Source: Exiguobacterium sibiricum 7-3
Lineage (GTDB): Bacteria > Bacillota > Bacilli > Exiguobacteriales > Exiguobacteriaceae
NCBI RefSeq assembly: GCF_000620865.1
Contig: NZ_KK211190.1
Span: 186,001-250,000 of the forward strand
Direction of reading: 5' to 3'
Length of the DNA stretch: 64,000 nt
The notes under the pieces are model-generated. The model was not told the origin of the DNA, did not search any database, and saw only the letters and a list, made by a program, of their open reading frames with translations. This document shows positions 1-64,000 of the stretch, one piece after another (position 1 is the first letter of the stretch; every line of letters begins with the position of its first letter). The position numbers and the translations under genes were made by a program.

Positions 1-1
1 C

Positions 2-319
2 ATCCCGACATGTAAGAAATGGGTCGTGATGAACCACGATGGTCAAGAAGTAGGTCAAATGCGTGAGAAATTTTCACTCTTCTCGAAGAAATGTGAGTAC
101 AACGTTTACGAACGCGGTACGTACACGATTTCCTTCGACCTGACAAAAGGAAAATTCTCAGTACGGAGTTCAGCGGGAGAAGTCGTCGCAGAATTGCTGC
201 AAGACGGCGATGAATACCGTCTTGTCAAAGATGCGGATAAACTTTCGATGTACGAGTTACTCTCGGTTCTAAAAAGCCTGACGAATAACGTCAACTATAA
301 ATCACTTACAGCAGTTTAA
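2..319 (+). CDS. Hypothetical protein, probably 5'-truncated by the window edge
   Basis: The reading frame is open from base 2 to the TAA at 317, so the gene may begin before the window. Internal starts are GTG 26 and ATG 29, but neither has a clear ribosome site. The visible 97-105 residues are beta-rich (alternating polar/hydrophobic strands such as EYNVYERGTYTISFD) with no signal peptide or membrane segment. A pattern of 'DG.EVG...EKFSLF' followed by a strand-rich stretch recalls the LURP-one/tubby-like YxjI fold, but this is only an impression. A strong terminator follows directly, so this is the last gene of its transcription unit. Function not assigned. Confidence 0.6.
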   Translation: MPTCKKWVVMNHDGQEVGQMREKFSLFSKKCEYNVYERGTYTISFDLTKGKFSVRSSAGEVVAELLQDGDEYRLVKDADKLSMYELLSVLKSLTNNVNYKSLTAV

Positions 320-322
320 AAC

Positions 323-368
323 AAAAAAAGATGTCCGGCCATTATTGATGGCTGGACATCTTTTTTTG
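323..368. terminator. Bidirectional intrinsic terminator
   Basis: An A-run, an 11-bp GC-rich stem (arms about 330-340 and 351-360, loop ATTATTGAT) and a T-run of seven. It lies between convergent genes ending at 319 (+) and 369 (-), so it can serve both. Confidence 0.9.
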
Positions 369-989
369 TTAAGTTTGTAAGACATGCTGGAGACGCTGCT
401 TCGCTTCATGCGTCAGGTGCGATATACGGCGTGCGTAGAGACAGAGCTGGAGAACATGGACGGTTTCAGGGCGATAGGCATTGATGCGCTCTAATGACCG
501 TCTCAAACGTTTTTCTGTTAATTCAATTGGACCGCTTGTTTCCGCATGTTGTGTATACACAAGGTAGAAATCAAGGGGACTGATTAGGTCATCTTCATCG
601 ATGTTCGGATTTTTGAAGACAATCGTCAATAATTCACGTGTTTCTTCCAGTGAAAACAGATGCTTTAAATCATCAAGTAAGTAAATGATGGCAGCCTGGT
701 TAATGGAGTACTTCTTACCACGGTGCGGAACACCGATGATGTCACGAACTTCACGTTTCGTCCAATTTTGAATCGTCGTTGCCGACATATGCTCCCCGAT
801 CAATGCATTGGCAAGGTGGACGATTTCATTAATGGACAAACCATTTTTAGAAGGATCAAACTGTTTGAGGCGGGTCATTACTTTCGGCAAATCGGCTTCC
901 TCTTCTGACCCGAGTGTTCCGATTCCTTTGCCTTCTTTCAAACGAAGCAGGCAACTGGATAACGTTTGTACGGCTTGAGCATCATACAT
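369..989 (-). CDS. DUF1836 family protein (MerR-like HTH)
   Basis: A 206-residue cytoplasmic protein of the DUF1836 type found in Firmicutes. The segment around residues 50-105 (SINEIVHLANALIGEHM...TIQNWTKREVRDIIG) has the spacing of a MerR-like helix-turn-helix: a helix, then a TTIQNWTKR recognition helix, then a YSINQAAIIYLLDDLK helix. No effector domain is recognisable; the C-terminal half is helical. Probable DNA-binding regulator with unknown target. It is transcribed divergently from the polyprenol-kinase-like gene at 1106, with about 116 bp of shared promoter region. Confidence 0.8.
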   Translation of the reverse strand: MYDAQAVQTLSSCLLRLKEGKGIGTLGSEEEADLPKVMTRLKQFDPSKNGLSINEIVHLANALIGEHMSATTIQNWTKREVRDIIGVPHRGKKYSINQAAIIYLLDDLKHLFSLEETRELLTIVFKNPNIDEDDLISPLDFYLVYTQHAETSGPIELTEKRLRRSLERINAYRPETVHVLQLCLYARRISHLTHEAKQRLQHVLQT

Positions 990-1105
990 GCAGAATACTT
1001 CCTCTCTAGAACGTCATTTGACCTTATGTTAACAAATGAAGGTTCGAAAGAGCAAACGCCAATCGAACGAAGTACAATGAAACTATCAGAAAAAGGGGGA
1101 TTCGT

Positions 1106-1753
1106 ATGGAGTGGATTGCGGCAATCGGAACAATCGTCATCGTTGGAATCGTCTTAGCCCTTCTCGAATGGACGGGAAAGAAATTGCAGGTGCAACCCGA
1201 GACGATACGGAAGTGGATTCATATCGCGGTCGGGCACTGGGTATTCTTAGCACTCGCTTGGATGGAGCATTGGTATGTCGCCATCACACCGCTACTATTT
1301 TTTACACTGGTCAATTTGATCACTTTAAAGCGAGGAACCGGGCGAATGAATCAGGTGGAACGGGTTTCGTATGGAACGGTGTATTATCCGATCGCCTTGG
1401 CCCTGCTGGTTCTGTTCTTTTTCGAACAGGAACCGATGGCGCTTGTCGCAGGAAGCATGGTCCTTGCCTGGGGAGACGGATTAGCGGCCCTCGTCGGAAA
1501 ACGCTTTGGGAAAACATTCTACACCCGTGGAAAAATCCGTCGTTCATTCGAAGGCAGCATCGCGATGTTTTTAGCATCTTTTCTCGTATTGACAGTGACA
1601 TTTCTATTTTATGAAGAACCGGCCTGGCTTGCCGTCAGTTACGGTTTTTTACTGGCCAACATTGCGGCCTTGATTGAAGCGGTCTCTTACCGGGATACCG
1701 ATAATCTGTTGATTCCGCTGACAATCGGAGCCCTTGTCGCATTCGCCCTTTAA
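1106..1753 (+). CDS. Phytol/dolichol/polyprenol kinase-like integral membrane protein
   Basis: A 215-residue membrane protein with about six or seven hydrophobic segments. It resembles the DGK1/SEC59/VTE5 group of CTP-dependent lipid kinases: a KWIHIAVGH motif near residue 36, then GDGLAALVGKRFGK and RRSFEGSIAMF near residues 123-155, the usual nucleotide/lipid phosphate-binding signature. It probably phosphorylates a prenol or lipid alcohol in the membrane. A GGGGGA ribosome site lies just ahead of ATG 1106. The gene ends 1 bp from the convergent TPR gene with no terminator between them, so the two transcripts probably overlap. Confidence 0.75.
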   Translation: MEWIAAIGTIVIVGIVLALLEWTGKKLQVQPETIRKWIHIAVGHWVFLALAWMEHWYVAITPLLFFTLVNLITLKRGTGRMNQVERVSYGTVYYPIALALLVLFFFEQEPMALVAGSMVLAWGDGLAALVGKRFGKTFYTRGKIRRSFEGSIAMFLASFLVLTVTFLFYEEPAWLAVSYGFLLANIAALIEAVSYRDTDNLLIPLTIGALVAFAL

Positions 1754-1754
1754 A

Positions 1755-2618
1755 TTACGGACGGTGAAACAGACGACGCATGAAGTACCGGGACCGGATT
1801 GTCAGGTAGAGCGGAATGGACCGGATTCCAGCATGCCGATACGTCAAGTCACGGCAGATTGTATCAAAAACGGTCCGATACATCCGGTCTTTCGTCTGAT
1901 CGTAGACGGCCGCCCACATGCTGTGTTCGACCATCAGGGAAAGCATGGAATCGAGCCGGAAGACGGTTGCTTCATCCGGTTCGCCGTCCAGTGCCTGATG
2001 GAACAACTCATAACGCATTTCCGCATTGTTGGCGGCAATCGCATGGAACACCATATCGTGGTGGTGTTCCGGAATCTCGAACAGCAATGAGTAAAGAGAC
2101 TCCAGCACATGTTCATCATGCCCCGGCATCGACTGCATCATATCGATTGTCATCAAGGTCCCTTCTCCACCGGGACCGATTTTTTTCAGATACTTGAGTG
2201 CATGTGACGCGGCCTCGCCGAAAAATTCCCGCTCGTGATAATGAACGGCTAAATGACGGTGCACACTCGGCTCATCCGGAAAAAGCGACAACGCATCCAG
2301 GAAATGCCGTTCGGCCTCATGTTGAAAATTTTCGACTTCACTCATCAAGCCAAGCAGGAGATGAGCCCGGACATGATCGCCGGTTTCGGCACGTGCCTGT
2401 TCGAGTTGCCGGCGTGCGGCTGAAAAGTTTTGTTCGTGAAAGAAGGCATAGGCTTTGGCAATCCCGGGAAGAGGGTGCCCGGGGTCCAACTGGTGCAGGC
2501 GTTCAATTTTTTGCTGAAACAGCTTAGGTTCGAATTCGGACGTCAAATGAGACAACAGATCGAGTTCTGCGAAGGGAATCGTAATCTCATTTGATTGGGC
2601 ATGTAACGTATGGATCAT
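1755..2618 (-). CDS. Tetratricopeptide-repeat protein
   Basis: A 287-residue soluble protein. Residues about 40-145 read as three TPR-like helix pairs (LPGIAKAYAFFHEQNFSAARRQLEQA, VRAHLLLGLMSEVENFQHEAERHFLDAL, PSVHRHLAVHYHEREFFGEAASHAL) with the A/G/L/A/P spacing of the repeat. The C-terminal half is helical without a recognised domain. TPRs usually mediate protein-protein contact; the partner is unknown. An AAGGTGG ribosome site precedes ATG 2618. It starts about 50 bp past the ald terminator, so it is probably a separate transcription unit. Confidence 0.75.
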   Translation of the reverse strand: MIHTLHAQSNEITIPFAELDLLSHLTSEFEPKLFQQKIERLHQLDPGHPLPGIAKAYAFFHEQNFSAARRQLEQARAETGDHVRAHLLLGLMSEVENFQHEAERHFLDALSLFPDEPSVHRHLAVHYHEREFFGEAASHALKYLKKIGPGGEGTLMTIDMMQSMPGHDEHVLESLYSLLFEIPEHHHDMVFHAIAANNAEMRYELFHQALDGEPDEATVFRLDSMLSLMVEHSMWAAVYDQTKDRMYRTVFDTICRDLTYRHAGIRSIPLYLTIRSRYFMRRLFHRP

Positions 2619-2668
2619 GTGAAAACCACCTTATGTCGTGTTATATCTTCATGATAATTGAAAGAGAA

Positions 2669-2716
2669 GACAAGAAACAGCCCGTTGCTAAGGCAACGGG
2701 CTGTTTCTTGTCTTTA
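2669..2716 (-). terminator. Intrinsic terminator of ald
   Basis: Perfect long inverted repeat: GACAAGAAACAGCCCGTTGC with its complement, loop TAAG. Its AAGAAA/TTTCTT flanks give a U-rich tail on the minus strand. It sits 10 bp beyond the ald stop. Confidence 0.85.
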
Positions 2717-2726
2717 TCGGATAGGC

Positions 2727-3851
2727 TTAAGCGTGTAGATGAAGCACATCTTCCACCGATTTGTACGTGTATCCAAGATCGCGTGCAACTGCTTCATACG
2801 TGACGAATCCTTGTGCAACGTTCAGACCTTTTTCAAGAGCGGCGTTTTCGGCAAGTGCGCGGTGCGTGCCTTTGTTCGCAAGCTCTAATACATAAGGAAG
2901 TGTCGCATTCGTCAAAGCGAGTGTCGATGTGCGTGGAACCGCACCCGGCATGTTGGCGACAGCGTAGTGAACGACACCGAACTTCTCGTATGTCGGATCA
3001 TCGTGTGTCGAAATACGATCGACTGTTTCGAAGATTCCACCTTGGTCAATTGCCACGTCAACGATGACAGAACCGGGTTTCATCCGCTCGACCATTTCAG
3101 CCGTGACAAGTTTCGGAGCTTTTGCTCCAGGAATCAAGACAGCACCGACAACCAGATCACTTTCAGCGACAGCTTCAGCGATTGTATACGGGTTTGAAAT
3201 CAATGTGTTGATTGAATTCCCGAAAATATCGTCGAGTTGACGGAGACGCTCCGGACTGACGTCGATGATTGTGACATCTGCACCGAGACCAACCGCAAGT
3301 TTCGCTGCGTTTGTTCCGACGACACCACCGCCGATGACCGTTACTTTACCGCGACGAACACCAGGAACACCTGCGAGCAGGATTCCCATACCGCCGTGTG
3401 GTTTTTCGAGGAATTGCGCTCCGATTTGTGACGCCATCCGACCGGCGACTTCGCTCATCGGTGTTAAGAGTGGTAATGTCCGGTTTTTTTCGACCGTTTC
3501 GTATGCGATGGCTGTAATTTTTGAATCGACGAGTGCGCGTGTCAACTCAGGTTCTGCAGCCAGATGAAGGTATGTGAACAATGTGAGTTCCGGACGGAAG
3601 TATTGATATTCCGAAGCAACCGGTTCCTTAACTTTCAATGCCAACTCGGCAGTAGCCCAAACTTCAGCCGCTGTCTCGATGATTTGTGCCCCTGCTTGCG
3701 TGTATTCTTCGTTTGTAAAGCCGCTCCCCATACCAGCAGTTGTTTCGACGATGACCGTATGTCCTTGACCCGTTAAAGCCGCTACCCCAGCAGGCGTTAA
3801 CGCGACACGATTTTCATTGTTTTTAATTTCCTTTAATACTCCGATGATCAT
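2727..3851 (-). CDS. ald: Alanine dehydrogenase
   Basis: NAD-dependent L-alanine dehydrogenase (L-alanine + NAD+ to pyruvate + ammonium + NADH), cytoplasmic, for alanine catabolism. The 374-residue length is normal. The N-terminus has the family hallmark [17 protein letters not shown]. Catalytic Lys75 (LKVKEP) and His96 (YLHLAAEP) are in place, and the [13 protein letters not shown] segment near residue 175 is the NAD-binding loop. The next gene upstream on the same strand is a PucR-type regulator, the arrangement seen for AdeR/ald in Bacillus. An AAAGGGG ribosome site precedes ATG 3851. Catabolite control is suggested by a cre-like sequence in its promoter region. Confidence 0.97.
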
Positions 3852-3901
3852 AAATGCGATCCCCTTTCGCGAATAAACAAACAGTGTGTCACTTCTCCTT
3901 C

Positions 3902-3928
3902 AGTATACGAGAAATGAAAGCGTTCTAC
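3902..3928 (-). promoter_or_regulatory. ald promoter with overlapping cre-like site
   Basis: Read on the minus strand, TATACT (3907-3902) is a good -10 box, but no good -35 lies 16-18 bp upstream, as expected for an activator-dependent promoter. The plus strand at 3914-3928 reads ATGAAAGCGTTCTAC, one mismatch to the Bacillus cre consensus WTGAAARCGYTTWNN. It overlaps the -35 region, where CcpA would block transcription. Motif seen; regulation inferred. Confidence 0.55.
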
Positions 3929-3958
3929 TTTATCGGCGATTTCAAAAATACAAGCAAT

Positions 3959-3980
3959 CCTTTGTGAAAAATCACAAAGG
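3959..3980. repeat. Perfect 9-bp inverted repeat between regulator and ald
   Basis: CCTTTGTGA-AAAA-TCACAAAGG, covering the last three codons and stop of the PucR gene and about 110 bp upstream of ald. It could be a weak stop signal for the regulator mRNA (no good U-run follows) or the operator bound by the regulator for ald activation. Confidence 0.5.
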
Positions 3981-5189
3981 ATAACGGTCCGCTTTTAAGT
4001 ACAGATAAAGAAGGGCGCGTTCCGGAAGCGATTCCATCCGGATACCGGCTTCTTCCTCGATTCTTCGCATCCGATACAAAATCGTATTCGGGTGCACATG
4101 CAGGTGGGAAGCGACTTGTTTGACGTTTCCATCATAATGAAGGAACCACTCCAACGTCTCACATAACGAAGCAGCATGTTTCCCGTCATAGGCGCGTAAT
4201 CGCTCGATCTCTTCTAAACGAACGGTCCTTCTACGAAGACGTTCGGAAAAAATCGGTAACAGTTGGAACAAACCAAGCCGCTCATATCGTGTGACGGTAT
4301 TTAATTCAAACGGAAAAGCATCTTTTAACCGGAGAACGATGCCGGTTTCTTCATACCGTTCCGGAATCGACTGGACGCCGGTAAACACTTCACTGCTGGC
4401 AGAGATGAAGTTTGTATAGTTAAACCGTTCCGCGAGCATCTGCCGGAACGACTGGATGAAGGCATCAAATTGTAAGCGTTCATGTTGGGCATCTTGATCG
4501 TTTGTGCTGATCCACAAAATAAAATCAGTCTCATCGTACGCGTACAAAAGCGGTCGGACGGTTTGCTGGATAGTCAGCAAATAACGTAACCGATCAGCAA
4601 GTCGCGGTGTGATGGCTTCTGAAAATCGAATCACCATTAGGCGACTGATTCCGGGTGGAGCAACGTGTAGTTTAGAGAAGGTCTTTAAAATTTCCGACTC
4701 GGGCATATCTTCATGAAGTAATTCAAAAAAGAATTGCTCCGTTTTTTCTTCTTGGCGTTTCTTTTGCATATCGATGGCGAGCAATTGCCGTTGGGCCAGC
4801 AAAGCTCCCTTTTTTAAGTCGGATAACTCCGTTTCTGAAAAAGGCGTACTGCGGGCGATCGACCAAATGTACCCTAAAATTTCTGTATCTTGCTTGATCG
4901 CAATCGCGACACGGTCATTCAAACCGACACCTGTACGGGCTGAAATGATCAACGGTTCATCCTGTGCCGCAAGATTCTGAATGACTTCGTCTTTCCACAG
5001 TTGATCAATGACCGATTCAGGAACGCGTCGCCCGATAATCGTTGCAATCCGGGCCGGGTCCGTATCGGCAGTGTGTGTACTATAAGCAAGCAACCGGTGA
5101 TTCCGGTCCTCGATCGTAATGGGAGCACTCAGTGCGACACCAATCGCTTCCGCTAAATCCTCAAGGGAATGATACGTCGCTTCCAACAT
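3972..5189 (-). CDS. PucR-family transcriptional regulator, probable ald activator (AdeR-like)
   Basis: A 405-residue regulator. The N-terminal part (YHSLEDLAEAIGVALSAPITIEDRNHRLLAYS) is a GAF-like sensor region. The C-terminus has the PucR-type HTH_30 domain (NVKQVASHLHVHPNTILYRMRRIEE). I place the start at ATG 5189 (MLEATYHSL) because an AGAAGG ribosome site lies about nine bases ahead; the frame is open further to 5261 with no ribosome site. It sits directly upstream of ald on the same strand, as AdeR does in Bacillus subtilis, where it activates ald. Alanine sensing is inferred. Confidence 0.85.
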   Translation of the reverse strand: MLEATYHSLEDLAEAIGVALSAPITIEDRNHRLLAYSTHTADTDPARIATIIGRRVPESVIDQLWKDEVIQNLAAQDEPLIISARTGVGLNDRVAIAIKQDTEILGYIWSIARSTPFSETELSDLKKGALLAQRQLLAIDMQKKRQEEKTEQFFFELLHEDMPESEILKTFSKLHVAPPGISRLMVIRFSEAITPRLADRLRYLLTIQQTVRPLLYAYDETDFILWISTNDQDAQHERLQFDAFIQSFRQMLAERFNYTNFISASSEVFTGVQSIPERYEETGIVLRLKDAFPFELNTVTRYERLGLFQLLPIFSERLRRRTVRLEEIERLRAYDGKHAASLCETLEWFLHYDGNVKQVASHLHVHPNTILYRMRRIEEEAGIRMESLPERALLYLYLKADRYPL

Positions 5190-5334
5190 AAAAATCAGAC
5201 CTTCTTTCTCTTTTAAAAATACTGTTGAAGTAAGTATATCTTTGGTTGTGTATAAGAACAAAGAGTTTTCCGGTAAGTTGTAAAATTTAACAAATTATAA
5301 AGAGTAGATGAATATGAAAACCAGGCACAAAAAA

Positions 5335-5380
5335 GACCTCCCGACCGTTATCCGGATCTGCCGGGGAACGGTCGGGAGGC
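5335..5380 (-). terminator. Intrinsic terminator of the TauE/SafE gene
   Basis: A 13-bp stem CCTCCCGACCGTT / AACGGTCGGGAGG, followed on the minus strand by TCTTTTTTG. It lies 17 bp past the stop of the exporter gene. Confidence 0.9.
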
Positions 5381-5396
5381 GAAATTATAGGGAAAA

Positions 5397-6251
5397 TCAG
5401 CGTCGGACAGAGCGTTTACGACTGTAGACGACGAGTGTCAGTAAGAAAACAAGACTGAGGGCAATCAAGACAATCAGTGAAGCCGTATTGAAATGAAGGA
5501 CTTCAAGAAGGACGCTTGTTGCAACGGTCAGATAAAAAATACCAAGATATTTTTTGACGAAAGGACTGTCAAAATGAGCCAACTGTTTCGCACCGATTGG
5601 AGCACCAAGTAATGCTCCGATTATTAGCATGACCCCGACGAGGAGATCGACATCTGTACTTGCGACCGTATAGTTGACGAGGCCGGACAAGACGATCAGT
5701 AGGGCCGAAGCAATACTCGTTCCGACTGCCCGTTTCAATTCATATCCGGCGATACCGACGAGTAGTGGTGTAATGATGAAACCACCGCTGACACCAAGCA
5801 ACGACGAGATGAATCCTGCGAACAGCCCAATGAAACCAAGTGCCAGATACCGGTTTTTCCAACCGGTTTGTGCACCTGACGAGGACTTTGGACGTAAAAA
5901 CTTATTGGCAAAGTATAATAATAAACCGATATACACAACCGAGATGACGAGATGGGCGCCGTTCACTTCCTCTAACCGGAGAACGATTGGGGTCGCGATG
6001 GTAGAGCCGATGATGCCGACTAAACCGACGACCAGGCTGTCACGCCAGACCACATTTTTCAGGCGGAGGTGCGAGAGGGTACCGGATACGGTCGATCCAA
6101 GGGTTAACATTAAACTGGTCGCGATGGCGACACTCGGTGCAAAACCAAGAATCAACAACAACGGGGTCAAAATGATTCCGCCGCCGATTCCAAAGAAACC
6201 AGAGATGATGCCAATGAAAAAGCCGAGCGGTAAAAAATAATAAAAGTCCAT
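5397..6251 (-). CDS. TauE/SafE family sulfite/organosulfur exporter-like membrane protein
   Basis: A 284-residue protein with about eight membrane segments. It shows the TauE/SafE pattern of two glycine-rich halves: FFIGIISGFFGIGGGIILTPLLL at the start and GFISSLLGVSGGFIITPLLV in the second half. The family exports sulfite, taurine-derived or other small anions; the substrate here is unknown. I choose ATG 6251 (MDFYYFLPLGF): AAAGGA lies nine bases upstream of it, whereas upstream GTG 6269 and ATG 6260 would overlap that ribosome site. Monocistronic, between two terminators. Confidence 0.85.
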   Translation of the reverse strand: MDFYYFLPLGFFIGIISGFFGIGGGIILTPLLLILGFAPSVAIATSLMLTLGSTVSGTLSHLRLKNVVWRDSLVVGLVGIIGSTIATPIVLRLEEVNGAHLVISVVYIGLLLYFANKFLRPKSSSGAQTGWKNRYLALGFIGLFAGFISSLLGVSGGFIITPLLVGIAGYELKRAVGTSIASALLIVLSGLVNYTVASTDVDLLVGVMLIIGALLGAPIGAKQLAHFDSPFVKKYLGIFYLTVATSVLLEVLHFNTASLIVLIALSLVFLLTLVVYSRKRSVRR

Positions 6252-6315
6252 TTGAGACATTCCTTTCACGTTATATCATACGGTTAGTATGGCAATTCAT
6301 TCATAAAATGTAAAA

Positions 6316-6350
6316 GGGAACGGCTCCTTCAAGGGGGTTGAAGGAGCCGC
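6316..6350 (-). terminator. Terminator of the acetate symporter operon
   Basis: A 12-bp stem CGGCTCCTTCAA / TTGAAGGAGCCG with loop GGGGG, then TTCCCTTTT on the minus strand. Just downstream of the symporter stop. Confidence 0.8.
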
Positions 6351-6358
6351 TAAGGGGA

Positions 6359-7915
6359 TTATTCTTTTGATGCAGCAACTTCAGTTGCTGCATCAATACC
6401 GGTATTGGCTTTGACAAGAATACGTTCGAAGTTACCGGCTACTTCGTCCGATTTCGTAACAAGTGTTCCGATGATCGCACCTAGAAAACCAAGTGGAATC
6501 GAAACAATTCCCGGATTCGACAGTGGGAATAATGCTTCCCCGACGAATAAGGCTGAACCGTCAACTGCCCAGATATTAGGACTGAGCGCGACGAGAAGCA
6601 GTGAAGAGAAAAGACCGACGACCATACCTGTGACAGCTCCGCCAGTATTGAAACGGCGCCAGAAAATCGTCAGCAAAATGACGGGCAAATTGGCACTGGC
6701 TGCCACTGCAAAGGCCAGTGAAACGAGGAATGCGACGTTCATCGATTGAGCGAATAACGCGAGTACCATCGAAACAAGTGCGACGGCAATGGAGGCGAGA
6801 CGGGCAGCCGTCATTTGTTCTTTTTCCGTCGCTTGCCCTTTACGCAGAATATGACTGTAAAAATCATGGGCAAAGGCGGAAGCAGCCGATAAAACGAGTC
6901 CGGCAACGACGGCAAGGATGGTCGCAAAAGCGACAGCCGCAACGAAGGCGAACAGTAAATCTCCGCCAAGCGCCTGTGCGAGAAGAGGTGCGGCCATGTT
7001 TCCAGCAGCATTCGCAGCGATGATGTCATCTGCTCCAACGAAGGCAGCGGCTCCAAATCCAAGGAAAATCGTTAAGATATAAAAGGCGCCGATGATCCAT
7101 GTCGCATAAACAACTGATTGCCGGGCAGTCGGTGCATCTTTTACCGTAAAGAAGCGGATTAAAATGTGCGGCAATCCGGCTGTCCCGAGAACAAGTGCCA
7201 AGTTTAAGGAAATCGTATCGAGCGGTAACTTAAACTTGTTTCCGGGATTCAAGAAGGCGTCACCGAGCGGTGTTGCTTGTTTTACTTCCGAGAACATCTT
7301 CATGATTGAGAAATCGAATTTGGCAAATACCATGAAGGAAATAACGGCTGTACCGGCCATCAATAGAATCGCTTTGATGATTTGTACCCATGAGGTGGCC
7401 GTCATACCGCCAAAAACAACATATACAGTCATCAAAATACCGACGATGATGACGCTTGTCGTATACGGAATCCCGAGTAGCAACTCAATCAAAGCACCGG
7501 CTCCAACCAGTTGCGCAATCATGTAGAAAATCGAGATGACGATTGAGTTCATTGCGGCAACACCACGAACTTTCGAAGCATTGAAACGAGCAGCAATCAT
7601 ATCTGCCATCGTGTATTTCCCTAAGTTGCGTAATGGTTCGGCGACGAGGTAAAGAACGACGAGGTAGGCAACGAGAAAACCAATGGAATAAAAGAATCCG
7701 TCAAATCCAGCCAGGGCGATCATACCGGCGATTCCGAGGAAGGAAGCAGCAGACATGTAGTCACCGGCAATGGCGATTCCGTTTTGAGCGCCGGTCAAAC
7801 CACCGTCCGCAGTATAAAAATCATTCGCCGTCTTTGTTTTACGGGCAGCGAAATATGTAATGACGAGTGTTAACCCGACAATCGCAGCGAATAGGGCGAC
7901 AGCGGTATAGTTCAT
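6359..7915 (-). CDS. actP: Cation/acetate symporter, sodium:solute symporter family (ActP/YwcA-like)
   Basis: A 518-residue member of the SSS family with about 13 membrane segments. The N-terminal block YFAARKTKTANDFYTADGGLTGAQNGIAIAGDYMSAASFLG is characteristic of ActP-type acetate permeases. It probably imports acetate (or another short carboxylate) with Na+ or H+. Its start overlaps the stop of the DUF485 gene by 4 bp (ATGA), the classic yjcH-actP pairing. A good cre site upstream of the operon fits carbon catabolite control. Exact substrate inferred. Confidence 0.88.
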   Translation of the reverse strand: MNYTAVALFAAIVGLTLVITYFAARKTKTANDFYTADGGLTGAQNGIAIAGDYMSAASFLGIAGMIALAGFDGFFYSIGFLVAYLVVLYLVAEPLRNLGKYTMADMIAARFNASKVRGVAAMNSIVISIFYMIAQLVGAGALIELLLGIPYTTSVIIVGILMTVYVVFGGMTATSWVQIIKAILLMAGTAVISFMVFAKFDFSIMKMFSEVKQATPLGDAFLNPGNKFKLPLDTISLNLALVLGTAGLPHILIRFFTVKDAPTARQSVVYATWIIGAFYILTIFLGFGAAAFVGADDIIAANAAGNMAAPLLAQALGGDLLFAFVAAVAFATILAVVAGLVLSAASAFAHDFYSHILRKGQATEKEQMTAARLASIAVALVSMVLALFAQSMNVAFLVSLAFAVAASANLPVILLTIFWRRFNTGGAVTGMVVGLFSSLLLVALSPNIWAVDGSALFVGEALFPLSNPGIVSIPLGFLGAIIGTLVTKSDEVAGNFERILVKANTGIDAATEVAASKE

Positions 7916-8238
7916 CTGGATTCCTCCTTGATCTGTTCGACCAGTCGATCAAACGAACGTGCCTTTTTGTTGTAAAGCGTACAAAACGTCCACGTCATGA
8001 TGAACTGCAGGAAAGCAAATAACCAAGCCCCTGTGATATCACCAAGCAATGGCCGATTCAAGAAGGTGAAGTAGCTTGTCATGACGGGAAGCGTAAAATA
8101 AAAAATGAGACAAAATACAATCGCCGGTAAGATGAATGTATTCTTCTCGCGCATCAATTGTTTAAACGATGCACTTTCGACGATTGCTTCAGCAGAGCGT
8201 GTTGTTTCCGTCTTCGCTGTTTCAGATACCTGGTGCAT
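7912..8238 (-). CDS. DUF485 membrane protein (YjcH/YwcB-like), partner of the acetate symporter
   Basis: A 108-residue protein with two membrane segments in the middle (TFILPAIVFCLIFYFTLPVMTSYF and ITGAWLFAFLQFIMTWTFCTLYN), the DUF485 layout. An FKQLMREKNTFILP lead-in and a charged C-terminus flank them. Genes of this family nearly always precede actP-type symporters, and here the two overlap. An AGGAGG ribosome site lies just ahead of ATG 8238. Role probably accessory to acetate uptake; mechanism unknown. Confidence 0.88.
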   Translation of the reverse strand: MHQVSETAKTETTRSAEAIVESASFKQLMREKNTFILPAIVFCLIFYFTLPVMTSYFTFLNRPLLGDITGAWLFAFLQFIMTWTFCTLYNKKARSFDRLVEQIKEESR

Positions 8239-8255
8239 GAGACGCCTCCTTTGGA

Positions 8256-8276
8256 AATGAATTTAAATTCATTATA
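8256..8276 (-). promoter_or_regulatory. -10 box and perfect 18-bp palindrome at the symporter operon start
   Basis: On the minus strand TATAAT (8276-8271) overlaps and runs into the perfect palindrome AATGAATTTAAATTCATT (8256-8273), which would cover the transcription start. No good -35 is visible. Probable operator for an unidentified regulator, or an mRNA 5' end signal. Confidence 0.5.
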
Positions 8277-8357
8277 GAGACACTTACTTTGGAAAATCTA
8301 TCCTAATTTAGAAGGGAGAAACAAAGATGTTATATCAGTATTGGTCTTACCAATTAT

Positions 8358-8372
8358 TTGTAAGCGTTCTCA
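8358..8372. promoter_or_regulatory. cre site (CcpA binding) upstream of the symporter operon
   Basis: TTGTAAGCGTTCTCA matches the consensus WTGNAANCGNWNNCW at every defined position. It lies about 85 bp upstream of the TATAAT of the DUF485-actP operon, a distance more typical of CcpA activation than of roadblock. Confidence 0.65.
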
Positions 8373-8495
8373 ATGTTGAACAAAATGTGAACGTTATTCT
8401 AGAAATATATTAATGTAGAAAAATGATTCAAAAGTCCTGCCTGGAAATATAAGCGGAAACGGCATAACGAAACGCTAAATCGGGACAATTAAAAC

Positions 8496-8527
8496 GACAC
8501 ACCCTGATAAAGAGTGTGCCGATGATT
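8496..8527 (-). terminator. Terminator of the VTT-domain gene
   Basis: Minus strand: CACACTC / GGGTGTG stem with one G-U pair, then TCGTTTTAATT. It lies just after the stop at 8535. Moderate strength. Confidence 0.55.
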
Positions 8528-8534
8528 GATCAAA

Positions 8535-9179
8535 TCATTTGTTATTGTGCTCGATTTCTTGTTCAAGATCACGCAGTGACTTGGAACGTCGTGCGAGGGC
8601 GCGGCGCTTGATGATTTCTTCGACGCCACGACTGACTCCCCAGATGGCGAGTAAAATCAGGAACAGAAAAACAAGGCGAATCGGCCGTTCCAAAAAAGTC
8701 GACCATTCTTTACCGATTAAGGAGAAGATGATTACGACAATCAGTCGTCCGACTCCAGCCGCAATCAAATAAGTCCGAAGTGACAGTTGAATCATTGCAG
8801 AAATTGCTGTAATGATGAATGCCGGCATGAACGGAAGTGAAAAGAAAAAACCGAGTGAAATCGGACTCATATGACGAACCCGTTCAATCCACTGTTGGGC
8901 GGCTTTATGTTGTTCAAGCCACCTCGTGACAGGGCGACGGAATAAATAACGGATACAGGCAAAGACGACAAGTGAACCGAGCATACTTCCGACCCAAGAG
9001 ACGAGTACACCCATCCAAAATCCATAAGTCGCTGCATTGGCGGAAATGATGAGAACAAGCGGGAGGAACGGAAAAAGTGATTCCAAAAAAGGAGCAATCA
9101 ATCCGGTCGAAGCACCACCCGGAAGATCCTGGAGAAACGTAATCATCTGTTCAATCCACTGACGGACGGTTTGGAGCAT
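8535..9179 (-). CDS. VTT/TVP38-TMEM64 family membrane protein
   Basis: A 214-residue integral membrane protein. Residues about 30-175 form the VTT (SNARE-associated) domain: LESLFPFLPLVLIISANAATYGF, a glycine-rich re-entrant WVGSMLGSLVVFACIRY and SLPFMPAFIITAISAMIQLSLRTYLIAAGVGR. Bacterial members act in lipid scrambling or envelope maintenance (DedA superfamily); the substrate is unknown. The basic C-terminal tail (KRRALARRSKSLRDLEQEIEHNNK) is probably cytoplasmic. Single gene, divergent from trhO. Confidence 0.8.
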   Translation of the reverse strand: MLQTVRQWIEQMITFLQDLPGGASTGLIAPFLESLFPFLPLVLIISANAATYGFWMGVLVSWVGSMLGSLVVFACIRYLFRRPVTRWLEQHKAAQQWIERVRHMSPISLGFFFSLPFMPAFIITAISAMIQLSLRTYLIAAGVGRLIVVIIFSLIGKEWSTFLERPIRLVFLFLILLAIWGVSRGVEEIIKRRALARRSKSLRDLEQEIEHNNK

Positions 9180-9276
9180 TCGGAATCCTCCTTACAAAAT
9201 AAACTGCTAATTTCTATTTTAACTCTTTACTCATCAGAAAGGAAAAACTTTATCGCGTCGTCCGCTGAACTGGCAA

Positions 9277-9305
9277 TTGTACATTTCAAATGAAGTTGGT
9301 ATTAT
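9277..9305 (+). promoter_or_regulatory. Promoter of trhO
   Basis: TTGTAC (9277-9282), 17-bp spacer, TATTAT (9300-9305). It predicts a start near 9312 and a leader of about 95 nt. Confidence 0.6.
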
Positions 9306-9320
9306 ACTTAAATGGGTGCG

Positions 9321-9389
9321 TTTTGCAGGCGTTCCCAGCTAGCTAATAGCTATGACGCTTCGTTCGCCAACGTTCGTTTTACTGCAAAA
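9321..9389 (+). ncRNA. Structured 5' leader of trhO (possible cis-regulatory RNA)
   Basis: Between the promoter and trhO the RNA can fold into a three-way junction. P1 is TTTTGCAG (9321-9328) with CTGCAAAA (9382-9389). P2 is GCGT/ACGC (9329-9332, 9355-9358) capped by AGCTA/TAGCT (9337-9341, 9347-9351). P3 is CGTT/AACG (9361-9364, 9369-9372). No terminator follows; the 3' end lies about 17 nt from the start codon, so any control would be on translation. I do not recognise a known riboswitch class. Confidence 0.45.
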
Positions 9390-9406
9390 AACTGACATGG
9401 GGGCCA

Positions 9407-10333
9407 ATGAGGATTATGAAACCTTATCGCGTACTATTATTTTATAAGTATGTTCCGATCGACAATGCGGAACAATTAACAAAAGAGCACCTTGCGTATT
9501 GCAAAGAGCTTGGCATCAAAGGAAGAATCTTGATTGCTCCAGAAGGAATCAATGGCACACTGTCTGGAACAGTCGAGCAAACCAATCAATACATGCAAGA
9601 CTTGCTTGCCGATCCACGGTTTAGTGACATTGAGTTCAAAATCGATGAGGTCGACGAACATGCCTTCAAGAAAATTTTCGTTCGTTATAAAAGCGAACTT
9701 GTCACATGGCGTTTTGAAGATGAGTTCAACGTGCCGGAAGAACATGCCACGTATCTTGAACCAACTGAGTGGAAAGACATGATGCAAAACGAAGATGTCG
9801 TCATTCTTGATGTTCGGAACAACTATGAATACGATCTCGGTCATTTTAAAAATGCCGTCAAGGTCGATGTCGATGCTTCACGTGAATTCCCGCAATGGCT
9901 TGATGAAAATGAACATTTGTTTGAAGGGAAAAAGGTCCTGACATACTGTACGGGCGGTGTCCGTTGTGAAAAATTCACGGCATATTTCCGTAAACGTCAA
10001 AACAGCGACGACATCTTCCACTTAAAAGGCGGCGTCGTCATGTATGGGAAAGATGAAGCGACACGTGGAGAAGACTGGGAAGGGGAGTTGTATGTGTTCG
10101 ATGAACGCATTCAAGTACCTGTCAACGAAGTTAATCCAACGGTCGTCTCGACTTGTTATTACTGTGGAAAAGACGAAACACGTTACGTGAATTGTGCAAA
10201 TCCGGAATGTAATCGTCAACACTTCTGCTGTGAAGAGTGTGAACCGAAAGTCATGCGTTCTTGTTCAGACGAATGCCGGGAACACCCGCGCAACCGTTAT
10301 GTAAAAGAACAAACGGAAGAACTGGTAAAGTGA
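9407..10333 (+). CDS. trhO: tRNA uridine-34 hydroxylase, rhodanese-domain protein (TrhO/YbfQ)
   Basis: A 308-residue protein of the TrhO family, which uses O2 to hydroxylate U34 of certain tRNAs to 5-hydroxyuridine. The N-terminal acylphosphatase-like domain (YRVLLFYKYVPIDN...GINGTLSGT) is followed by a rhodanese domain with LDVRNNYEYDLGHF and the active-site loop TYCTGGVRCEK, then a cysteine-rich C-terminus (CYYCGKDETRYVNC...CNRQHFCCEEC) that probably binds zinc. ATG 9407 has GGGGG three bases ahead; ATG 9416 is a possible alternative start. Preceded by a structured leader. Confidence 0.93.
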   Translation: MRIMKPYRVLLFYKYVPIDNAEQLTKEHLAYCKELGIKGRILIAPEGINGTLSGTVEQTNQYMQDLLADPRFSDIEFKIDEVDEHAFKKIFVRYKSELVTWRFEDEFNVPEEHATYLEPTEWKDMMQNEDVVILDVRNNYEYDLGHFKNAVKVDVDASREFPQWLDENEHLFEGKKVLTYCTGGVRCEKFTAYFRKRQNSDDIFHLKGGVVMYGKDEATRGEDWEGELYVFDERIQVPVNEVNPTVVSTCYYCGKDETRYVNCANPECNRQHFCCEECEPKVMRSCSDECREHPRNRYVKEQTEELVK

Positions 10334-10345
10334 TCAAGTATGAAT

Positions 10346-10392
10346 GAAAACAGGCTGACGAAATCCGGGATTCGGATTCCGTCAGCCTGTTT
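10346..10392. terminator. Bidirectional terminator between trhO and the esterase gene
   Basis: ACAGGCTGACG...AATCC stem closed by its complement GGATT...CGTCAGCCTGT, with A-run and T-run flanks. It separates convergent genes. Confidence 0.85.
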
Positions 10393-10394
10393 GT

Positions 10395-11183
10395 TTAGGT
10401 GGAGAACAAGAAACGGAGGATATCCGGCATTCGTTTCGCCCATTCAGTTTCGTGATGGATGGCACCGGGGATAATTTCATAAGCCGCTTGTGGAACTTTT
10501 TTATGAACCGCTTTAGCAAGAACATCGTTCGTATGCAGGTAGTCATTTTCCGTCATCGGTCCGCTGGTTTCTTTTGTCCCGACATCCATGTAACAACGAT
10601 GGTGCTCGGATAATCGTGGACTACGCTCGATAAATTCCAGTAAAGAAGAAAAATTCGCCCAACCAGCCGTCGATAAAGCAGCGACACGCGTAAAGACTTC
10701 CGGATAAGCAAACAAGCCGTACAATGAAATGACACCACCCATGGAACTGCCGATCATGGTCGTATCTGTCGGAATCGTCGCATAATGCGTGTCGATATAC
10801 GGTTTTAGTTCGTGAACGATCCAGTGCATGTATTGTTTTCCGTTGCCACCAATCGTCTTGCGATGGGACGGATAGGCCGTGCGCATTAAAAGAGCTTCGT
10901 CCGTCCAAGGCGCATATTCATCATATCGGTCCATCCCATCATCCGGACTGTCGATGGCGACGATCATCGCACGCGGCTGAACGGTGTGCAGTGCGTGATG
11001 GACTTCCCAGCCTTTTCCGAAAGAAGCGGTCTCACCACTAAACACGTTTTGTCCATCATGCATATAAATGACCGGGAGCGCTTCGTCGACAGGTAGTTCG
11101 GTCGGACGATAAATCCGAATGGTTCGAGGCGATGTAAGGGTCGGGATTGTTCGGGCAATTTCAGTAATCGACAATAGAGTCAC
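10395..11183 (-). CDS. Putative esterase, alpha/beta hydrolase of the esterase D/Fes type (PF00756)
   Basis: A 262-residue hydrolase. The nucleophile elbow is GSSMGGVIS (Ser near residue 147). YMHDGQNVF supplies the oxyanion/substrate strand and GAIHHETEW supplies the catalytic histidine. Family members cleave carboxylic or siderophore esters; the substrate here is unknown. The start is GTG 11183 with GAAAGG three bases ahead; no better start is present. It begins 6 bp after the diguanylate cyclase stop, so the two are co-transcribed. No signal peptide. Confidence 0.82.
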   Translation of the reverse strand: MTLLSITEIARTIPTLTSPRTIRIYRPTELPVDEALPVIYMHDGQNVFSGETASFGKGWEVHHALHTVQPRAMIVAIDSPDDGMDRYDEYAPWTDEALLMRTAYPSHRKTIGGNGKQYMHWIVHELKPYIDTHYATIPTDTTMIGSSMGGVISLYGLFAYPEVFTRVAALSTAGWANFSSLLEFIERSPRLSEHHRCYMDVGTKETSGPMTENDYLHTNDVLAKAVHKKVPQAAYEIIPGAIHHETEWAKRMPDILRFLFST

Positions 11184-11189
11184 GACCTT

Positions 11190-12866
11190 TCAAAGATTAG
11201 CGTAATGAGCAGTACAATTGCGACCGTTGTGTTTTCCACCGACATAAAGAGCATGATCCGCTTGACGAAGCGATTCTTCGAACGACCGTTCAGATGGATA
11301 TTCGACGGTGTCGACGCCGAGACTGATGGTGATGGATAAGCGATATCCATCGACGACGAACGGTCGGTCGAGGACAGCATGACGAATTTCTTCTGCAAAA
11401 TCGATGGCTTGTTTCTGTGGCGATTGATTGAGTAACAAAACAAATTCCTCTCCACCGTATCGTGCTGCGAAGACATGCTGCTTTTTCTGTTGCACGGACC
11501 GAATTCTGCGACCAAGCTCACGCAGGACAAGGTCACCGACCTTATGGCCATACGTATCATTGACGTGTTTGAAGTGATCGATATCAAATAAAATAATTGA
11601 CAGCGGATAGCGGTCGGAGGCGAATTGCTGTGCCCCTTCTTCGTAAAACGCACGGCTGTTGGCGAGTTCCGTCAAAGCATCAGTCCGGCTTTCAGCGTAG
11701 AGTTGATATGTTTCCCGCGAACGGTGCAACACCCGGCAGAAAATACGTAACAAACGCGAAAGCTCATCGGCACTTGTCGCATCATAGGCATCAGCGGTTT
11801 GATGAAACAGGACGATCGATACATCGACATCTTCGTTTGTGATGGACGGAATCGCAATCATCGAATGACGATCAACAGGTAAGTCAATCTGGATATCTGT
11901 ACCCCAATCGAACCGAAGGCCATGAATGATTGGTGTCTGCAGCTGTTCAGCCGACAAGGAATGGAACAAAGGCAGGACATCAACGATTGTTTTCGTCCGT
12001 ATGTTGTAGATGGTTTGCTTGCGTTGTTGCTGAATCGAAATCCATCCTTCTGAAAAATCAATCAGGTGGGGCAAGTCGCATAATAAGGAGTCAATCGTTT
12101 CTTGTTCGAACCGAGAAATCAGCAGACGTTCTTTCGCGTCATCAAACCGTTTGGCTTTTTCATTCGCTTCCATCGTCACGCCTCGCTGTTGGAGCAACCG
12201 TTTGAACAAAAGTAAGATGAGTGCTGAGACGGAAGCGGCGATGAGCGGGTTTTCATCATAAAACCAGATGCCGAGAAACGCACACAGCATACTCGTCCCG
12301 TAAACCAGTGTCTGCAAACGGACAAGACGGATCCAATCGTATTTCAGATACAAGACACGATTGACGAAACGGCACTGCAAGTAAGAGACGAGCATGACCG
12401 CCGTTAAGTATCCTAAAAAGGGAATGATCGCTTCCGAGTACGTGAATCCAGTACCGACGGGCCCACCGAGTGCCAAGTAAACGAGTGAGGGATAAGCGAG
12501 ATAAATCAAATCAAACAGGACATTGATCGGATACAAGTATAAAAACCGTTTGAGACGGATTTCTTTTTTATGAGAAAAAATTTGAAAGATGACGATACCA
12601 ATCTGACTGAGCAAGATCGACGGCAATAAACCGTAGTTGAGAAAGATAAACAAGATGATCCCTTCCTGAAACGTATAATAAATGCCCCCCCGACGGACGT
12701 TGTCGAACTGGAACAAGATGATAAGTGCAAGAAGGTAGGCTGCATTGCCGAATGAGAGTGGAAAGTCGATGAGTGTCGGATGGGTAAGTAAAGTGAAGGT
12801 AAGCAGACTAACAACGAGACACAAGACGAGCCAACTGTTTCGTGCGACTTTTTGATAGTAGACCAT
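11190..12866 (-). CDS. Membrane-bound diguanylate cyclase (GGDEF)
   Basis: A 558-residue protein. Residues about 10-210 hold six or seven membrane segments. About 225-370 looks like a GAF-type sensor region. The C-terminal GGDEF domain has an intact GGEEF signature (residues 471-475) preceded by FDIDHFKHVNDTYGH, so it should make cyclic di-GMP from two GTP. The RxxD product-inhibition site expected just before the signature is not conserved (KKQH). It is upstream of, and almost contiguous with, the esterase gene. No EAL or HD-GYP partner is in the window. Confidence 0.9.
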   Translation of the reverse strand: MVYYQKVARNSWLVLCLVVSLLTFTLLTHPTLIDFPLSFGNAAYLLALIILFQFDNVRRGGIYYTFQEGIILFIFLNYGLLPSILLSQIGIVIFQIFSHKKEIRLKRFLYLYPINVLFDLIYLAYPSLVYLALGGPVGTGFTYSEAIIPFLGYLTAVMLVSYLQCRFVNRVLYLKYDWIRLVRLQTLVYGTSMLCAFLGIWFYDENPLIAASVSALILLLFKRLLQQRGVTMEANEKAKRFDDAKERLLISRFEQETIDSLLCDLPHLIDFSEGWISIQQQRKQTIYNIRTKTIVDVLPLFHSLSAEQLQTPIIHGLRFDWGTDIQIDLPVDRHSMIAIPSITNEDVDVSIVLFHQTADAYDATSADELSRLLRIFCRVLHRSRETYQLYAESRTDALTELANSRAFYEEGAQQFASDRYPLSIILFDIDHFKHVNDTYGHKVGDLVLRELGRRIRSVQQKKQHVFAARYGGEEFVLLLNQSPQKQAIDFAEEIRHAVLDRPFVVDGYRLSITISLGVDTVEYPSERSFEESLRQADHALYVGGKHNGRNCTAHYANL

Positions 12867-12950
12867 GATGCGTCTCCCTCCTTTAACAGTCCTTCCCTAC
12901 TTATACCCGTTTTGTGGAAATTATGATGAGAGATTTACAAAAAAATAAGG

Positions 12951-12979
12951 TTGAGAGAATGCAGTGAATTGCGTATAAT
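12951..12979 (+). promoter_or_regulatory. Promoter of the argS T-box operon
   Basis: TTGAGA (12951-12956), 17-bp spacer, TATAAT (12974-12979). Strong SigA promoter just upstream of the T-box leader. Confidence 0.85.
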
Positions 12980-12985
12980 GTGAAA

Positions 12986-13241
12986 GATATCAAACAATCG
13001 ATGACGAAGAAAGTAGCGATATGATTTAATCGGCCAGCGAATCAGGGAACGGTGGAAGCCTGAACAGATTAGACCATCGTGAAACGCACTTCCGAGATGC
13101 TATCCGAATCCATGTGATCAGGCCTAGCCGGGGGACCCCCGTTATCCCCGCTAAAGTGGGTGTCGTACCGTCGACATCAAGAAGAGTGGTACCGCGGTCA
13201 TTCCGTCTCTTTGCGTGTTGCGCAAAGGGCGTTTTTTATTG
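12986..13241 (+). ncRNA. T-box leader controlling argS
   Basis: A tRNA-sensing transcription attenuator. The conserved T-box GTGGTACCGCGG lies at 13186-13197. The terminator stem CTTTGCG/CGCAAAG (13209-13215, 13221-13227) follows, with GTTTTTTATT. In Stem I the sequence before ACTTCCGAG places CGC (13085-13087), an arginine codon, as specifier. Uncharged tRNA-Arg should pair there and with the T-box, permitting read-through into argS. Confidence 0.93.
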
Positions 13242-13269
13242 GAAAAAATAACTGTTTGGAGGAAACAAG

Positions 13270-14952
13270 ATGAGTTACAAGCAACAGTATGCCCAAGTAT
13301 TACATGATGTGATCGGTGACGCATTGTCACAAGAAGAAATTGAACAGTTGATCGAACAACCAAAACACGAGGATCACGGAGACCTGGCGTTCCCATGTTT
13401 CCAACTCGCGAAAGCATTCCGCAAAGCACCGATGATGATTGCGACAGAGCTGGCTGAAAAAATCGATAATCCACTATTCTCGAACGTGCAAGCAGCCGGA
13501 CCATACGTGAACGTCTTCTTGAACCGGGAAGTGGTTTCGCGCGAAATCATCAAACGTGTGTTAGAAGAACAACAAGCTTACGGATCAAGCGAAGCGAACG
13601 GCAAAACGATTGTCACGGATTTCTCGTCTCCGAACATCGCAAAACCATTCTCGATGGGACATTTACGTTCGACAGTCATCGGAAACGCATTGAACCAGAT
13701 TTCACGGAAAAAAGGATACGAAGTCGTCGGCATCAACCACCTGGGAGACTGGGGTACACAGTTCGGCAAGTTGATGGTTGCTTACAACATGTGGGGCAAG
13801 GAAGAAGACGTCCGCGCTGAGCCAATCAAAGAATTGTTGAAACTGTATGTCCGTTTCCATGAAGAAGCGGAAGAAAATCCGGCTCTTGAAGATGAAGGGC
13901 GGGCTTGGTTCAAAAAACTCGAACAGGGTGACGAACAAGCGACGACACTTTGGACATGGTTCCGTGAAGTTTCGCTTGTCGAATTCAACCGTGTGTATGA
14001 AATGCTGGGTGTCAGTTTCGACAGCTTGAACGGTGAAGCCTTCTATAATGATAAGATGCAGCACGTCATCGATTTATTAGAAGAAAAAGAGTTGCTCGTC
14101 GAGTCGGAAGGCGCCATGGTCGTCGACCTCGAAGCTGAAGGAATGCCTCCTGCTTTGATCAAGAAAAAAGACGGTGCGACATTATACGCGACACGCGATT
14201 TGGCTGCTGCCGTCTATCGTCTTGAGACATACGGTTTTGAGCAAGCCTTTTATGTTGTCGGTGGCGAACAAGCCCTTCACTTTAAACAGCTGTTTGCTGT
14301 TCTGAAGAAACTTGGTTTTGAAAATGTCGACGGTATGCACCATGTCCCGTTTGGTCTGATCATGAAAGACGGGAAAAAGATGTCGACACGTAAAGGACGG
14401 ATTGTCCTTCTCGAAGAAGTGCTTCAAGATGCAATCAATGTCGCGAAACAAAACATCGCTGAGAAAAATCCGAACCTTGCCAATGCCGAACAGACGGCAC
14501 GCGAAGTCGGTGTCGGTGCTGTCATTTTCCATGATTTAAAAAATGAGCGCATGAACAACATTGAATTCGATTTGGAGCAAATGTTGAAATTTGAAGGAGA
14601 AACAGGTCCATACGTCCAATATACGAATGCACGGGCAAATTCATTATTACGTAAAGGCGAATATGATGGATCAGCATTTGCCGGTAGTGCAGACGACTAT
14701 TCATGGGGTGTCGTCTCGATGCTGAACCAGTTCTCGACAGTGATTGACCGGGCGTTTACACGTCGCGAACCATCGATCATCAGCCGTTATGTCCTTGATT
14801 TAGCTCAAAGCTTCAACAAATATTACGGACAGGTTCGTGTCCTCGAAGACGATGCGGAAAAACAATCTCGCCTCGCGCTCGTAAAATCGGTTACGATTGT
14901 ATTGACGGAAGGATTACGCCTGCTCGGTGTCGGCGCTCCAGAAGAAATGTAA
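13270..14952 (+). CDS. argS: Arginyl-tRNA synthetase
   Basis: A class I aminoacyl-tRNA synthetase of 560 residues that charges tRNA-Arg. An N-terminal additional domain (EDHGDLAFPCFQLAK) leads to the HIGH-type motif SMGHL at 128-132. WGTQFGKL is part of the catalytic fold. The KMSKS-type loop reads KMSTR near 370-374, and GPYVQYTNARANSLLRK is followed by the helical anticodon-binding domain. It is preceded by a T-box with an Arg specifier and a TTTGGAGGA ribosome site. The next gene starts 30 bp downstream and is probably co-transcribed. Confidence 0.98.
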   Translation: MSYKQQYAQVLHDVIGDALSQEEIEQLIEQPKHEDHGDLAFPCFQLAKAFRKAPMMIATELAEKIDNPLFSNVQAAGPYVNVFLNREVVSREIIKRVLEEQQAYGSSEANGKTIVTDFSSPNIAKPFSMGHLRSTVIGNALNQISRKKGYEVVGINHLGDWGTQFGKLMVAYNMWGKEEDVRAEPIKELLKLYVRFHEEAEENPALEDEGRAWFKKLEQGDEQATTLWTWFREVSLVEFNRVYEMLGVSFDSLNGEAFYNDKMQHVIDLLEEKELLVESEGAMVVDLEAEGMPPALIKKKDGATLYATRDLAAAVYRLETYGFEQAFYVVGGEQALHFKQLFAVLKKLGFENVDGMHHVPFGLIMKDGKKMSTRKGRIVLLEEVLQDAINVAKQNIAEKNPNLANAEQTAREVGVGAVIFHDLKNERMNNIEFDLEQMLKFEGETGPYVQYTNARANSLLRKGEYDGSAFAGSADDYSWGVVSMLNQFSTVIDRAFTRREPSIISRYVLDLAQSFNKYYGQVRVLEDDAEKQSRLALVKSVTIVLTEGLRLLGVGAPEEM

Positions 14953-14982
14953 TATAAATCAGATTAAAGATGGGGTTATCAT

Positions 14983-15588
14983 ATGAACAAAGAGACAATG
15001 GAACGTTTACAGCACGCATCTACACAAATGAATCAGGAAGATTTGGCTGCATCCATCGCTTTTATTGCTGATTTTCACGGAAAGGTTGCCACGTGGCTGC
15101 CAGGCGAATCAGTCGATTTCATCTTAGATTTCGTGACAGCACCAGGAGCTGATCAAATTGCTCCGATCAGCGGTGACGCACTCGATACGAAAAGTAACTT
15201 CGAGTTCTTCATGGCAAAAAAACAAACGCGCAAAAAACTCGGTGAGTTATTGGCGTTATGGAAAGCTCCCCGTACAAAAGAGACGTTGAATCAAATCGAT
15301 GCTATCGGTCTGAAGAAATGGTTGGCACGAAATGAATTTCGTTCGGAAGACAAGCCGTGGGATTATTTGAACCGTCTCCATGTTTTGTTATTCCTCGATC
15401 AAATGACGACTGTCATCGATGATCATCAGTTGACGACATTGTATGAGCAACTTGTCCGGAAAACACCGGTTCCAACAAGCTTCGTCCGCCGTCAAGGTGA
15501 AGTTCGCCGTGTCGTGAATCAATTTGCCGATAAAACAGAATTTACACAAGTTGATTTAGTTCGCGCTTCACTTGTTCGTTCTCTGTAA
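14983..15588 (+). CDS. Hypothetical protein downstream of argS
   Basis: A 201-residue soluble protein I do not recognise. It is mostly helical, has no signal peptide or membrane segment, and no cysteine. Residues 60-110 are rich in charged helix (TKSNFEFFMAKKQTRKKLGELLALWKAP); the C-terminus VNQFADKTEFTQVDLVRASLVRSL looks like a helical hairpin. ATG 14983 has ATGGGGTTA shortly upstream. It lies 30 bp after argS and before a strong terminator, so it is probably expressed under the same T-box. Function unknown. Confidence 0.75.
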   Translation: MNKETMERLQHASTQMNQEDLAASIAFIADFHGKVATWLPGESVDFILDFVTAPGADQIAPISGDALDTKSNFEFFMAKKQTRKKLGELLALWKAPRTKETLNQIDAIGLKKWLARNEFRSEDKPWDYLNRLHVLLFLDQMTTVIDDHQLTTLYEQLVRKTPVPTSFVRRQGEVRRVVNQFADKTEFTQVDLVRASLVRSL

Positions 15589-15603
15589 AAGAGACGACAT
15601 CAA

Positions 15604-15653
15604 AATCCCCCGCTTCATTCACGAGCTGTGAATGAAGCGGGGGATTTTTTTCA
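15604..15653. terminator. Bidirectional terminator
   Basis: AATCCCCCGCTTCATTCAC / GTGAATGAAGCGGGGGATT stem with loop GAGCT, flanked by T-run. It ends the argS operon and the convergent metallophosphoesterase gene. Confidence 0.92.
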
Positions 15654-15663
15654 TGTCAGATAT

Positions 15664-16257
15664 TCATTTGACTTGATGAAAGGTGATGGTTTCGGCCGTC
15701 GTATCGTATAGTAACCATTCGCGTTCGACCAGAACCGGTCCGACGTTGATGGCATAACGGCCACGTTTGATGGAAATCGGAATATCATGATGAATGGCCA
15801 GACGTTTACCCTCTTTAAATAATCCGTGCACATGGCTGTGTCCAAAAAACAAGAGCCGGTCCGGATAAGAGGATGTATCAGGCGTCAAATCATAGCTCCA
15901 TTTCAATTGATCACCATGAATGAACAAAGCCGACGCTATTTGCTTCGTCCGATCTGATGAGCGCAGTTGATCGAGATGACTGGATATCCCCATTGGAATC
16001 AATGAAAACAAGCGTTCTTCCTGATTTCCAAGCAACGTCTCAAAAAACAGCAATTTCAAAAAATCGGGATCAAGCGTCACGATTTGTTCGATTTCTTCAA
16101 ACGTATACCGTTTGGCCCGCTTTTTTCCGATGTGACACTCATGGACATCCCCGAGCGAAAAGACAATGGCTTGCGGAGCCGTCTGTTGAATATCTGTCAA
16201 CACAGCACGTGTATCGGATAATGAACTGTGCAAATCCGTGATGAGTGCATACTGCAT
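15664..16257 (-). CDS. Metallophosphoesterase with an altered GNHE motif
   Basis: A 197-residue calcineurin-like phosphoesterase. Metal-binding motifs in order: DLH (Asp8, His10), GDVHE (Asp37), GNQEE (Asn78), HGD, and GHSHVHG near residue 140. The third motif is normally GNH(E/D), and its histidine is usually the proton donor; here it is Gln79, so activity or substrate may be unusual. The size fits the small YfcE/Ser-Thr phosphatase-like group. Monocistronic and convergent with the argS operon. Confidence 0.83.
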   Translation of the reverse strand: MQYALITDLHSSLSDTRAVLTDIQQTAPQAIVFSLGDVHECHIGKKRAKRYTFEEIEQIVTLDPDFLKLLFFETLLGNQEERLFSLIPMGISSHLDQLRSSDRTKQIASALFIHGDQLKWSYDLTPDTSSYPDRLLFFGHSHVHGLFKEGKRLAIHHDIPISIKRGRYAINVGPVLVEREWLLYDTTAETITFHQVK

Positions 16258-16320
16258 CTGGCATCGCTCCCTTGTACTAAGAGTATACCCTGCGTTTCAT
16301 GCTGCTCATCCTATTTTTAA

Positions 16321-16734
16321 TTAAGCTGGGTCGACTGTGACACCGCGTTCAGCAAAGACAACTTTTGCGACTTCGAGTGCATTAAGAACACGGGGGAAGC
16401 CAGTGTAAGGAACGAGATGCATGATGGCTTCAACGATTTCGTTTCCTGTCAATCCGGCTGTTAATCCAGTATTGATATGAAGAGCAAGCTGAGGCTCTGT
16501 CCCTTGTGTGACAAGTGTAGCAATCGTGACGATTGCCCGGTCACGATTGACAAGTCCGTTCCGGCTGTAGACTTCACCGTAAGCAAAATCTGTAATCCAT
16601 TCGCCGACTGCCGGTGCGATGTCTTTTAACGACTCGGCGATTTTTTCGTGCGTCGATTGTGCAGAATTTGTATCTGTAAACTCGTTTAATTTTTTTAGTC
16701 CTACTTCGTGTCTGTTGTTTAAGTCTGTAGCCAT
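16321..16734 (-). CDS. Carboxymuconolactone decarboxylase family protein
   Basis: A 137-residue helical protein of the CMD/PcaC type. The conserved block NRDRAIVTIATLVTQGTEPQLALHINTGLTAGLTGNEIVEAIMHLVPYTGFPRVLNAL is unmistakable. It has no cysteine, so it lacks the CxxC of AhpD peroxidases and is closer to decarboxylase or regulatory members. The substrate is unknown. It lies 87 bp downstream of the LysR-type gene on the same strand and may be co-transcribed or have its own promoter in that gap. A GAAAGGAAG ribosome site precedes ATG 16734. Confidence 0.88.
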   Translation of the reverse strand: MATDLNNRHEVGLKKLNEFTDTNSAQSTHEKIAESLKDIAPAVGEWITDFAYGEVYSRNGLVNRDRAIVTIATLVTQGTEPQLALHINTGLTAGLTGNEIVEAIMHLVPYTGFPRVLNALEVAKVVFAERGVTVDPA

Positions 16735-16821
16735 GATGAATAACTTCCTTTCTGTTATGAACGATACGGTTTATCTTAAAGGAAGAATACTCATGCTACA
16801 AATACATGATTTTTATACTTG

Positions 16822-17715
16822 TCATTCTTTTAAGGAATGGATTTCTCGAACAAACCGAATCCATTCCCGCGTCACGTAGGACTGATAACGCCCGGTTGGA
16901 ACAGCGACACCGAGTTGCCATGGCACACGGACATCAAGCGGAATCGTCTTAACACCGTTGATCGTCATTTGTTGAGCTAAAGACCGTGGAAGAACGGTCA
17001 CGGCATTGCCTTCAGCGACGAGTAAGCACAAGAAGTCCCATTGCGAGCTGACATGGGCGATCGTCGGTTGAAAACCTGCCGCTTCGCAAGCCTGTAAGAC
17101 GACATCGTGAAGGGAGAAGGTTTCATTGAAGAGAACGAACGGCATCTCGGCGACATCCGCCAGTGCAATCGACGACCGGTCAGCAAGCGGATGGTGTTCC
17201 GGTAAAAATAAATGCAGTTCTTCTTCAATAAAGGGATACACCGTCAAATGTTCATCGGCCGGAAAGACGGTGGCAATCAAATCGACTTCACCGGCAACGA
17301 CGGCCTTTTCAAGCGCATGTCCACCGGCTTCTGTAATTTCAATCGTCACCATCGGATAACGTTCACGGAACAGGCGAAGCAGACGTGGGAAAAATAAGGA
17401 ACCGATCAGAGGCGGTACACCGATTCGGATTGTTCCTTTCGTCAAGTGCATGACGTCGTAGAGATGGGATGGCAGATCAGCGAGCTGATTTAATATTTTT
17501 TCACCTTCGACAAGTAACGTTTCCCCGGCATCCGTTAACACAATTTGCCGTTTACTCCGATCAAACAGTTCGATATCCAGTTCTTCTTCTAAATGGCGGA
17601 CCATTTTACTGAGTGTCGGTTGCGTGACATGGAGGTGATCCGCTGCCCGGGTAAAACTTTTGAAGCGGGCGACTTCCGTAAAATATTCCAATTGGCGAAA
17701 ATCCATCTGATTCAC
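16822..17715 (-). CDS. LysR-family transcriptional regulator (CidR/YwbI-like)
   Basis: A 297-residue LTTR. Residues 4-64 are the winged helix-turn-helix (DFRQLEYFTEVARFKSFTRAADHLHVTQPTLSKMVRHLEEELDIELFDRS). The rest is the LysR substrate-binding domain (TIRIGVPPLIGSLFFPRLL...VDLIATVFP). The N-terminus resembles CidR/YwbI of Bacillus. It is divergent from 3-hydroxybutyrate dehydrogenase with a shared 105-bp region carrying a palindrome typical of LysR operators. It probably controls that gene and itself; the effector is unknown. ATG at 17715 or 17706 possible. Confidence 0.88.
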   Translation of the reverse strand: MNQMDFRQLEYFTEVARFKSFTRAADHLHVTQPTLSKMVRHLEEELDIELFDRSKRQIVLTDAGETLLVEGEKILNQLADLPSHLYDVMHLTKGTIRIGVPPLIGSLFFPRLLRLFRERYPMVTIEITEAGGHALEKAVVAGEVDLIATVFPADEHLTVYPFIEEELHLFLPEHHPLADRSSIALADVAEMPFVLFNETFSLHDVVLQACEAAGFQPTIAHVSSQWDFLCLLVAEGNAVTVLPRSLAQQMTINGVKTIPLDVRVPWQLGVAVPTGRYQSYVTREWIRFVREIHSLKE

Positions 17716-17727
17716 TCCTATTCGTTT

Positions 17728-17748
17728 TTGTTATATCTATCATAACAA
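17728..17748. promoter_or_regulatory. Probable LysR operator
   Basis: Perfect inverted repeat TTGTTAT-ATCTATC-ATAACAA in the divergent intergenic region. It contains the T-N11-A pattern used by LysR regulators, 13 bp upstream of the regulator's start and about 70 bp upstream of the dehydrogenase start. Confidence 0.7.
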
Positions 17749-17820
17749 GTATTCATTTTTATTATTTATTGTCTAAGCGTACAGTAAAAGAAACAAACGA
17801 GTAAAGAGGAGTAGATGAAG

Positions 17821-18603
17821 ATGAAACAACTTGAAGGAAAAGTCGCATTGATTACCGGAGCAGCAAGTGGGATCGGTCTTGAGATCGCAGAAGAATTTGC
17901 GCAAGAAGGTGCAAAAGTCGTGATTGTTGATTTACAGGAGAATGCAGCGAAACAGGCGGCAGAAACACTTCAAAGTAAAGGATTTGAAGCCTTTGCTGTG
18001 GCAGGGGATGTCACGAGTGAAGTTGCGATTCAGTCAAGTATCGAACAAACGATGAGTCATTATGGACGAATCGATATCGTCATTAACAATGCCGGTATGC
18101 AACACGTCTCACCAATCGAAGAGTTCTCGACTGAAAAATTCGATTTACTGCAAAGTATCATGTTGCGTGCGCCGTTCCTGTATACGAAATATGTCTTCCC
18201 AATCATGAAAAAACAAGGATTCGGCCGTATTTTAAACATGTCATCGATTAACGGATTAATCGGATTTGCCGGTAAAGCGGCTTACAACAGTGCGAAACAC
18301 GGTGTCATCGGTTTGACGAAAGTCGCAGCACTTGAAGGGGCGACATCCGGTATTACCGTCAATGCGATTTGCCCGGGTTATGTCGATACACCACTCGTCC
18401 AAAAACAATTGTCTTCGCTTGCCGAAACACGGAATGTGCCACTCGACCGTGTACTTGAAGAAGTCATCTATCCATTGGTGCCGCAACACCGTTTACTGCA
18501 AGTCAAAGAAATTGCGGACTACGCGATTTTCCTCGCGAGTGACAAAGCAGCCGGTGTCACCGGTCAAGCGGTTGTACTTGATGGGGGATATACGGCTCAA
18601 TAA
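17821..18603 (+). CDS. 3-hydroxybutyrate dehydrogenase (SDR, YxjF-like)
   Basis: Short-chain dehydrogenase of 260 residues, interconverting 3-hydroxybutyrate and acetoacetate with NAD(H). It has the TGAASGIG nucleotide-binding loop near residue 12, NNAG near 90, and catalytic Ser in MSSINGLIG with YNSAK. The segments MQHVSPIEEFS and DTPLVQKQL are typical of bacterial 3-HBDH rather than general SDRs. I prefer ATG 17821: AGAGGAG lies nine bases upstream, while ATG 17815 is only three bases from it. Partner CoA-transferase genes are absent. Divergent from and probably controlled by the LysR gene. Confidence 0.87.
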   Translation: MKQLEGKVALITGAASGIGLEIAEEFAQEGAKVVIVDLQENAAKQAAETLQSKGFEAFAVAGDVTSEVAIQSSIEQTMSHYGRIDIVINNAGMQHVSPIEEFSTEKFDLLQSIMLRAPFLYTKYVFPIMKKQGFGRILNMSSINGLIGFAGKAAYNSAKHGVIGLTKVAALEGATSGITVNAICPGYVDTPLVQKQLSSLAETRNVPLDRVLEEVIYPLVPQHRLLQVKEIADYAIFLASDKAAGVTGQAVVLDGGYTAQ

Positions 18604-18616
18604 GAACGAAAAAATA

Positions 18617-18650
18617 CCCTTTCTCCAAGCTAGAGAAAGGGATTTTTATA
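18617..18650. terminator. Bidirectional terminator
   Basis: CCCTTTCTC / GAGAAAGGG stem with loop CAAGCTA and flanking A/T runs, between the convergent dehydrogenase and YajQ genes. Confidence 0.9.
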
Positions 18651-18651
18651 C

Positions 18652-19146
18652 TTAACGGAAATTGAGGAACTGAACGTCGACCGATAATGGCAATTCGCGG
18701 ACGATTTGCATGACTTGCTGTAAGTCATCCCGCGATTTTCCTGTGACACGGATTTGATCGTCTTGAATCTGAGTTTTGACCTTGAGTTTTGATTCCTTGA
18801 CGGCATTGTTGATTTTTTTAGCATCATCACGATCGATTCCGCTTTTGAGAATCACGCGTTGACGGACCGTGTTTCCGGCTGCCTGCTCGACTTTTTCGTA
18901 TTGCAGGTTTTTCGTCGGGACTTCGCGTTTAATGAGTTTAGCTGTCAGGACGTCTTTGACTTGATCGAGTTTAAAATTGTCATCTGAGATCAGAATCAAA
19001 TCTTCTTTCTCGAGTTTCATGTCGCTTTTTGATCCTTTGAAATCAAAGCGGTTCGTGATTTCCTTTAAAGCGACTTGCATCGCGTTTTTGACTTCCTCGA
19101 TGTTGATTTGTGACACGATATCAAATGAATTGTCTTTTGCTGCCAT
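18652..19146 (-). CDS. YajQ family nucleotide-binding protein
   Basis: A 164-residue protein matching the YajQ/YitK family along its whole length: N-terminal [37 protein letters not shown] and C-terminal [22 protein letters not shown]. Members bind cyclic di-GMP in some bacteria and nucleic acids or tRNA in others; the role in Bacillales is unsettled. Cytoplasmic. A GGGGAG ribosome site is present. The diguanylate cyclase at 11190 offers a possible c-di-GMP source in this genome. Monocistronic, divergent from pullulanase. Confidence 0.93.
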
Positions 19147-19307
19147 AAAAATCTCCCCTTTCGTTCCACAACCATTTTAGCATATTTGTCCGCAGATGCT
19201 TTGACTTCACGCTGAAGTTTCGGCAAAAGAAAAAGGAAGAGAGACAGTCGAATCGTTCATCTGTATGAAATTTTGTTATAATGAAAACCATGAAATGAAA
19301 GGGGTGC

Positions 19308-21320
19308 ATGGCTTTGAAACAAACAGCAGATATGTTGACGCTCACACCAGAAGAGCTGGATGAGCGGTATGCCTATAGAGGATCGGATTTAGGAGCGACC
19401 TTTGATGAAAAAACGATACGGGTCCGTTTATGGGCACCGACGGCGGAACGTGTCGTGATTCGTTTGTACCGGACATTGCGGGCAAGGAAAGTTGAAGAAC
19501 TTGAATTGGCGGCAGATCAGCAGGGGACATTCGTCGTCGAACTGGATCGTGCTGTGTATGAAGGTTACTTTTATACGTTTCAAGCCAGCATCAACGGACA
19601 GAAAGTCGAAGCGGTCGATCCGTATGCGAAAGCAGTCGGGACAAATGGCAAACGGGGAGCATTAATTGATCCGTCCACCACTCAACCGGAGCGTTGGATT
19701 GAAGAACGCCCTCTGTTCCACTCGTCACAAGATGCTGTCATCTATGAATTACATGTTCGGGACGCGACGAGCCATTCGGCGAGTGGGGTTATCGAGCGTG
19801 GAACTTTTCGCGGATTGACGGAAGCAGGGACACGGACACCATCAGGCGGATTGACGGGGCTTGATTATCTGACGGATTTAGGTGTGACGCATGTCCAACT
19901 GCTTCCGATTTATGATTTCGGTTCAGTTAATGAGGCAGCGCCGAACGATCCGGATAACTACAACTGGGGATACGATCCCGTCAATTATTTTGCGCCGGAA
20001 GGATCCTACTCGTCCAACCCGGATGATCCGGCAGCGCGGATCCGGGAATTAAAAGCCTTGATTCAAGCTTTGCACGACCGAGGTATTCGTGTCGTAATGG
20101 ACGTGGTTTTTAATCACGTCTATGATGCGGAAACGGCACCACTCGGACAATTCGTCCCGGGTTATTTTTACCGGCAGGCAGCAGACGGAACACTTTCGAA
20201 TGGAAGCTTTTGTGGAAACGACACAGCATCAGAACGTTTCATGATGCGTAAGTTCATTCTCGATTGTGTAACGTACTGGGCAAAAGAGTATCATCTGGAC
20301 GGATTCCGGTTCGACTTGATGGGATTACATGATATCGAAACGATGAATCAAGTCCGTCATGCACTCGACCGGATTGATCCATCCATCTTGATTATCGGTG
20401 AAGGGTGGGATCTCGACACACCACTCGCAGTCGATCAAAAAGCCAACTACTTTAATGCGCCACAGATGCCGGGAATCGCCCATTTCAACAACGGACTACG
20501 TGATGGTGTCAAAGGTGACGTTCAGACACCGCTTGATCGAGGATTTATCAGTGGGGCTTTTGAGCGGACAAGTGAAGTCAAACGGGGAATCGCCGGAAAC
20601 GTCTCTTCTCAAGGGTTTGCGGATGAACCGAATCAAGTCGTTTCTTATGTCGAAGCACATGATGATTTGACGATTTGGGATAAATTGTCCGTGTCACGGC
20701 CGGAAGATACGGATGAGATCCGCCGGAAACGGCAAATGCTTGCGAATGCGATTATTTTAACCGGACAAGGCATTCCGTTTTTGCATGCGGGTCAAGAATT
20801 TTTCCGGACGAAAAATGGCATTCGTGACAGCTTCAATTCCGGAGAAATCGTTAATCAACTGGATTATGAGCGGGCAGAACAATTCCGTTTTGGTGTCGAA
20901 TATGTCAAAGGGTTGATTGCCCTGCGGCGTCAGTATCCGATGTTCCGTCTGGAAAACACAGCGATGATCCGGAAACATCTCCGTTTCCTTGAAGAAGGAG
21001 AAGGCATCATCGCCTATGAATTGAAACGAACGTACGAAGGATATGTTGAACGTCAGCGGGTGTACCACAATGCGACGGAACACGATGTGACAATCGAGTT
21101 ACCGAGCGGCGAGTTCGAAATTCTCGTCGAAGAAGGGGTTGTAAAAATCCATGCCCCTCGTCTGCATGAAGAAAAACAACTTATCGTAAAAGCACTATCG
21201 ACGACGGTCATTGCCGAACGGAAAGCAGATTATAAAAAATATGCGGTGGCAGGTGGCGCTGCACTGACGATTCTTGGTTTGCTGTATGCAGCGAACAAAA
21301 GACGCAAGAATAATAAATGA
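19308..21320 (+). CDS. pulA: Type I pullulanase with C-terminal membrane anchor
   Basis: A GH13 debranching enzyme that cuts alpha-1,6 links in pullulan, glycogen or branched dextrins. The N-terminal CBM48-like domain (RVRLWAPTAERVVIRLY) is followed by the pullulanase motif YNWGYDP near residue 218. Catalytic Asp336 (FRFDLM), Glu365 (GEGWD) and Asp near 452 (AHDDL) follow in the barrel. There is no signal peptide. The last 30 residues contain a hydrophobic segment (YAVAGGAALTILGLLYAA) followed by KRRKNNK, an apparent tail anchor that cytosolic AmyX-type enzymes do not usually have. GAAAGGGG ribosome site. Promoter TATAAT near 19279. Confidence 0.95.
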   Translation: MALKQTADMLTLTPEELDERYAYRGSDLGATFDEKTIRVRLWAPTAERVVIRLYRTLRARKVEELELAADQQGTFVVELDRAVYEGYFYTFQASINGQKVEAVDPYAKAVGTNGKRGALIDPSTTQPERWIEERPLFHSSQDAVIYELHVRDATSHSASGVIERGTFRGLTEAGTRTPSGGLTGLDYLTDLGVTHVQLLPIYDFGSVNEAAPNDPDNYNWGYDPVNYFAPEGSYSSNPDDPAARIRELKALIQALHDRGIRVVMDVVFNHVYDAETAPLGQFVPGYFYRQAADGTLSNGSFCGNDTASERFMMRKFILDCVTYWAKEYHLDGFRFDLMGLHDIETMNQVRHALDRIDPSILIIGEGWDLDTPLAVDQKANYFNAPQMPGIAHFNNGLRDGVKGDVQTPLDRGFISGAFERTSEVKRGIAGNVSSQGFADEPNQVVSYVEAHDDLTIWDKLSVSRPEDTDEIRRKRQMLANAIILTGQGIPFLHAGQEFFRTKNGIRDSFNSGEIVNQLDYERAEQFRFGVEYVKGLIALRRQYPMFRLENTAMIRKHLRFLEEGEGIIAYELKRTYEGYVERQRVYHNATEHDVTIELPSGEFEILVEEGVVKIHAPRLHEEKQLIVKALSTTVIAERKADYKKYAVAGGAALTILGLLYAANKRRKNNK

Positions 21321-21350
21321 CGTATTTTCAAAGAATGGGAAAATCGGAAG

Positions 21351-21385
21351 AATCGGGGTTCACTAACGTGGACTCCGATTTTTTT
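21351..21385 (+). terminator. Terminator of pulA (repeated sequence type)
   Basis: AATCGGGGTTCAC-TAAC-GTGGACTCCGATT plus T-run. The sequence is nearly the same as the terminator at 34676-34712. Confidence 0.9.
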
Positions 21386-21537
21386 AATACAGCCCTGCAG
21401 TCCAGAACGTGACAGTCGTGTTGCGGTGTCATCGTAATGACTTAATGATTTTTCACGTTTACTGTTTTAATTCAATGCTTAGGGGAACATACTATAAGTA
21501 GTATTTAGAGTGCTGGTTTTTTGAAAGGATGTATCTT

Positions 21538-22020
21538 ATGTTCGGCTTCAATGATATCTGGAAATTTTTCTTCTCGTTTTTTTTGTTATTACCAATCGTC
21601 ACGTTAATTCATGAGATGGGTCATTATTTTTTCGCACGCCTATTCGGCGGCAATATGGAAATCAACATCGGATCGGGAAAATCGTTATTACGTGTCGGAC
21701 CCATCCGCTTAAATCGTGTCTATTTCTGGGACGGATGGTGTCAGTATGAGGCACTTCGTCATGAAAATAAATTTACGAACATCACCGTCTACGCCGGTGG
21801 AGCTATCTTTAATCTGGCGAGCATCTTGATCGTGAACGGTTTGATTTATGCAGGCGTCTTTGAAACTTCGATTTTTACGTATCAATTCGCCTATTTCTCG
21901 TTCTACTTCATTTTCTTCTCGTTATTTCCGATCGATCATCCGAACGGTTATCCGAGTGATGGAAAAGCAATCGTCAATGTATTTCGTTACGGAAAGTCCG
22001 AATACAATCCGCAATCATGA
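21538..22020 (+). CDS. Short site-2-protease-like (M50) membrane protein
   Basis: About 160 residues with three or four membrane segments. The zinc-binding HEMGH lies near residue 24, and a second motif, DHPNGYPSDGKAI, lies near 140 where M50 proteases have their third zinc ligand (DG). The two-half layout matches minimal site-2-protease folds, but it is shorter than SpoIVFB or RasP and has no PDZ. The target is unknown. I choose ATG 21538: AAAGGA lies nine bases ahead, whereas ATG 21529 abuts it. Convergent with yycC across a terminator. Confidence 0.72.
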   Translation: MFGFNDIWKFFFSFFLLLPIVTLIHEMGHYFFARLFGGNMEINIGSGKSLLRVGPIRLNRVYFWDGWCQYEALRHENKFTNITVYAGGAIFNLASILIVNGLIYAGVFETSIFTYQFAYFSFYFIFFSLFPIDHPNGYPSDGKAIVNVFRYGKSEYNPQS

Positions 22021-22031
22021 GGATATGCAAA

Positions 22032-22082
22032 ATAATGCCCTTCTCTTCCTGCAATCAGTGCAAGAAAGAAGGGCATATTTTC
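22032..22082. terminator. Bidirectional terminator
   Basis: AATGCCCTTCT / AGAAGGGCAT stem with a long loop, followed by ATTTTC. Between the M50-like gene and yycC. Confidence 0.75.
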
Positions 22083-22083
22083 A

Positions 22084-22260
22084 TCATTTGTCTTGTGAAG
22101 ATGTGTCATCTGCAGGTGAAGACTTGGATTGTTCAGTCTCTAATTCGACCAGTTTTTGAATCAAAATATGCCGTGGCATATGCATTAACTGTTCGAGCGG
22201 CACATTGAGACGTTTCGAAAGTTCAACAGCTGTATCAGCAGACAGTTGTAGGGGTTTCAT
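22084..22260 (-). CDS. yycC: YycC-like small protein
   Basis: A 58-residue ORF: MKPLQLSADTAVELSKRLNV, then PLEQLMHMPRHILIQKLVEL, then a polar tail. An excellent AAGGAGG ribosome site sits ten bases ahead of ATG 22260. The LSA(D/E)TA.ELSK.L.VP.EQ.MHMP.HIL..KL.EL pattern matches the YycC-like family of small Bacillales proteins as I recall it. The function of the family is not known. Soluble and helical. Its promoter must lie in 22261-22366, which also precedes the divergent gene at 22376. Confidence 0.8.
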   Translation of the reverse strand: MKPLQLSADTAVELSKRLNVPLEQLMHMPRHILIQKLVELETEQSKSSPADDTSSQDK

Positions 22261-22375
22261 AGTTTACATACCTCCTTTTTGTTTAGCTTTAGTATACAGG
22301 ACATGTTCTTGGAGCGCATCGACAGTAGCTAGAAATGAAGAAGGTTGATACCGTAGGAAGTAGGAAGTGATGCGT

Positions 22376-23170
22376 ATGTATAAACCAGCCGCTGAGCTGT
22401 TGTTCCATGAATCTGTTTCACTCTTTGACCGATTCGGCGATGACCTGATTTTATATCGGGATCAAGGCGGGTTTACAAAATGTGATCTGGATTTGAGAAT
22501 ACGATGGGAGACAGCATGTGCGTATGTTCCGTTCACCTGGTTCTTTGAACCGGACGGATACCGTGTGTTCATCGTTTTTGAAGAAACTTCACTGTTTGGT
22601 TTACTAGATTTAAGAGACGGATGTCTCCAATATATGAATCGTCCCGTCATCTTTGCTGATGCATGGTTCAGTAATCTTTATGAATGGCGAGGCAATCAAA
22701 TTTTTATGTACTCGGCTGAGACCGATGTCGTTCGTTATTGTTTTGAAGAACAGGAAGGAACTTTCTCGGATTATGACGAAGCTCCTTTATTAGGACGTTT
22801 GATTGAACGGGGTTATCATCCGCAGTATGCGTTCGAACGTCTGTTGGCACCGGCAACGATGATTTCCTATGATGTGACTCAGTCGCGTTATGTCATTTGG
22901 GATGCGTTTACGGAACATGAACAATTGATTCCTTTTTCCGAGTACGACGATTATTTGCTGGTCGATAGCCGACACCATCTGTTTTCCATTACGGATGCCA
23001 ACCGATTCTATCTATATGAAAAAGATCAACTGAAATTTAAATTTGACGGGTGCCAGTCTTCCGTCCTGTTAAAGACGGTTTTGCTGGATGAAGCGGCACA
23101 GCGTCTGGCCATCGTTTCGACGTCGGCGAATTTCGGAAATACGTGGCTCCAAATTTTTCAAAAGACGTAA
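22376..23170 (+). CDS. Hypothetical protein, beta-rich
   Basis: About 264 residues, soluble, no signal peptide or membrane segment. I do not recognise a domain. The sequence is strand-rich with repeated aromatic blocks (YRVFIVFEETSLFGLLDLR, NQIFMYSAETDVVRYCFEE, SRYVIWDAFTEHEQLIPF, HHLFSITDANRFYLYEK), spaced about 40-60 residues apart, which suggests a beta-propeller-like fold. I choose ATG 22376 because AGGAAG lies eight bases upstream; GTG 22367 and ATG 22370 are alternatives. Followed by a terminator, so monocistronic. Confidence 0.65.
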   Translation: MYKPAAELLFHESVSLFDRFGDDLILYRDQGGFTKCDLDLRIRWETACAYVPFTWFFEPDGYRVFIVFEETSLFGLLDLRDGCLQYMNRPVIFADAWFSNLYEWRGNQIFMYSAETDVVRYCFEEQEGTFSDYDEAPLLGRLIERGYHPQYAFERLLAPATMISYDVTQSRYVIWDAFTEHEQLIPFSEYDDYLLVDSRHHLFSITDANRFYLYEKDQLKFKFDGCQSSVLLKTVLLDEAAQRLAIVSTSANFGNTWLQIFQKT

Positions 23171-23207
23171 ACACATCCTTTGTCTTAGCAGGCGAAGGAT
23201 GTGTTTT
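23169..23207 (+). terminator. Intrinsic terminator
   Basis: AACACATCCTT / AAGGATGTGTT stem, then TTGT. It follows the stop at 23170 and precedes the MMPL gene. Confidence 0.75.
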
Positions 23208-23230
23208 GTATACGGGGAGGAAGATGACAG

Positions 23231-25336
23231 ATGGAACGTTTTGGTCAATACGTCGTCCGTTTTCGAAAAGGTATCAGTGTCACCTGGATAGTCTTGTTGC
23301 TTCTGCTTGGTTATTTTGCGGTGCAACTACCGGATCAGCTTAAAGGAAACGGCTTTACCCGGGACGGAGAATTTCAACAAGTCGAACGCACGTTGGAACA
23401 AGAATTTAAGCAGGACCCTCATCAAATTATCGTTTTGTTTGAAGGAGAAACAGAAACCATCCGGCAGGAAATGGAGCGTCACGTCACTGCTTTTCGGACC
23501 ATTCAAGGCGTCGGACAGGTCGTCGGGGTACAGGAAAATCCGGAAGCTTTAAAAGACGGAAAAGGATACGTTTCAATCGGGATACCGAACATTGAACCGT
23601 CTTGGGTGAAGGCAGTGCAGGAAAAGCTCGATCCACAAGACGGTAGTACGATTCGACTAACAGGAGAACCGTTAATCGTCGACGACTTAAATACAGCATC
23701 GAAAAATGACTTGGTCCGGGCTGAATTGATTGGGGTACCGGCAGCGTTACTTGTCTTATTTCTCGTTTTTGGTACTCCACTTGCTGCCATCTTGCCGCTC
23801 ATCATGGGTCTCGTCACGTTCATTTTCGGGGCCGGGACGCTGTATTTCATCGCTGGACAACAGGAATTATCAATCTTTGTCTTAAATGCCGTAGCGATGA
23901 TTTCACTTGCCCTCGGAATCGATTTTTCCTTGCTTTACGTCAATCGTTTCCGGGAAGAACGGACTGCCGGACGGTCGATTACGGCGGCAGCGGAAGTCTC
24001 GGTCGCGACAGCCGGACGATCGATTTTATTTTCCGGGATTTGTGTGTTCGTCGGGTTGGCGGGTTTGCTCGTCATTGATGTCGACGTGTTTCAAGCGGTC
24101 GCAATCGGCACATTGGTCTCGGTGCTCGGGGCCGTCATCAGTGCTGTTACCTTGCTACCTGCCCTGCTCGCACTGCTAGGGGGGAGTCTGGAAAAAGGGC
24201 GGATTTTCAAGGCTGACTCGGAGCAAGGCGAAGTCCGGTGGCGTAAGTTGGCCCGGTTCGTCATGAAGCGTCCGGTTGCCGTCAGTTTATTTTCGTTGCT
24301 CCTGCTGTTGCCATGCTTAATTCCATTGCGTGATTTAGAGCTGAACATTCCGCAAGCAAGCGCGTTACCGGAAGATTATGAATCACGCCTCGCTTTTGAA
24401 GCGTGGGAAAAAACTTTTGGCGACGATGGGATCGATGCCGTCGTCTTACTGAAAGCTGATTTTCAAACGGAACAAGGTGTCGAAAAACTGGAAGCGTTGA
24501 CGACACGACTCGAAGCAGATGGCGGAGTAAGCAGTGTCGTTTCAGCGACGGCGCTGGCTGAAGCAAACGGACGGACCGTTTCCCAGCTTGCTGCGAGTGA
24601 ACAGGGGAAAGAACAGTTGGCGCCTTTGATTGCATTTGATCGAGGCATTGCTAGGATCAATGTCAAGTTGACGGGAGATCCGGGAGACAAGAGTTCACAA
24701 AAATGGGTCCGCGAAGTGCGGGATCAAGGGTATCAAGTCGGGGGACCCGCAGCCTTTAATCAGGAAATTTATGATGAAATCTACTCGAAGATGCCACTTG
24801 CGTTAGGTCTTGTCTTGCTTGCGACATTCATCATCCTGTTGTTTGCGTTCCAGTCGATCCTGATTCCGATTAAAGCAATCTTGATGAATCTGCTCAGCCT
24901 CGGTGCAACATTTGGTTTACTCGTCATTTTATTTGAATCAGGCTTGGTTTTCCCGGCCGAAACAATCGGTATTTTAACACCGGTCTTCATCTTCTCGCTT
25001 GTCTTCGGATTGTCGATGGATTATGAAGTGTTCCTCGTCTCACGAATGGAAGAATACTACGATGAGACCGGGAATAATGATCTCGCGACGGAAATGGGAC
25101 TGGCGAAAACGAGTAAAATCATCACCTCTGCCGCTTTAATCATGATTGTCGTCACCGGCGCATTTGCTTTTACAGGAGTCAGTCCGATCAAACAGCTCGG
25201 TGTCGGGATTGCTTTGGCGATTTTCATTGATGCGACCATCGTTCGGATGCTTCTCGTTCCGGCATTGATGAAGCTGTTCGGACACTGGAACTGGTGGTGG
25301 CCGGGCGGACGGCGAAAACGAAAATACCGGATCTGA
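23231..25336 (+). CDS. MMPL/RND-family membrane transporter (YdfJ-like)
   Basis: A 701-residue protein with two homologous halves, each with one leading membrane helix, a large extracytoplasmic domain (about 35-170 and 385-510) and five more helices. The hallmark loops LGIDFSLLYVNRFREE (first half) and FGLSMDYEVFLVSRMEEYY (second half) carry the conserved Asp-Tyr/Ser charge-relay positions. The family exports lipids, surfactants or drugs using the proton gradient. Substrate unknown. A GGGAGGAAG ribosome site precedes ATG 23231. No adjacent TetR/MarR regulator. Confidence 0.9.
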   Translation: MERFGQYVVRFRKGISVTWIVLLLLLGYFAVQLPDQLKGNGFTRDGEFQQVERTLEQEFKQDPHQIIVLFEGETETIRQEMERHVTAFRTIQGVGQVVGVQENPEALKDGKGYVSIGIPNIEPSWVKAVQEKLDPQDGSTIRLTGEPLIVDDLNTASKNDLVRAELIGVPAALLVLFLVFGTPLAAILPLIMGLVTFIFGAGTLYFIAGQQELSIFVLNAVAMISLALGIDFSLLYVNRFREERTAGRSITAAAEVSVATAGRSILFSGICVFVGLAGLLVIDVDVFQAVAIGTLVSVLGAVISAVTLLPALLALLGGSLEKGRIFKADSEQGEVRWRKLARFVMKRPVAVSLFSLLLLLPCLIPLRDLELNIPQASALPEDYESRLAFEAWEKTFGDDGIDAVVLLKADFQTEQGVEKLEALTTRLEADGGVSSVVSATALAEANGRTVSQLAASEQGKEQLAPLIAFDRGIARINVKLTGDPGDKSSQKWVREVRDQGYQVGGPAAFNQEIYDEIYSKMPLALGLVLLATFIILLFAFQSILIPIKAILMNLLSLGATFGLLVILFESGLVFPAETIGILTPVFIFSLVFGLSMDYEVFLVSRMEEYYDETGNNDLATEMGLAKTSKIITSAALIMIVVTGAFAFTGVSPIKQLGVGIALAIFIDATIVRMLLVPALMKLFGHWNWWWPGGRRKRKYRI

Positions 25337-25439
25337 TAAGTACTCAGAACATCAGTGAAGCACATCATTAGTCATTTAAAGCAGGACGAGCGTATACTGA
25401 CGATATTCAAGTTAAGATTTCAGAGGAGGATATGCTTCA

Positions 25440-26555
25440 ATGGCTAATGAAAAGATGTTTGATACGTTTACACTTCCAAACGGAGTGACACTTAAAAACC
25501 GGATTATGATGGCGCCGATGACAAACTACGCGGCGGAAGAAAACGGTGAAGTTTCAGAAGCGGAGCTTGCATACTACGCAGAACGTTCAGGTGGAGTCGG
25601 TGCAGTCATCACAGCATGTGCCAACGTCACGGCAGACGGTCAAGGATTCCCGAATGAGTTTGGCGCAGAACGCGATGAATTGATTCCGAGCCTGAAACGT
25701 CTTGCGACAACGATCCAAGATCAAGGCGCAAAAGCGATTCTGCAAATTTTCCACGCAGGTCGTATGGCACCACCGGAACTCGTCGGCGGACAAACTGTCA
25801 GTGCAAGCGCAGTAGCACCAGAACGTGAAGGCGCAATGACACCACGTGCACTTGAAGCAGCGGAAGTCGATGCGATCATCGAAGCGTTCGGTCAAGCGAC
25901 ACGCCGTGCGATGGAAGCTGGATTTGACGGAGTTGAGATTCATGGTGCGAACACGTACTTAATTCAACAATTCGTTTCTCCACACTCAAACCGTCGTGAT
26001 GACAAATGGGGCGGAAGTCTTGAAAAACGTCTGGCTTTCCCGCTGGCAGTTGTTGATGCGGTCGAAGCTGTTGCAAAACAAGATCCATCATTCATCGTCG
26101 GTTACCGTTTCTCACCGGAAGAAGTTGAAAATCCGGGAATTACACTCGACGATACGATGCAACTCGTCGATGCTCTTGCGAAAAAAGACCTCGACTACTT
26201 GCACGTTTCCGTCATGGACTTCTTTGCCGGATCGATTCGTGATCAGAATGAAACGCGTTCACCGATCAGCCTTGTACAAGAGCGTGTCGGTCAACAGGTT
26301 CCGGTCATCGGTGTCGGTTCACTTCATACGCCGGAAGAAGTCGAGCGTTCGCTTGAAGTCGTGCCACTCGTCGCGCTTGGTCGTGAGTTGATCATGGAAC
26401 CGAAATGGGTCGAAAAAGTGGAAGCGGGAGAAACAGATTCAATCCGGACTGAACTCGATCCGTCAGCACAAGCAGAACTCGTCGTACCGGATGCATTATG
26501 GCAAGGAATCACGAGCCGTCCAGGCTGGTTCCCAATCAAACAAACAACAAAATAA
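25440..26555 (+). CDS. NADH-dependent flavin oxidoreductase (old yellow enzyme family, YqiG-like)
   Basis: A 371-residue FMN-binding TIM-barrel enzyme. N-terminal LPNGVTLKNRIMMAPMTNYAA is the FMN-binding start. The HAGR motif (QIFHAGRMAPP) and GVEIHGANTYLIQQFVSPHSNRRDDKWGGS carry substrate and FMN contacts. It reduces activated C=C bonds in enones or related electrophiles, probably in stress tolerance; the natural substrate is unknown. Ribosome site GAGGAGGA ten bases before ATG 25440. Monocistronic, ending in a perfect hairpin terminator. Confidence 0.93.
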   Translation: MANEKMFDTFTLPNGVTLKNRIMMAPMTNYAAEENGEVSEAELAYYAERSGGVGAVITACANVTADGQGFPNEFGAERDELIPSLKRLATTIQDQGAKAILQIFHAGRMAPPELVGGQTVSASAVAPEREGAMTPRALEAAEVDAIIEAFGQATRRAMEAGFDGVEIHGANTYLIQQFVSPHSNRRDDKWGGSLEKRLAFPLAVVDAVEAVAKQDPSFIVGYRFSPEEVENPGITLDDTMQLVDALAKKDLDYLHVSVMDFFAGSIRDQNETRSPISLVQERVGQQVPVIGVGSLHTPEEVERSLEVVPLVALGRELIMEPKWVEKVEAGETDSIRTELDPSAQAELVVPDALWQGITSRPGWFPIKQTTK

Positions 26556-26565
26556 GAAATACGAA

Positions 26566-26602
26566 AAGGAGCAACTCAGAATTCTGAGTTGCTCCTTTTT
26601 TA
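26566..26602. terminator. Bidirectional terminator (perfect palindrome)
   Basis: AAGGAGCAACTCAGAA / TTCTGAGTTGCTCCTT, 16-bp arms, with A-run and T-run. Between the flavin oxidoreductase and the exonuclease gene. Confidence 0.93.
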
Positions 26603-26605
26603 GTG

Positions 26606-27178
26606 TCAGTAAGCGACTTCACCCATCCGGACACCACAAAAACGGTGCAGCTCGACCGGATGTTCGATATTTGTCCGGTCCAACATATCCTGCAGCAACA
26701 AGGCGCAGATGTAGGCATCTTCCTTGGCATCATGGTGCTTAAACGAGACATTTAAAAATTCTGCCATCGTATTTAACTTGTGGTTCGGCAACCATGGATA
26801 CAGTTTCCGTGATAACTTGACCGTACAGCCGTACTGAAACGGCGGCATTTGATACAAGTCGTATTTTTGAATCGCTTTTTGGAGTGCACCCATGTCGAAT
26901 GCCGCATTATGAGCGACGATAAGCTCTGCATTTTCGATCAAATCAAACAAGCCATGTGTTGTCATTGCCTCCGGTAAGGCCGGTGCATCCCAGACGTCAC
27001 TCGGCCGAATGCCGTGGACACGGATGTTGCCGGCATCAAAGTCTTCCTCCGGGTTGATCAAAACTTGTTGGCTTGTGATGACTTTCCCCTCGGATAAAAT
27101 GGACCAGCCGAAAGCGCAGATACTACGGCTGTTCCGATTAGCTGTTTCAAAATCGATCGCCAGTGTATAAGGTTCCAT
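26606..27178 (-). CDS. DnaQ-like 3'-5' exonuclease (DEDDh)
   Basis: A 190-residue exonuclease domain protein. The DEDDh residues are visible: Asp9 and Glu11 (IDFET), Asp in VAHNAAFDMG near 100, and His/Asp in HHDAKEDA near 160. It is not fused to a polymerase or helicase. Such stand-alone proteins trim DNA or RNA 3' ends in proofreading or repair. Ribosome site AGGAGAG before ATG 27178. Convergent with the flavin oxidoreductase. Confidence 0.9.
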   Translation of the reverse strand: MEPYTLAIDFETANRNSRSICAFGWSILSEGKVITSQQVLINPEEDFDAGNIRVHGIRPSDVWDAPALPEAMTTHGLFDLIENAELIVAHNAAFDMGALQKAIQKYDLYQMPPFQYGCTVKLSRKLYPWLPNHKLNTMAEFLNVSFKHHDAKEDAYICALLLQDMLDRTNIEHPVELHRFCGVRMGEVAY

Positions 27179-27247
27179 ATCATCTCTCCTTTTTTAAACA
27201 GCATACCGTATTTCGATTCAGAATGCATGTTCGTCTTTTGTTTCAAT

Positions 27248-27285
27248 GAAAACAGTCCGTCTGCCGAGCGGCATGACGGACTGTC
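27248..27285 (-). terminator. Terminator of the MATE gene
   Basis: ACAGTCCGTC / GACGGACTGT stem, followed on the minus strand by TTTTC, just past the stop at 27288. Confidence 0.8.
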
Positions 27286-27287
27286 GA

Positions 27288-28679
27288 TTATTTTGCATGT
27301 ACGGCTTTTTCTTCCGGCTCCGCGTACTCATCCGGCTTAAAGAGCATGATCCGGTCACGATAGGCAAAGACGACCGCCGTCAAAACGGCCATTAAATCAG
27401 CAATCGGGAAGGCGAACCAAACCCCCTGTACTCCAAAAAAGACCGGTAAAATCAATACGAGTGGAATCGTATATAATGTTTGCCGGGAGAGCGACAAGAA
27501 CAAGGCAATCCGTGCCTTGGCGAGTGATTGATACATCCCGTTGATAATCATCTGAATGCCGTAGACAAATGAAATGGCGAATAAAATCCGCATCGCCGTC
27601 GAACCTTCATCGAGTAAGGTCGCGTCTTCCGTAAACATCCCGACCCAAAAGCGAGGGAACAATTGGATCAACAGCCATAGCGTGATCGATAAGGTCAAAC
27701 CGTAACGAATCGCCAGCTTGATTGCTTGTGACATCCGGTCAAACTGTTTCGATCCGAAGTTATAGCCGACAATCGGCTGCATCCCTTGGACGATTCCCAT
27801 GATTGGCATCCCGACGAGCGCCATGAATTTGTTGATGACGGCAAATGTCGCCAGTTCCGTCGTTCCGCCGTACCGGACGAGCATATGGTTGACGGTGATG
27901 AACAAAACGGATTGCGAGACTTGCATGATGAAGGACGAAGATCCGATTTGTCCCATCCGCACAACGAGTTTCGGATCAAAGCGGAACGCTTCCCGATTAA
28001 GTACTAAGCTCGTTTTTTTGGCTTTCGTGAAAAAGAACCGGAAAATCAGGATGGAACCGACGATTTGAGCGACGACCGTCCCGAGTGCCGCTCCTTGAAT
28101 CCCCCAGTCGAGTCCGAAAATGAACAATGGGGTCAAGACGATGTTGATTGCGACCGTCGTCAGCATGACACGCATCTGATAACTGGCACGTCCCTCGGCC
28201 CGAAGCATTGCACTGGATGCCATCGTCAGCATGAAGAACGGGGAACCGAGTAACAGGACACGGAGGAAATCAATACTGTACGGCATGATCTCCGGTGTCG
28301 CACCGAACACACGCAACAACGGTTCGACGAAGATGAACGCTGTGATAATGGCGAGCATACTGACAACAAAGACCGTCATCAGGACGTTCGCATAGGCACG
28401 ACTGGCACCTGCCAGATTTTTTTGACCGAGCCGCTGAGAAGCAATGGCAGCACCGCCGATTCCGACCGAGTTCGAGATGGCCATCAAGACCAGTTGAACG
28501 GGAAACGCAATTCCGACAGCCGCGACGGCAACCGTCCCGATTCCCTGCGCGACAAAGATCGTATCGACAATATTGTAGAGAGCGGTCACGAGCATCCCGA
28601 TCATCGCCGGGAGCGACAGTCCGATCAGGAGTTTGTTAATGGGTGCTTCTCCCAATCGAGCCGTATTTTTATTCATCAT
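27288..28679 (-). CDS. MATE family multidrug efflux protein
   Basis: A 463-residue, 12-helix antiporter of the multidrug and toxin extrusion family. The N-lobe starts PINKLLIGLSLPAMIGMLVTALYNIVDTIFVAQGIGTVAVAAVGI, the standard MATE signature, and the C-lobe has LVGMPIMGIVQGMQPIVGYNFGSK. It exports cationic drugs or metabolites with Na+ or H+. I choose ATG 28679: AAGGAGG lies eight bases upstream. The frame extends to 28712 without a ribosome site there. No adjacent regulator. Confidence 0.93.
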   Translation of the reverse strand: MMNKNTARLGEAPINKLLIGLSLPAMIGMLVTALYNIVDTIFVAQGIGTVAVAAVGIAFPVQLVLMAISNSVGIGGAAIASQRLGQKNLAGASRAYANVLMTVFVVSMLAIITAFIFVEPLLRVFGATPEIMPYSIDFLRVLLLGSPFFMLTMASSAMLRAEGRASYQMRVMLTTVAINIVLTPLFIFGLDWGIQGAALGTVVAQIVGSILIFRFFFTKAKKTSLVLNREAFRFDPKLVVRMGQIGSSSFIMQVSQSVLFITVNHMLVRYGGTTELATFAVINKFMALVGMPIMGIVQGMQPIVGYNFGSKQFDRMSQAIKLAIRYGLTLSITLWLLIQLFPRFWVGMFTEDATLLDEGSTAMRILFAISFVYGIQMIINGMYQSLAKARIALFLSLSRQTLYTIPLVLILPVFFGVQGVWFAFPIADLMAVLTAVVFAYRDRIMLFKPDEYAEPEEKAVHAK

Positions 28680-28795
28680 CAGGAGAGCCTCCTTTTTCTT
28701 AAACAGGTACATGGATTTTCATTCAGATTAGTCGCTTCGACAACCGGATGCAAGCAATCGAATCAAGCAATGTGCAAAATAAGATGCTCTCATCG

Positions 28796-28837
28796 AAAAA
28801 GGCATCCCACATGCAAACAGCGGAATGCCTTTTTTCT
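28796..28837 (-). terminator. Terminator of the M50 protease gene
   Basis: AAAAAGGCAT / ATGCCTTTTTT stem with a 20-nt loop and U-run on either strand. Just downstream of the stop at 28846. Confidence 0.75.
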
Positions 28838-28845
28838 GCTTATTG

Positions 28846-29925
28846 TTAAGACGGGGTCGGAAGATATCCTTTGGAATATTCGAAGGCGATAAAAAGAATC
28901 GCACCGAGTGCCAAGTAGGCAAACAGTGTAATCGTCTGCTGTTTTTTCGGCATTTGGTGATACTCAACCGATTTTTCAGCTTCCAGCAACGGTTCGATCC
29001 GTTGATCGAGGCGACGCAGCAAGGCATCATAATCATTGGCTGAATCATATTGGTAACGAAGCAATTCATCAGCGGCACTTTTCGCCTCTTCCGGGCTTGC
29101 GCTCCTTAAATCCTGGAGATCATGCCGGAGTGACCAGGCAATCGGATCATAGGTCGAGACGGGGGTGTCGTCCGTTTCCTCAACGTCAGGTTCCATGACG
29201 GTTTCCGTTGCTGTTAGCTGTTCCTGCTCGACTTTCGCCTGCAACACCCGGTTACGGGCAGCACGGTACAACATTAAAACCGACTTACTGTTTTCATATT
29301 GTTTAGCGAACTGATATCGTTTCCAGACCGCACTTCCGCCAAGGAACGCAATCAGTAGAAGGATGATGCTGAAATGTGTCACACCATAGGCAATCAGGGC
29401 GGCGAGACCAGCGACCCAGACGACAATCGGCAATCCGGCTAAAATCCGTCCGCCGTCAAGCGGGCTAACCGGCAGCAGGTTAAACAGGTTCAACAAGGCC
29501 CCTAAATGGAAGATGACAAGCCAAAACTCGTTTCCGGTGACCGCGTATCCGATTAAAAGCGGAATGAGAGAAAATAATCCGGCCAGCGGACCGCCATAAG
29601 CCAAAATAGCTTCTTGTTTCGGCGTCCGGAATGTATCCTTGATTCCAATGACCGCTCCCATGAACGGAACGAAAATCGCCGGTCCCGTCTTAAAACCAAG
29701 CCGCTTGGCTGCTGCGAGATGTCCCATTTCGTGAATGAACAAAAGATACAGTAATCCGACACCAAACCAGACACCGAAAATTTGCGCGTAAAACAATAAC
29801 GAGATGCCGAACGAGATTAACGTTCCGCCGAATTTGGAGAACTTTAAGAGAGCAAGCAGAACCTTACCTTTTGAGAGCAGAAATGCTCCGGCGACGGCTA
29901 AGCCTCCCCAACGTTTTTTATCCAT
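28846..29925 (-). CDS. Site-2 protease family (M50) membrane metalloprotease
   Basis: A 359-residue protein. Hydrophobic N-terminal half with zinc-binding HEMGH near residue 65 and a YGGPLAGL loop, then LLPVSPLDGGRILAG near 150-165 supplying the third ligand. The C-terminal half (about 200-330) is a charged cytoplasmic region rich in acidic residues, and a last membrane helix (TLFAYLALGAILFIAFEY) ends the protein. It probably cleaves a transmembrane substrate; the substrate is unknown, and the acidic insert with tail anchor is unlike RasP or SpoIVFB. Monocistronic. Confidence 0.85.
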   Translation of the reverse strand: MDKKRWGGLAVAGAFLLSKGKVLLALLKFSKFGGTLISFGISLLFYAQIFGVWFGVGLLYLLFIHEMGHLAAAKRLGFKTGPAIFVPFMGAVIGIKDTFRTPKQEAILAYGGPLAGLFSLIPLLIGYAVTGNEFWLVIFHLGALLNLFNLLPVSPLDGGRILAGLPIVVWVAGLAALIAYGVTHFSIILLLIAFLGGSAVWKRYQFAKQYENSKSVLMLYRAARNRVLQAKVEQEQLTATETVMEPDVEETDDTPVSTYDPIAWSLRHDLQDLRSASPEEAKSAADELLRYQYDSANDYDALLRRLDQRIEPLLEAEKSVEYHQMPKKQQTITLFAYLALGAILFIAFEYSKGYLPTPS

Positions 29926-30003
29926 CGTCCATAACCTTCTTTCATCATCTGACTCTTGTCTCTAGTGTACGCTAAAAGACGATGGAAGGTTTCGTTTCAG
30001 GTG

Positions 30004-31269
30004 TCAGTTGAATGTGATGAAAAAGCAACTTCCGCCGTCCGTTCGGGCCTCGCTGCCAACGGACAGATGATGATGTTCCGCCAATGCGGCAGCAATCGAC
30101 AGGCCGAGACCGCTGCCGGACCGGTCACGGGCTTCATCAAGCCGGTAAAACCGGTCGAAGAGATGTTTGCGCTGCTCGGCGGATAAAGCGGTTCCGCGGT
30201 CAAGGACTTCGAGCCGATCCGGTCGAAGCCGGATTTCCGGATCTTTCGCGTATTTGATCGCATTGTCGATAAAAATCGTCAAAATCCGGACGAGTGCTTC
30301 GTGATTTGCGGTGACCGTCCCGGTTGCATCGACCGGAATCTGGACGTCATAAGCATGGTGCATCCGGTCCGCGACTTCCGTGCCGAGCTGTTTCAAATCA
30401 ATTGTCTCTGTCGTCGTTTCACCATATCCGAGCCGGGATAATTCGAGCATTGGTTCAATCAGTCCGCTTCGCATTGCATGTGTTTCGTTCAAGATATTGC
30501 TGATTGATTCTTCGAGAACATCGGGATTCGTTTTCCCCCAACGCTTCAGCAACTTCGCATATCCTTCAATAACGGTCAGCGGCGTCTTCATCTCATGCGA
30601 GACATCAGCAACGAACTGCCGTTGCTGTTCCATCGTGTGATCGACACGTCCAATCATCCGGTTAAAGACTTTTCCGAGCTGGCCGATCTCGTCATTTTGT
30701 TGTTCCGGAACGGTCTCGAGTGTGCCGGAGTCGGAAATCCGTTCCATCGTCTGACCGAGGTGACGCAGCGGACGTAACGTCTGATAGGCGATGAAGAAAC
30801 TGCTGAGGAAGGCGATGATGATGGCGGCAATCAGGACGATCGAGAAGGCGAAGATCAAGGTCGAAATCGTATCATCGACGGTGTCGTCTTCAAACAGATA
30901 AGCTTGATCCTCATGAACGACGCCAAACCAGTTACCGGATTTGAACGGTTCGTCCCTGGTCGTCGGAATGCCGGGGAGATCGCGTGCGCGCACATCGCCG
31001 TTGACGGTGGCAGAATCATCATCATCTTCATCGTTCGCAATGACCCAGCGTCCGTCGTCACGGGACAGGACGACGGAATCTTCATGCAGCGTCAACAAAG
31101 CTCGGGTCGAGGAATCATCTTCCATCAGCTCCTCGGCCTGTTCGAGTTGAGTGAAGCGGGATTCGATCAAGTGATCACGCACGACATAGGTGACGACTAG
31201 AAAAGATAAGAGCAACAAGAGTGTCGTGAACAACGTCACCGATAACGCCAGTTTGGTTCGTAACTTCAT
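30004..31269 (-). CDS. Sensor histidine kinase
   Basis: A 421-residue membrane kinase. TM1 about 9-30, an extracellular sensor of about 105 residues with a strongly acidic stretch (DEDDDDSATVNGD), TM2 about 137-161, HAMP 162-215, then the phosphoacceptor H225 in VSHEMKTPLT, N-box FIDNAIKYA and G2 box GSGLGLSIA. The G1 box is degenerate (DRGTALS instead of DxGxG). Overlaps the response regulator by 4 bp. The acidic sensor may bind cations or basic peptides; this is inference. Third gene of the envelope-protein/RR/HK operon. Confidence 0.93.
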   Translation of the reverse strand: MKLRTKLALSVTLFTTLLLLLSFLVVTYVVRDHLIESRFTQLEQAEELMEDDSSTRALLTLHEDSVVLSRDDGRWVIANDEDDDDSATVNGDVRARDLPGIPTTRDEPFKSGNWFGVVHEDQAYLFEDDTVDDTISTLIFAFSIVLIAAIIIAFLSSFFIAYQTLRPLRHLGQTMERISDSGTLETVPEQQNDEIGQLGKVFNRMIGRVDHTMEQQRQFVADVSHEMKTPLTVIEGYAKLLKRWGKTNPDVLEESISNILNETHAMRSGLIEPMLELSRLGYGETTTETIDLKQLGTEVADRMHHAYDVQIPVDATGTVTANHEALVRILTIFIDNAIKYAKDPEIRLRPDRLEVLDRGTALSAEQRKHLFDRFYRLDEARDRSGSGLGLSIAAALAEHHHLSVGSEARTDGGSCFFITFN

Positions 31270-31949
31270 CCTTTCTCCTCCCTTAAGACATAGCCGATAC
31301 CACGAACGGTCTGAATGAGGGGAGACTGGCTGCGGTCCATTTTTTTGCGTAAATACCGGATGTAGACATCGACGATATTCGTTTCTCCGAAGTAGTCATA
31401 ACCCCAGACCCGATTGAGGATTTGCTCACGGGTCAAGACGTGTTCCTTATTTTCCATCAGATAGGACAACAAATCGAATTCGCGTGGTGTCAAATCAAGC
31501 GGGACGTCGTTTCGAAACGCTTCATGCCGGTCCAAATCCAGTAAGACATCGGCATAATACAACTGATTGGATTCGACGGCGGCGCGTGTCGTCAAGCGGA
31601 GTAAGGCGCGGATACGTGCCAACAATTCTTCGATTTCAAACGGCTTCGTCACATAATCATTGGCGCCGAGATCAAGACCTGCCACCTTGTCATACACTTC
31701 GCCCCGTGCCGTCAATAAGATGACGGGAACCGGATTACCTTTTCCGCGAAGCCGTCGAAGCACCTCGAAGCCGCTGAGCTCCGGCATCATCACGTCGAGT
31801 AAGACGAGATCGATATCGTTCTCAGCAGCTACTAAGCCATCTTTACCGTTGAAGGCGACCTGCGTCGCGTATCCAGCGTGGTTTAATTCCAGTTCAAGTA
31901 GGCGGGCGATTTTCGAATCGTCCTCGACGATTAAGATGGTCGGTGCCAT
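31266..31949 (-). CDS. OmpR-family response regulator
   Basis: A 227-residue regulator. Receiver domain 1-120 with phosphoacceptor Asp52 (LLDVMMPELSG) and the TKPF switch lysine near 102. The C-terminal OmpR winged helix (LTPREFDLLSYLMENKEHVLTREQILNRVWGYDYFGETNIVDVYIRYLRKKMD) follows. It resembles ArlR/YkoG-type regulators. It starts 11 bp after the three-repeat envelope protein and overlaps the kinase gene, so the three form one operon. Probably autoregulates that operon. Confidence 0.95.
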   Translation of the reverse strand: MAPTILIVEDDSKIARLLELELNHAGYATQVAFNGKDGLVAAENDIDLVLLDVMMPELSGFEVLRRLRGKGNPVPVILLTARGEVYDKVAGLDLGANDYVTKPFEIEELLARIRALLRLTTRAAVESNQLYYADVLLDLDRHEAFRNDVPLDLTPREFDLLSYLMENKEHVLTREQILNRVWGYDYFGETNIVDVYIRYLRKKMDRSQSPLIQTVRGIGYVLREEKG

Positions 31950-31960
31950 AGACTTCCTCC

Positions 31961-32851
31961 TTACGACTGTTCGTCGATTTCTGTCACTTGCTTCGATCCG
32001 TTCAACTCAAGTTCGACTTGTGAACCGACCTGTACATCATTATCCTGTTCCATGTTTTGCGCACGTTCAAACGTCACGTTTTTACCGTTTTGTTCAATGA
32101 CGACTTGTGTGTCCGTCACACGGACCAATGCACCACGGATGTCTTGATCTTCCGCTGCATCGTCTTCTTGGCGGTCATCGTTCCGGTCGTCCCGATCACT
32201 TGCATCTTCACGGTCGAGCTCCCGGACGAGACCGGCTGCTGTCAGTTCAAGTTTGACGGTATCACCGGCTTGCGCTTGGTCGATCTCTGCGCGCTCGCTG
32301 AAGCGGTACGTTTGATCCGAACCATTTTGAGTCAAGACGATTTGTTCATTGGACAGCTCTTTGACGACACCGGTGACTTCATTGCGGTCAGCGTCGGATG
32401 AATCGTCATCTCGACCATCCCGATCATTTTCACGTTCGAGTTCCCGGACAAGACCGTCCTGATTGAGTTCAAGTTTAATCCAATCGCCGGCCGTAGCTTG
32501 TTCGATTTCGGCAGATGAGGCAAACGAATACGATTGATCCGTTCCATTTTGTGTGAGTGTCACCGATGTGCCGGATACTTCTTTTAACGTTCCTTCTATT
32601 TCTTGATCATCCCGAAATGCACTCGGAAGCGACTGCTTGACGTTGCTTGAAACTTTTGTTGAAGCTGCTTCGACTTTTTGTCCAACTTGTTCTGAAGTCG
32701 TGACCGTTGAATTGACGAGAGAATGTCCCGGACCGGTGAAAAGTAAGAAGGCGCCGGCCCCCGTCAAAACGGTTCCTGTGATGGCGATTGAAGCGAGACC
32801 GCGTTTTACAAAATTCTTTTTTGGTTTATCCGTACGTTTTTCGTTTGTCAT
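31961..32851 (-). CDS. Membrane-anchored extracytoplasmic protein with three beta repeats
   Basis: A 296-residue protein. Basic N-terminus, one membrane anchor about 17-40, a linker, then three homologous repeats at about 85-140, 158-214 and 238-294. Each follows the pattern G.(L/V)..(V/L)......(L/V)TQNG....Y.F....EI.QA.AGD..KLEL...G.VREL.RE. Linkers between them are very rich in Asp, Glu, Arg and Asn. The repeats look like small OB or DUF5666-type beta barrels. I choose ATG 32851 with GAGGAGG eight bases ahead; upstream in-frame ATGs lack a ribosome site. First gene of a two-component operon, so probably its target or signal partner. Confidence 0.75.
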   Translation of the reverse strand: MTNEKRTDKPKKNFVKRGLASIAITGTVLTGAGAFLLFTGPGHSLVNSTVTTSEQVGQKVEAASTKVSSNVKQSLPSAFRDDQEIEGTLKEVSGTSVTLTQNGTDQSYSFASSAEIEQATAGDWIKLELNQDGLVRELERENDRDGRDDDSSDADRNEVTGVVKELSNEQIVLTQNGSDQTYRFSERAEIDQAQAGDTVKLELTAAGLVRELDREDASDRDDRNDDRQEDDAAEDQDIRGALVRVTDTQVVIEQNGKNVTFERAQNMEQDNDVQVGSQVELELNGSKQVTEIDEQS

Positions 32852-32951
32852 GATGATTTCCTCCTCGGTAGTGGTAGCTGCTTTTCTTATTCTTAGAATA
32901 GCGCCCGCAAGTGAGAGGAGACTGAGGATTAGATTAAAATTTGATGAGAAA

Positions 32952-33503
32952 TCAAATCGGTTTGATGAAGCGGGCAGGATTCCCGCCGACGACAGTGTTT
33001 GGGGCGACATCTTTGACGACGACACTTCCAGCCGCGATGACGGCATTGTCCCCAATCGTCACGCCCGGCGTGATGACGGCACGGCCACCGATCCAGACGT
33101 TGTCCCCGATGACAACCGGTTTCCCGAATTCATAACCGCTGTTGCGTTCGATGGGATCTAACGGATGCGTCGCTGTATAAATGTGGACGCCCGGAGCAAG
33201 CATACAGTTGTCGCCAATCGTAATCGGACAAATGTCGAGCAGCACACAATCGTAATTGGCATAAAACCGGGCACCAAGCGTGATGTTGTAACCATAATCA
33301 CATTTAAAAGACGGTTCGATGTAAAAATCCGTTTGTTCCGTCCGTAAAAGTTGTTGCAGGAGCGATTTTCGGGCAGGCAACTCTTCGATGCTGAGTTGGT
33401 TAAATTGATGACAAAGCATTTGGGCCCGTTTCCGATCGGCGACGAGTTCCGCATCCCCGGCTAAATACAACTGACCTTGAATCATCTTTTCTTTTTCTGT
33501 CAC
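32952..33503 (-). CDS. maa: Maltose O-acetyltransferase
   Basis: About 183 residues of the left-handed beta-helix acetyltransferase family (Maa/NodL/LacA). It transfers acetyl from acetyl-CoA to maltose, glucose or similar sugars. The N-terminal motif [20 protein letters not shown] is typical of Maa. Hexapeptide repeats follow ([24 protein letters not shown]...[38 protein letters not shown]), with the catalytic His in the HP motif. I choose GTG 33503, with AGGAG eight bases upstream; ATG 33512 abuts that site. Monocistronic. Confidence 0.92.
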
Positions 33504-33572
33504 ATGAATCATCTCCTATCATATGTATACCTTCATTAGACTAAACCGGACGGGGAGAAGCAACTGATACCA

Positions 33573-33614
33573 AAAAAAAGCGGTTTTGATGTCGCCATCA
33601 AAACCGCTTTTTAC
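33573..33614. terminator. Bidirectional terminator
   Basis: AAAAGCGGTTTTGATG / CATCAAAACCGCTTTT stem with loop TCGC. It follows the SDR stop at 33627 on the minus strand. Confidence 0.9.
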
Positions 33615-33626
33615 TCTAGCATTCAA

Positions 33627-34511
33627 TTAAGCGAGTTCAATTCCGCCTGTGACACCATAAATTTGTGCCGTGACATAACTAGCATCATCTGAAGCGAGGA
33701 AGACATAGACGCTCGAAAGTTCGACCGGTTGACCACTCCGTTTAAGCGGTGTTTCCTGACCGAATTCTGGAATGTTTTCGCTTGGTTGACCACCTGAGAT
33801 TTGCAACGGCGTCCAGATTGGACCCGGTGCAACAGAGTTGACGCGGATGCCTTTTGGCGCGACTTGTTTCGCAAGTCCACGTGTAAAGCCGTTGATGGCA
33901 AATTTCGTTGACGCGTAATCGAGCAGGTTCGCACTTGGGTTGTAGCCTTGAACCGAAGTCGTCGTGATAATCGAAGCCCCTTCTTTTAACAACGGGAGGG
34001 CAGCTTTAACGACCCAAAACAAAGAAAAAACATTGATTTCATATGTTTTGCGGAGTTGTTCCGTCGACAGGTCCATGATGTCCTCGACGGCTTGCTGTTT
34101 GCCGGCGACGAGTGCCAGAATATCGATTCCGCCAAGTGATTCGTGTGCTTCTTTGACGAGTTGCTGACAGAACGTTTCATCACTGAGGTCGCCCGCCAGT
34201 AAGTATGCTTTTTGGCCGGCAGCTTCAACAAGTGCTTTAACTTCTTCAGCGTCTTGTTGTTCTTCCGGTAGATAGTTGAGGAACACATCTGCACCTTCAC
34301 GTGCATAAGCAATGGCAGCGGCACGACCGATTCCAGAATCGCCCCCTGTGATCAAGGCTTTTTTCCCGATCAGTTTACCGGAACCTTTATAACTTTCTTC
34401 GCCACAATCCGGGATTGGCTCCATTTTTGCCTGGACAGCCGGTGCCTCCTGATATTGTTTTGGGAAGTCATCATTAAAATATTGTGTAAGTGGATTGTTA
34501 GACTGTGACAT
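33627..34511 (-). CDS. SDR oxidoreductase of the general-stress type (YhdF/YdaD-like)
   Basis: A 294-residue short-chain dehydrogenase. A 40-residue N-terminal extension ([46 protein letters not shown]) precedes [15 protein letters not shown], which identifies the YhdF/YdaD/GS39 subgroup. The YASTK catalytic motif is near residue 198. NAD(P)-dependent; substrate unknown. I choose ATG 34511, with AGGAGG nine bases upstream; the longer frame to 34598 runs through the promoter. A SigB-like promoter upstream fits the general-stress membership of its Bacillus relatives. Confidence 0.9.
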
Positions 34512-34556
34512 GAACTGATTCCTCCTAGGTAGTGGTTTCATTTGCATAAGAAGTAT

Positions 34557-34581
34557 GTTCCCTGTCACTTCACGTCTAAAC
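34557..34581 (-). promoter_or_regulatory. SigB-like promoter of the SDR gene
   Basis: On the minus strand GTTTAG (34581-34576), 13-bp spacer, GGGAAC (34562-34557), close to the SigB consensus GTTTAA-N12-15-GGGWAW. About 45 bp upstream of ATG 34511. Confidence 0.5.
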
Positions 34582-34675
34582 GTCAATTGATTAATCAAGT
34601 GAAATTTTCGTTAAGTGGAAAAGTGCGCTCAACAAGGCTGTAGCAATAACTAATCGAAGCGGACAAAGAGCAAAT

Positions 34676-34712
34676 AAAAAAATCGAAGTCCACAGATGTG
34701 AACTCCGATTTT
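34676..34712 (-). terminator. Terminator of nox (repeated sequence type)
   Basis: Minus strand AATCGGAGTTCAC-ATCT-GTGGACTTCGATT plus seven T. Shares almost all stem bases with the pulA terminator at 21351. Confidence 0.88.
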
Positions 34713-34737
34713 GATTAAAGATGGGGTAGTTGACCGA

Positions 34738-36090
34738 TCAGACACGTTCCGATGTCAGTTCTTTCATCCCTTGTAAAGCTGCTTGATTCAGTAAGTTCCA
34801 TGGTTTGTTGTAGTGCGGTTGGAAGAAGAAGTCGACGAAAGCGAGTTCTTCAAGCGTCATCTCATTTTGAATCGCGACCGACAATGTATTCATCGCCTGG
34901 GTGAGGTCGACTTTTGAGATGATTTGTGCACCCACGACACGATGAGTCGTAGTTTCATACACAAGTTTCAGTTGGACATTTTCAGCTGTCGGCATGAACT
35001 CAGGACGGTAGGCATCTTGAACCGTCGTACTTGTCACTTCTAAACCGAAGAACGGAGCAGCATCTTCTGTCAGACCGGTCGAAGCAATGTTTAAGTCATA
35101 CAACCGGAGACCGGACGTTCCTTGTGTGCCTTGGTAGCGGATCGTCGGAGCGAGTAAATTTTTCCCGACGAGTGTCCCCATACGGACGGCATTTGTCGCG
35201 AGCGGAATATAAGCGTGTGTCCGGGCAGGATTGTAGTAGACGGCACAGCTGTCACCGGCAGCAAAGATGTTCGGATTACTGGTCCGCATATAGTCGTCGA
35301 CGATGATCGCTCCGTTCGGCAACATATCGATTTGTCCTTTTAACAATTCCGTACTTGGTCGGAAACCGACACAGAGAATGACGAGATCCGTTTCGAACGT
35401 TCCTTTATCCGTGACGACTTGTGTGACATTACCGTCCACGCCGGTAAAGCTTTGAACGGTCTGGTTCAACTCGAGGTGAATCCCGCGGTCTGTCAATTCG
35501 TTTTCAATGATATCCGTGAATGAACGATCCAAGTATTTATTTAAAATCCGGTCGGCACTGTCGATGAACGTGACATCTTTGCCGTATGCTTCGAATGCTT
35601 CAACCAATTCAGCACCGATGTAACCGGCACCGACAACGGTAATCCGCTGGGCATCCGTTGCTTTTTTGATGATGGTTTGTGCGTGGTGATAGTTTTTGCA
35701 GAGCTCAATTTGATTCAGTTCAATCCCGGGAAGCATCGGGATGATCGGCCATGAACCAGTCGTCATAATCAATTTATCGTACGTATCATGAACGGTTTCA
35801 CCCGTTAAGAGATTTTTTGCAAGAATCGTTTGGTTCGTGCTGTCGATTTCCAGGACATCATGTTTTAAGCGCATCTCGGCACCGAGTTCAGTCAGTTCAT
35901 CCGGTGAAGAATAAAACAGCGACTCCGCATGCTCGACGACGCCACCGACGTGAAGCGCAATGCCGCAAGAAAGGAATGAGACGTTATCGTTTCGTTCGTA
36001 AACGGTGATATCCAGTTGCTCGTGCTGTGAAGTCAATTCTTTAACTGCTGCTGTTCCTGCGTGTGTACAACCGATGACTGCTACTTTCAT
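34738..36090 (-). CDS. nox: NADH oxidase / CoA-disulfide-reductase-family flavoprotein
   Basis: A 450-residue FAD enzyme. KVAVIGCTHAG is the FAD-binding start, redox-active Cys42 sits in VSFLSCGIAL, and TVVGAGYIGAELVEAFEAYGKDVTFID binds NADH. FAAGDSCAVYY is the second FAD motif. The single-Cys type and the C-terminal FFFQPHYNKPWNLLNQAA match water-forming NADH oxidases, which regenerate NAD+ at the cost of O2. I choose ATG 36090: GGGGA is about ten bases upstream and the upstream frame has no ribosome site. A redox-type operator covers the transcript start. Confidence 0.9.
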   Translation of the reverse strand: MKVAVIGCTHAGTAAVKELTSQHEQLDITVYERNDNVSFLSCGIALHVGGVVEHAESLFYSSPDELTELGAEMRLKHDVLEIDSTNQTILAKNLLTGETVHDTYDKLIMTTGSWPIIPMLPGIELNQIELCKNYHHAQTIIKKATDAQRITVVGAGYIGAELVEAFEAYGKDVTFIDSADRILNKYLDRSFTDIIENELTDRGIHLELNQTVQSFTGVDGNVTQVVTDKGTFETDLVILCVGFRPSTELLKGQIDMLPNGAIIVDDYMRTSNPNIFAAGDSCAVYYNPARTHAYIPLATNAVRMGTLVGKNLLAPTIRYQGTQGTSGLRLYDLNIASTGLTEDAAPFFGLEVTSTTVQDAYRPEFMPTAENVQLKLVYETTTHRVVGAQIISKVDLTQAMNTLSVAIQNEMTLEELAFVDFFFQPHYNKPWNLLNQAALQGMKELTSERV

Positions 36091-36111
36091 GAGTAAAGTC
36101 CCCTTTTTGTT

Positions 36112-36127
36112 TGTGATAAAGATCACA
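36112..36127. promoter_or_regulatory. Rex/Fnr-type operator upstream of nox
   Basis: TGTGA-TAAAGA-TCACA, a perfect inverted repeat. It matches the CRP/Fnr box TGTGA-N6-TCACA and most of the Rex box TTGTGA-N6-TCACAA. It lies roughly +10 to +25 after the predicted start, a repressor position, which favours Rex. Confidence 0.65.
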
Positions 36128-36143
36128 TTCATTTGATAGTCTT

Positions 36144-36172
36144 AGTGTATTACTTCACAATGTTGTTTTCAA
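36144..36172 (-). promoter_or_regulatory. Promoter of nox
   Basis: Minus strand TTGAAA (36172-36167), 17-bp spacer, TACACT (36149-36144). Start predicted near 36137. Confidence 0.65.
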
Positions 36173-36316
36173 GTAGTTTGTTCACTATTGAGCATAAGTT
36201 TGTCGGAATTGTGAATGAGTGAGCAAATCGGGTTTCGAGGAGTTATGAATAGATTGTTCATCTGTATCGTTTCTGTTAAAAACGTGTAAAACTGTTTTAG
36301 TTTCTGAAGTTCGGGT

Positions 36317-36520
36317 TATAATGAAACAGAGAACTAAACGAAAGGGTGGAAACCGATGGATACCGAGAGGATCGATCATCTATTCAGCTTACCTGATTTT
36401 TAGCAGTGCCAATCTTCATTGAACAGGAAGGTAATGGCTTGAAAAAAATCAGGGAGAGCGAAAATAGATGAATACCCAAACGGGACAACTACAATCTCTC
36501 CCATGGAAGATACGGGAGAG
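36317..36520 (+). promoter_or_regulatory. Structured leader of the YitT-family gene with two-step attenuation architecture
   Basis: TATAAT at 36317-36322 starts the unit. Hairpin 1 pairs CCTGATTTTT (36392-36401) with AAAAATCAGG (36444-36453), with inner stems GCCA/TGGC and CTTC/GAAG. Its 5' arm covers the end of leader ORF 1; its 3' arm touches GGGAGAG (36452-36458), the ribosome site of leader ORF 2. Hairpin 2 pairs CTCTCCC (36496-36502, inside leader ORF 2) with GGGAGAG (36514-36520), the ribosome site of the YitT gene. CTCTCCC can instead pair with the first GGGAGAG. Translation of each leader would therefore open the next ribosome site. Confidence 0.6.
36356..36403 (+). CDS. Leader peptide ORF 1 (15 aa)
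   Basis: ATG at 36356 with AAAGGGTGG eight bases ahead, stop TAG 36401. It encodes MDTERIDHLFSLPDF. The last codons form the 5' arm of hairpin 1, so a ribosome stalled or terminating there would unfold it. Length and placement resemble the first leader peptide of ermA-type attenuators. Whether it is translated is not shown. Confidence 0.5.
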   Translation: MDTERIDHLFSLPDF

Positions 36521-36599
36521 GACAATAACACATGAAACGAATCATAACCATCTTAAGCGGAACGCTACTTATGGCGTTCGGCTACTACACCTTGAATGA
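36468..36599 (+). CDS. Leader ORF 2 overlapping the YitT-family gene (43 aa)
   Basis: ATG at 36468, GGGAGAG nine bases ahead, stop TGA at 36597 inside the YitT-family gene in another frame. Its codons for QSLP contain the CTCTCCC arm of hairpin 2. Translation would melt that hairpin and expose the ribosome site of the next gene. The product, starting MNTQTGQLQSLPWKIRERTI, is probably not functional as a protein; coupling is the likely role. Confidence 0.4.
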   Translation: MNTQTGQLQSLPWKIRERTITHETNHNHLKRNATYGVRLLHLE

Positions 36600-37146
36600 A
36601 CAATTTGGATTAGCAGAAGGCGGATTTATCGGTCTGTCTTTACTCGGACGTTACTTTTTTGACATTAATCCATCGATTTCGATGATCGTACTCGACATTC
36701 CGTTTTTTATCGGAGCGTTATATTTTAAAGGAAAACGTTTTGTCAGTGAAGCACTCGTATCGGCAGGCGCATTGTCGCTGTTTTACGAAATGTGGTACCG
36801 ACTGGATCTGTTTCATTTTCCGGAACAGGCATGGCCGGCAACACTGATTGCTGCTGTCGCCAGTGGAATCGTGACCGGCTATGGTCTTGGTCTCGTTCTG
36901 AAAAGTGGCGCGGCAACAGGAGGAGACGATTTGTTGTCGATGGGCCTCAGTAAGCTGACCGGCTTATCAATCGGGACGATTTTATTTGGTCTTGATGCCA
37001 TCGTCCTTGTCATCTCACTCGTCTATCTGCCGTTGAGTTTAACGTTGTATACGTTGCTCGCAGTCGCGATTGCGGGACGTGTCGTCTCGGTCATGACACG
37101 CGAACCGGTTACTGCACCGGCTGCTGCGGTAGCTGAACTGAAATGA
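36532..37146 (+). CDS. YitT/YczE-family membrane protein
   Basis: A 204-residue protein with five or six membrane segments, of the YitT (PF02588/DUF161) type. The characteristic LNEQFGLAEGGFIGLSLLGRYFFDINPSISMIVLDIPFFIGALYFKGKRF block opens it and GLGLVLKSGAATGGDDLLSMGLSKLTGLSIGTILFGLDAIVL follows. Unlike long YitT proteins it lacks the C-terminal DUF2179 domain. The substrate of the family is not known. The ribosome site GGGAGAGG is sequestered in a hairpin, so expression is probably conditional. Followed by a terminator. Confidence 0.8.
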   Translation: MKRIITILSGTLLMAFGYYTLNEQFGLAEGGFIGLSLLGRYFFDINPSISMIVLDIPFFIGALYFKGKRFVSEALVSAGALSLFYEMWYRLDLFHFPEQAWPATLIAAVASGIVTGYGLGLVLKSGAATGGDDLLSMGLSKLTGLSIGTILFGLDAIVLVISLVYLPLSLTLYTLLAVAIAGRVVSVMTREPVTAPAAAVAELK

Positions 37147-37151
37147 AACGA

Positions 37152-37189
37152 AGCAAAATCCTTCCTGACGACAGGAGGGATTTTGTTTT
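37152..37189 (+). terminator. Terminator of the YitT-family gene
   Basis: CAAAATCCTTCCT / AGGAGGGATTTTG stem (one mismatch), then TTTTAGG. Confidence 0.75.
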
Positions 37190-37221
37190 AGGATATAAAA
37201 GAGAAGAAAGGGGCAAAATCG

Positions 37222-37782
37222 ATGATTAGACAAGCAACTGCCAATGACGCGGATCAAATCGCACCGTTGATTGAACAGGCGATTCATGAAATTGCGGAGA
37301 CACTGACGGGAACACAGAAGAAGGAATTGATTTTGGAACGGCTCGCGCTGTTTGTTACGCAAGCGGGAAACCGGCTCAGTCACGAGAACATTCTCGTCAA
37401 GGAGCTCGACGGGCATGTCGTCGGCATCGTCATCGCATACGCGGGAGTGGATGCAGCACAGTTGGATGAACCGATTAAACGTCAACTGCTCGAATGGACA
37501 GGACAAGAGGTGAAGATTGATCAAGAGACGGAAGGAAACGTCTTTTATCTGGATACATTGTCGGTGGATGCGGCATATGGTGGAAAAGGAATTGGGTCTG
37601 AGCTGTTGCAGGCAGCGGCGGACGAAGGGGAACGGCGTGGATTACGGGCGTTTACGTTAAATGCGGATCAGACGAATGCTGGTGCGCAACGCCTGTATCG
37701 GCGTCTTGGATTCGTCCCGGTCAAGACGATTGAAATCAGTGGCGGACAATTTGATTATATGGAACGACCGTATTCAATTTAA
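37222..37782 (+). CDS. GNAT family N-acetyltransferase
   Basis: A 186-residue acetyltransferase. MIRQATANDADQIAPLIEQAI is the usual GNAT start. DTLSVDAAYGGKGIGSELLQAAADEGERRG carries the acetyl-CoA pyrophosphate loop (GGKGIG), and NAGAQRLYRRLGFVPV is motif B. The substrate (amine, amino acid or protein N-terminus) is unknown. GAAAGGGG ribosome site before ATG 37222. Monocistronic; an inverted-repeat element lies downstream. Confidence 0.88.
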   Translation: MIRQATANDADQIAPLIEQAIHEIAETLTGTQKKELILERLALFVTQAGNRLSHENILVKELDGHVVGIVIAYAGVDAAQLDEPIKRQLLEWTGQEVKIDQETEGNVFYLDTLSVDAAYGGKGIGSELLQAAADEGERRGLRAFTLNADQTNAGAQRLYRRLGFVPVKTIEISGGQFDYMERPYSI

Positions 37783-37817
37783 ATGATGAGGGAAGTACTT
37801 CGAATTCGTTTCAAGAT

Positions 37818-37948
37818 TCGTTGATACGCAGACAAGACTTCGCTTTCCGCGGGCGAAACGTGAGCCTCCGCGTCGCCTGCGCGACTTACGGGGTCTCACC
37901 TGTTCCGCTTTTCCCGCAGGAGTCTTCGTCTTGTCTGCTTCTCAACGA
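37818..37948. repeat. 131-bp intergenic inverted-repeat element (Bacillales-type dispersed repeat)
   Basis: Terminal inverted repeats of 21 bp with two or three mismatches (37818-37838 and 37928-37948; shared core GCAGACAAGAC). An inner GCTTTCCGCGGG and TTTTCCCGCAGGAGTC pair encloses a GC-rich hairpin GTCGC/GCGAC. The wording 'CTTTCCGCGGG ... CCCGCAGGAGTCTTCG' matches a family of short dispersed repeats I recall from Bacillus and relatives. No ORF inside. Base composition is clearly higher in GC than its flanks. Confidence 0.65.
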
Positions 37949-37993
37949 CGTTTTGTTAAGCTGTTAAGATCGACACATTAAGAATCTGGATTC

Positions 37994-38053
37994 AAAAAAT
38001 TACTCGCTTCATGCGACTCCTACAGGAAAAGGCGTGGAAAAGAGTGATTTTTT
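37994..38053. terminator. Probable terminator of the 9-gene operon, with a repeat remnant in its loop
   Basis: AAAAAATTACTC (37994-38005) pairs with GAGTGATTTTTT (38042-38053), giving U-runs on both strands. The loop holds GACTCCTACAGGAAAAGGCG (38015-38034), which resembles an inverted piece of the neighbouring dispersed repeat. Otherwise the 37949-38110 gap is featureless. Confidence 0.5.
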
Positions 38054-38110
38054 ATGTTCAGCTTAATTAAGTGACGATGATTTGTGATTCGCTGGAGTCG
38101 ACCGGATCCA

Positions 38111-38806
38111 TCACTTTAAAAAACGTTGTAACAGAACGGATTCGACAGGCGTAATCTGCTCTTTCAAACGGGAAGCTGCACACAACCGTAAACAAGCCTT
38201 AAATCCGGTGACTTTTCTGATGCGCTTAAAGTAACAGACACGGTACAAATGACTGAGGATGAAGCGGGAAACGCGTTCTGCCGGATTTCGTAAAGACATT
38301 CGCCCCCCGTAGCGAATCAATAAAAAAGTACGGGCGACGTCCATCAGTGGATTGCCGATGGAGGCATCCATCCAATCGATGACATAGACGTCTTCTTTGA
38401 CAAGCAACAGATTATACGGGTGAAAATCACCATGACATAAAGTATGTCCCGCTACAAGTGTAGTGTGAGCAGGATACCGTTCTTGAAGACGCGGTAACCC
38501 GTCGACGGATAACGTATGAAGATACCTTTGTAAAGTGACGATGGTCGTCATGTAGCGGAGAATCTGAACGGGATGACGTTTCATCAAATCACCGAGCGAT
38601 TCCCCTTTCAAGTACTCCATGCGAATGGAATGATCAACTTGATTATAGACACGAGGTGTCATCGGAAAGTGGTTCTGGATAGACAGATGATTTAAAAATT
38701 CCTGCTGGACCGCTGCATGCGGAACGTGTGCATGAAACTGCTTTCGAACAATCGCCGCAGTTTCTTGTTGAATCGTTGCCGTGTTGCCGGTTCCAATGAT
38801 ATTCAT
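38111..38806 (-). CDS. Aminoglycoside-phosphotransferase/choline-kinase-like kinase
   Basis: A 231-residue protein of the APH fold. The Brenner motif is CHGDFHPYNLLL (catalytic Asp near residue 126) and the metal-binding IDWMDASIGNPLMDVART lies near 145. The N-lobe is short: no clear glycine-rich loop but a lysine region VRKQFHA. It probably phosphorylates a small alcohol, sugar or lipid head group with ATP. It is the last gene of the Fur-box operon, 13 bp after the GT-C gene, so a role in modifying the surface glycan precursor is likely. Not necessarily an antibiotic-resistance gene. Confidence 0.8.
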   Translation of the reverse strand: MNIIGTGNTATIQQETAAIVRKQFHAHVPHAAVQQEFLNHLSIQNHFPMTPRVYNQVDHSIRMEYLKGESLGDLMKRHPVQILRYMTTIVTLQRYLHTLSVDGLPRLQERYPAHTTLVAGHTLCHGDFHPYNLLLVKEDVYVIDWMDASIGNPLMDVARTFLLIRYGGRMSLRNPAERVSRFILSHLYRVCYFKRIRKVTGFKACLRLCAASRLKEQITPVESVLLQRFLK

Positions 38807-38819
38807 CCAAATCCGCTCC

Positions 38820-40202
38820 TTATCGTAAGATCATCCGATACAGCCGTGCCTCCGCATCCTCCGGTTCGAACCGGGGATCACTCGTAAAGCGGAAAACTTC
38901 CTTCACTTCAATCGGTACATCTGCCGCCCGTAACCGTTTGAGCAATCGTCCGGTCAGGTAGACCTCCTGTGATTTTGGTTCCGCCCGCCATTTGCTGACG
39001 GATCCAATCGGGACGATCGTAGCGTCAGGACGCGCCATCAAAAACTGACGTTCTTCTTCATCCGTAAAGATGGTCGCGGACGCCGGTAAACCGGTAAGGG
39101 CTTTCGCCAGCTGAATCGTAGCCGGTTTAGTAGTCGCTTGTTGATACAAAGCGATACTTCCGATCAGCAATTGAATACATAAAAACGGAACGAGCCAACG
39201 GATCGACAGACGGCGGACGAGTAAAACCACAAGCAGTAAGACGAGTGGTAAGACATGTCGCGGTTTATCGATGTTTTGGGCAAACCAGACCCAGAGAAAA
39301 TAACCGGTTCCGGTAACGCTCCACCAGAGAGGGAACGAACGGAGACGTTGGCAAAATAAGAGTAGTCCCGATCCGAGACCAATCCAAGTAGCGAACCCAA
39401 GACCATGCCAACCGATTTGTTTGATTGTCAGTCCAAGTCGTTCCAGCAGGGTGGCGTCATCCGTTTGCGCCGTGCCGCCCCAGTCCGAGAAATGACCCGT
39501 CACGAAGCTGAGTGATAATTGGGCAAAGGAGGCCGGTCCGCCGACAGAGAAGGCGACCGGTAACAGCCAGGCGAGTTGGGCGAGGAGCAGGACTGCCATC
39601 TCTGACACCACTTGCCAAGCGTCACGCCGCACTTGCCACAGTAAAAACAAAAGGATGATTCCAAACGGTGCATAGGATAACCGGGTCGCCATCAACAGGC
39701 CAAACAAGAGGTACGGCAAAAGACGGAAATGCCCCTGCCGTGCGCGTTCGACACTCCAAACGAACCAACAAAGAACACCAAGGGCGAGACCATCCGACAT
39801 CCCGGTTGCGGACAAGACGACAAGGGAAGCCGTCGACACGACCGTAAAAGCAGCCAGCAGACGAACCGCATCGAATCGTCTACGTTTGAACAGCAGGTAC
39901 AGCGGAACCAGTCCGCTCGTGAAGCCAAGAATCGAGACGATTCCAAGGGCGCGGACAGGTTCGAGCCCGAGTCGTGCCAGACCGGTCGCGAGTAAGATGA
40001 AAAACGGGTATCCTGGGAAATGCGGCTGTAAATTCGCCAAGTCATACTGTCCGACCGCTAACGTGAAGTTGGCGATGTCGTAGCTTGCCACAAACGGACT
40101 GACCAGATAAAGGCGTCCGGCGGTGCACACGGAAATCAGAATGATACACATGAAAAAAAGCGATCGTCCACGTTGTTGTGGATGACCGCTTCGAACCGTC
40201 AC
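38820..40202 (-). CDS. GT-C-type membrane glycosyltransferase (ArnT/PMT-like)
   Basis: A 460-residue protein with about 10-11 membrane segments. The first outer loop has ASYDIANFTLAVGQYDLANLQPHFPGYPFF, with an acidic residue where GT-C enzymes use Asp for catalysis and a HFPGYPF motif seen in GT39/GT83-like proteins. A C-terminal soluble region of about 90 residues (PATIQLAKALTGLPASATIFTDEEERQF...) follows. It probably moves a sugar from a polyprenyl-phosphate donor to an outer-surface acceptor. The start is GTG 40202 with GGAGG four bases ahead, overlapping the FTR1 stop as GTGA; longer starts lie inside FTR1. Confidence 0.78.
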   Translation of the reverse strand: MTVRSGHPQQRGRSLFFMCIILISVCTAGRLYLVSPFVASYDIANFTLAVGQYDLANLQPHFPGYPFFILLATGLARLGLEPVRALGIVSILGFTSGLVPLYLLFKRRRFDAVRLLAAFTVVSTASLVVLSATGMSDGLALGVLCWFVWSVERARQGHFRLLPYLLFGLLMATRLSYAPFGIILLFLLWQVRRDAWQVVSEMAVLLLAQLAWLLPVAFSVGGPASFAQLSLSFVTGHFSDWGGTAQTDDATLLERLGLTIKQIGWHGLGFATWIGLGSGLLLFCQRLRSFPLWWSVTGTGYFLWVWFAQNIDKPRHVLPLVLLLVVLLVRRLSIRWLVPFLCIQLLIGSIALYQQATTKPATIQLAKALTGLPASATIFTDEEERQFLMARPDATIVPIGSVSKWRAEPKSQEVYLTGRLLKRLRAADVPIEVKEVFRFTSDPRFEPEDAEARLYRMILR

Positions 40203-41116
40203 GAGACCTCCTTCAGTTTCTTGACGGTTTTTGGCGCGCGATTTTGACGCATCAACATGAAACCTGCAAAGGCGAAGTATCCCCACCAGGCGAAAACTTG
40301 CTCAATGGAGGGATTATGGCTGTAGCCGAACATCGCCCCCATGAACGTTCCGATTTGACCGCTGATCAATGTCGTATTGCCGGTGTCCCTTAAATACTGG
40401 ACTTGATCGATATAGTGTTCCGGCATGAAAGCCACGATGTTATAAAGGGCGGCCGGTGTACCGTCCGCATTCGTCAACAGACTGCCGAGCAACCCAAGAT
40501 CCTGGAATCGGCCAATCGTTTGGACGAGCATGCCGGCAGCGATGAACAAGATCAAGACGCCTGTCACTTGGAAAAAGCGTTTGACGGGAATCTTCATCGT
40601 ACCGGAAACGAACAGGTAACCGAAAATCAAGGCGAGCAGGAGACCGGAGACAGCACCGTAGCTGGTCAGAACCTTCTCGATTTCACCACCTGAAATCGCA
40701 GCGAAGAAGAAAACCGTTTCGATTCCTTCCCGGACGATGACAAGGAACGAATGGACGATCATTGTAATCGCACTGCCGGTCGAGACAGCGGCAGCGACTT
40801 TCGCTTGCGAGGCCTGCTGGTTTTCCTTTGCCTCCTTGCCCATCCAAAGCACCATATGGGTCAAGAGGAAAACAGAGATGATCATGATCCCAAGACGCAA
40901 ATACGTATCGCTGCCGAAGCTTGCGAAACTCGTAAAGACGACTTGGAACAAGAAGGCGACACCTAAACTCGCGAGTAAGGCAAGTCCAACACCGGCGTAG
41001 ACCCATTTTTTATATTGTGGTGCATTGAGCCGATCGAGATAACCGAGAATCAAGCCGACGATCAAGACGGCTTCGAGACATTCGCGAAGGGTGATTAAAA
41101 ACGCCTGAAAATCCAT
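40199..41116 (-). CDS. FTR1-family iron permease
   Basis: A 305-residue, seven-helix permease. Both iron-binding REXXE motifs are present: RECLE at 11-15 and REGIE at 129-133, in TM1 and TM4. It should import iron (EfeU/YwbL type). The usual partners EfeO and EfeB (Dyp peroxidase) are not adjacent; instead it is embedded in a glycan-synthesis operon. The gene upstream (41129) is an anchored extracytoplasmic helical protein that may replace the EfeO-like donor. Ribosome site AGGAGGA before ATG 41116. Controlled from the Fur-box promoter at 47053. Confidence 0.93.
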   Translation of the reverse strand: MDFQAFLITLRECLEAVLIVGLILGYLDRLNAPQYKKWVYAGVGLALLASLGVAFLFQVVFTSFASFGSDTYLRLGIMIISVFLLTHMVLWMGKEAKENQQASQAKVAAAVSTGSAITMIVHSFLVIVREGIETVFFFAAISGGEIEKVLTSYGAVSGLLLALIFGYLFVSGTMKIPVKRFFQVTGVLILFIAAGMLVQTIGRFQDLGLLGSLLTNADGTPAALYNIVAFMPEHYIDQVQYLRDTGNTTLISGQIGTFMGAMFGYSHNPSIEQVFAWWGYFAFAGFMLMRQNRAPKTVKKLKEVS

Positions 41117-41128
41117 GTGTCTTCCTCC

Positions 41129-41866
41129 TTATTGAGCGCGTCGTTTCTTACGCTGACCGATGATGACGATGACGATTAAGATGATGACAAGACTGATGGC
41201 GACCGTTTTCCAAATGTCGTCCGTCCCAAAGGATTGACCGAAGATTGAGTCCTCTTCATCGAAGACACCGGTCTTTTCCTCCCCCGGTAAAACGAACAGC
41301 GGGGTGACGGTATCTTCAATCTGTTTAATGTTTTGATCAAATGTTTTTCGATCGCTTGCTTTTTTCCCGACTCCAAACAAACCGGGGTTTCCAAGCGCCG
41401 CAAGTGAATCATCAAAAGCAGTATACAATGAATCACTTGTCTTTGCACCCTCACTTTCTTTGACGTAAGGAGCGAGCACATCATATGTGCCGCGTGCTTT
41501 AGCGAGCAACAACTTGGCCTGTCCGAAATCATCGAATTGTTCTTGTGCAAAGTGCAGACGACGTTCGATGTTTTGACGCAAAGCCACCCGGTAGGCTTGC
41601 TTGGCGGCATCGGCATCTTCCTTGGCTAACGACGCATCGATCTTTTCTTTTGCTTCCGGGAAGTAGAGCGTGAATTCCTTATCGTAGGCATCGATGGTTT
41701 CTTTGGCTAACGTGTAGTCCTTTTGGTCAAGCTGTTCCTCAAACTGTTTATAAGCTTCCGCGAAAGCTTCCTTTCCTGGATCCCCGTAGCTGTAGGCGAA
41801 TGCCGGCAACGGTGTAGTGAGCAGGAACAAGAAGGCGATGACGGTGATGAAAAGCGGTTTTCTCAT
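41129..41866 (-). CDS. Secreted, C-terminally anchored helical protein next to FTR1
   Basis: A 245-residue protein: signal peptide 1-24 (MRKPLFITVIAFLFLLTTPLPAFA), a helical ectodomain with KDYTLAKETIDAYDKEFTLYFPEAKEKID and ALRQNIERRLHFAQEQFDDFGQAKLLLAKARGTYDVL, then a C-terminal membrane segment about 218-236 and KKRRAQ. The ectodomain resembles the helical extracellular region fused to the N-terminus of long bacterial FTR1 proteins, here split off; that is inference. It overlaps the GT2 gene by 4 bp and precedes FTR1 by 12 bp, so it is probably an iron-delivery partner. Confidence 0.75.
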   Translation of the reverse strand: MRKPLFITVIAFLFLLTTPLPAFAYSYGDPGKEAFAEAYKQFEEQLDQKDYTLAKETIDAYDKEFTLYFPEAKEKIDASLAKEDADAAKQAYRVALRQNIERRLHFAQEQFDDFGQAKLLLAKARGTYDVLAPYVKESEGAKTSDSLYTAFDDSLAALGNPGLFGVGKKASDRKTFDQNIKQIEDTVTPLFVLPGEEKTGVFDEEDSIFGQSFGTDDIWKTVAISLVIILIVIVIIGQRKKRRAQ

Positions 41867-42594
41867 CCAAGATGCTCCTTTCGTTCAAAACGTTCTTCAG
41901 ACGACAGTGGGACGATTGGGCGACGCCATTCCCGGTAAATCGCAGGGAGGACGCGCTGGATATAGTTAAAGCGGATAAAGGACTTTCCGGCTTCGCGCAC
42001 ACGGTAACGAATCGGGACTTCCTGCAGCCGGAACCCTTTTCGAACAAGATTCAGTGTCAGCACTTGGGCATAGTTATAGTCGTGGATGATTTCCGCGTGT
42101 TTACACGCCGCACGGGAAAAGGCACGCATGCCGCTTTGTCCATCGTGAATCCGACGTTTTAATAAGACACACTGTAACCAAGTAAAGACATGATTGCCGA
42201 TATACCGATACAAGCGCATCCCGTCGACGGTTCCGAGAAAACGGGAACCAAACACATAGTCGGCCTCGTCGAGAAGAATCGGTCGGACGACGTCGGGAAT
42301 CTGATCCGCCGGGTATTCGTTATCGGCGTCAATCATGACGGCGACGGTCGCACCATGGGCATAGGACCGGAGCAGCCCTTCCCGAACGGCAGCTCCGAGT
42401 CCGCGATTTTTAGGAAAACGATAGACATGGGCTCCGTGTTGCCGGGCAATCTCGGACGTCGCATCAGTGGATCCGTCGTCGATGACGATCGTTTCGACAG
42501 GCAGTCCATCGATTTCAGCCGGAATGCGTCTTAAGACAAGCGGCAAGGAGACTTCTTCATTGTGGGCCGGAAGAAAGACGACGATTTTTTTCAT
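41863..42594 (-). CDS. Family 2 glycosyltransferase (polyprenyl-phosphate sugar synthase type)
   Basis: A 243-residue GT2 enzyme of the DPM1-like group. N-terminal VVFLPAHNEEVSLPLVLRRIP and IVIDDGSTDATSEIA bind the nucleotide sugar; the metal-binding region is VMIDADNEYPADQI. No membrane helices. It probably makes a polyprenyl-phosphate-linked monosaccharide from a nucleotide sugar, the donor for the GT-C enzyme of the same operon. Overlaps by 4 bp with both neighbours. Ribosome site AAGGAGGA. Confidence 0.88.
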   Translation of the reverse strand: MKKIVVFLPAHNEEVSLPLVLRRIPAEIDGLPVETIVIDDGSTDATSEIARQHGAHVYRFPKNRGLGAAVREGLLRSYAHGATVAVMIDADNEYPADQIPDVVRPILLDEADYVFGSRFLGTVDGMRLYRYIGNHVFTWLQCVLLKRRIHDGQSGMRAFSRAACKHAEIIHDYNYAQVLTLNLVRKGFRLQEVPIRYRVREAGKSFIRFNYIQRVLPAIYREWRRPIVPLSSEERFERKEHLG

Positions 42595-44024
42595 GAGGAT
42601 TCCTCCTTAAAGGCTTCCGTCAGTAAGATACCGCGGCTGTCGTGCGGGATAGCAGCACCAAGCAACTTCGTAATCGTTGGTCCAAGTGACAGGATATGTC
42701 GGTGTGTATCAACTTTCAGACCGGCATGGACGTGTTTGCCGTACATCCAAAACGGAACAAACCGTTCTCCTTCATCGAGATGACCATGACCGCCGATCCC
42801 ATCGGCTTGTCCGTGATCCGCCATGACAATCAGTGTTGCATCGTCGAGCTTACCGAGCCGGTCCAGTTCTTCACAAAATTCAGCCAGTAAGGCATCGGCT
42901 TCTTCGATTTTCTGAACGTATTCGGAATACAGGGTGCCGCGGCTGTGACCGGTCTGATCGGTGCCGATCAATTGAATCGCCAGTAAATCCGGATCTTCTT
43001 GCTGGACGATTTGTTTGGCGCGATCGATGATGTTGCGGTCCGCGACATCATTATGCATGACGGCTGTCACGGTATGAACGTCTTTGGCACCGAAAGCATC
43101 GACGAGATGAGCGATTCCAAGAATCTTACCGGTTTTCCCGACGTCGCGCAACCGGTCAAAGACCGTATCGGTTTTGACCCCCGTCGTATTCCAGACCATG
43201 TTCGAATGGATACCGTGTTCTTCCGGACGGGCTCCGGTGAACATGGAACTGAAACAGACGACCGTTCGAGCTGGATAGACGGTCTCCATGTTCGTATACT
43301 CCGTTCCTTCTTGGCGGAGACGTTCGAGAAACGGCGTGTTCGCCGCCATGTAGCGATCTTTCCGCATGCCGTCGACAATCAGGACATAGACTTTTTGTGA
43401 TGTCGGAATCGGTGCATCGACGGTTGATTCGGTCGGTAGTTTCGGTTTCCAATCGAACAGGTAGTGATGCAGGATCCAGGCGAACAGGAACAGCCCAAGC
43501 GGAAACCAAAGATAGGACCAATCCAGTGTCTGTTCGATTGAAGCGGTTTGCCAATACGCGAGTAAAAGTCCGACTTTCGGCAGTTGTTCTTGGGCATTTC
43601 CGCTCGTCGAGTCACTGTTTTTAAGGACCAGTTTCCAAAAACGTGTGAAGTTGAGCCAGTTGGTCCCGATCCGGAGGTGATAATAAATCGTTCCCCAGAA
43701 AAAGACGGTGAAGAAGAAATAAAGACCGGCTCCATACGCAAACAGCGGCAGGAGACGCGTGTCCGTTCCTTCGATGAACAACCAGACGATTAACGGAAGC
43801 CAGAGATAATTCCGTAAGAACAACGGAAAATCAAACTTCCAATATAAGACGAGCAGTGGCAGGGTCATCAGGAATCCAAAGCCGACACCGCTGAGCGAGC
43901 CTTGCGTCAAAATCAGATAGCTGAGAAACACACCGATTGTAAAAATCGGTGTGAAGGGTTTGCCTTCATTCAATAAGTTCCACATCCGTGCGGCAACTTT
44001 TTCAAAACGGGAAGCACTTTTCAT
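42591..44024 (-). CDS. Membrane-bound phosphodiesterase / alkaline-phosphatase-superfamily protein
   Basis: About 477 residues. The N-terminal 200 residues hold five or six membrane segments. The C-terminal domain is a type I phosphodiesterase/nucleotide-pyrophosphatase fold: metal ligand in VDGMRKDRY, Thr nucleophile in PARTVVCFSSMFTG, DQTGHSRG and ADHGQADGIGGHGH. It may add or remove a phospho-head-group on a membrane lipid or glycan. I choose ATG 44024, with AAGGA eight bases upstream; ATG 44033 overlaps that site. Part of the Fur-box operon. Confidence 0.82.
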   Translation of the reverse strand: MKSASRFEKVAARMWNLLNEGKPFTPIFTIGVFLSYLILTQGSLSGVGFGFLMTLPLLVLYWKFDFPLFLRNYLWLPLIVWLFIEGTDTRLLPLFAYGAGLYFFFTVFFWGTIYYHLRIGTNWLNFTRFWKLVLKNSDSTSGNAQEQLPKVGLLLAYWQTASIEQTLDWSYLWFPLGLFLFAWILHHYLFDWKPKLPTESTVDAPIPTSQKVYVLIVDGMRKDRYMAANTPFLERLRQEGTEYTNMETVYPARTVVCFSSMFTGARPEEHGIHSNMVWNTTGVKTDTVFDRLRDVGKTGKILGIAHLVDAFGAKDVHTVTAVMHNDVADRNIIDRAKQIVQQEDPDLLAIQLIGTDQTGHSRGTLYSEYVQKIEEADALLAEFCEELDRLGKLDDATLIVMADHGQADGIGGHGHLDEGERFVPFWMYGKHVHAGLKVDTHRHILSLGPTITKLLGAAIPHDSRGILLTEAFKEESS

Positions 44025-44029
44025 GCAGG

Positions 44030-44887
44030 TCATCCTTTCGTATCGTGCTTCTTAAACTGGGTGAACAGTAATGTAACAATCGGGAAATGGCGGATGAGCA
44101 CATAGACCGGCGCCAAAAATGCGAACGCATATTTAAAGAGATGCGTCATCAAGGCGAGCTCGTATGGGTTGGCCACACCCGCAAGTTGCAGGACTGTTCC
44201 CATCGCAAGTTCATACGTTCCGAGTCCACCCGGGGTAAACTGGGCGATTCCGGACAAGACCCCGGCACTCATCGCGACGAGGACAAGCGGAAAGGCGATG
44301 TCGGCATCCGCACCTTGCAAGAGACAAAAAACGGCCCCTGCTTCAAACAGCCACGCCGTCGCCCCGTATCCAATCAAGGGATATATCGTCTTGATCCATC
44401 GCCGGACCAGCAACAAGGCGAGCAGACCACCGGCAAACGCAAGCCCGGCGACCCACATCGTCTGTCCTAATAATAACCCGGCCGCGACAAAAAGACCGAG
44501 TACGGATAGGTCGATGCCGCGTTGGGCGACAAAAATCGCCGTCGTCCGCTTCATCGGACTGCCGATCGCTCGCGCTGTCAGCAGGCGAACCGCTTCTCCT
44601 ACTTTGACAGGGGAGAGGTGATTGATTGCCAGACCGAGATACAGACTCGTCAAGTAAACAGCGATAGACGCATTTTTTTCGTCCGCCGTCCGCCAAGCGC
44701 GTGCGCGTAAATAAAACGCGAAAGCGTAAGTGACGGTAGCGGCTACTGTCCAGTAAGACGTCAACAGGGTTTGGAGATAGTCATAAACAACAGGCAGTTC
44801 CAGACCGAAACGGACGAGTAAAAAAAGAGCTGCCAACGTCAGAACGACGCCCGCAGCTCCACGTATCACAGACGATCGAGATGCCAT
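44030..44887 (-). CDS. Flippase-like membrane protein (UPF0104/AglD, LPG-synthase TM type)
   Basis: A 285-residue protein with about eight membrane segments, matching the lysylphosphatidylglycerol-synthase transmembrane region family: NHLSPVKVGEAVRLLTARAIG and FTPGGLGTYELAMGTVLQLAG are its two hallmark loops. It lacks the synthase catalytic domain. Family members are linked to lipid-sugar translocation or late glycosylation. Its first 22 bp overlap the end of the epimerase gene. In this operon it is the natural candidate for moving the polyprenyl-linked sugar across the membrane. Confidence 0.82.
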   Translation of the reverse strand: MASRSSVIRGAAGVVLTLAALFLLVRFGLELPVVYDYLQTLLTSYWTVAATVTYAFAFYLRARAWRTADEKNASIAVYLTSLYLGLAINHLSPVKVGEAVRLLTARAIGSPMKRTTAIFVAQRGIDLSVLGLFVAAGLLLGQTMWVAGLAFAGGLLALLLVRRWIKTIYPLIGYGATAWLFEAGAVFCLLQGADADIAFPLVLVAMSAGVLSGIAQFTPGGLGTYELAMGTVLQLAGVANPYELALMTHLFKYAFAFLAPVYVLIRHFPIVTLLFTQFKKHDTKG

Positions 44888-45786
44888 GTGATCATCCGTT
44901 CCATTCCATCAGCGAGCGTGACGGAGGGAACATAACCGAACGTCTGCCTTGCCGCATCGGTGTTACTCCATGTCATTGAGACATCTCCCGCCCGGGCGGG
45001 AGCAAATGCCACAGGCACGTCAAACCGTTTACTAAGCATCGCCGCGGCGTCACGCACCGATTCCGGACGGTTGGCACCAAGGTTGAAAACACCGGTTGCC
45101 CGTGCTTGCAGGGCTTGCTCCATTCCCCGCGTGATGTCGTCGATATAAGTGAAGTCCCGAATCGGGTCACCGAAAACGGTCAACGGTTGACCGTGTAATG
45201 CCTGTTCGATGAATCGATACAATGCCATGTCAGGTCGTCCGGCAGGACCGTAGACAGTGAAGAAGCGGAAGATCCCGATTTGTAGACCGTACAGATTCTG
45301 ATAAGCCTGGCAAAAAGTTTCCGCACTGTACTTGGCTGCAGCATAGGGACTCATCACCTGTCCGGTTGCTTGATGTTCCAACAGGGCACCCGTTTGTTCC
45401 CCGTAGACGGAGGAGGAAGAAGCGAAGAACAGATGCGGAATGGCATATGTGCGCGCTGCTTCGAGGACGGTCACCGTCATCGCGATATCATCCTCGATGT
45501 AGCGGTGCGGTTCCTGTAACGAACCGGGGACGCCTGGCAAAGCGGCGAGATGAAATACGGCGGCAAAGGAGTGACTGCCGAACCAAGTCGGCAAATCCTC
45601 ATGCACGTTCCCTTCGAACACCTCGATCCCGTTCTCTTGCAACAGACGAGCCCGCTCCAGTTTCAGTTCGACGTCATAATAATCCGTGAAGGCATCGATG
45701 ACACTTACGGTATGACCGCTGGCGTGAAGACGAAGCGCAAGGGCGGATCCGATGAAACCCGCGCCTCCTGTAATTCCAATCTGCAT
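44866..45786 (-). CDS. NAD-dependent sugar epimerase/dehydratase
   Basis: A 306-residue extended SDR. ITGGAGFIGSALALRL binds NAD, the Ser of FFASSSSVYG and the YAAAK motif form the catalytic site, and RFFTVYGPAGRPDMALYRF is typical of UDP-glucose/UDP-glucuronate 4-epimerases. It probably supplies an activated sugar to the GT2 enzyme. I choose ATG 45786 with GGAGGA seven bases ahead; the frame extends seven codons further without a site. It starts 25 bp after the lipoprotein gene. Confidence 0.88.
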   Translation of the reverse strand: MQIGITGGAGFIGSALALRLHASGHTVSVIDAFTDYYDVELKLERARLLQENGIEVFEGNVHEDLPTWFGSHSFAAVFHLAALPGVPGSLQEPHRYIEDDIAMTVTVLEAARTYAIPHLFFASSSSVYGEQTGALLEHQATGQVMSPYAAAKYSAETFCQAYQNLYGLQIGIFRFFTVYGPAGRPDMALYRFIEQALHGQPLTVFGDPIRDFTYIDDITRGMEQALQARATGVFNLGANRPESVRDAAAMLSKRFDVPVAFAPARAGDVSMTWSNTDAARQTFGYVPSVTLADGMERMITWHLDRL

Positions 45787-45811
45787 GTCGCGTTCCTCCG
45801 ATTCCAATCAA

Positions 45812-46993
45812 TTAGTTGAGTGGCTCTAACGCGTCAACGATTTTATCACCTGTCGTTTCGGCTTTCAGGTCACCTTTTTCGACAAGGGCATACCAAGCGT
45901 TGGCGTCAGACAACACCGTGCTGGCTTGCTCTTTTCCGAGACGGCTCTCAAGTGTCGGTTTCATTGCGATGACGAACATGTTTGCTTCCATCGCCTCGAC
46001 CCGTGCCGTATCGACGTCTTTTTTCTCAAGTGCTTCTTGTGTTTCTTCGTGGTAGCCGTCAATTTTTTCCGTTAATGCTTTAGCGAATAAGCTTTCCACT
46101 TCTTTGAACTTGACGTCTGCTGGTTTTGTTTTTGAGAAGTCATAGAGGTCTTTTAATTTCGCGACGGCTTCTTCATCGCCACCGGCAAGTGATTCCTCGA
46201 TGGCAAGTAAGAAACCGTATCCTTCCGCTTGCTCCATCTGTAATTCTTTTTCATCCGTTCCGGCTTTGACGCCATCCTCGATTTTTTGAGCGTACCCGAG
46301 AGCGGCAAGATAGAACGAACGGTAGATTGATTTATCCGTCAACTGTTTCGCGACATTGAAATCAGCAGGCTTTTTCGCCGTGATCGCTTCTTCCTGTGCC
46401 GTCAACCCGGAATTGATGGCTTGAGCAATGGAGTCTTCGTTTTTAAAGCCGTAACTTGCATCCCGTTTTTCGGCAGTCGGAATGAAGACCGTTTCTGACA
46501 TGTCTTTAATATCGTTGAGCGCAGCTGCCGCTTCATCCGTTTTGCCGGCAGCAACGGCTTCTTCCGCTGTCGCTTGTGTTGATTTTTGGAGTTTATAGAA
46601 GTAAGACTGAATGCCTTTGTCGACAAGTTGACGGGCAACGTTCTCATCCAGCTCTTTTGATTCGACACCCGCTAGTGCGGAACTGATGACTTCTTCGATT
46701 TCAGGGGCAGCCGTCGTGACGCCGCCTTTTAATTTCGAGTCATAGCTTGTCTGGACCATTTTCCAGTCAATCGCTTGACCTTCTTTGGCTTTATCGAGCT
46801 CGGCCTTGATGGAACTGAAGATGGTTAGTTCATCTTTTAAAGTCGTTGCCGCAATACCAGCGTTTGTTTTCGTCTCCGATGTTTGCTCCGTTTTCTCTTT
46901 TTTAGGAGCCGTCGTTGTGTCTTCGCTATTCCCGCAAGCAGCAAGCAGTCCTGCTGTAATGAAGAGTGATGCTACTTTTAATCGTTTTTTCAT
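45812..46993 (-). CDS. Iron-regulated lipoprotein with an internal duplication
   Basis: A 393-residue lipoprotein: lipobox LLAAC with Cys20, a T/K/E-rich linker, then two similar helical domains. Repeat cores are VISSALAGVESKELDENVARQLVDKGIQSYFYKL (about 110-145) and AINSGLTAQEEAITAKKPADFNVAKQLTDKSIYRSFYLAAL (about 210-255). All-helical, acidic. It is the first gene after the Fur-box promoter, so it is expected to be made under iron starvation. It is probably a surface iron- or glycan-binding protein working with the FTR1 permease eight kb downstream. I do not recognise a named domain. Confidence 0.78.
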   Translation of the reverse strand: MKKRLKVASLFITAGLLAACGNSEDTTTAPKKEKTEQTSETKTNAGIAATTLKDELTIFSSIKAELDKAKEGQAIDWKMVQTSYDSKLKGGVTTAAPEIEEVISSALAGVESKELDENVARQLVDKGIQSYFYKLQKSTQATAEEAVAAGKTDEAAAALNDIKDMSETVFIPTAEKRDASYGFKNEDSIAQAINSGLTAQEEAITAKKPADFNVAKQLTDKSIYRSFYLAALGYAQKIEDGVKAGTDEKELQMEQAEGYGFLLAIEESLAGGDEEAVAKLKDLYDFSKTKPADVKFKEVESLFAKALTEKIDGYHEETQEALEKKDVDTARVEAMEANMFVIAMKPTLESRLGKEQASTVLSDANAWYALVEKGDLKAETTGDKIVDALEPLN

Positions 46994-47052
46994 AATCTAT
47001 TCCCCCAGAATAAGATGATTGTGTTATAAATGATGTCGTTTTCACAAATCTA

Positions 47053-47081
47053 ACTATAGCGAGAATAATTCTCATTGTCAA
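47053..47081 (-). promoter_or_regulatory. Fur-type box inside the promoter of the 9-gene operon
   Basis: Minus strand TTGACA (47081-47076), exactly 17 bp, TATAGT (47058-47053). The spacer contains GAGAATAATTCTC (47061-47073), a perfect inverted repeat matching most of the Bacillus Fur core TGATAATNATTATCA. Bound Fur would directly block polymerase. Confidence 0.8.
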
Positions 47082-47098
47082 TTGAACTTCAAAATGAA

Positions 47099-47134
47099 AA
47101 AAATGGCTCCCGAGAAGTCTCGGAAGCCATTTTA
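47099..47134 (-). terminator. Terminator of the YbjN-like gene
   Basis: AAAATGGCT..CCGAGA / TCTCGG..AGCCATTTT stem, then TTTTCATTTT on the minus strand. Confidence 0.85.
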
Positions 47135-47144
47135 AGGTGATGTT

Positions 47145-47672
47145 TTACTGAACTTGGTCATACAATTTCGTAAGATAAGCGAATACTTCATCGGAAGCTT
47201 GGAACATCATGACAGAGTGTCCGAAGATTGCTGCCGGATTAAAGCCGTGGTCCAAATCGATCGTTGAAGCAATCGTGACATCACGGTCGCTGTCGAGGAC
47301 AACACGGAAGTATTTGAATTCTTGGTTAAAGTCGTTAATCGCATTTAAGATTGGGAGGTCTTCGACACCGTCCGGTACGTGTGTGATTGTACGGGCAAAT
47401 AACTCGACGTCGGTCGCTGTTTTACTGAAGACGATCATCATCATCGGCTCAGCGCCTGATGGTGTTTTTTCCTGCGTCATGAAGAAAACGTGTGTCTCGT
47501 TTTCACGTGCTTCCATCGGGATGCCTTTTTCGACTAAGAAAGCTTGGAATTCTTCCAGATATTGTTGTTGCACAGCCGTTACCCCGTTTTCATTTGTTTC
47601 CGGCTGAATGTTTTGGTTGATCGGTGTGACTTTGTTATCGTTCGTGTCTTTTGAGTTACGATCCTGGTCCAT
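47145..47672 (-). CDS. YbjN-domain protein
   Basis: A 175-residue cytoplasmic protein. A polar, probably disordered N-terminal 35 residues precede a YbjN-type sensor fold (VQQQYLEEFQAFLVEKGIPMEA...ILNAINDFNQEFKYFRVVLDSDRDVTIASTIDL...VMMFQASDEVFAYLTKL), which resembles type III secretion chaperones in structure. The role of such proteins in Gram-positives is unknown. It is downstream of the divergent promoter region shared with the persulfide enzyme and ends before the Fur operon promoter. Ribosome site AAGGGGGA. Confidence 0.75.
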   Translation of the reverse strand: MDQDRNSKDTNDNKVTPINQNIQPETNENGVTAVQQQYLEEFQAFLVEKGIPMEARENETHVFFMTQEKTPSGAEPMMMIVFSKTATDVELFARTITHVPDGVEDLPILNAINDFNQEFKYFRVVLDSDRDVTIASTIDLDHGFNPAAIFGHSVMMFQASDEVFAYLTKLYDQVQ

Positions 47673-47807
47673 GATTAAATCCCCCTTATAAATACTGTAA
47701 TCTCAGTTTCAAGCATTTTAGATGGAATTGCAACTAATGTCCGTTATCCTCAAAGGAACATTTTCATTTTAAAGTAAGACATCTTTGTGAATGAACGAAC
47801 AGATAAC

Positions 47808-47836
47808 TTGAAAAGGTATACCTGAATGGGTATATT
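47808..47836 (+). promoter_or_regulatory. Promoter with embedded CsoR/CstR-type operator
   Basis: TTGAAA (47808-47813), 17-bp spacer, TATATT (47831-47836). The spacer contains TATACC-TGAATG-GGTATA (47817-47834), a perfect inverted repeat of the type bound by CsoR-family repressors, including the persulfide sensor CstR. Confidence 0.7.
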
Positions 47837-47881
47837 GGTACACATAGACAATAATGGATTCTACTTAAGGAGGAAGACGGA

Positions 47882-50329
47882 ATGAAAACGATCATTGTAG
47901 GTGGAGTAGCTGGTGGAGCAACGGCGGCGGCGCGATTACGTCGATTGGACGAAACAGCAGAAATCATTCTTTTAGAACGGGGAAAAGAAATTTCTTTTGC
48001 GAACTGTGGACTCCCGTACTATATCGGGGACGTCATTAAAGACCGGAATAAACTGTTGGTTCAAACACCGGAAGGAATGAACGCACGATTCAATCTGGAC
48101 GTCCGGAATTTGTCTGAAGCGATCCGAATCAATCGTGAGCAAAAAACGGTGACGATTCGTAAAGTGGATACGGGAGAAGAGTACGACGAAACATACGACC
48201 AGTTAATTTTGTCACCAGGCGCAAAACCGATCCGTCCTGGCATTCCGGGCTTAGCGGAAGCAACGAATGTCTTTACGTTACGTAATATTCCCGATACCGA
48301 TAAGATGCGCCAGTATGTCGACGAAGCACGTCCGGCGCATGCGACTGTCATCGGCGGCGGGTTCATTGGTCTTGAAATGGCGGAAAATTTAGCCGAGCGC
48401 GGAGCGCGTGTGACCTTAGTCGAGATGTCAGATCAAGTCATGGCACCCGTCGATCCGGAAATGGCAGCCATCGTCCATGAACATTTGCGGGCGAAAGGTG
48501 TCGAGCTGATTTTAGCGGACGGCGTGGCACGTTTTGAAGAAGAAGGGACCCGTGTGGTCTTGACGAGCGGAAAAACGATTCAGACAGAAATGAATATCTT
48601 ATCAATCGGTGTCATGCCGGAAAGCAACTTGGCTTCAGAGGCCGGACTCGAATTAGGGATTAAACAGACGATTCAAGTCGATGAGACGTTACGGACATCG
48701 GACCCTTCAATTTTTGCGATTGGTGATGCGATTGAAGTCAAAGACTACATTACAGGGGAACCGGTTCACGTTCCGCTTGCTTGGCCGGCAAACCGGCAGG
48801 GCCGTCTCGTCGCTGACATCATTGCCGGACGAGATGTCCGTTATACGGGAACGCTCGGAACAGCGGTCGCAAAAGTGTTTGATTTGACGGTCGCTGCCAC
48901 GGGGAACAACGAAAAACGACTCCGTCAGTCGGGCCGCCGTTATGAAGCCATTCATCTTCACCCCGGGTCACATGCCGGTTATTATCCAGGGGCCAGTCCG
49001 ATCTCGATGAAACTCTTATTTGATCCGGTGGACGGAACGATCTTTGGTGCACAAGCGATTGGGATGACAGGTGTCGAGAAACGAATCGATGTTTTGGCAA
49101 CAGCCATTAAGGGCGGATTGACTGTCCTTGATCTTCCCGATCTTGAACTGTCGTATGCGCCTCCTTATAGTTCGGCAAAAGATCCGGTCAACATGGCAGG
49201 ATATATTGCCTCGAATATCGTACTCGGGGACAGCGAAAATGTTCACTGGCACGAGATTGATCAGATTGTCGCGGACGGCGGACTGTTGCTGGATGTCCGG
49301 GAACCTTCCGAAAATGAACTCGGTTCGATTCCGGGATCCGTCAACATCTCCTTACCGACGTTACGCCAGTCGCTTGACGAATTACCAAAAGATCAGATGA
49401 TTTACGTGACGTGTCAGGTCGGACTTCGTGGCTATGTCGCGAGTCAATTGCTCAAACAGAACGGATTTACTGTCAAAAACTTGAGTGGCGGCTATAAAAC
49501 GTGGGCGACGGTCAACCGTGACCGCGAAGCGAGAAGCCAAGTACGGGAGGAAACAGCTGTGACGACGATAAAAAGTGAGCCGAAACAAGTAACAAAAGAA
49601 CAGATTACGTTACTGGATACATGCGGTTTACAGTGCCCGGGACCGATTTTGGAGTTGAAAACGAAAATCGATCAATTACAGGATGGAGACCAAGTCTTCG
49701 TTAAAGCATCCGATCCCGGATTCCTGCCGGATGTTCAAGCGTGGGCAAAAAAACTCGGGCATACCGTCCATACGGCGGAAATGAACAAGGGAATCGTCGA
49801 AGTCTTGCTTGAAAAAGGAACGGCAACGGCAGAGCCGGTCCGATCTGACGTCACGAAGGCGGACGATGCGACGATGGTCGTCTTCAGCGGAGACCTCGAT
49901 AAAGCACTTGCATCGTTTGTCATCGCGCAAGGTGCTCGGGCGATGGGGAAACAAGTGACGATGTTCTTTACGTTCTGGGGACTGAATGTTATTCGGAAAC
50001 CGGACGCACCATCCGTTGAGAAGGCACCGATGGAACGGATGATGGGCATGATGATGCCGAAACATGCCGGCGATCTGCCGCTCTCGAACATGAATATGGG
50101 CGGGGCCGGTCAAAAAATGATGAAAAAAGTCATGAAGGATAAACAGGTCGATGCGTTAGAGACAATGATGGCGAAGGCGCAAGCAGCCGGTGTCCGAATG
50201 ATTGCCTGCACGATGTCGATGGACATCATGGGAATCAAAAAAGAAGAATTATTGGATGGCATCGATTATGGTGGTGTCGCGAGTTACCTTGGAGCTACAG
50301 ATGACGCCAACCTGAATCTGTTCATCTGA
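47882..50329 (+). CDS. Four-domain persulfide enzyme: CoA-disulfide reductase + rhodanese + TusA + DsrE2
   Basis: An 815-residue fusion. Residues 1-440 are a pyridine nucleotide-disulfide reductase with redox Cys42 (SFANCGLPYY) and GDAIEVKDYI. About 455-545 is a rhodanese with Cys511 (VTCQVGLRG). About 570-650 is a TusA/SirA domain with Cys581 and Cys585 (CGLQCPGPI). About 655-815 is a DsrE2-like domain with Cys776 (IACTMSMDIMG). Each domain carries or transfers sulfane sulfur, so the protein could pass a persulfide along its own length and reduce CoA persulfide or disulfide. Ribosome site AAGGAGGA. The operator points to induction by reactive sulfur. Confidence 0.93.
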   Translation: MKTIIVGGVAGGATAAARLRRLDETAEIILLERGKEISFANCGLPYYIGDVIKDRNKLLVQTPEGMNARFNLDVRNLSEAIRINREQKTVTIRKVDTGEEYDETYDQLILSPGAKPIRPGIPGLAEATNVFTLRNIPDTDKMRQYVDEARPAHATVIGGGFIGLEMAENLAERGARVTLVEMSDQVMAPVDPEMAAIVHEHLRAKGVELILADGVARFEEEGTRVVLTSGKTIQTEMNILSIGVMPESNLASEAGLELGIKQTIQVDETLRTSDPSIFAIGDAIEVKDYITGEPVHVPLAWPANRQGRLVADIIAGRDVRYTGTLGTAVAKVFDLTVAATGNNEKRLRQSGRRYEAIHLHPGSHAGYYPGASPISMKLLFDPVDGTIFGAQAIGMTGVEKRIDVLATAIKGGLTVLDLPDLELSYAPPYSSAKDPVNMAGYIASNIVLGDSENVHWHEIDQIVADGGLLLDVREPSENELGSIPGSVNISLPTLRQSLDELPKDQMIYVTCQVGLRGYVASQLLKQNGFTVKNLSGGYKTWATVNRDREARSQVREETAVTTIKSEPKQVTKEQITLLDTCGLQCPGPILELKTKIDQLQDGDQVFVKASDPGFLPDVQAWAKKLGHTVHTAEMNKGIVEVLLEKGTATAEPVRSDVTKADDATMVVFSGDLDKALASFVIAQGARAMGKQVTMFFTFWGLNVIRKPDAPSVEKAPMERMMGMMMPKHAGDLPLSNMNMGGAGQKMMKKVMKDKQVDALETMMAKAQAAGVRMIACTMSMDIMGIKKEELLDGIDYGGVASYLGATDDANLNLFI

Positions 50330-50365
50330 TGTATTCGATTATTAAATAATAAAGATATTCTCAAC

Positions 50366-50396
50366 AAGCCTCCCTTCCACGGAGGCTTGTTTTTTA
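50366..50396 (+). terminator. Terminator of the persulfide enzyme gene
   Basis: CAAGCCTCC / GGAGGCTTG stem with loop CTTCCAC, then six T. Confidence 0.92.
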
Positions 50397-50400
50397 CGTT

Positions 50401-50425
50401 AAACCTAACATCAGATGTTAGGTTT
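50401..50425. repeat. Perfect 25-bp palindrome upstream of the AGCS symporter
   Basis: AAACCTAACATC-A-GATGTTAGGTTT. The one-base centre makes it a better protein operator than an RNA hairpin, though GATTTTTT follows eight bases later. It is directly after the terminator of the preceding gene and 130 bp before the symporter start. Confidence 0.55.
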
Positions 50426-50472
50426 CGTGATTTTTTACGTACTTGAACGATCTAAAAGAAGAAAATGAATTT

Positions 50473-50487
50473 GATTTTCTGAAATTA
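50473..50487. promoter_or_regulatory. Possible CodY box
   Basis: GATTTTCTGAAATTA differs at three positions from the CodY motif AATTTTCWGAAAATT. Amino-acid symporters of this type are common CodY targets. Weak. Confidence 0.35.
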
Positions 50488-50555
50488 TTTTCGTATCATA
50501 GAAAACATGTGAAAAAAGGTTACATGATCGAACGTTAAAATAAGGGGGAACATCT

Positions 50556-52001
50556 GTGGAAAAACAACTGATGGATTTAATCGGTAGGATTAACGACTTG
50601 TTATGGTCGAGTGTCTTGATCATCTTGTTGGTCGGTTTAGGAATTTATTTTACGATTCGAATGGGATTTGTCCAGTTTCGGATGATTCCGGAAATGTTGC
50701 GACTGTTGTTCCAAGGAACGGATAAAGGGAAAGACGGTGTGTCACCGTTCCAAGCCTTCGCCATCAGCACAGCGGCACGTGTCGGAACCGGCAATATTGC
50801 CGGCGTCGCGACAGCCATTGCGCTCGGTGGACCAGGTGCGGTCTTTTGGATGTGGTTGATTGCCTTAATCGGTTCGGCTTCTGCATTCGTCGAGAGTACG
50901 CTCGCTCAGATTTATAAAGTGCGTGATGAAAAAGCATGGCGGGGTGGTCCGGCGTATTACATGGAAAAAGCGCTCGGACAGCGCTGGCTCGGAGTCGTGT
51001 TCAGTATCTTGATTACGATTTCGTTTGGCTTCGTCTTTAACTCAGTCCAGTCAAATACGATTTCATTATCGCTTCAAAGTCAGTACGGAGTGGATAAAAC
51101 ATGGATTACGGTTGGACTTGTCCTGTTGACGGCACTCGTCATCTTCGGCGGTGTCCGAAGCATTGCGACCGTATCAGCCTTCCTCGTCCCGATCATGGCA
51201 GGAGGATACATCTTGATTGCCCTCTACATCATGGTGACGAATCTAGAAGCGTTACCGAACGTCTTCGGTCTGATTTTCCAAGAAGGATTACTCGAATTTA
51301 AAACACTTGCCGGTGGAGCAATCGGGGCAGCGGTCTTAAACGGCATCCGTCGTGGTCTCTTCTCGAATGAAGCCGGTATGGGTTCAGCACCGAATGCTGC
51401 TGCAACGGCAGAAGTTTCCCATCCCGTCAAACAAGGTTTGATTCAATCGTTTGCGGTTTTTGTCGATACACTGCTCGTCTGTTCTTCGACAGCGATGATT
51501 GTGTTAGTCAGTGGTGTTGCGACCAAGGATGCGAGTGGAGTACCTGTCGCCGGAATCGATTTGGCGCAAGGGGCACTTGCTTCTCAGGTCGGTCCGTTGG
51601 CCACTGCATTTATGGCGCTCGCGATTTTCTTGTTTGCCTTCAGTTCGATTGTCGGAAATTATTATTACGGTGAATCCAATATCAGTTTCATCAACGATAA
51701 TAAAAAAATCATGATGGTGTATCGTATCATTGTCCTTGGCATGGTTGTGTTTGGTTCGCTCGTTCAAACGGCTGGACTTGTTTGGGCGCTCGCGGATATC
51801 TTCATGGGCTTGATGGCAATCGTCAATTTGTATGCGATTTTCCGATTATCGAAAGTTGCGAAGCTGGCACTTGATGATTATTTAGTACAACGTAAAGACG
51901 GTCAAGAACCCCGTTTCCATAAAGATTCGATTCCGAATCTTCCGGGAAAAGAATCGCTTGAAGCGTGGCAGGATGAAGATCAAAAAGAAAAGGCGATTTA
52001 A
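50556..52001 (+). CDS. Sodium:alanine/glycine symporter (AGCS family)
   Basis: A 481-residue transporter with about 11 membrane segments. TAARVGTGNIAGVATAIALGGPGAVFWMW is the family signature near residue 70, followed by AWRGGPAYYMEKALG and GIRRGLFSNEAGMGSAPNAAATAEVSHPVKQG. It imports alanine, glycine or a related amino acid with Na+. The start is GTG 50556 with AGGGGGAA about seven bases ahead. A large palindrome and a weak CodY-like box lie upstream. Alanine uptake would feed the Ald enzyme of this genome. Confidence 0.93.
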   Translation: MEKQLMDLIGRINDLLWSSVLIILLVGLGIYFTIRMGFVQFRMIPEMLRLLFQGTDKGKDGVSPFQAFAISTAARVGTGNIAGVATAIALGGPGAVFWMWLIALIGSASAFVESTLAQIYKVRDEKAWRGGPAYYMEKALGQRWLGVVFSILITISFGFVFNSVQSNTISLSLQSQYGVDKTWITVGLVLLTALVIFGGVRSIATVSAFLVPIMAGGYILIALYIMVTNLEALPNVFGLIFQEGLLEFKTLAGGAIGAAVLNGIRRGLFSNEAGMGSAPNAAATAEVSHPVKQGLIQSFAVFVDTLLVCSSTAMIVLVSGVATKDASGVPVAGIDLAQGALASQVGPLATAFMALAIFLFAFSSIVGNYYYGESNISFINDNKKIMMVYRIIVLGMVVFGSLVQTAGLVWALADIFMGLMAIVNLYAIFRLSKVAKLALDDYLVQRKDGQEPRFHKDSIPNLPGKESLEAWQDEDQKEKAI

Positions 52002-52007
52002 CGCGAG

Positions 52008-52036
52008 AAGGATCAGAGTCATCTGGTCCTTTTTTT
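52008..52036 (+). terminator. Terminator of the AGCS symporter gene
   Basis: AAGGATCAGA / TCTGGTCCTT stem (one mismatch) with loop GTCA, then seven T. Confidence 0.8.
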
Positions 52037-52118
52037 GTCTGGAGAGATTTTGATAATCGTTACTAAAGCGGTACAAAAATGGGAATACTAAAAAAAACGG
52101 TCGGAAAGGAGGGGGAGG

Positions 52119-52580
52119 ATGGAGAACGTACATTATGTTCGAGTCGCGGATGCCGTTTGGGATTCGTTTGGCGATGATCCACATATCATCATGGACTGGA
52201 TTTTATTCATCCATGAAACACAACCTGATCATGAACAGTTATTTGCACTCGAGGAGACGACATCACTTTATCAATTAATGAGTCAAATTGATATCTTCAT
52301 TGATCAGGAGACCCATTACAATCTGGGACGGGCAATCGTCGGTGAAGAGTTGATTGTCAATGAAGAGCATGCAGCGATCGTCGGTATCCTTCCCTTACCG
52401 CTTCTCATCATTTCGTCGGAGGTCATGCGGAACTTTGATCGACAAGCGCTTGAAGTCATTTATCAGGAAGCCGGCCGACAAGGTGAATTCGATGAGGTTT
52501 GGGAACAATTCGGGAATCTACGCGCCTATTTTCACCAGGCGGAAGAAGCGCAGGATACGATTCTCGTCTATTATGTATAA
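52119..52580 (+). CDS. Hypothetical acidic protein
   Basis: A 153-residue, strongly acidic soluble protein I do not recognise. No signal peptide, membrane segment or cysteine. It alternates helices and strands (VADAVWDSFGDDPHIIMDWILFIHETQPDHEQLFALEETTSLYQLM) and its end (ALEVIYQEAGRQGEFDEVWEQFGNLRAYFHQAEEAQDTILVYYV) looks helical. Ribosome site AAGGAGGGGGAGG before ATG 52119. Monocistronic between two terminators. Function not assigned. Confidence 0.7.
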   Translation: MENVHYVRVADAVWDSFGDDPHIIMDWILFIHETQPDHEQLFALEETTSLYQLMSQIDIFIDQETHYNLGRAIVGEELIVNEEHAAIVGILPLPLLIISSEVMRNFDRQALEVIYQEAGRQGEFDEVWEQFGNLRAYFHQAEEAQDTILVYYV

Positions 52581-52606
52581 GGATTTCCTTGTACAACTCC
52601 ATATAG

Positions 52607-52642
52607 AAAAAGAGAGGGGGATGTGACATCCGCCTCTCTTTC
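52607..52642. terminator. Bidirectional terminator
   Basis: AAAGAGAGG / CCTCTCTTT stem around GGGATGTGACATCCG. Between convergent genes. Confidence 0.75.
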
Positions 52643-52663
52643 CTGTATGTGTAAAGTCGATGC

Positions 52664-53476
52664 TTAAAAGTCGATTTCGTCTGGATCTGGTCCAAGACGA
52701 ACTTCCGTTGCCAAACGATCAATCTTTTCGAGATCATCGGCATCGAGTTGGAAATCAAAGACGTCAAAGTTTTCCGCAATCCGTTCAGGTGTGACCGATT
52801 TCGGAAGGGCAACGATGCCGTTATCCAGGTGCCAGCGTAAGACGACTTGTGAAGGGGACTTACCGTGTTTTTCGGCAATTTCCTTGAAGTCGTTGATTTC
52901 GAGGAATTTTCCTTGCATGAGTGGGCTCCACGCTTCAACTTGAATACCGTTGTCCTGCAAGTATTCATGCAGTTCATGTTGCGGAAGTTGCGGATGAAGT
53001 TCGACCTGATTGATCATAGGTGTCATTAATCCTTCTTCAGCAAGTGTATCAAGGTGATGTTCTTTAAAGTTCGATACACCGATTGCTTTAATCTTTCCGG
53101 CTTCGTAAAGCTCAACCATGGCTTTCCAGGCTTCGATATATCCTTCAACCGGCCAGTGGATCAGATAAAGATCAAGGTAGTCGGTCTCAAGACGTTCCAG
53201 TGACTCTGCGAAAGCTTCTTTAGTTCGTCCGGCACGAATATCATCGTTCCATACTTTAGACGTTAAGAAGAGATCTTCACGGTTCACGCCGCTTTCTTTA
53301 ATTCCTTTAGCAACACCACGTTCGTTTTTGTAAACGGCAGCCGTATCAATATGACGGTAACCGACACGAATGGCTTCTGCGACGGCAGCCGGTGCTTCCG
53401 TCTCTTCATCGACTTGCCAGACACCGAATCCGATTTGTGGAATTGTGACACCATTTGAAAGTTTTGCGTATTGCAT
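52664..53476 (-). CDS. Aldo/keto reductase (YvgN/DkgA-like)
   Basis: A 270-residue TIM-barrel NADPH-dependent reductase. The catalytic tetrad is in place: Asp44 and Tyr49 (HIDTAAVYKNE), Lys74 (TSKVW), His107 (LIHWPVE). LPKSVTPERIAENFDVFDFQL is the NADPH-binding end. YvgN-type members reduce methylglyoxal and other aldehydes and 2,5-diketogluconate relatives. The product probably detoxifies carbonyls in the cytoplasm. Ribosome site AGGAGGA before ATG 53476. Monocistronic. Confidence 0.95.
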   Translation of the reverse strand: MQYAKLSNGVTIPQIGFGVWQVDEETEAPAAVAEAIRVGYRHIDTAAVYKNERGVAKGIKESGVNREDLFLTSKVWNDDIRAGRTKEAFAESLERLETDYLDLYLIHWPVEGYIEAWKAMVELYEAGKIKAIGVSNFKEHHLDTLAEEGLMTPMINQVELHPQLPQHELHEYLQDNGIQVEAWSPLMQGKFLEINDFKEIAEKHGKSPSQVVLRWHLDNGIVALPKSVTPERIAENFDVFDFQLDADDLEKIDRLATEVRLGPDPDEIDF

Positions 53477-53580
53477 GTGTATACTCCTCCTTTAATGAAA
53501 CGAGAATATGGAATTGCTCGTTTAGTTTAGCATGAACAAGCAAGAACGTCCGTTTCAACGCTCAAGGGAGGAAAAAGCCG

Positions 53581-53606
53581 GTTAGAAAGCGAAAAGAGGA
53601 GGGTAA
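53581..53606 (+). promoter_or_regulatory. Possible SigB-type promoter of the 66-aa membrane protein
   Basis: GTTAGA (53581-53586), 14-bp spacer, GGGTAA (53601-53606), 30 bp before ATG 53636. It resembles GTTTAA-N12-15-GGGTAT but the upstream half is poor. Confidence 0.3.
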
Positions 53607-53635
53607 ATCCCTAGAGGAAAAGAGGTGTATTTTGT

Positions 53636-53836
53636 ATGAAACGAGCTGTTAAAAACGTACCAAAAGGTGTATGGGCCGGTATCGCGGCACTGTTGGGGGC
53701 GCAAGCGACATTCTTGTTCCTCGGTGCCCGGAAGACTGGGCGTAATCCGTGGGTTTGGGGAGGCGCTGGACTAATTCAGTTCCCGCTTCCGGCGATTGCG
53801 TATTTCATTCTCAACCGCCAAGACCAGAAAAAATAA
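53636..53836 (+). CDS. Small membrane protein (66 aa)
   Basis: Two membrane segments (VWAGIAALLGAQATFLFLGA and WGGAGLIQFPLPAIAYFILN) joined by a basic loop RKTGRNPW, with basic ends. AGAGGTG ribosome site. No recognised family; small two-helix proteins like this are common in Bacillales envelopes. Ends just before a strong terminator shared with the NhaC-family gene. Confidence 0.75.
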   Translation: MKRAVKNVPKGVWAGIAALLGAQATFLFLGARKTGRNPWVWGGAGLIQFPLPAIAYFILNRQDQKK

Positions 53837-53841
53837 GTCAA

Positions 53842-53881
53842 TACAAGACCCGTCGCAAAAGCGACGGGTCTTGTATTTTTT
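53842..53881. terminator. Bidirectional terminator
   Basis: CAAGACCCGTCGC / GCGACGGGTCTTG stem with loop AAAA, then TATTTTTTA. The T-run overlaps the stop region of the convergent NhaC-family gene. Confidence 0.9.
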
Positions 53882-55187
53882 ACGAAACATTTTTTTTACG
53901 CACATCAGCTGTTTTTCGACGCGGGAAGCCGAAGACGATGGCAAGAGATCCGCAAACGAAAAGCAGGAACGGATAAAACAGATAGGGAATCAGTTCCGGG
54001 GAAGCCGTTTTCGTTAATTCCGCTGCAATCAGCAACTGGGCTCCGTAAGGGATAATTCCTTGGATACCGCACGAGAAGATGTCGAGAATACTGGCGGATT
54101 TCTTCCGATCAATATCATACGTATCGGCGATTTCCGCAGCGAGTGGTCCGGCGACAAGAATCGAAATCGTATTGTTCGCTGTCGCGAGATTCGTTGCACT
54201 GACGAGTGCCGCCATACTGAATTCCGCACCGCGGCGTTGTGAGATTTTCCGCGTCAGCGTTTCTTTCAGGTAAGCAATCCCGCCGTTAAAGGTGATTAGG
54301 CTGACGAGTCCGCCCATTAATAACGTCAAAATCGAAATTTCTGCCATCCCCATCAATCCTTCAGACATCGACAGGACGAAGCCGCTTAAGCCGAAGCTTC
54401 CGTCAATCATACCGATGATTCCCGTCAAAACGGTTCCGCCGACTAAGACGAGGATGACGTTGACACCAAACAAGGCGAGGACGATGACAGACAGATACGG
54501 AATCAATTTATAAAACTCAAACGCTTTTGCTTCGACGACGTCTCCTGTACCTGAGACGAAAGCCAAGATGATGACCGTCAGGATTGCTGCCGGCAAGACG
54601 ATCATGAAGTTGGTTCGGAATTTATCGCGCATGTTGGTTTTTTGCGTCCGTACCGCTGCAATCGTTGTATCGGAAATGAACGACAAGTTATCGCCGAACA
54701 TTGCACCACCGACGACAGCTGCTGCGGCAATTGCGACATTGACACCGGTTGCTTCATGGATTCCGAGAGCAATCGGTGCAAGTGCTGCGATCGTACCGGT
54801 GGAAGTACCCATCGCCATCGAGATGAAGGCGGCGATGATGAACAGCCCGCTCATCAAGAGGGACGGGGGTAAAAATGTTAATGATGCATTGACGGTCGCT
54901 TCAATTGCGCCGATTGCATCTGCCGTTCCAGAAAAGGCACCGGCGAGTAGGAAGATAAAGACCATAATCATGATGTCCGGATTTCCGGCCCCCGTCGCAA
55001 TCCGTTCCACGGTTTGATTGATGCTGCCCTTTGTTGTGACCGCCGCAAAAATCAAGGCAATCAAAGCAGCAATCAGAATCGGGAATTTGTAAAAATCATT
55101 GTAAAAAATTCCGGCACCGATAAAAAGAACTAAAAAGACAAGCAACGGTAGAAGTGCCCATTTGTTCGGTGTAATCGTCTCGTTCAT
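53880..55187 (-). CDS. NhaC-family transporter under SAM riboswitch, probable methionine transporter (MetT type)
   Basis: A 435-residue protein with 11-12 membrane segments of the NhaC antiporter superfamily: AMGTSTGTIAALAPIALGIHEATG and GGAMFGDNLSFISDTTIAAVRTQ are the family signatures, repeated in FNGGIAYLKETLTRK and CGIQGIIPYGAQLLI. Annotation as Na+/H+ antiporter would be routine, but the S-box riboswitch in its leader shows control by S-adenosylmethionine. NhaC-type S-box transporters have been predicted as methionine transporters (MetT), which is my preferred call. Ribosome site AAAGGAG before ATG 55187. Single gene. Confidence 0.85.
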   Translation of the reverse strand: MNETITPNKWALLPLLVFLVLFIGAGIFYNDFYKFPILIAALIALIFAAVTTKGSINQTVERIATGAGNPDIMIMVFIFLLAGAFSGTADAIGAIEATVNASLTFLPPSLLMSGLFIIAAFISMAMGTSTGTIAALAPIALGIHEATGVNVAIAAAAVVGGAMFGDNLSFISDTTIAAVRTQKTNMRDKFRTNFMIVLPAAILTVIILAFVSGTGDVVEAKAFEFYKLIPYLSVIVLALFGVNVILVLVGGTVLTGIIGMIDGSFGLSGFVLSMSEGLMGMAEISILTLLMGGLVSLITFNGGIAYLKETLTRKISQRRGAEFSMAALVSATNLATANNTISILVAGPLAAEIADTYDIDRKKSASILDIFSCGIQGIIPYGAQLLIAAELTKTASPELIPYLFYPFLLFVCGSLAIVFGFPRRKTADVRKKNVS

Positions 55188-55205
55188 AAAATCACTCCTT
55201 TTCTA

Positions 55206-55371
55206 CGTGTACAAAAAAAGACTCCTTCGCAAGAAAGAAGGAGGTCTTTACTGAAAAAGACGCTCTTCTTATCTCTCAAGCCTCAGCTTGCTGGATTTGG
55301 CACAGTACGATTTAATCGTCCGCTGCCGAAACATCATCGGGCCAGTCCCTCCGTCTCTCGCGATAAAAAGA
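55206..55371 (-). ncRNA. SAM-I (S-box) riboswitch with terminator
   Basis: Minus strand. P1 pairs TCTTTTTATC (55371-55362) with GATAAGAAGA (55273-55264). Between them are the conserved GGAGGGACTGGCCC, GGCAGC and GTGCCAAATCC elements and GAGAGATAAG. A terminator with AAGACTCCTTC/GAAGGAGGTCTT stem and seven U follows at 55211-55250. SAM binding should favour termination, so the transporter is made when SAM is low. Confidence 0.95.
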
Positions 55372-55437
55372 AGTCATTTAATTGTCTGAAATACGTTTTC
55401 TACCGTAACGTATCTTTTAATGCATGTCAACACTACT

Positions 55438-56391
55438 TCACTGCAGTGCTTGTTTGAGTGTCGCCACATTTTCATTCATCAAGTCAAAATAGGAAGCCTT
55501 TTGCTGCTCTTTCGTGACGGACTCGAGGTTGTGAATCGTAATCGCTTCCGCTCCGATTTCCTGTTGGATGACACGGGCGACTTTCGGAGAAACCGTTTCT
55601 TCGAAAGCGATATACTTCAAGTCGTGTAACTTGGCTTCCTTGACGATCGCCGCCAGTTGCTTTTGCGAAGGCTCGTCCGACGGTGAGATACCGGCAATCG
55701 GTAATTGCGAGAAACCGTAGCGTTCTGCTAAATATCCGTAAGCCGCATGTGTGACGAGTAATTCTTTTTTCGATCCCTTATTAACGGCCTGTTGCAGGTT
55801 TTGATCAAGATCATCTGCCTGGGTATTGAAGGCGGTGAGATTTTTCTCGAACGCTGCTTTTTTATCAGGTACCTCTTTAGCGAGCGCCGTCGTAATCGAT
55901 TGCGCCATCACTTTGGCATTGTTCGGATCGAGCCAGACATGAGGGTCAAATTTGCCGTGATCATGTCCTTCTTCCGCATGTTCGCCGGTATGTCCTTCAT
56001 GCTCATGAAGCGTGGCATTCGCTTCCAGCAGGTCGATTCCTTTGCTGGTCTCGACGAAGCGGACATCGTTGCCTTTAAGACTGGCTTTGATTTTTTTCGA
56101 GTACGGCTCAAGCGTCGTCCCGGTTAAGAGGAACAGATCACCTTGTGCAATTTCCGTCAGTTGTTTAGACGTCGGTTCGTATGAATGCGGATCTGCCCCT
56201 GGAGGTACGATCATCTGGACGTCGATGTCCGTTCCGCCAATTTCCTTGGCGATGGCCGCAGTAGCGAACGTCGATGTATAGACGCGAAGCTTTTGATTGG
56301 TCGCACCTTGATCGGATTCGGAAGAACCGCAGGCGGCAAGGACAGCAGCACTGGCAAAGGCAACCGTGAAAGCAGAAATTAATTTTTTCAT
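55438..56391 (-). CDS. znuA: Zinc ABC transporter substrate-binding lipoprotein (ZnuA/AdcA)
   Basis: A 317-residue lipoprotein of cluster A-I. Lipobox LAAC with Cys21, then VYTSTFATAAIAKEIGG, metal ligand His in GADPHSYEPT, the zinc-type His-rich loop at about 135-152 (HEHEGHTGEHAEEGHDHG), HVWLDP, HAAYGYLA and an Asp/Glu ligand in FEETVSPKVA. It captures Zn2+ outside the membrane for an ABC importer. The permease and ATPase genes are not adjacent, so it must work with a transporter encoded elsewhere. A near-consensus Zur box lies in its promoter region. Confidence 0.93.
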   Translation of the reverse strand: MKKLISAFTVAFASAAVLAACGSSESDQGATNQKLRVYTSTFATAAIAKEIGGTDIDVQMIVPPGADPHSYEPTSKQLTEIAQGDLFLLTGTTLEPYSKKIKASLKGNDVRFVETSKGIDLLEANATLHEHEGHTGEHAEEGHDHGKFDPHVWLDPNNAKVMAQSITTALAKEVPDKKAAFEKNLTAFNTQADDLDQNLQQAVNKGSKKELLVTHAAYGYLAERYGFSQLPIAGISPSDEPSQKQLAAIVKEAKLHDLKYIAFEETVSPKVARVIQQEIGAEAITIHNLESVTKEQQKASYFDLMNENVATLKQALQ

Positions 56392-56416
56392 ATGAATAAA
56401 CCCTCCAAAAAATATT

Positions 56417-56437
56417 AAAACGTAATTATTCCGATTT
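56417..56437. promoter_or_regulatory. Zur box upstream of znuA
   Basis: On the minus strand AAATCGGAATAATTACGTTTT-like: 19 of 21 positions match the Bacillus Zur motif AAATCGTAATNATTACGATTT. About 25 bp before ATG 56391. Confidence 0.8.
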
Positions 56438-56567
56438 GAACCTTTTCACTATAACGAATCCAAAACGAAGCGTCAAGTACCAGTCGGGGAAGACGTTCGG
56501 CTTCTAAATAAATCGGGTAGAAGACTAATAAGATCAGAAATCAAGAGCAAGCTTTGGAGGTGATGAG

Positions 56568-57527
56568 GTGAAACGGGAAACTGCTTGGCTGATGGGAGGA
56601 GCGGCGATCTTGACGACGGCTGCTGCCGGGGCGAGTATCTGGAACAACTACGGTGCTTTATTGCGCTGGACGGAACCGGCCCTTCCGCTGTCGGAAGTCC
56701 AACTCGCGCCCCGGACGACTTTGTATAAAACCGTCAATGAACAAGAACTGAAGTTGGATTTATATTATCCGCCGGGTGATGGTCCCTTCCCGGTTGCGAT
56801 TTATGCGCATGGGGGAGCCTTCGTTAGAGGAAATCGGGATGATATCTTTTGCTTTACACCAATCGTGGAACGTTTCTTGGAACTCGGAATCGCAGTTTGC
56901 AGCATCGATTATCGGTTGTTTGAGGACGGTAGCTATTTTCCGGATAATCTGGAAGATGTTCGAGATGCGCTGTGTTTCTTAAATCAGGAAGCGGATGATT
57001 TACGGATTATGCGGGGACGAATGGTGTTGTGGGGAGACTCGGCCGGTGCCGCGTTAATGTTGACGACGGCACTTGCCCCGATGGAATTCATCGGCGAACA
57101 AACAGCCGAACGCCTCCCCTTGATCAGTGGTGTCATTGCCTTGTATCCTCCGACAAATTTTCTCCTGTTCAAGTTCATTCAAACGTGGATTGCCCACATC
57201 AAGTTTTATGGGGGAGGGCGGGAAGAATGGCGGGAACTCATGACACGTGTTTCACCGGTAACGCATCTGACAGCGGACTCACCGCCGATCATGTTATTGC
57301 ACGGAAAAAAAGACCCGATTGTCCCTTTTACACAAGCGCTACATTTTGTTGAAAAAGGAGCCGATGTCGGAGCCGATGTCCGGCTGTTTTCCTTCCCGAA
57401 CGGCACGCATTCACTGGCGAGCTTTGCTCAAACCGAAAATCCGTTGAAAATCGAACGGTTGCTGGAACGGATTGAAGCGTTCAGCTGTCAGGTCCTGGCT
57501 TTGCCACCCCGGGAGACCCTTCATTAA
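56568..57527 (+). CDS. Membrane-anchored alpha/beta hydrolase (esterase/lipase, BD-FAE type)
   Basis: A 319-residue hydrolase. N-terminal hydrophobic segment about 6-25 (AWLMGGAAILTTAAAGASIW) probably anchors it. The HGGAF oxyanion motif near residue 83, nucleophile Ser in GDSAGAALM near 157, Asp in GKKDPIVPF and His in NGTHSLASF complete the HSL-type triad. Substrate unknown; such enzymes act on acyl or feruloyl esters. GTG start at 56568 with GGAGG seven bases ahead. Confidence 0.87.
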   Translation: MKRETAWLMGGAAILTTAAAGASIWNNYGALLRWTEPALPLSEVQLAPRTTLYKTVNEQELKLDLYYPPGDGPFPVAIYAHGGAFVRGNRDDIFCFTPIVERFLELGIAVCSIDYRLFEDGSYFPDNLEDVRDALCFLNQEADDLRIMRGRMVLWGDSAGAALMLTTALAPMEFIGEQTAERLPLISGVIALYPPTNFLLFKFIQTWIAHIKFYGGGREEWRELMTRVSPVTHLTADSPPIMLLHGKKDPIVPFTQALHFVEKGADVGADVRLFSFPNGTHSLASFAQTENPLKIERLLERIEAFSCQVLALPPRETLH

Positions 57528-57578
57528 AAAAGAAAACATGATACAATCAGTGATATTTCTTTTGAAGGAGACAGTGAA

Positions 57579-58169
57579 ATGACAGAAATTTGTTTAGTGC
57601 GTCATGGTCAGACGGATTGGAATTTAAACGAGCGGATTCAAGGACGGGAGGACATCCCTCTTAATGAAACTGGGCGGTGGCAGGCTGGAATGAGCGCTGC
57701 TTACCTGGCAGAAGAAAAATGGGACGTCTTGATTTCGAGCCCCTTATCGCGGGCAGTCGAGACGGCAGAAATCATCGGACGTTCGATCGGACTGGATGTG
57801 ACGGAGACGGATGAACGGTTGGTTGAACGGGAATTTGGCGTTGCATCTGGACAGCCTGTCGCCGGAATCTACGAAGCCGTCCAAGCGAATGATACGGAGC
57901 GTGTACCGGGACTTGAAACCGAACAGGAAATCCAACATCGCGTGTTTTCGGCAATTGAAGAACTGACAGAAAAATATCGAGGACAACGCCTGTTGATCGT
58001 CTGTCATTCGCATACGATCAAAGCTGCATTATCCTCGATTGATGATAGTTTTAGTTACCGGACACCACTTAAGAATGCATGTGCGAACTATATTCGTTTC
58101 TCCGATCGGTATGAGATTGACCGGATCAATGTCGCGGATCATATCGTAGATTACACGAAACGTCCTTAA
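57579..58169 (+). CDS. Histidine phosphatase family protein (phosphoglycerate-mutase-like)
   Basis: A 196-residue enzyme. The phosphohistidine motif is RHG (Arg8-His9-Gly10) in CLVRHGQTDWN; the second Arg is in SPLSRAVETAEII; Glu in EREFGVASGQP; second His in VCHSHTIKAAL. It is the cofactor-independent phosphatase branch rather than a glycolytic mutase. Substrate unknown (sugar phosphates or nucleotides). Ribosome site GAAGGAG before ATG 57579. Overlaps the convergent YwpF-like gene by 4 bp. Confidence 0.92.
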   Translation: MTEICLVRHGQTDWNLNERIQGREDIPLNETGRWQAGMSAAYLAEEKWDVLISSPLSRAVETAEIIGRSIGLDVTETDERLVEREFGVASGQPVAGIYEAVQANDTERVPGLETEQEIQHRVFSAIEELTEKYRGQRLLIVCHSHTIKAALSSIDDSFSYRTPLKNACANYIRFSDRYEIDRINVADHIVDYTKRP

Positions 58170-58651
58170 GAAAGAGTCGGATTTTCGTGCAGGTACTGTT
58201 TAAATGTTTCTTTCGCGATACTCGTAATGTGGGCACCGCGTTTGGAGCGGCGGTCTTTGTATTCTTGAATCAAGGCTTCACCGGTGAAATGGTCTTCGAC
58301 GACTTCACGTAAGATGGATTCCGACAAGTCATTTTTCATCATGACCATCTTTCCTTTGAACAGATACGATACCCCTTCACTTAAGGGAGTCGATTCAAGT
58401 GGTGTCACAATCATGGCAGCCGGATCATTATCAGGTCGGGAAATCGTAATTTCAATCAAGGCACGTAAATTTTTAGCGAACAACTCGTCGATGATCGGTT
58501 GATCATTTTCGAGGACGACAATTTCAGCGACCCACTGTGCCGTCTGATCCGTGCTGACAGTCAGTCCATCTTTGATCGCAACGGGAATCGTTGTATCCCG
58601 ACCGGATTCATCCATTAGAATACGTAAGGTGCACAATTTAAAGGTTTTCAA
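58166..58651 (-). CDS. YwpF-like protein
   Basis: About 161 residues. MKTFKLCTLRIL at the start, followed by DGLTVSTDQTAQWVAEIVVL, matches the YwpF-like family of Bacillales as I recall it. The body is strand-rich, with no signal peptide. Start chosen at TTG 58651: AAGGAGG lies seven bases ahead, and the in-frame TTG 58678 has no site. Function unknown. Convergent with the histidine phosphatase gene, without a terminator between. Confidence 0.7.
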   Translation of the reverse strand: MKTFKLCTLRILMDESGRDTTIPVAIKDGLTVSTDQTAQWVAEIVVLENDQPIIDELFAKNLRALIEITISRPDNDPAAMIVTPLESTPLSEGVSYLFKGKMVMMKNDLSESILREVVEDHFTGEALIQEYKDRRSKRGAHITSIAKETFKQYLHENPTLS

Positions 58652-58793
58652 GAAAACGCCTCCTTGTTGAATGAACAACAGATTTTCTTCAGTATACCGT
58701 GACCGGGCAAACGGTGGGAAAGTTTTAGGGAGGATTTTTTAGTGAACTATGTTTAAATGGAGTTAGAAATTAGAAACAGGAGGACCGTTCATT

Positions 58794-59123
58794 ATGCCGC
58801 AAGCACTGATAGGAGTATTAGGAATCATTGGCATCATCTTACTTGCCCATTACATCATCTCGTATTGGCATGCTGAACCAACAGACCGTCCGACACTTGC
58901 TTATCGTATAGCGCTCCTGATTGCCTGTTTGCTTCTCGTCAGTGGAAGCGACCATTTAATCAGTATTTTTTATGCGGATTCCTTGGCAGAGTTCGGTCAA
59001 CGGATTACGTATATCGTTTTCATCGGAGGTGCGCTTGGTTTCGCTTGGTACTTTCGTCAACAAATGGAACAAGCGGCAATCCAAATGACAGTTACACCAG
59101 ATGAAACAGCCCACTTCAGCTGA
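58794..59123 (+). CDS. Small membrane protein (109 aa)
   Basis: Three membrane segments (ALIGVLGIIGIILLAHYIISYW, IALLIACLLLVSGSDHLISIFYA, ITYIVFIGGALGFAWYF) and a polar C-terminus. No family recognised. An ACAGGAGGA ribosome site precedes ATG 58794. Its 3' end overlaps the terminator hairpin shared with pncB. Confidence 0.75.
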   Translation: MPQALIGVLGIIGIILLAHYIISYWHAEPTDRPTLAYRIALLIACLLLVSGSDHLISIFYADSLAEFGQRITYIVFIGGALGFAWYFRQQMEQAAIQMTVTPDETAHFS

Positions 59124-59143
59124 AGTAGGCTGTTTTTATTTTC
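59101..59143. terminator. Bidirectional terminator
   Basis: AAACAGCC.ACTTCA / TGAAGT.GGCTGTTT stem and TTTATTTT, overlapping the end of the small membrane protein gene and following pncB. Confidence 0.85.
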
Positions 59144-59149
59144 AGGTAT

Positions 59150-60601
59150 TTATTTGAGACCGCTCGCAGTCCGTGTGTTGCGAATCATATCCAGTTTCAG
59201 TTTCCAGAGACGGTCGCTGAAGGTGATGGCGTAGACTTCCGGCAGGCGGAGACGTTTGTATTCTTCCCACAGGCGGCCGATTTGCTGCTCGTGGAACTGG
59301 CGGCTTTCTTCAATGGTCGGGACGGAATAGATGAGTTCACCATCAACGAAAATCGGTGTCAACAACCGTTCGACGTTAAAGTTCTCGATCCGGTTTCGGA
59401 ATGACGGATCACGGACGTCGATTAAGTCGATTGAATCCAGATCAGTCGGATCTTCGTCGAGCAACGTTACGTAATCGCCTTTGAACTTATTCGTGACACG
59501 GTCGACAATCCGGTACACTTCTTTGATGTGTGGCGTCGTCGTTTTGGCTTTAGAAGAAGAGACTTTGATGACGGGAACGAGCTCACCGTCTACTTCACGT
59601 GCGACCAGCTTATAGACCATGCCGAGTGCAGGTTGTTCGTATGCCGTGATACCACGCGTCCCGACGAGGAACGTATTCGCCTGCGCACCTTGAATCCGTA
59701 AATCCTGGATGACGTATTCATCGAGATCACCGGATAAGACGATGTCGACATCGGGGAATCCGGCTTCGTCGAGCATTGTCCGCGCCCGTTTGGATAAGTA
59801 AGATAAATCGCCGGAATCAATCCGAATGCCGCGCAATTTATGCCCTTTTGCTTCGAGCTCCTTCGCGACGATGATGGCATTCGGCAAACCGCTTTTCAGC
59901 GTGTCATACGTGTCGACGAGTAGTGTCGCCTGATCAGGATAGTAGGCAGCGAATGTCCGGAACGCCGTCAATTCATCATCATGGAATTGAATATCGGCAT
60001 GTTCCATCGTTCCGCCGCACGGAATACCGAAGTCTCGTCCGGCCGAAGCAAGGCTCGTAACATCAAATCCAGCTAAGTACGAAGCACGGGTTCCAAAATA
60101 AGCAGCATCGATACCTTGGGCACGACGCGCTCCGGCCTCAAGGAATTTTGCTCCCGGTGCCGATTGACGGATCCGCGCATATTTCGTGGCAATCAGGGAT
60201 TCATGGTTTGCGATATTCAAAATTGCAGTCTGCAATAATTTCGCTTCGAAAATCCGGGCTTCGATCCGAACGAGTGGTTCGTTCGGGAAAACGATTTCGC
60301 CCTCTTTGACGCTCGAGATGGAACCGGAAAATTTAAAGTTTCGCAACTCATCTTTGAACTCGTCCGGGAAACCGATCATTTTTTGGAGATACGTAATGTC
60401 TTCTTCTGTAAAACGAAGTGTCTGGACATATTCGATGATGTTTTCGAGTCCGGCGAAGACGACGTATCCGCCTTCGAACGGGTTCGACCGATAGTAGACG
60501 TCAAAGACAGCTCGTTCATTGTGACGTCCTTCTTGCCAATAAATATACATCCACCGTGGCAGATAAAGATCAGTATGAAGTGCAAGATTACGTTGTAGCA
60601 T
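59150..60601 (-). CDS. pncB: Nicotinate phosphoribosyltransferase
   Basis: A 483-residue enzyme making nicotinate mononucleotide from nicotinate and PRPP with ATP, in NAD salvage. N-terminal [37 protein letters not shown] is the family start. Catalytic-core motifs are [26 protein letters not shown] and [22 protein letters not shown] choose ATG 60601 with AAGGGAT upstream; the frame extends to 60889 only through the pncA coding region. It starts 16 bp after pncA, so the two form a salvage operon. Confidence 0.95.
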
Positions 60602-60617
60602 GAAGACAGATCCCTTC

Positions 60618-61151
60618 TTATTCGCCGACGACATCTGCGCCGATCGATTGTTTAAAATGTGTAAGCGCCCAGTCGTGGCCGGCCGCGTTAAAGCTTGCGA
60701 CAGCGTCGGCATGGACGACGATTTTGTATCCCAGATTGTAGGCATCGACCGCTGTATGCAGGACACAAATGTCCGTACAGACACCGACGAGGTGAACTTC
60801 GTGAATCGAACGTTCGCGTAACCGCAAATCAAGATCCGTTCCGGCAAAAGCACTATACCGTGTTTTATCGATGACATGATCTGCGACACGTGCCATCTCA
60901 GCTACTTGTCCGAAGAGATCTCTGCCGTGAGTGCCACGGATGTTGTGTGGTGGGAAGAGGACGGTTTCCGGATGGAACGTGTCTCCTTCTTCATGGATAT
61001 CGTTTGCGATGACGACGTAATCCTCAGCTGAAAACTCATCCATCAGCGAAGCGATGCGTCCTTCAATCGCCTGTCCTGGTTTTCCGCACGTCAACTTTCC
61101 TTCATCGGCTACAAAATCAACCGTATAATCAATCACGATAAGTGCACGCAT
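60618..61151 (-). CDS. pncA: Nicotinamidase / isochorismatase family
   Basis: A 177-residue amidase turning nicotinamide into nicotinate and ammonia. Catalytic Asp8 (VIDYTVDF), Lys96 (DKTRYSAF) and Cys129 (VGVCTDICV) are present. Asp51 and His53 (NDIHEEGD) supply the metal site. ATG 61151 has AGGGGCAG ahead; the longer frame to 61319 lacks a ribosome site and overlaps the divergent gene. Next to pncB, whose substrate it makes, so the pair is a two-step NAD salvage route. Confidence 0.95.
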   Translation of the reverse strand: MRALIVIDYTVDFVADEGKLTCGKPGQAIEGRIASLMDEFSAEDYVVIANDIHEEGDTFHPETVLFPPHNIRGTHGRDLFGQVAEMARVADHVIDKTRYSAFAGTDLDLRLRERSIHEVHLVGVCTDICVLHTAVDAYNLGYKIVVHADAVASFNAAGHDWALTHFKQSIGADVVGE

Positions 61152-61317
61152 GAGCGTCTGCCCCTTTCTTTTTTGGGAGATAGTGTTCTCCTTCACATTG
61201 TACTCTATCTGTGCCCGAAGACAAAAGGAAGAAATCCATCCGCTAGAGGTATAAGAAACCAGAAAAGTAGGGTATAAGGTATAGGACGAAAATAATATGG
61301 TGGAGGAGGAAAATGGC

Positions 61318-61593
61318 ATGAAGAGGTTGAATGAGTATGAAGTGGAAGAACGTCTAGAAGGACTGGCGGAATGGCGTGTCGTCGATGACGAAATCGTCCG
61401 TGTCTATACATTGGATTCATTCCCGGCAGCACTTGATTTTGTACAGGAGGTTGGTTCGATAGCGGAACATCTCAACCATCATCCGAGAATCATCATCGAT
61501 TATAAGAACGTTACGCTTGCTGCGACGACCCACGATTCAGGTGGTCTGACTAGCAAAGACTTCGAACTCGCGGAGGCCTGTGATGCCATCTAA
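61318..61593 (+). CDS. Pterin-4a-carbinolamine dehydratase
   Basis: About 91 residues, the usual size. RLNEYEVEERLEGLAEWRVVDDEIVRVYTLDSFPAALDFVQEVGSIAEHLNHHPRIIIDYKNVTLAATTHDSGGLTSKDFELA is the complete family fold, with the catalytic His cluster in EHLNHHP. It recycles 4a-hydroxytetrahydropterin, normally with a pterin-dependent hydroxylase, which is not in this window. ATG 61318 has GGAGGAGGA eight bases upstream. Overlaps the next gene by about 11 bp. Confidence 0.93.
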   Translation: MKRLNEYEVEERLEGLAEWRVVDDEIVRVYTLDSFPAALDFVQEVGSIAEHLNHHPRIIIDYKNVTLAATTHDSGGLTSKDFELAEACDAI

Positions 61594-62077
61594 ACTTTCC
61601 ATAACATTTGGTAGCGGTAGTTTTGTCGATCAAATTCGATCCCGTGATCCTCATATTCGGGCAGCAAGTGGAAGTGGTGAAGCTCTTTTGTTTATTGAAA
61701 CAGAAGGGAAGTCCCCATTTCAAAGCGGCAACACGTATACGTTACTCGAGACACGCGGTAATTTTGATGAACAAGGCAGTTTATTCTACTGGTCGATTCC
61801 GGCAGATCAGAACAGCGGTGATTTATTTGTCCATCATGTCATGTCGGATCCGAAAGTACTGGGTGCGGAATACGAAAGTTTCCAAGCCGTTCGCATTGCC
61901 CGCGTCGAGCGTGGAACGGATTTGGTCTTGTTAATTCAGTTCAACAATGACACGGATGCTTCGCGCTATGCGAAATCAGTTGAACGACTGACCGTCGACC
62001 AGTATGCTGAAGAGGCAGGGAAGTCATTTTCGCCTTCTCCAGTCATGAAACGGTATCAGCTTTTACAACCACTTTAA
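61583..62077 (+). CDS. Hypothetical protein coupled to the pterin dehydratase
   Basis: A 164-residue soluble protein, no recognised domain. Strand-rich, with VDQIRSRDPHIRAASGSGEALLFIETEG and FYWSIPADQNSGDLFVHHVMSDPKVLGAEYESFQAVRIARVERGTDLVLLIQF. Starts inside the end of the preceding gene (ATG 61583, GGAGG six bases ahead), so translation is probably coupled. Function unknown. Confidence 0.7.
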   Translation: MPSKLSITFGSGSFVDQIRSRDPHIRAASGSGEALLFIETEGKSPFQSGNTYTLLETRGNFDEQGSLFYWSIPADQNSGDLFVHHVMSDPKVLGAEYESFQAVRIARVERGTDLVLLIQFNNDTDASRYAKSVERLTVDQYAEEAGKSFSPSPVMKRYQLLQPL

Positions 62078-62111
62078 TGAACAGTTAAATTAGTCTAGGG
62101 GGAAAAAACAG

Positions 62112-62375
62112 ATGAAAAAGAATTACTTTTTAGTAGCAACGCTTGGTGGAGCACTTGTAGGTGCCACGTTATCCATGCTTCATAAAGATACACGTCAATC
62201 GCAACTTGCTGCAGTCAAACGTACATTTGGCGGAGCGGGAACACAACTTTCAGCTGTTAAACAAGATCCAAAAGGCCGTTTTGAAGAACTTCGCGCTTTA
62301 TATACAGATAACCAAGAAACAATCCACAACTTGATCGATGATATCAAAGATCTTGCGGAATCATTGCGTAAATAA
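62112..62375 (+). CDS. Small membrane-anchored helical protein (87 aa)
   Basis: N-terminal hydrophobic segment with glycines (YFLVATLGGALVGATLSML), then a charged helical tail ending TDNQETIHNLIDDIKDLAESLRK. The plan resembles YtxH-like small envelope proteins. AGGGGGAA ribosome site before ATG 62112. Followed by a strong terminator. Function unknown. Confidence 0.75.
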   Translation: MKKNYFLVATLGGALVGATLSMLHKDTRQSQLAAVKRTFGGAGTQLSAVKQDPKGRFEELRALYTDNQETIHNLIDDIKDLAESLRK

Positions 62376-62388
62376 GCAAATAGGAAAA

Positions 62389-62437
62389 ACGAGCCTGTCT
62401 GAATTTCGAAAATCGGAATTCAGACAGGCTCGTTTTT
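62389..62437. terminator. Bidirectional terminator
   Basis: AACGAGCCTGTCTGAATT / AATTCAGACAGGCTCGTT stem and T-run. Serves the 87-aa gene and the rhomboid gene. Confidence 0.93.
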
Positions 62438-62447
62438 TGTTCTTTTT

Positions 62448-63194
62448 TTAAATGAATCGTGCCAGCAGTCCAAACACGGCGAAGGCGACGATGACATAAA
62501 AGATGATCCGTCCGAGTTGTCCGGAACCGCTCGTATGAATGATGCGACCGCCTGATGCAGGACGTCTTCCGGTATTGAATGGTCGTGTAAACGGTACTGT
62601 GCCTTTTCCGAAGAGGAAGCCGGCAAGGAATCCGAGCACGAAACCATATAAATGACCGAAGACAGAAACGTTTGAACCGAGCAGTGTGAAGATTGCTGTA
62701 ATGGCGCTAAAGATATAAACGAGACGTGCATCATCGGCTGAGATGACGGTCCGTTTGAAACGACCGAGGTAGACATAAAAACCAAGCAATCCTAAAATGG
62801 CTCCCGATGCCCCGGCTTGACCATAAAACGGTTCATTGATTTTCGTGAAATACGTCAAGACGTTAGCCAGCGTACCGACCAAAAGATAGAAGGAAGCAAA
62901 CTTCGCATGACCAATCATCCGTTCTAGCGCAGGTGCAAAAATGATCAAGGCAAACGTGTTGAAGGCGATATGCCAAAAATCATAATGCAGGAACGTCGCA
63001 GTCACGACACGCCACCATTCCCCGTTCCCGATGAACAAGTTGATGGCTGCCCCGTAATTGAGCGGCGAAAAGCCAAAGTTGAAAAAGACATTTAACTGTT
63101 CGATGACAAACAGCACAACTTGGATTAAAATGAACAACGAAACGACCGGATAAGAACGTGTGAACGTTTGTAGGTTTTCCGTTCGACTAAACAT
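62448..63194 (-). CDS. Rhomboid family intramembrane serine protease
   Basis: A 248-residue protein with seven membrane segments. WWRVVTATFLHYDFWHIAFNTFAL provides the conserved HxxxN region, GASGAILGLLGF the catalytic Ser loop near residue 132, and GSNVSVFGHLYGFVLGFLAG the catalytic His. It cleaves transmembrane substrates within the membrane. I choose ATG 63194 (MFSRTENLQ) with CGAGGTG ahead; GTG and ATG further up lack a site. Divergent from acpS with a very short intergenic gap. Confidence 0.92.
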   Translation of the reverse strand: MFSRTENLQTFTRSYPVVSLFILIQVVLFVIEQLNVFFNFGFSPLNYGAAINLFIGNGEWWRVVTATFLHYDFWHIAFNTFALIIFAPALERMIGHAKFASFYLLVGTLANVLTYFTKINEPFYGQAGASGAILGLLGFYVYLGRFKRTVISADDARLVYIFSAITAIFTLLGSNVSVFGHLYGFVLGFLAGFLFGKGTVPFTRPFNTGRRPASGGRIIHTSGSGQLGRIIFYVIVAFAVFGLLARFI

Positions 63195-63262
63195 GACAAC
63201 ACCTCGCTTCCTCTTCATTCTATATGAAGATGGCGAAGAATAGAACTGTGGAGGCGTCAGGA

Positions 63263-63649
63263 ATGATTTTCGGAATAGGACTCGATCTCGTAGAACTGGA
63301 ACAAATTCGACAAACGCTGGAGCGTCAACCGCGAATCGTCAAACGGATCTTGACGGCAGAAGAACAAGAACGGTTTCATACGTTGTCCGACGGGCGAAAG
63401 CTTGAATATCTCGCAGGGCGGTTCGCGGCCAAAGAAGCGTTTGTCAAAGCATTTGGAACCGGCATCGGTGCCGAAGTATCGTGGCTCGATCTCGAAGTGT
63501 TAAATGAAGCCTCGGGACGCCCGGTCATGACAGGACCGTTTGAAGGAATCATCCATCTCTCGATTACCCATTCCGACCATTATGCGGCTGCACAAGTCTT
63601 ATTAGAAAAGAGGAGTTCAGATGTATCGACCAACTTGGATAGAAATTGA
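63263..63649 (+). CDS. acpS: Holo-[acyl-carrier-protein] synthase
   Basis: About 128 residues. It moves the 4'-phosphopantetheine arm from CoA to apo-ACP. Metal-binding Asp in GIGLDLVELEQI near residue 8 and Glu/Lys in GRFAAKEAFVKAFGTGIG near 58 are the two family motifs; ITHSDHYAAAQVLLE ends the fold. ATG 63263 has GGAGG eight bases ahead; the track of ATGs from 63224 lies upstream of that site. It overlaps alr by 29 bp, an acpS-alr arrangement common in Bacillales. Confidence 0.95.
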   Translation: MIFGIGLDLVELEQIRQTLERQPRIVKRILTAEEQERFHTLSDGRKLEYLAGRFAAKEAFVKAFGTGIGAEVSWLDLEVLNEASGRPVMTGPFEGIIHLSITHSDHYAAAQVLLEKRSSDVSTNLDRN

Positions 63650-64000
63650 CCGCGAAGCAATCGCACATAACGTACGGGAAATCAAGGCACGGATCGGTCA
63701 TCAAACGATGATGGCGGTCGTGAAGGCGGATGGATACGGACACGGTGCCGTGACGGTCGCGGAAATCGCTTTAGCAAACGGAGCGGATTTGCTGGCCGTC
63801 GCACTCCTTGAAGAAGCGATCGAGTTACGGGAAGCGGGAATTCAGGCACCGATTTTAATGCTTGAAACGCTTTTACCGGAACACGCACCGATTGCCTCGA
63901 ACTATGATGTCGCCGTGCCTGTTTTTTCAGCAGACTGGTTGCGGGAAGCGAAACAGCATTTAACGGACGTCGATCATTTACGACTCCATATCAAAGTCGA
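63621..64000 (+). CDS. alr: Alanine racemase (N-terminal part, cut by window end)
   Basis: A PLP enzyme interconverting L- and D-alanine for peptidoglycan. ATG 63621 with AGAGGAG six bases ahead opens MYRPTWIEIDREAIAHNVRE; the pyridoxal-phosphate lysine is Lys35 in AVVKADGYGHGA. About 126 residues are visible before the window ends; the rest of the barrel and C-terminal domain lie outside. It starts inside acpS. Confidence 0.97.
   Translation, partial: MYRPTWIEIDREAIAHNVREIKARIGHQTMMAVVKADGYGHGAVTVAEIALANGADLLAVALLEEAIELREAGIQAPILMLETLLPEHAPIASNYDVAVPVFSADWLREAKQHLTDVDHLRLHIKV

Follow-up and report, generated by a model that had tools for sequence, protein, structure and literature searches.

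Organization of the yitT leader

The window, a stretch of 64,000 nucleotides from Exiguobacterium sibiricum 7-3, carries a gene of the YitT family preceded by a leader with two short open reading frames, termed ORF1 and ORF2, and four arms that can pair with one another. The arrangement of these elements is as follows, with positions numbered along the window.

36317..36322, + strand: probable -10 box TATAAT (identified by eye; the surrounding stretch is kept in most of the genus)
36342..36349, + strand: Shine-Dalgarno (SD) region of ORF1 (from sequence and alignments)
36356..36403, + strand: ORF1, leader peptide MDTERIDHLFSLPDF, with the stop UAG followed by C (kept in 37 of 37 relatives)
36392..36401, + strand: arm 1, within the end of ORF1 and its stop codon (10 of 10 pairs with arm 2)
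36444..36453, + strand: arm 2, the partner of arm 1 (inverted repeat)
36452..36458, + strand: GGGAGAG, the SD of ORF2 and the part of arm 2 able to pair with arm 3
36468..36599, + strand: ORF2, MNTQTGQLQSLPWKIRERTITHETNHNHLKRNATYGVRLLHLE, 43 codons, with its start between arms 2 and 3
36496..36502, + strand: arm 3, CTCTCCC, the partner of either arm 4 or arm 2 (inverted repeats)
36514..36522, + strand: arm 4 with the yitT SD (GGGAGAGGA), arm 4 proper being 36514-36520
36532..37146, + strand: yitT-family gene encoding a membrane protein of 204 amino acids (PF02588)

The original prediction of a two-step leader-peptide attenuator had placed ORF1, ORF2 and the hairpin arms at coordinates that prove exact on translation and on a mechanical repeat search, which returns the inverted repeats 36392-36401/36444-36453 (10/10 pairs), 36452-36458/36496-36502 (7/7) and 36496-36502/36514-36520 (7/7). 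CTCTCCC can, as had been proposed, pair with either GGGAGAG copy, with seven of seven pairs formed both ways. ORF2 crosses the yitT start (36532) in a different frame. The region 36385-36545 has a fold energy of -45.6 kcal/mol, whereas 200 shuffled versions average -26.3 and none of them reaches the real value (z -5.54), and in the window leader free of ribosomes the yitT SD has a predicted unpaired probability of about 0.00. The TATAAT sequence at 36317..36322 is absent from the sites given by a promoter scan of the window. Arms 2 and 4 with their SD sequences (36445-36458 and 36507-36520) form a 14-nt direct repeat with 79% identity, which would suit a duplication of the hairpin module.

A consensus scan of the window gives no terminator-like site on the + strand from 36317 to 36532. 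Transcription attenuation by an intrinsic terminator in this leader was accordingly rejected, and control, if any, most likely takes place at translation. Two other regulatory leaders are found in the window, a T-box leader (Rfam RF00230, 98.4 bits) at 12992-13213 on the + strand just before ORF 13270-14952, which we take to be an arginyl-tRNA synthetase gene, and a SAM riboswitch (RF00162, 81.7 bits) at 55266-55369 on the - strand ahead of a large transporter-like ORF at 53880-55187 on the same strand.

The assignment of the downstream gene to the YitT family is borne out by its match to the profile PF02588 YitT_membrane (121.8 bits against a curated cut-off of 24.3; E 3.2e-35). No function for the protein was obtained from neighboring genes, fold or sequence searches. 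The neighbors differ at the four loci checked (flavohaemoglobin-like, MsrAB-like, TIR, Amj, MFS, OTCase, PTS and rhodanese), Foldseek with an AlphaFold2 model (pLDDT 78.8) gives no match at E <= 0.001, the sequence finds no relative among solved structures at E <= 1, and NCBIfam yields only partial matches far below the cut-offs. Four of the top six rows of VIA-align 2 are or resemble ECF transporter S components, with Z values of 4.7-5.3 that lie below the trustworthy level of that method.

Conservation of the leader peptide and its stop

ORF1 is located ahead of this yitT gene in all 37 genomes of the window's family examined (19 from the genus, 18 from the sister genus), and it ends in LPDF-UAG-C in every one. 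The peptide reads MDTERxxHLF[SGA]LPDF in the genus and MDTER[TA]WPLFQLPDF in the sister genus. When ORF1 is placed by its first five codons only, an anchor outside the tested codons, TAGC is the stop and next base in 37 of 37 leaders, and of the 20 changes at codons 6 to 15 of the 17 distinct sequences 11 are synonymous, compared with an expected synonymous share of 22% (P 0.0015, relatedness not corrected). Variation at codons 9, 10 and 12 to 15 is exclusively synonymous. A TAG stop occurs in none of the 49 large mechanical ORFs of the window. The ORF1 DNA of the window, compared with 41 relatives, has a single strong match per genome, located at yitT, in the 19 members of the genus; the six members of the sister genus in this sample give short, weak pieces only. 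The start and SD of ORF2 are kept within the family while the ORF2 peptide changes; outside the family the frame and end of ORF2 are variable.

The conservation in relatives to which the original prediction had been tied is therefore found for ORF1 and its stop, for the start and SD of ORF2 and for the pairing logic described below. The triplet Ser-Leu-Pro, to which attention had been drawn in both peptides, is indeed present twice in this sequence, with Leu-Pro of ORF2 encoded by the pairing sequence CTCTCCC. It does not extend to relatives, in which ORF2 has PLP, RPLR or no such triplet, and a conserved Ser-Leu-Pro in both peptides was rejected.

A second type of ORF1 is found beyond the window's family. 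A scan for YitT relatives gave 183 places, and the best 80, which were kept, are by title from Paenibacillus and close kin apart from one Bacillus sp. Among these best 80 of 183, all 80 loci have a leader ending in WKR-x-DLSY[TI]-UAG-C (with small variations) ahead of the related yitT, as part of a 21-codon ORF1 that ends RTIWKR[YFC]D[LH]SYT-TAG and starts 205 to 281 nt upstream of the YitT match. With ORF1 placed through the sequence preceding its start codon, again outside the tested codons, TAGC is the stop and next base at 80 of these 80 loci; 12 of 344 ORFs of the Paenibacillus-type loci have it. Codons 10 to 21 of the 31 distinct sequences show 10 synonymous changes and 3 others where 23% synonymous is expected (P 5.4e-5, relatedness not corrected).

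R1, a sequence-only model of the IWKR-type ORF1 built from 25 Paenibacillus-type loci and G057, has hits at E <= 0.01 in 73 of the 398 class members sampled, and in 69 of these the hit reaches E <= 1.1e-5. The Paenibacillus-type family accounts for 36 of the 69, and the other 33 are spread over four families; of these, 18 were read, including G057, itself part of the model, and in all 18 a leader with the WKR-x-DLSY[TI]-UAG-C ending, small variations aside, lies ahead of a yitT-like gene. Three of the four weak matches were read, and none of the three is so placed. Of 148 genomes from the Paenibacillus-type family, 77 contain the gene (E <= 1e-35), and precisely these 77 also contain the leader (E <= 0.01), which lies on the strand of the gene and ends 142-220 nt before the gene match. 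Both ORF1 types have in common an AGG codon, usually with Thr encoded by the next codon, together with L at -4 and UAGC, and most peptides of both types have an aromatic residue at -6. Since R1 misses the window's own ORF1, it is from position, architecture and this partial motif that we infer a common descent of the two types as one family.

In record L225 (G490:C75:68365-68541) ORF1 is present twice in tandem, as MFPQSIWKRQDLSYT and MFPHFIWKRHDLSYT, and to the eye both copies have a hairpin ahead of the next ribosome site, an apparent duplication of the module.

A wider set of 162 leader records was chosen by peptide pattern and TAG, which is why the stop and the residues W, K, D and S (L-F-x-L-P-D-F in the window type) are constant in it. 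The C after the stop, present in 162 of 162, is the sole feature of that set free of selection. The codon counts derived from it, 12 to 9 and 20 to 22, carry the same bias, and the codon test was for this reason redone with the outside anchors used above. The leaders are moreover related by descent, so that the counts are not independent.

The AGG codon raises the possibility of arginine or tRNA attenuation, in which the ribosome would stall at this rare codon for want of charged tRNA. AGG, the codon of Arg5 in ORF1, makes up 1.8% of Arg codons in the ORFs of the window and 7.4% in those of the Paenibacillus-type loci, yet at this Arg it is used in all 33 and in 123 of the 129 distinct leader records. 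The leading edge of a ribosome halted at AGG (36368-36370), taken at about +16 from an assumed footprint, stops short of arm 1 (36392), and hairpin 1 would thus stay unopened. Conservation is likewise seen for the residues and the stop towards the end of ORF1, and 6 of the 129 records do without AGG at that Arg. Control through arginine supply is on these grounds improbable.

Constraint on the RNA itself is suggested by two features of the Paenibacillus-type leaders. The 17-nt stretch GAAAGGATCAGGATACC directly 5' of the ORF1 start is the same throughout the distinct leader segments listed (L097-L176), and several ORF1 codons are invariant even at silent sites. Both would suit a regulator made of RNA only, such as a riboswitch or thermosensor with the ORFs as by-products. 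A by-product ORF would not be expected to show the synonymous excess and unvarying UAGC of ORF1, and the window's family lacks the 17-nt stretch, having a related sequence, GGATACC..AGGA, inside ORF1. A riboswitch of known family was rejected, there being no Rfam match at gathering score for the leader of the window, which gives just three matches far below the gathering scores, or for that of L097, which gives none up to E 5. An RNA-only regulator is accordingly rated as very improbable.

Compensatory change and alternative pairing

Covariation of the paired arms, which the original prediction had called for in an alignment of related leaders, is found in hairpin 1. The count covers 35 of the 37 family leaders, with 17 from each genus and one intermediate (L010 and L029 left out), and the partner of arm 1 was taken as the best-fitting segment of the 3' stretch. 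Arm 1 differs between the genera at three third codon positions, in Pro, Asp and Phe codons, and all three differences are synonymous. The partners in the untranslated arm 2 change too, converting T-A to G-C, T-A to C-G and T-A to C-G. The remaining seven pairs comprise four without change, two that turn into G-T and one that the sister genus has lost (A-A); the intermediate, L019, has one double change and one G-G mismatch. Shuffled stretches have an equal pair number in 67, 271 and 24 of 5000 trials. With silent changes in arm 1 matched in arm 2, the ORF1 peptide and the pairing appear to be selected together.

The alternative pairings recur in computed duplexes of arms 1:2, 3:4 and 2:3, for which 157 records were used (four without an assigned ORF2 start and the other L225 record were left out, as in the switch and relay analyses below). 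The best duplex energies are -18.9, -17.5 and -14.1 in the window's genus compared with -9.8, -8.8 and -7.8 for shuffles, -24.4, -24.6 and -27.1 compared with -15.7, -17.1 and -17.0 in 107 Paenibacillus-type leaders, and -20.3, -23.5 and -22.2 compared with -12.9, -13.5 and -13.2 in 17 others. In the same order, the duplexes surpass 95% of shuffles in 100%, 100% and 100% of the 17 genus leaders, in 71, 59 and 78% of the 107 Paenibacillus-type leaders and in 41, 88 and 71% of the 17 others. The sister genus (16 leaders) is weaker, with 1:2 beyond 95% of shuffles in 44% and 3:4 and 2:3 in none. The sequences of the arms differ among the groups while the three pairings are retained, weakly so in the sister genus.

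Hairpins of this kind might also act without any switch, fixing a constant low expression of yitT or stabilizing the mRNA, and the neighboring genes at the four loci checked offer no hint. A constant level needs neither a conserved peptide nor an invariant UAG-C nor alternative pairings, and such a static role has little probability.

With a ribosome modeled on the ORF1 stop, arm 2 exchanges arm 1 for arm 3 as its partner. In nascent RNA lacking arm 4, a gain of three or more 2:3 pairs is seen in 13/17 leaders of the genus (shuffles 5/85), 15/16 of the sister genus (15/80), 81/107 of the Paenibacillus type (49/200) and 12/17 of the others (13/85), so that the 1:2 to 2:3 switch is present in the computed folds of other families also. 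The outcome at equilibrium is different. The yitT SD of the window's family is 0.02 unpaired (shuffles 0.30) and remains at 0.02 with the ribosome at the ORF1 stop; outside the family the same ribosome changes it little, from 0.19 to 0.26 and from 0.21 to 0.30, with a rise of over 0.2 in 16/110 and 3/19 leaders and a fall in 6 and 0. Since the ORF1-stop ribosome hardly opens the yitT SD at equilibrium, opening by way of 2:3 pairing would need co-transcriptional folding.

A strict relay, in which ORF1 merely opens ORF2, translation of ORF2 opens yitT and the 2:3 pairing is incidental, was considered against these folds. Within the window's family the ORF2 SD opens from 0.28 to 0.63 once a ribosome is placed at the ORF1 stop, a rise of over 0.2 in 33 of 33 leaders, and a ribosome within ORF2 raises the yitT SD by over 0.2 at its best position in 33 of 33, with a mean of 0.39 over ORF2 codons 4-9. 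The full relay criterion, an SD shut at first and then opened at both steps, is reached by 94% of the 33 leaders compared with 13% of 198 shuffles. The retention of the ORF2 start and SD despite a changing peptide and the two tandem copies of ORF1 in L225 are also in keeping with a relay. Opening of the ORF2 SD as such is frequent in the family's shuffles too (0.26 to 0.52), in which a ribosome in ORF2 leaves the yitT SD as open (0.44), and the contrast with shuffles arises largely because the real yitT SD is so tightly shut (0.02 compared with 0.30). By a looser measure the first step is found elsewhere in 37/107 and 5/18 leaders and the second in 77/107 and 15/18; by the full criterion none of 40 sampled leaders of other families passes, as is the case for 0 of 240 of their shuffles, making the criterion uninformative outside the window's family. 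The frame and end of ORF2 vary there, and 2:3 complementarity, for which a pure relay has no need, is kept with different sequences. The relay of the original prediction is thus upheld by modeled folding in the window's family only, and a strict relay is somewhat unlikely.

Proposed control and comparison with known leaders

Taken together, the conservation, the coding pattern, the compensatory pairing and the alternative pairing in computed folds indicate that the leader is probably a translational attenuator of yitT, with erm-like logic, a new leader peptide and a new target. By default ORF1 would be translated with quick release of the ribosome, leaving 1:2 and 3:4 paired and the yitT ribosome site shut. 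A ribosome lingering with the ORF1 stop UAG-C in its A site would cover arm 1 and free arm 2. From this state two routes may lead to control in the direction of yitT expression. In route A, 2:3 pairing before arm 4 is made would keep arm 4 and the yitT SD open, as in an erm/trp-type switch. In route B, the freed ORF2 SD would admit a ribosome to ORF2, where it would melt arm 3 and free the yitT SD in the manner of a relay. In the folding models route A is compatible with all groups tested and route B is supported in the window's family only. With conserved residues extending to a UAG stop that has C as its next base, slow or blocked release at ORF1 is the leading idea; lingering would then arise from the conserved C-terminal part of the ORF1 peptide together with the UAG-C stop, possibly with a small molecule.

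Well-studied leader-peptide attenuators mostly have antibiotic-resistance or amino-acid genes as their targets. In ermC the arms form hairpins 1:2 and 3:4 with the alternative 2:3, and the present leader shares with ermA and ermC the short leader ORF or ORFs, this set of pairings and the placement of the target SD in the last arm. As in erm-type leaders, ORF1 lies just upstream, has an SD and shows conserved coding, and the computed folds contain mutually exclusive hairpins with the yitT SD sequestered in the last arm, although 3:4 and 2:3 do no better than shuffles among the sister-genus leaders. The comparison of the original prediction with ermA is apt, as PMC8274638 gives an equivalent two-step scheme as one of two models, in which stalling on ermAL1 activates ermAL2 and stalling on ermAL2 leads to ermA; the present leader likewise has two leader ORFs. 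Unlike in ermA and ermC, the target is a PF02588 YitT_membrane protein and no Erm rRNA methyltransferase, the ORF2 peptide is not conserved, no drug is known, and conservation centers on the end of ORF1 with UAG-C in place of an internal drug-stall site.

Arrest at the ORF1 stop is suggested by the conserved final residues and UAGC. The residues W12 and D16 are described for TnaC in PMC10941005, and the IWKR type resembles TnaC in its W-x3-D spacing and in having conserved residues up to the stop. The W of the IWKR type is placed 8 residues before the last codon and not 12, the peptide ends in T or I (F in the window type) where TnaC has its final Pro (P24), and the window peptide has no W, so that the set W12, D16 and P24 is not reproduced. 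MsrDL also blocks its own termination, according to PMC10314930, and differs in acting on a transcription terminator, a feature not seen in the window leader.

A stop codon followed by a conserved C within a regulatory device is known from the RF2 gene prfB, whose autoregulatory frameshift site is UGA-C. Here the stop is UAG, which is read by RF1, and the target is not a release factor. The likeness raises the idea, speculative and rather unlikely, that ORF1 is a termination sensor whose UAG-C-ended peptide gauges the action of release factor 1 or a release-blocking compound and turns on YitT. If so, YitT would be part of a response to ribosome trouble, as UGA-C in prfB senses RF2, and a conserved leader-peptide family would tie the release of UAG-ended peptides to a YitT membrane protein.

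Among the matches listed, no open PubMed Central title or abstract start describes this leader. On the reading of the leader as a translational attenuator, a conserved peptide with an invariant UAG-C appears to control a membrane-protein family lacking a known role. The WKR-x-DLSY[TI]-stop peptide is a candidate new arrest peptide, and what stalls ORF1 would point to what this YitT handles.
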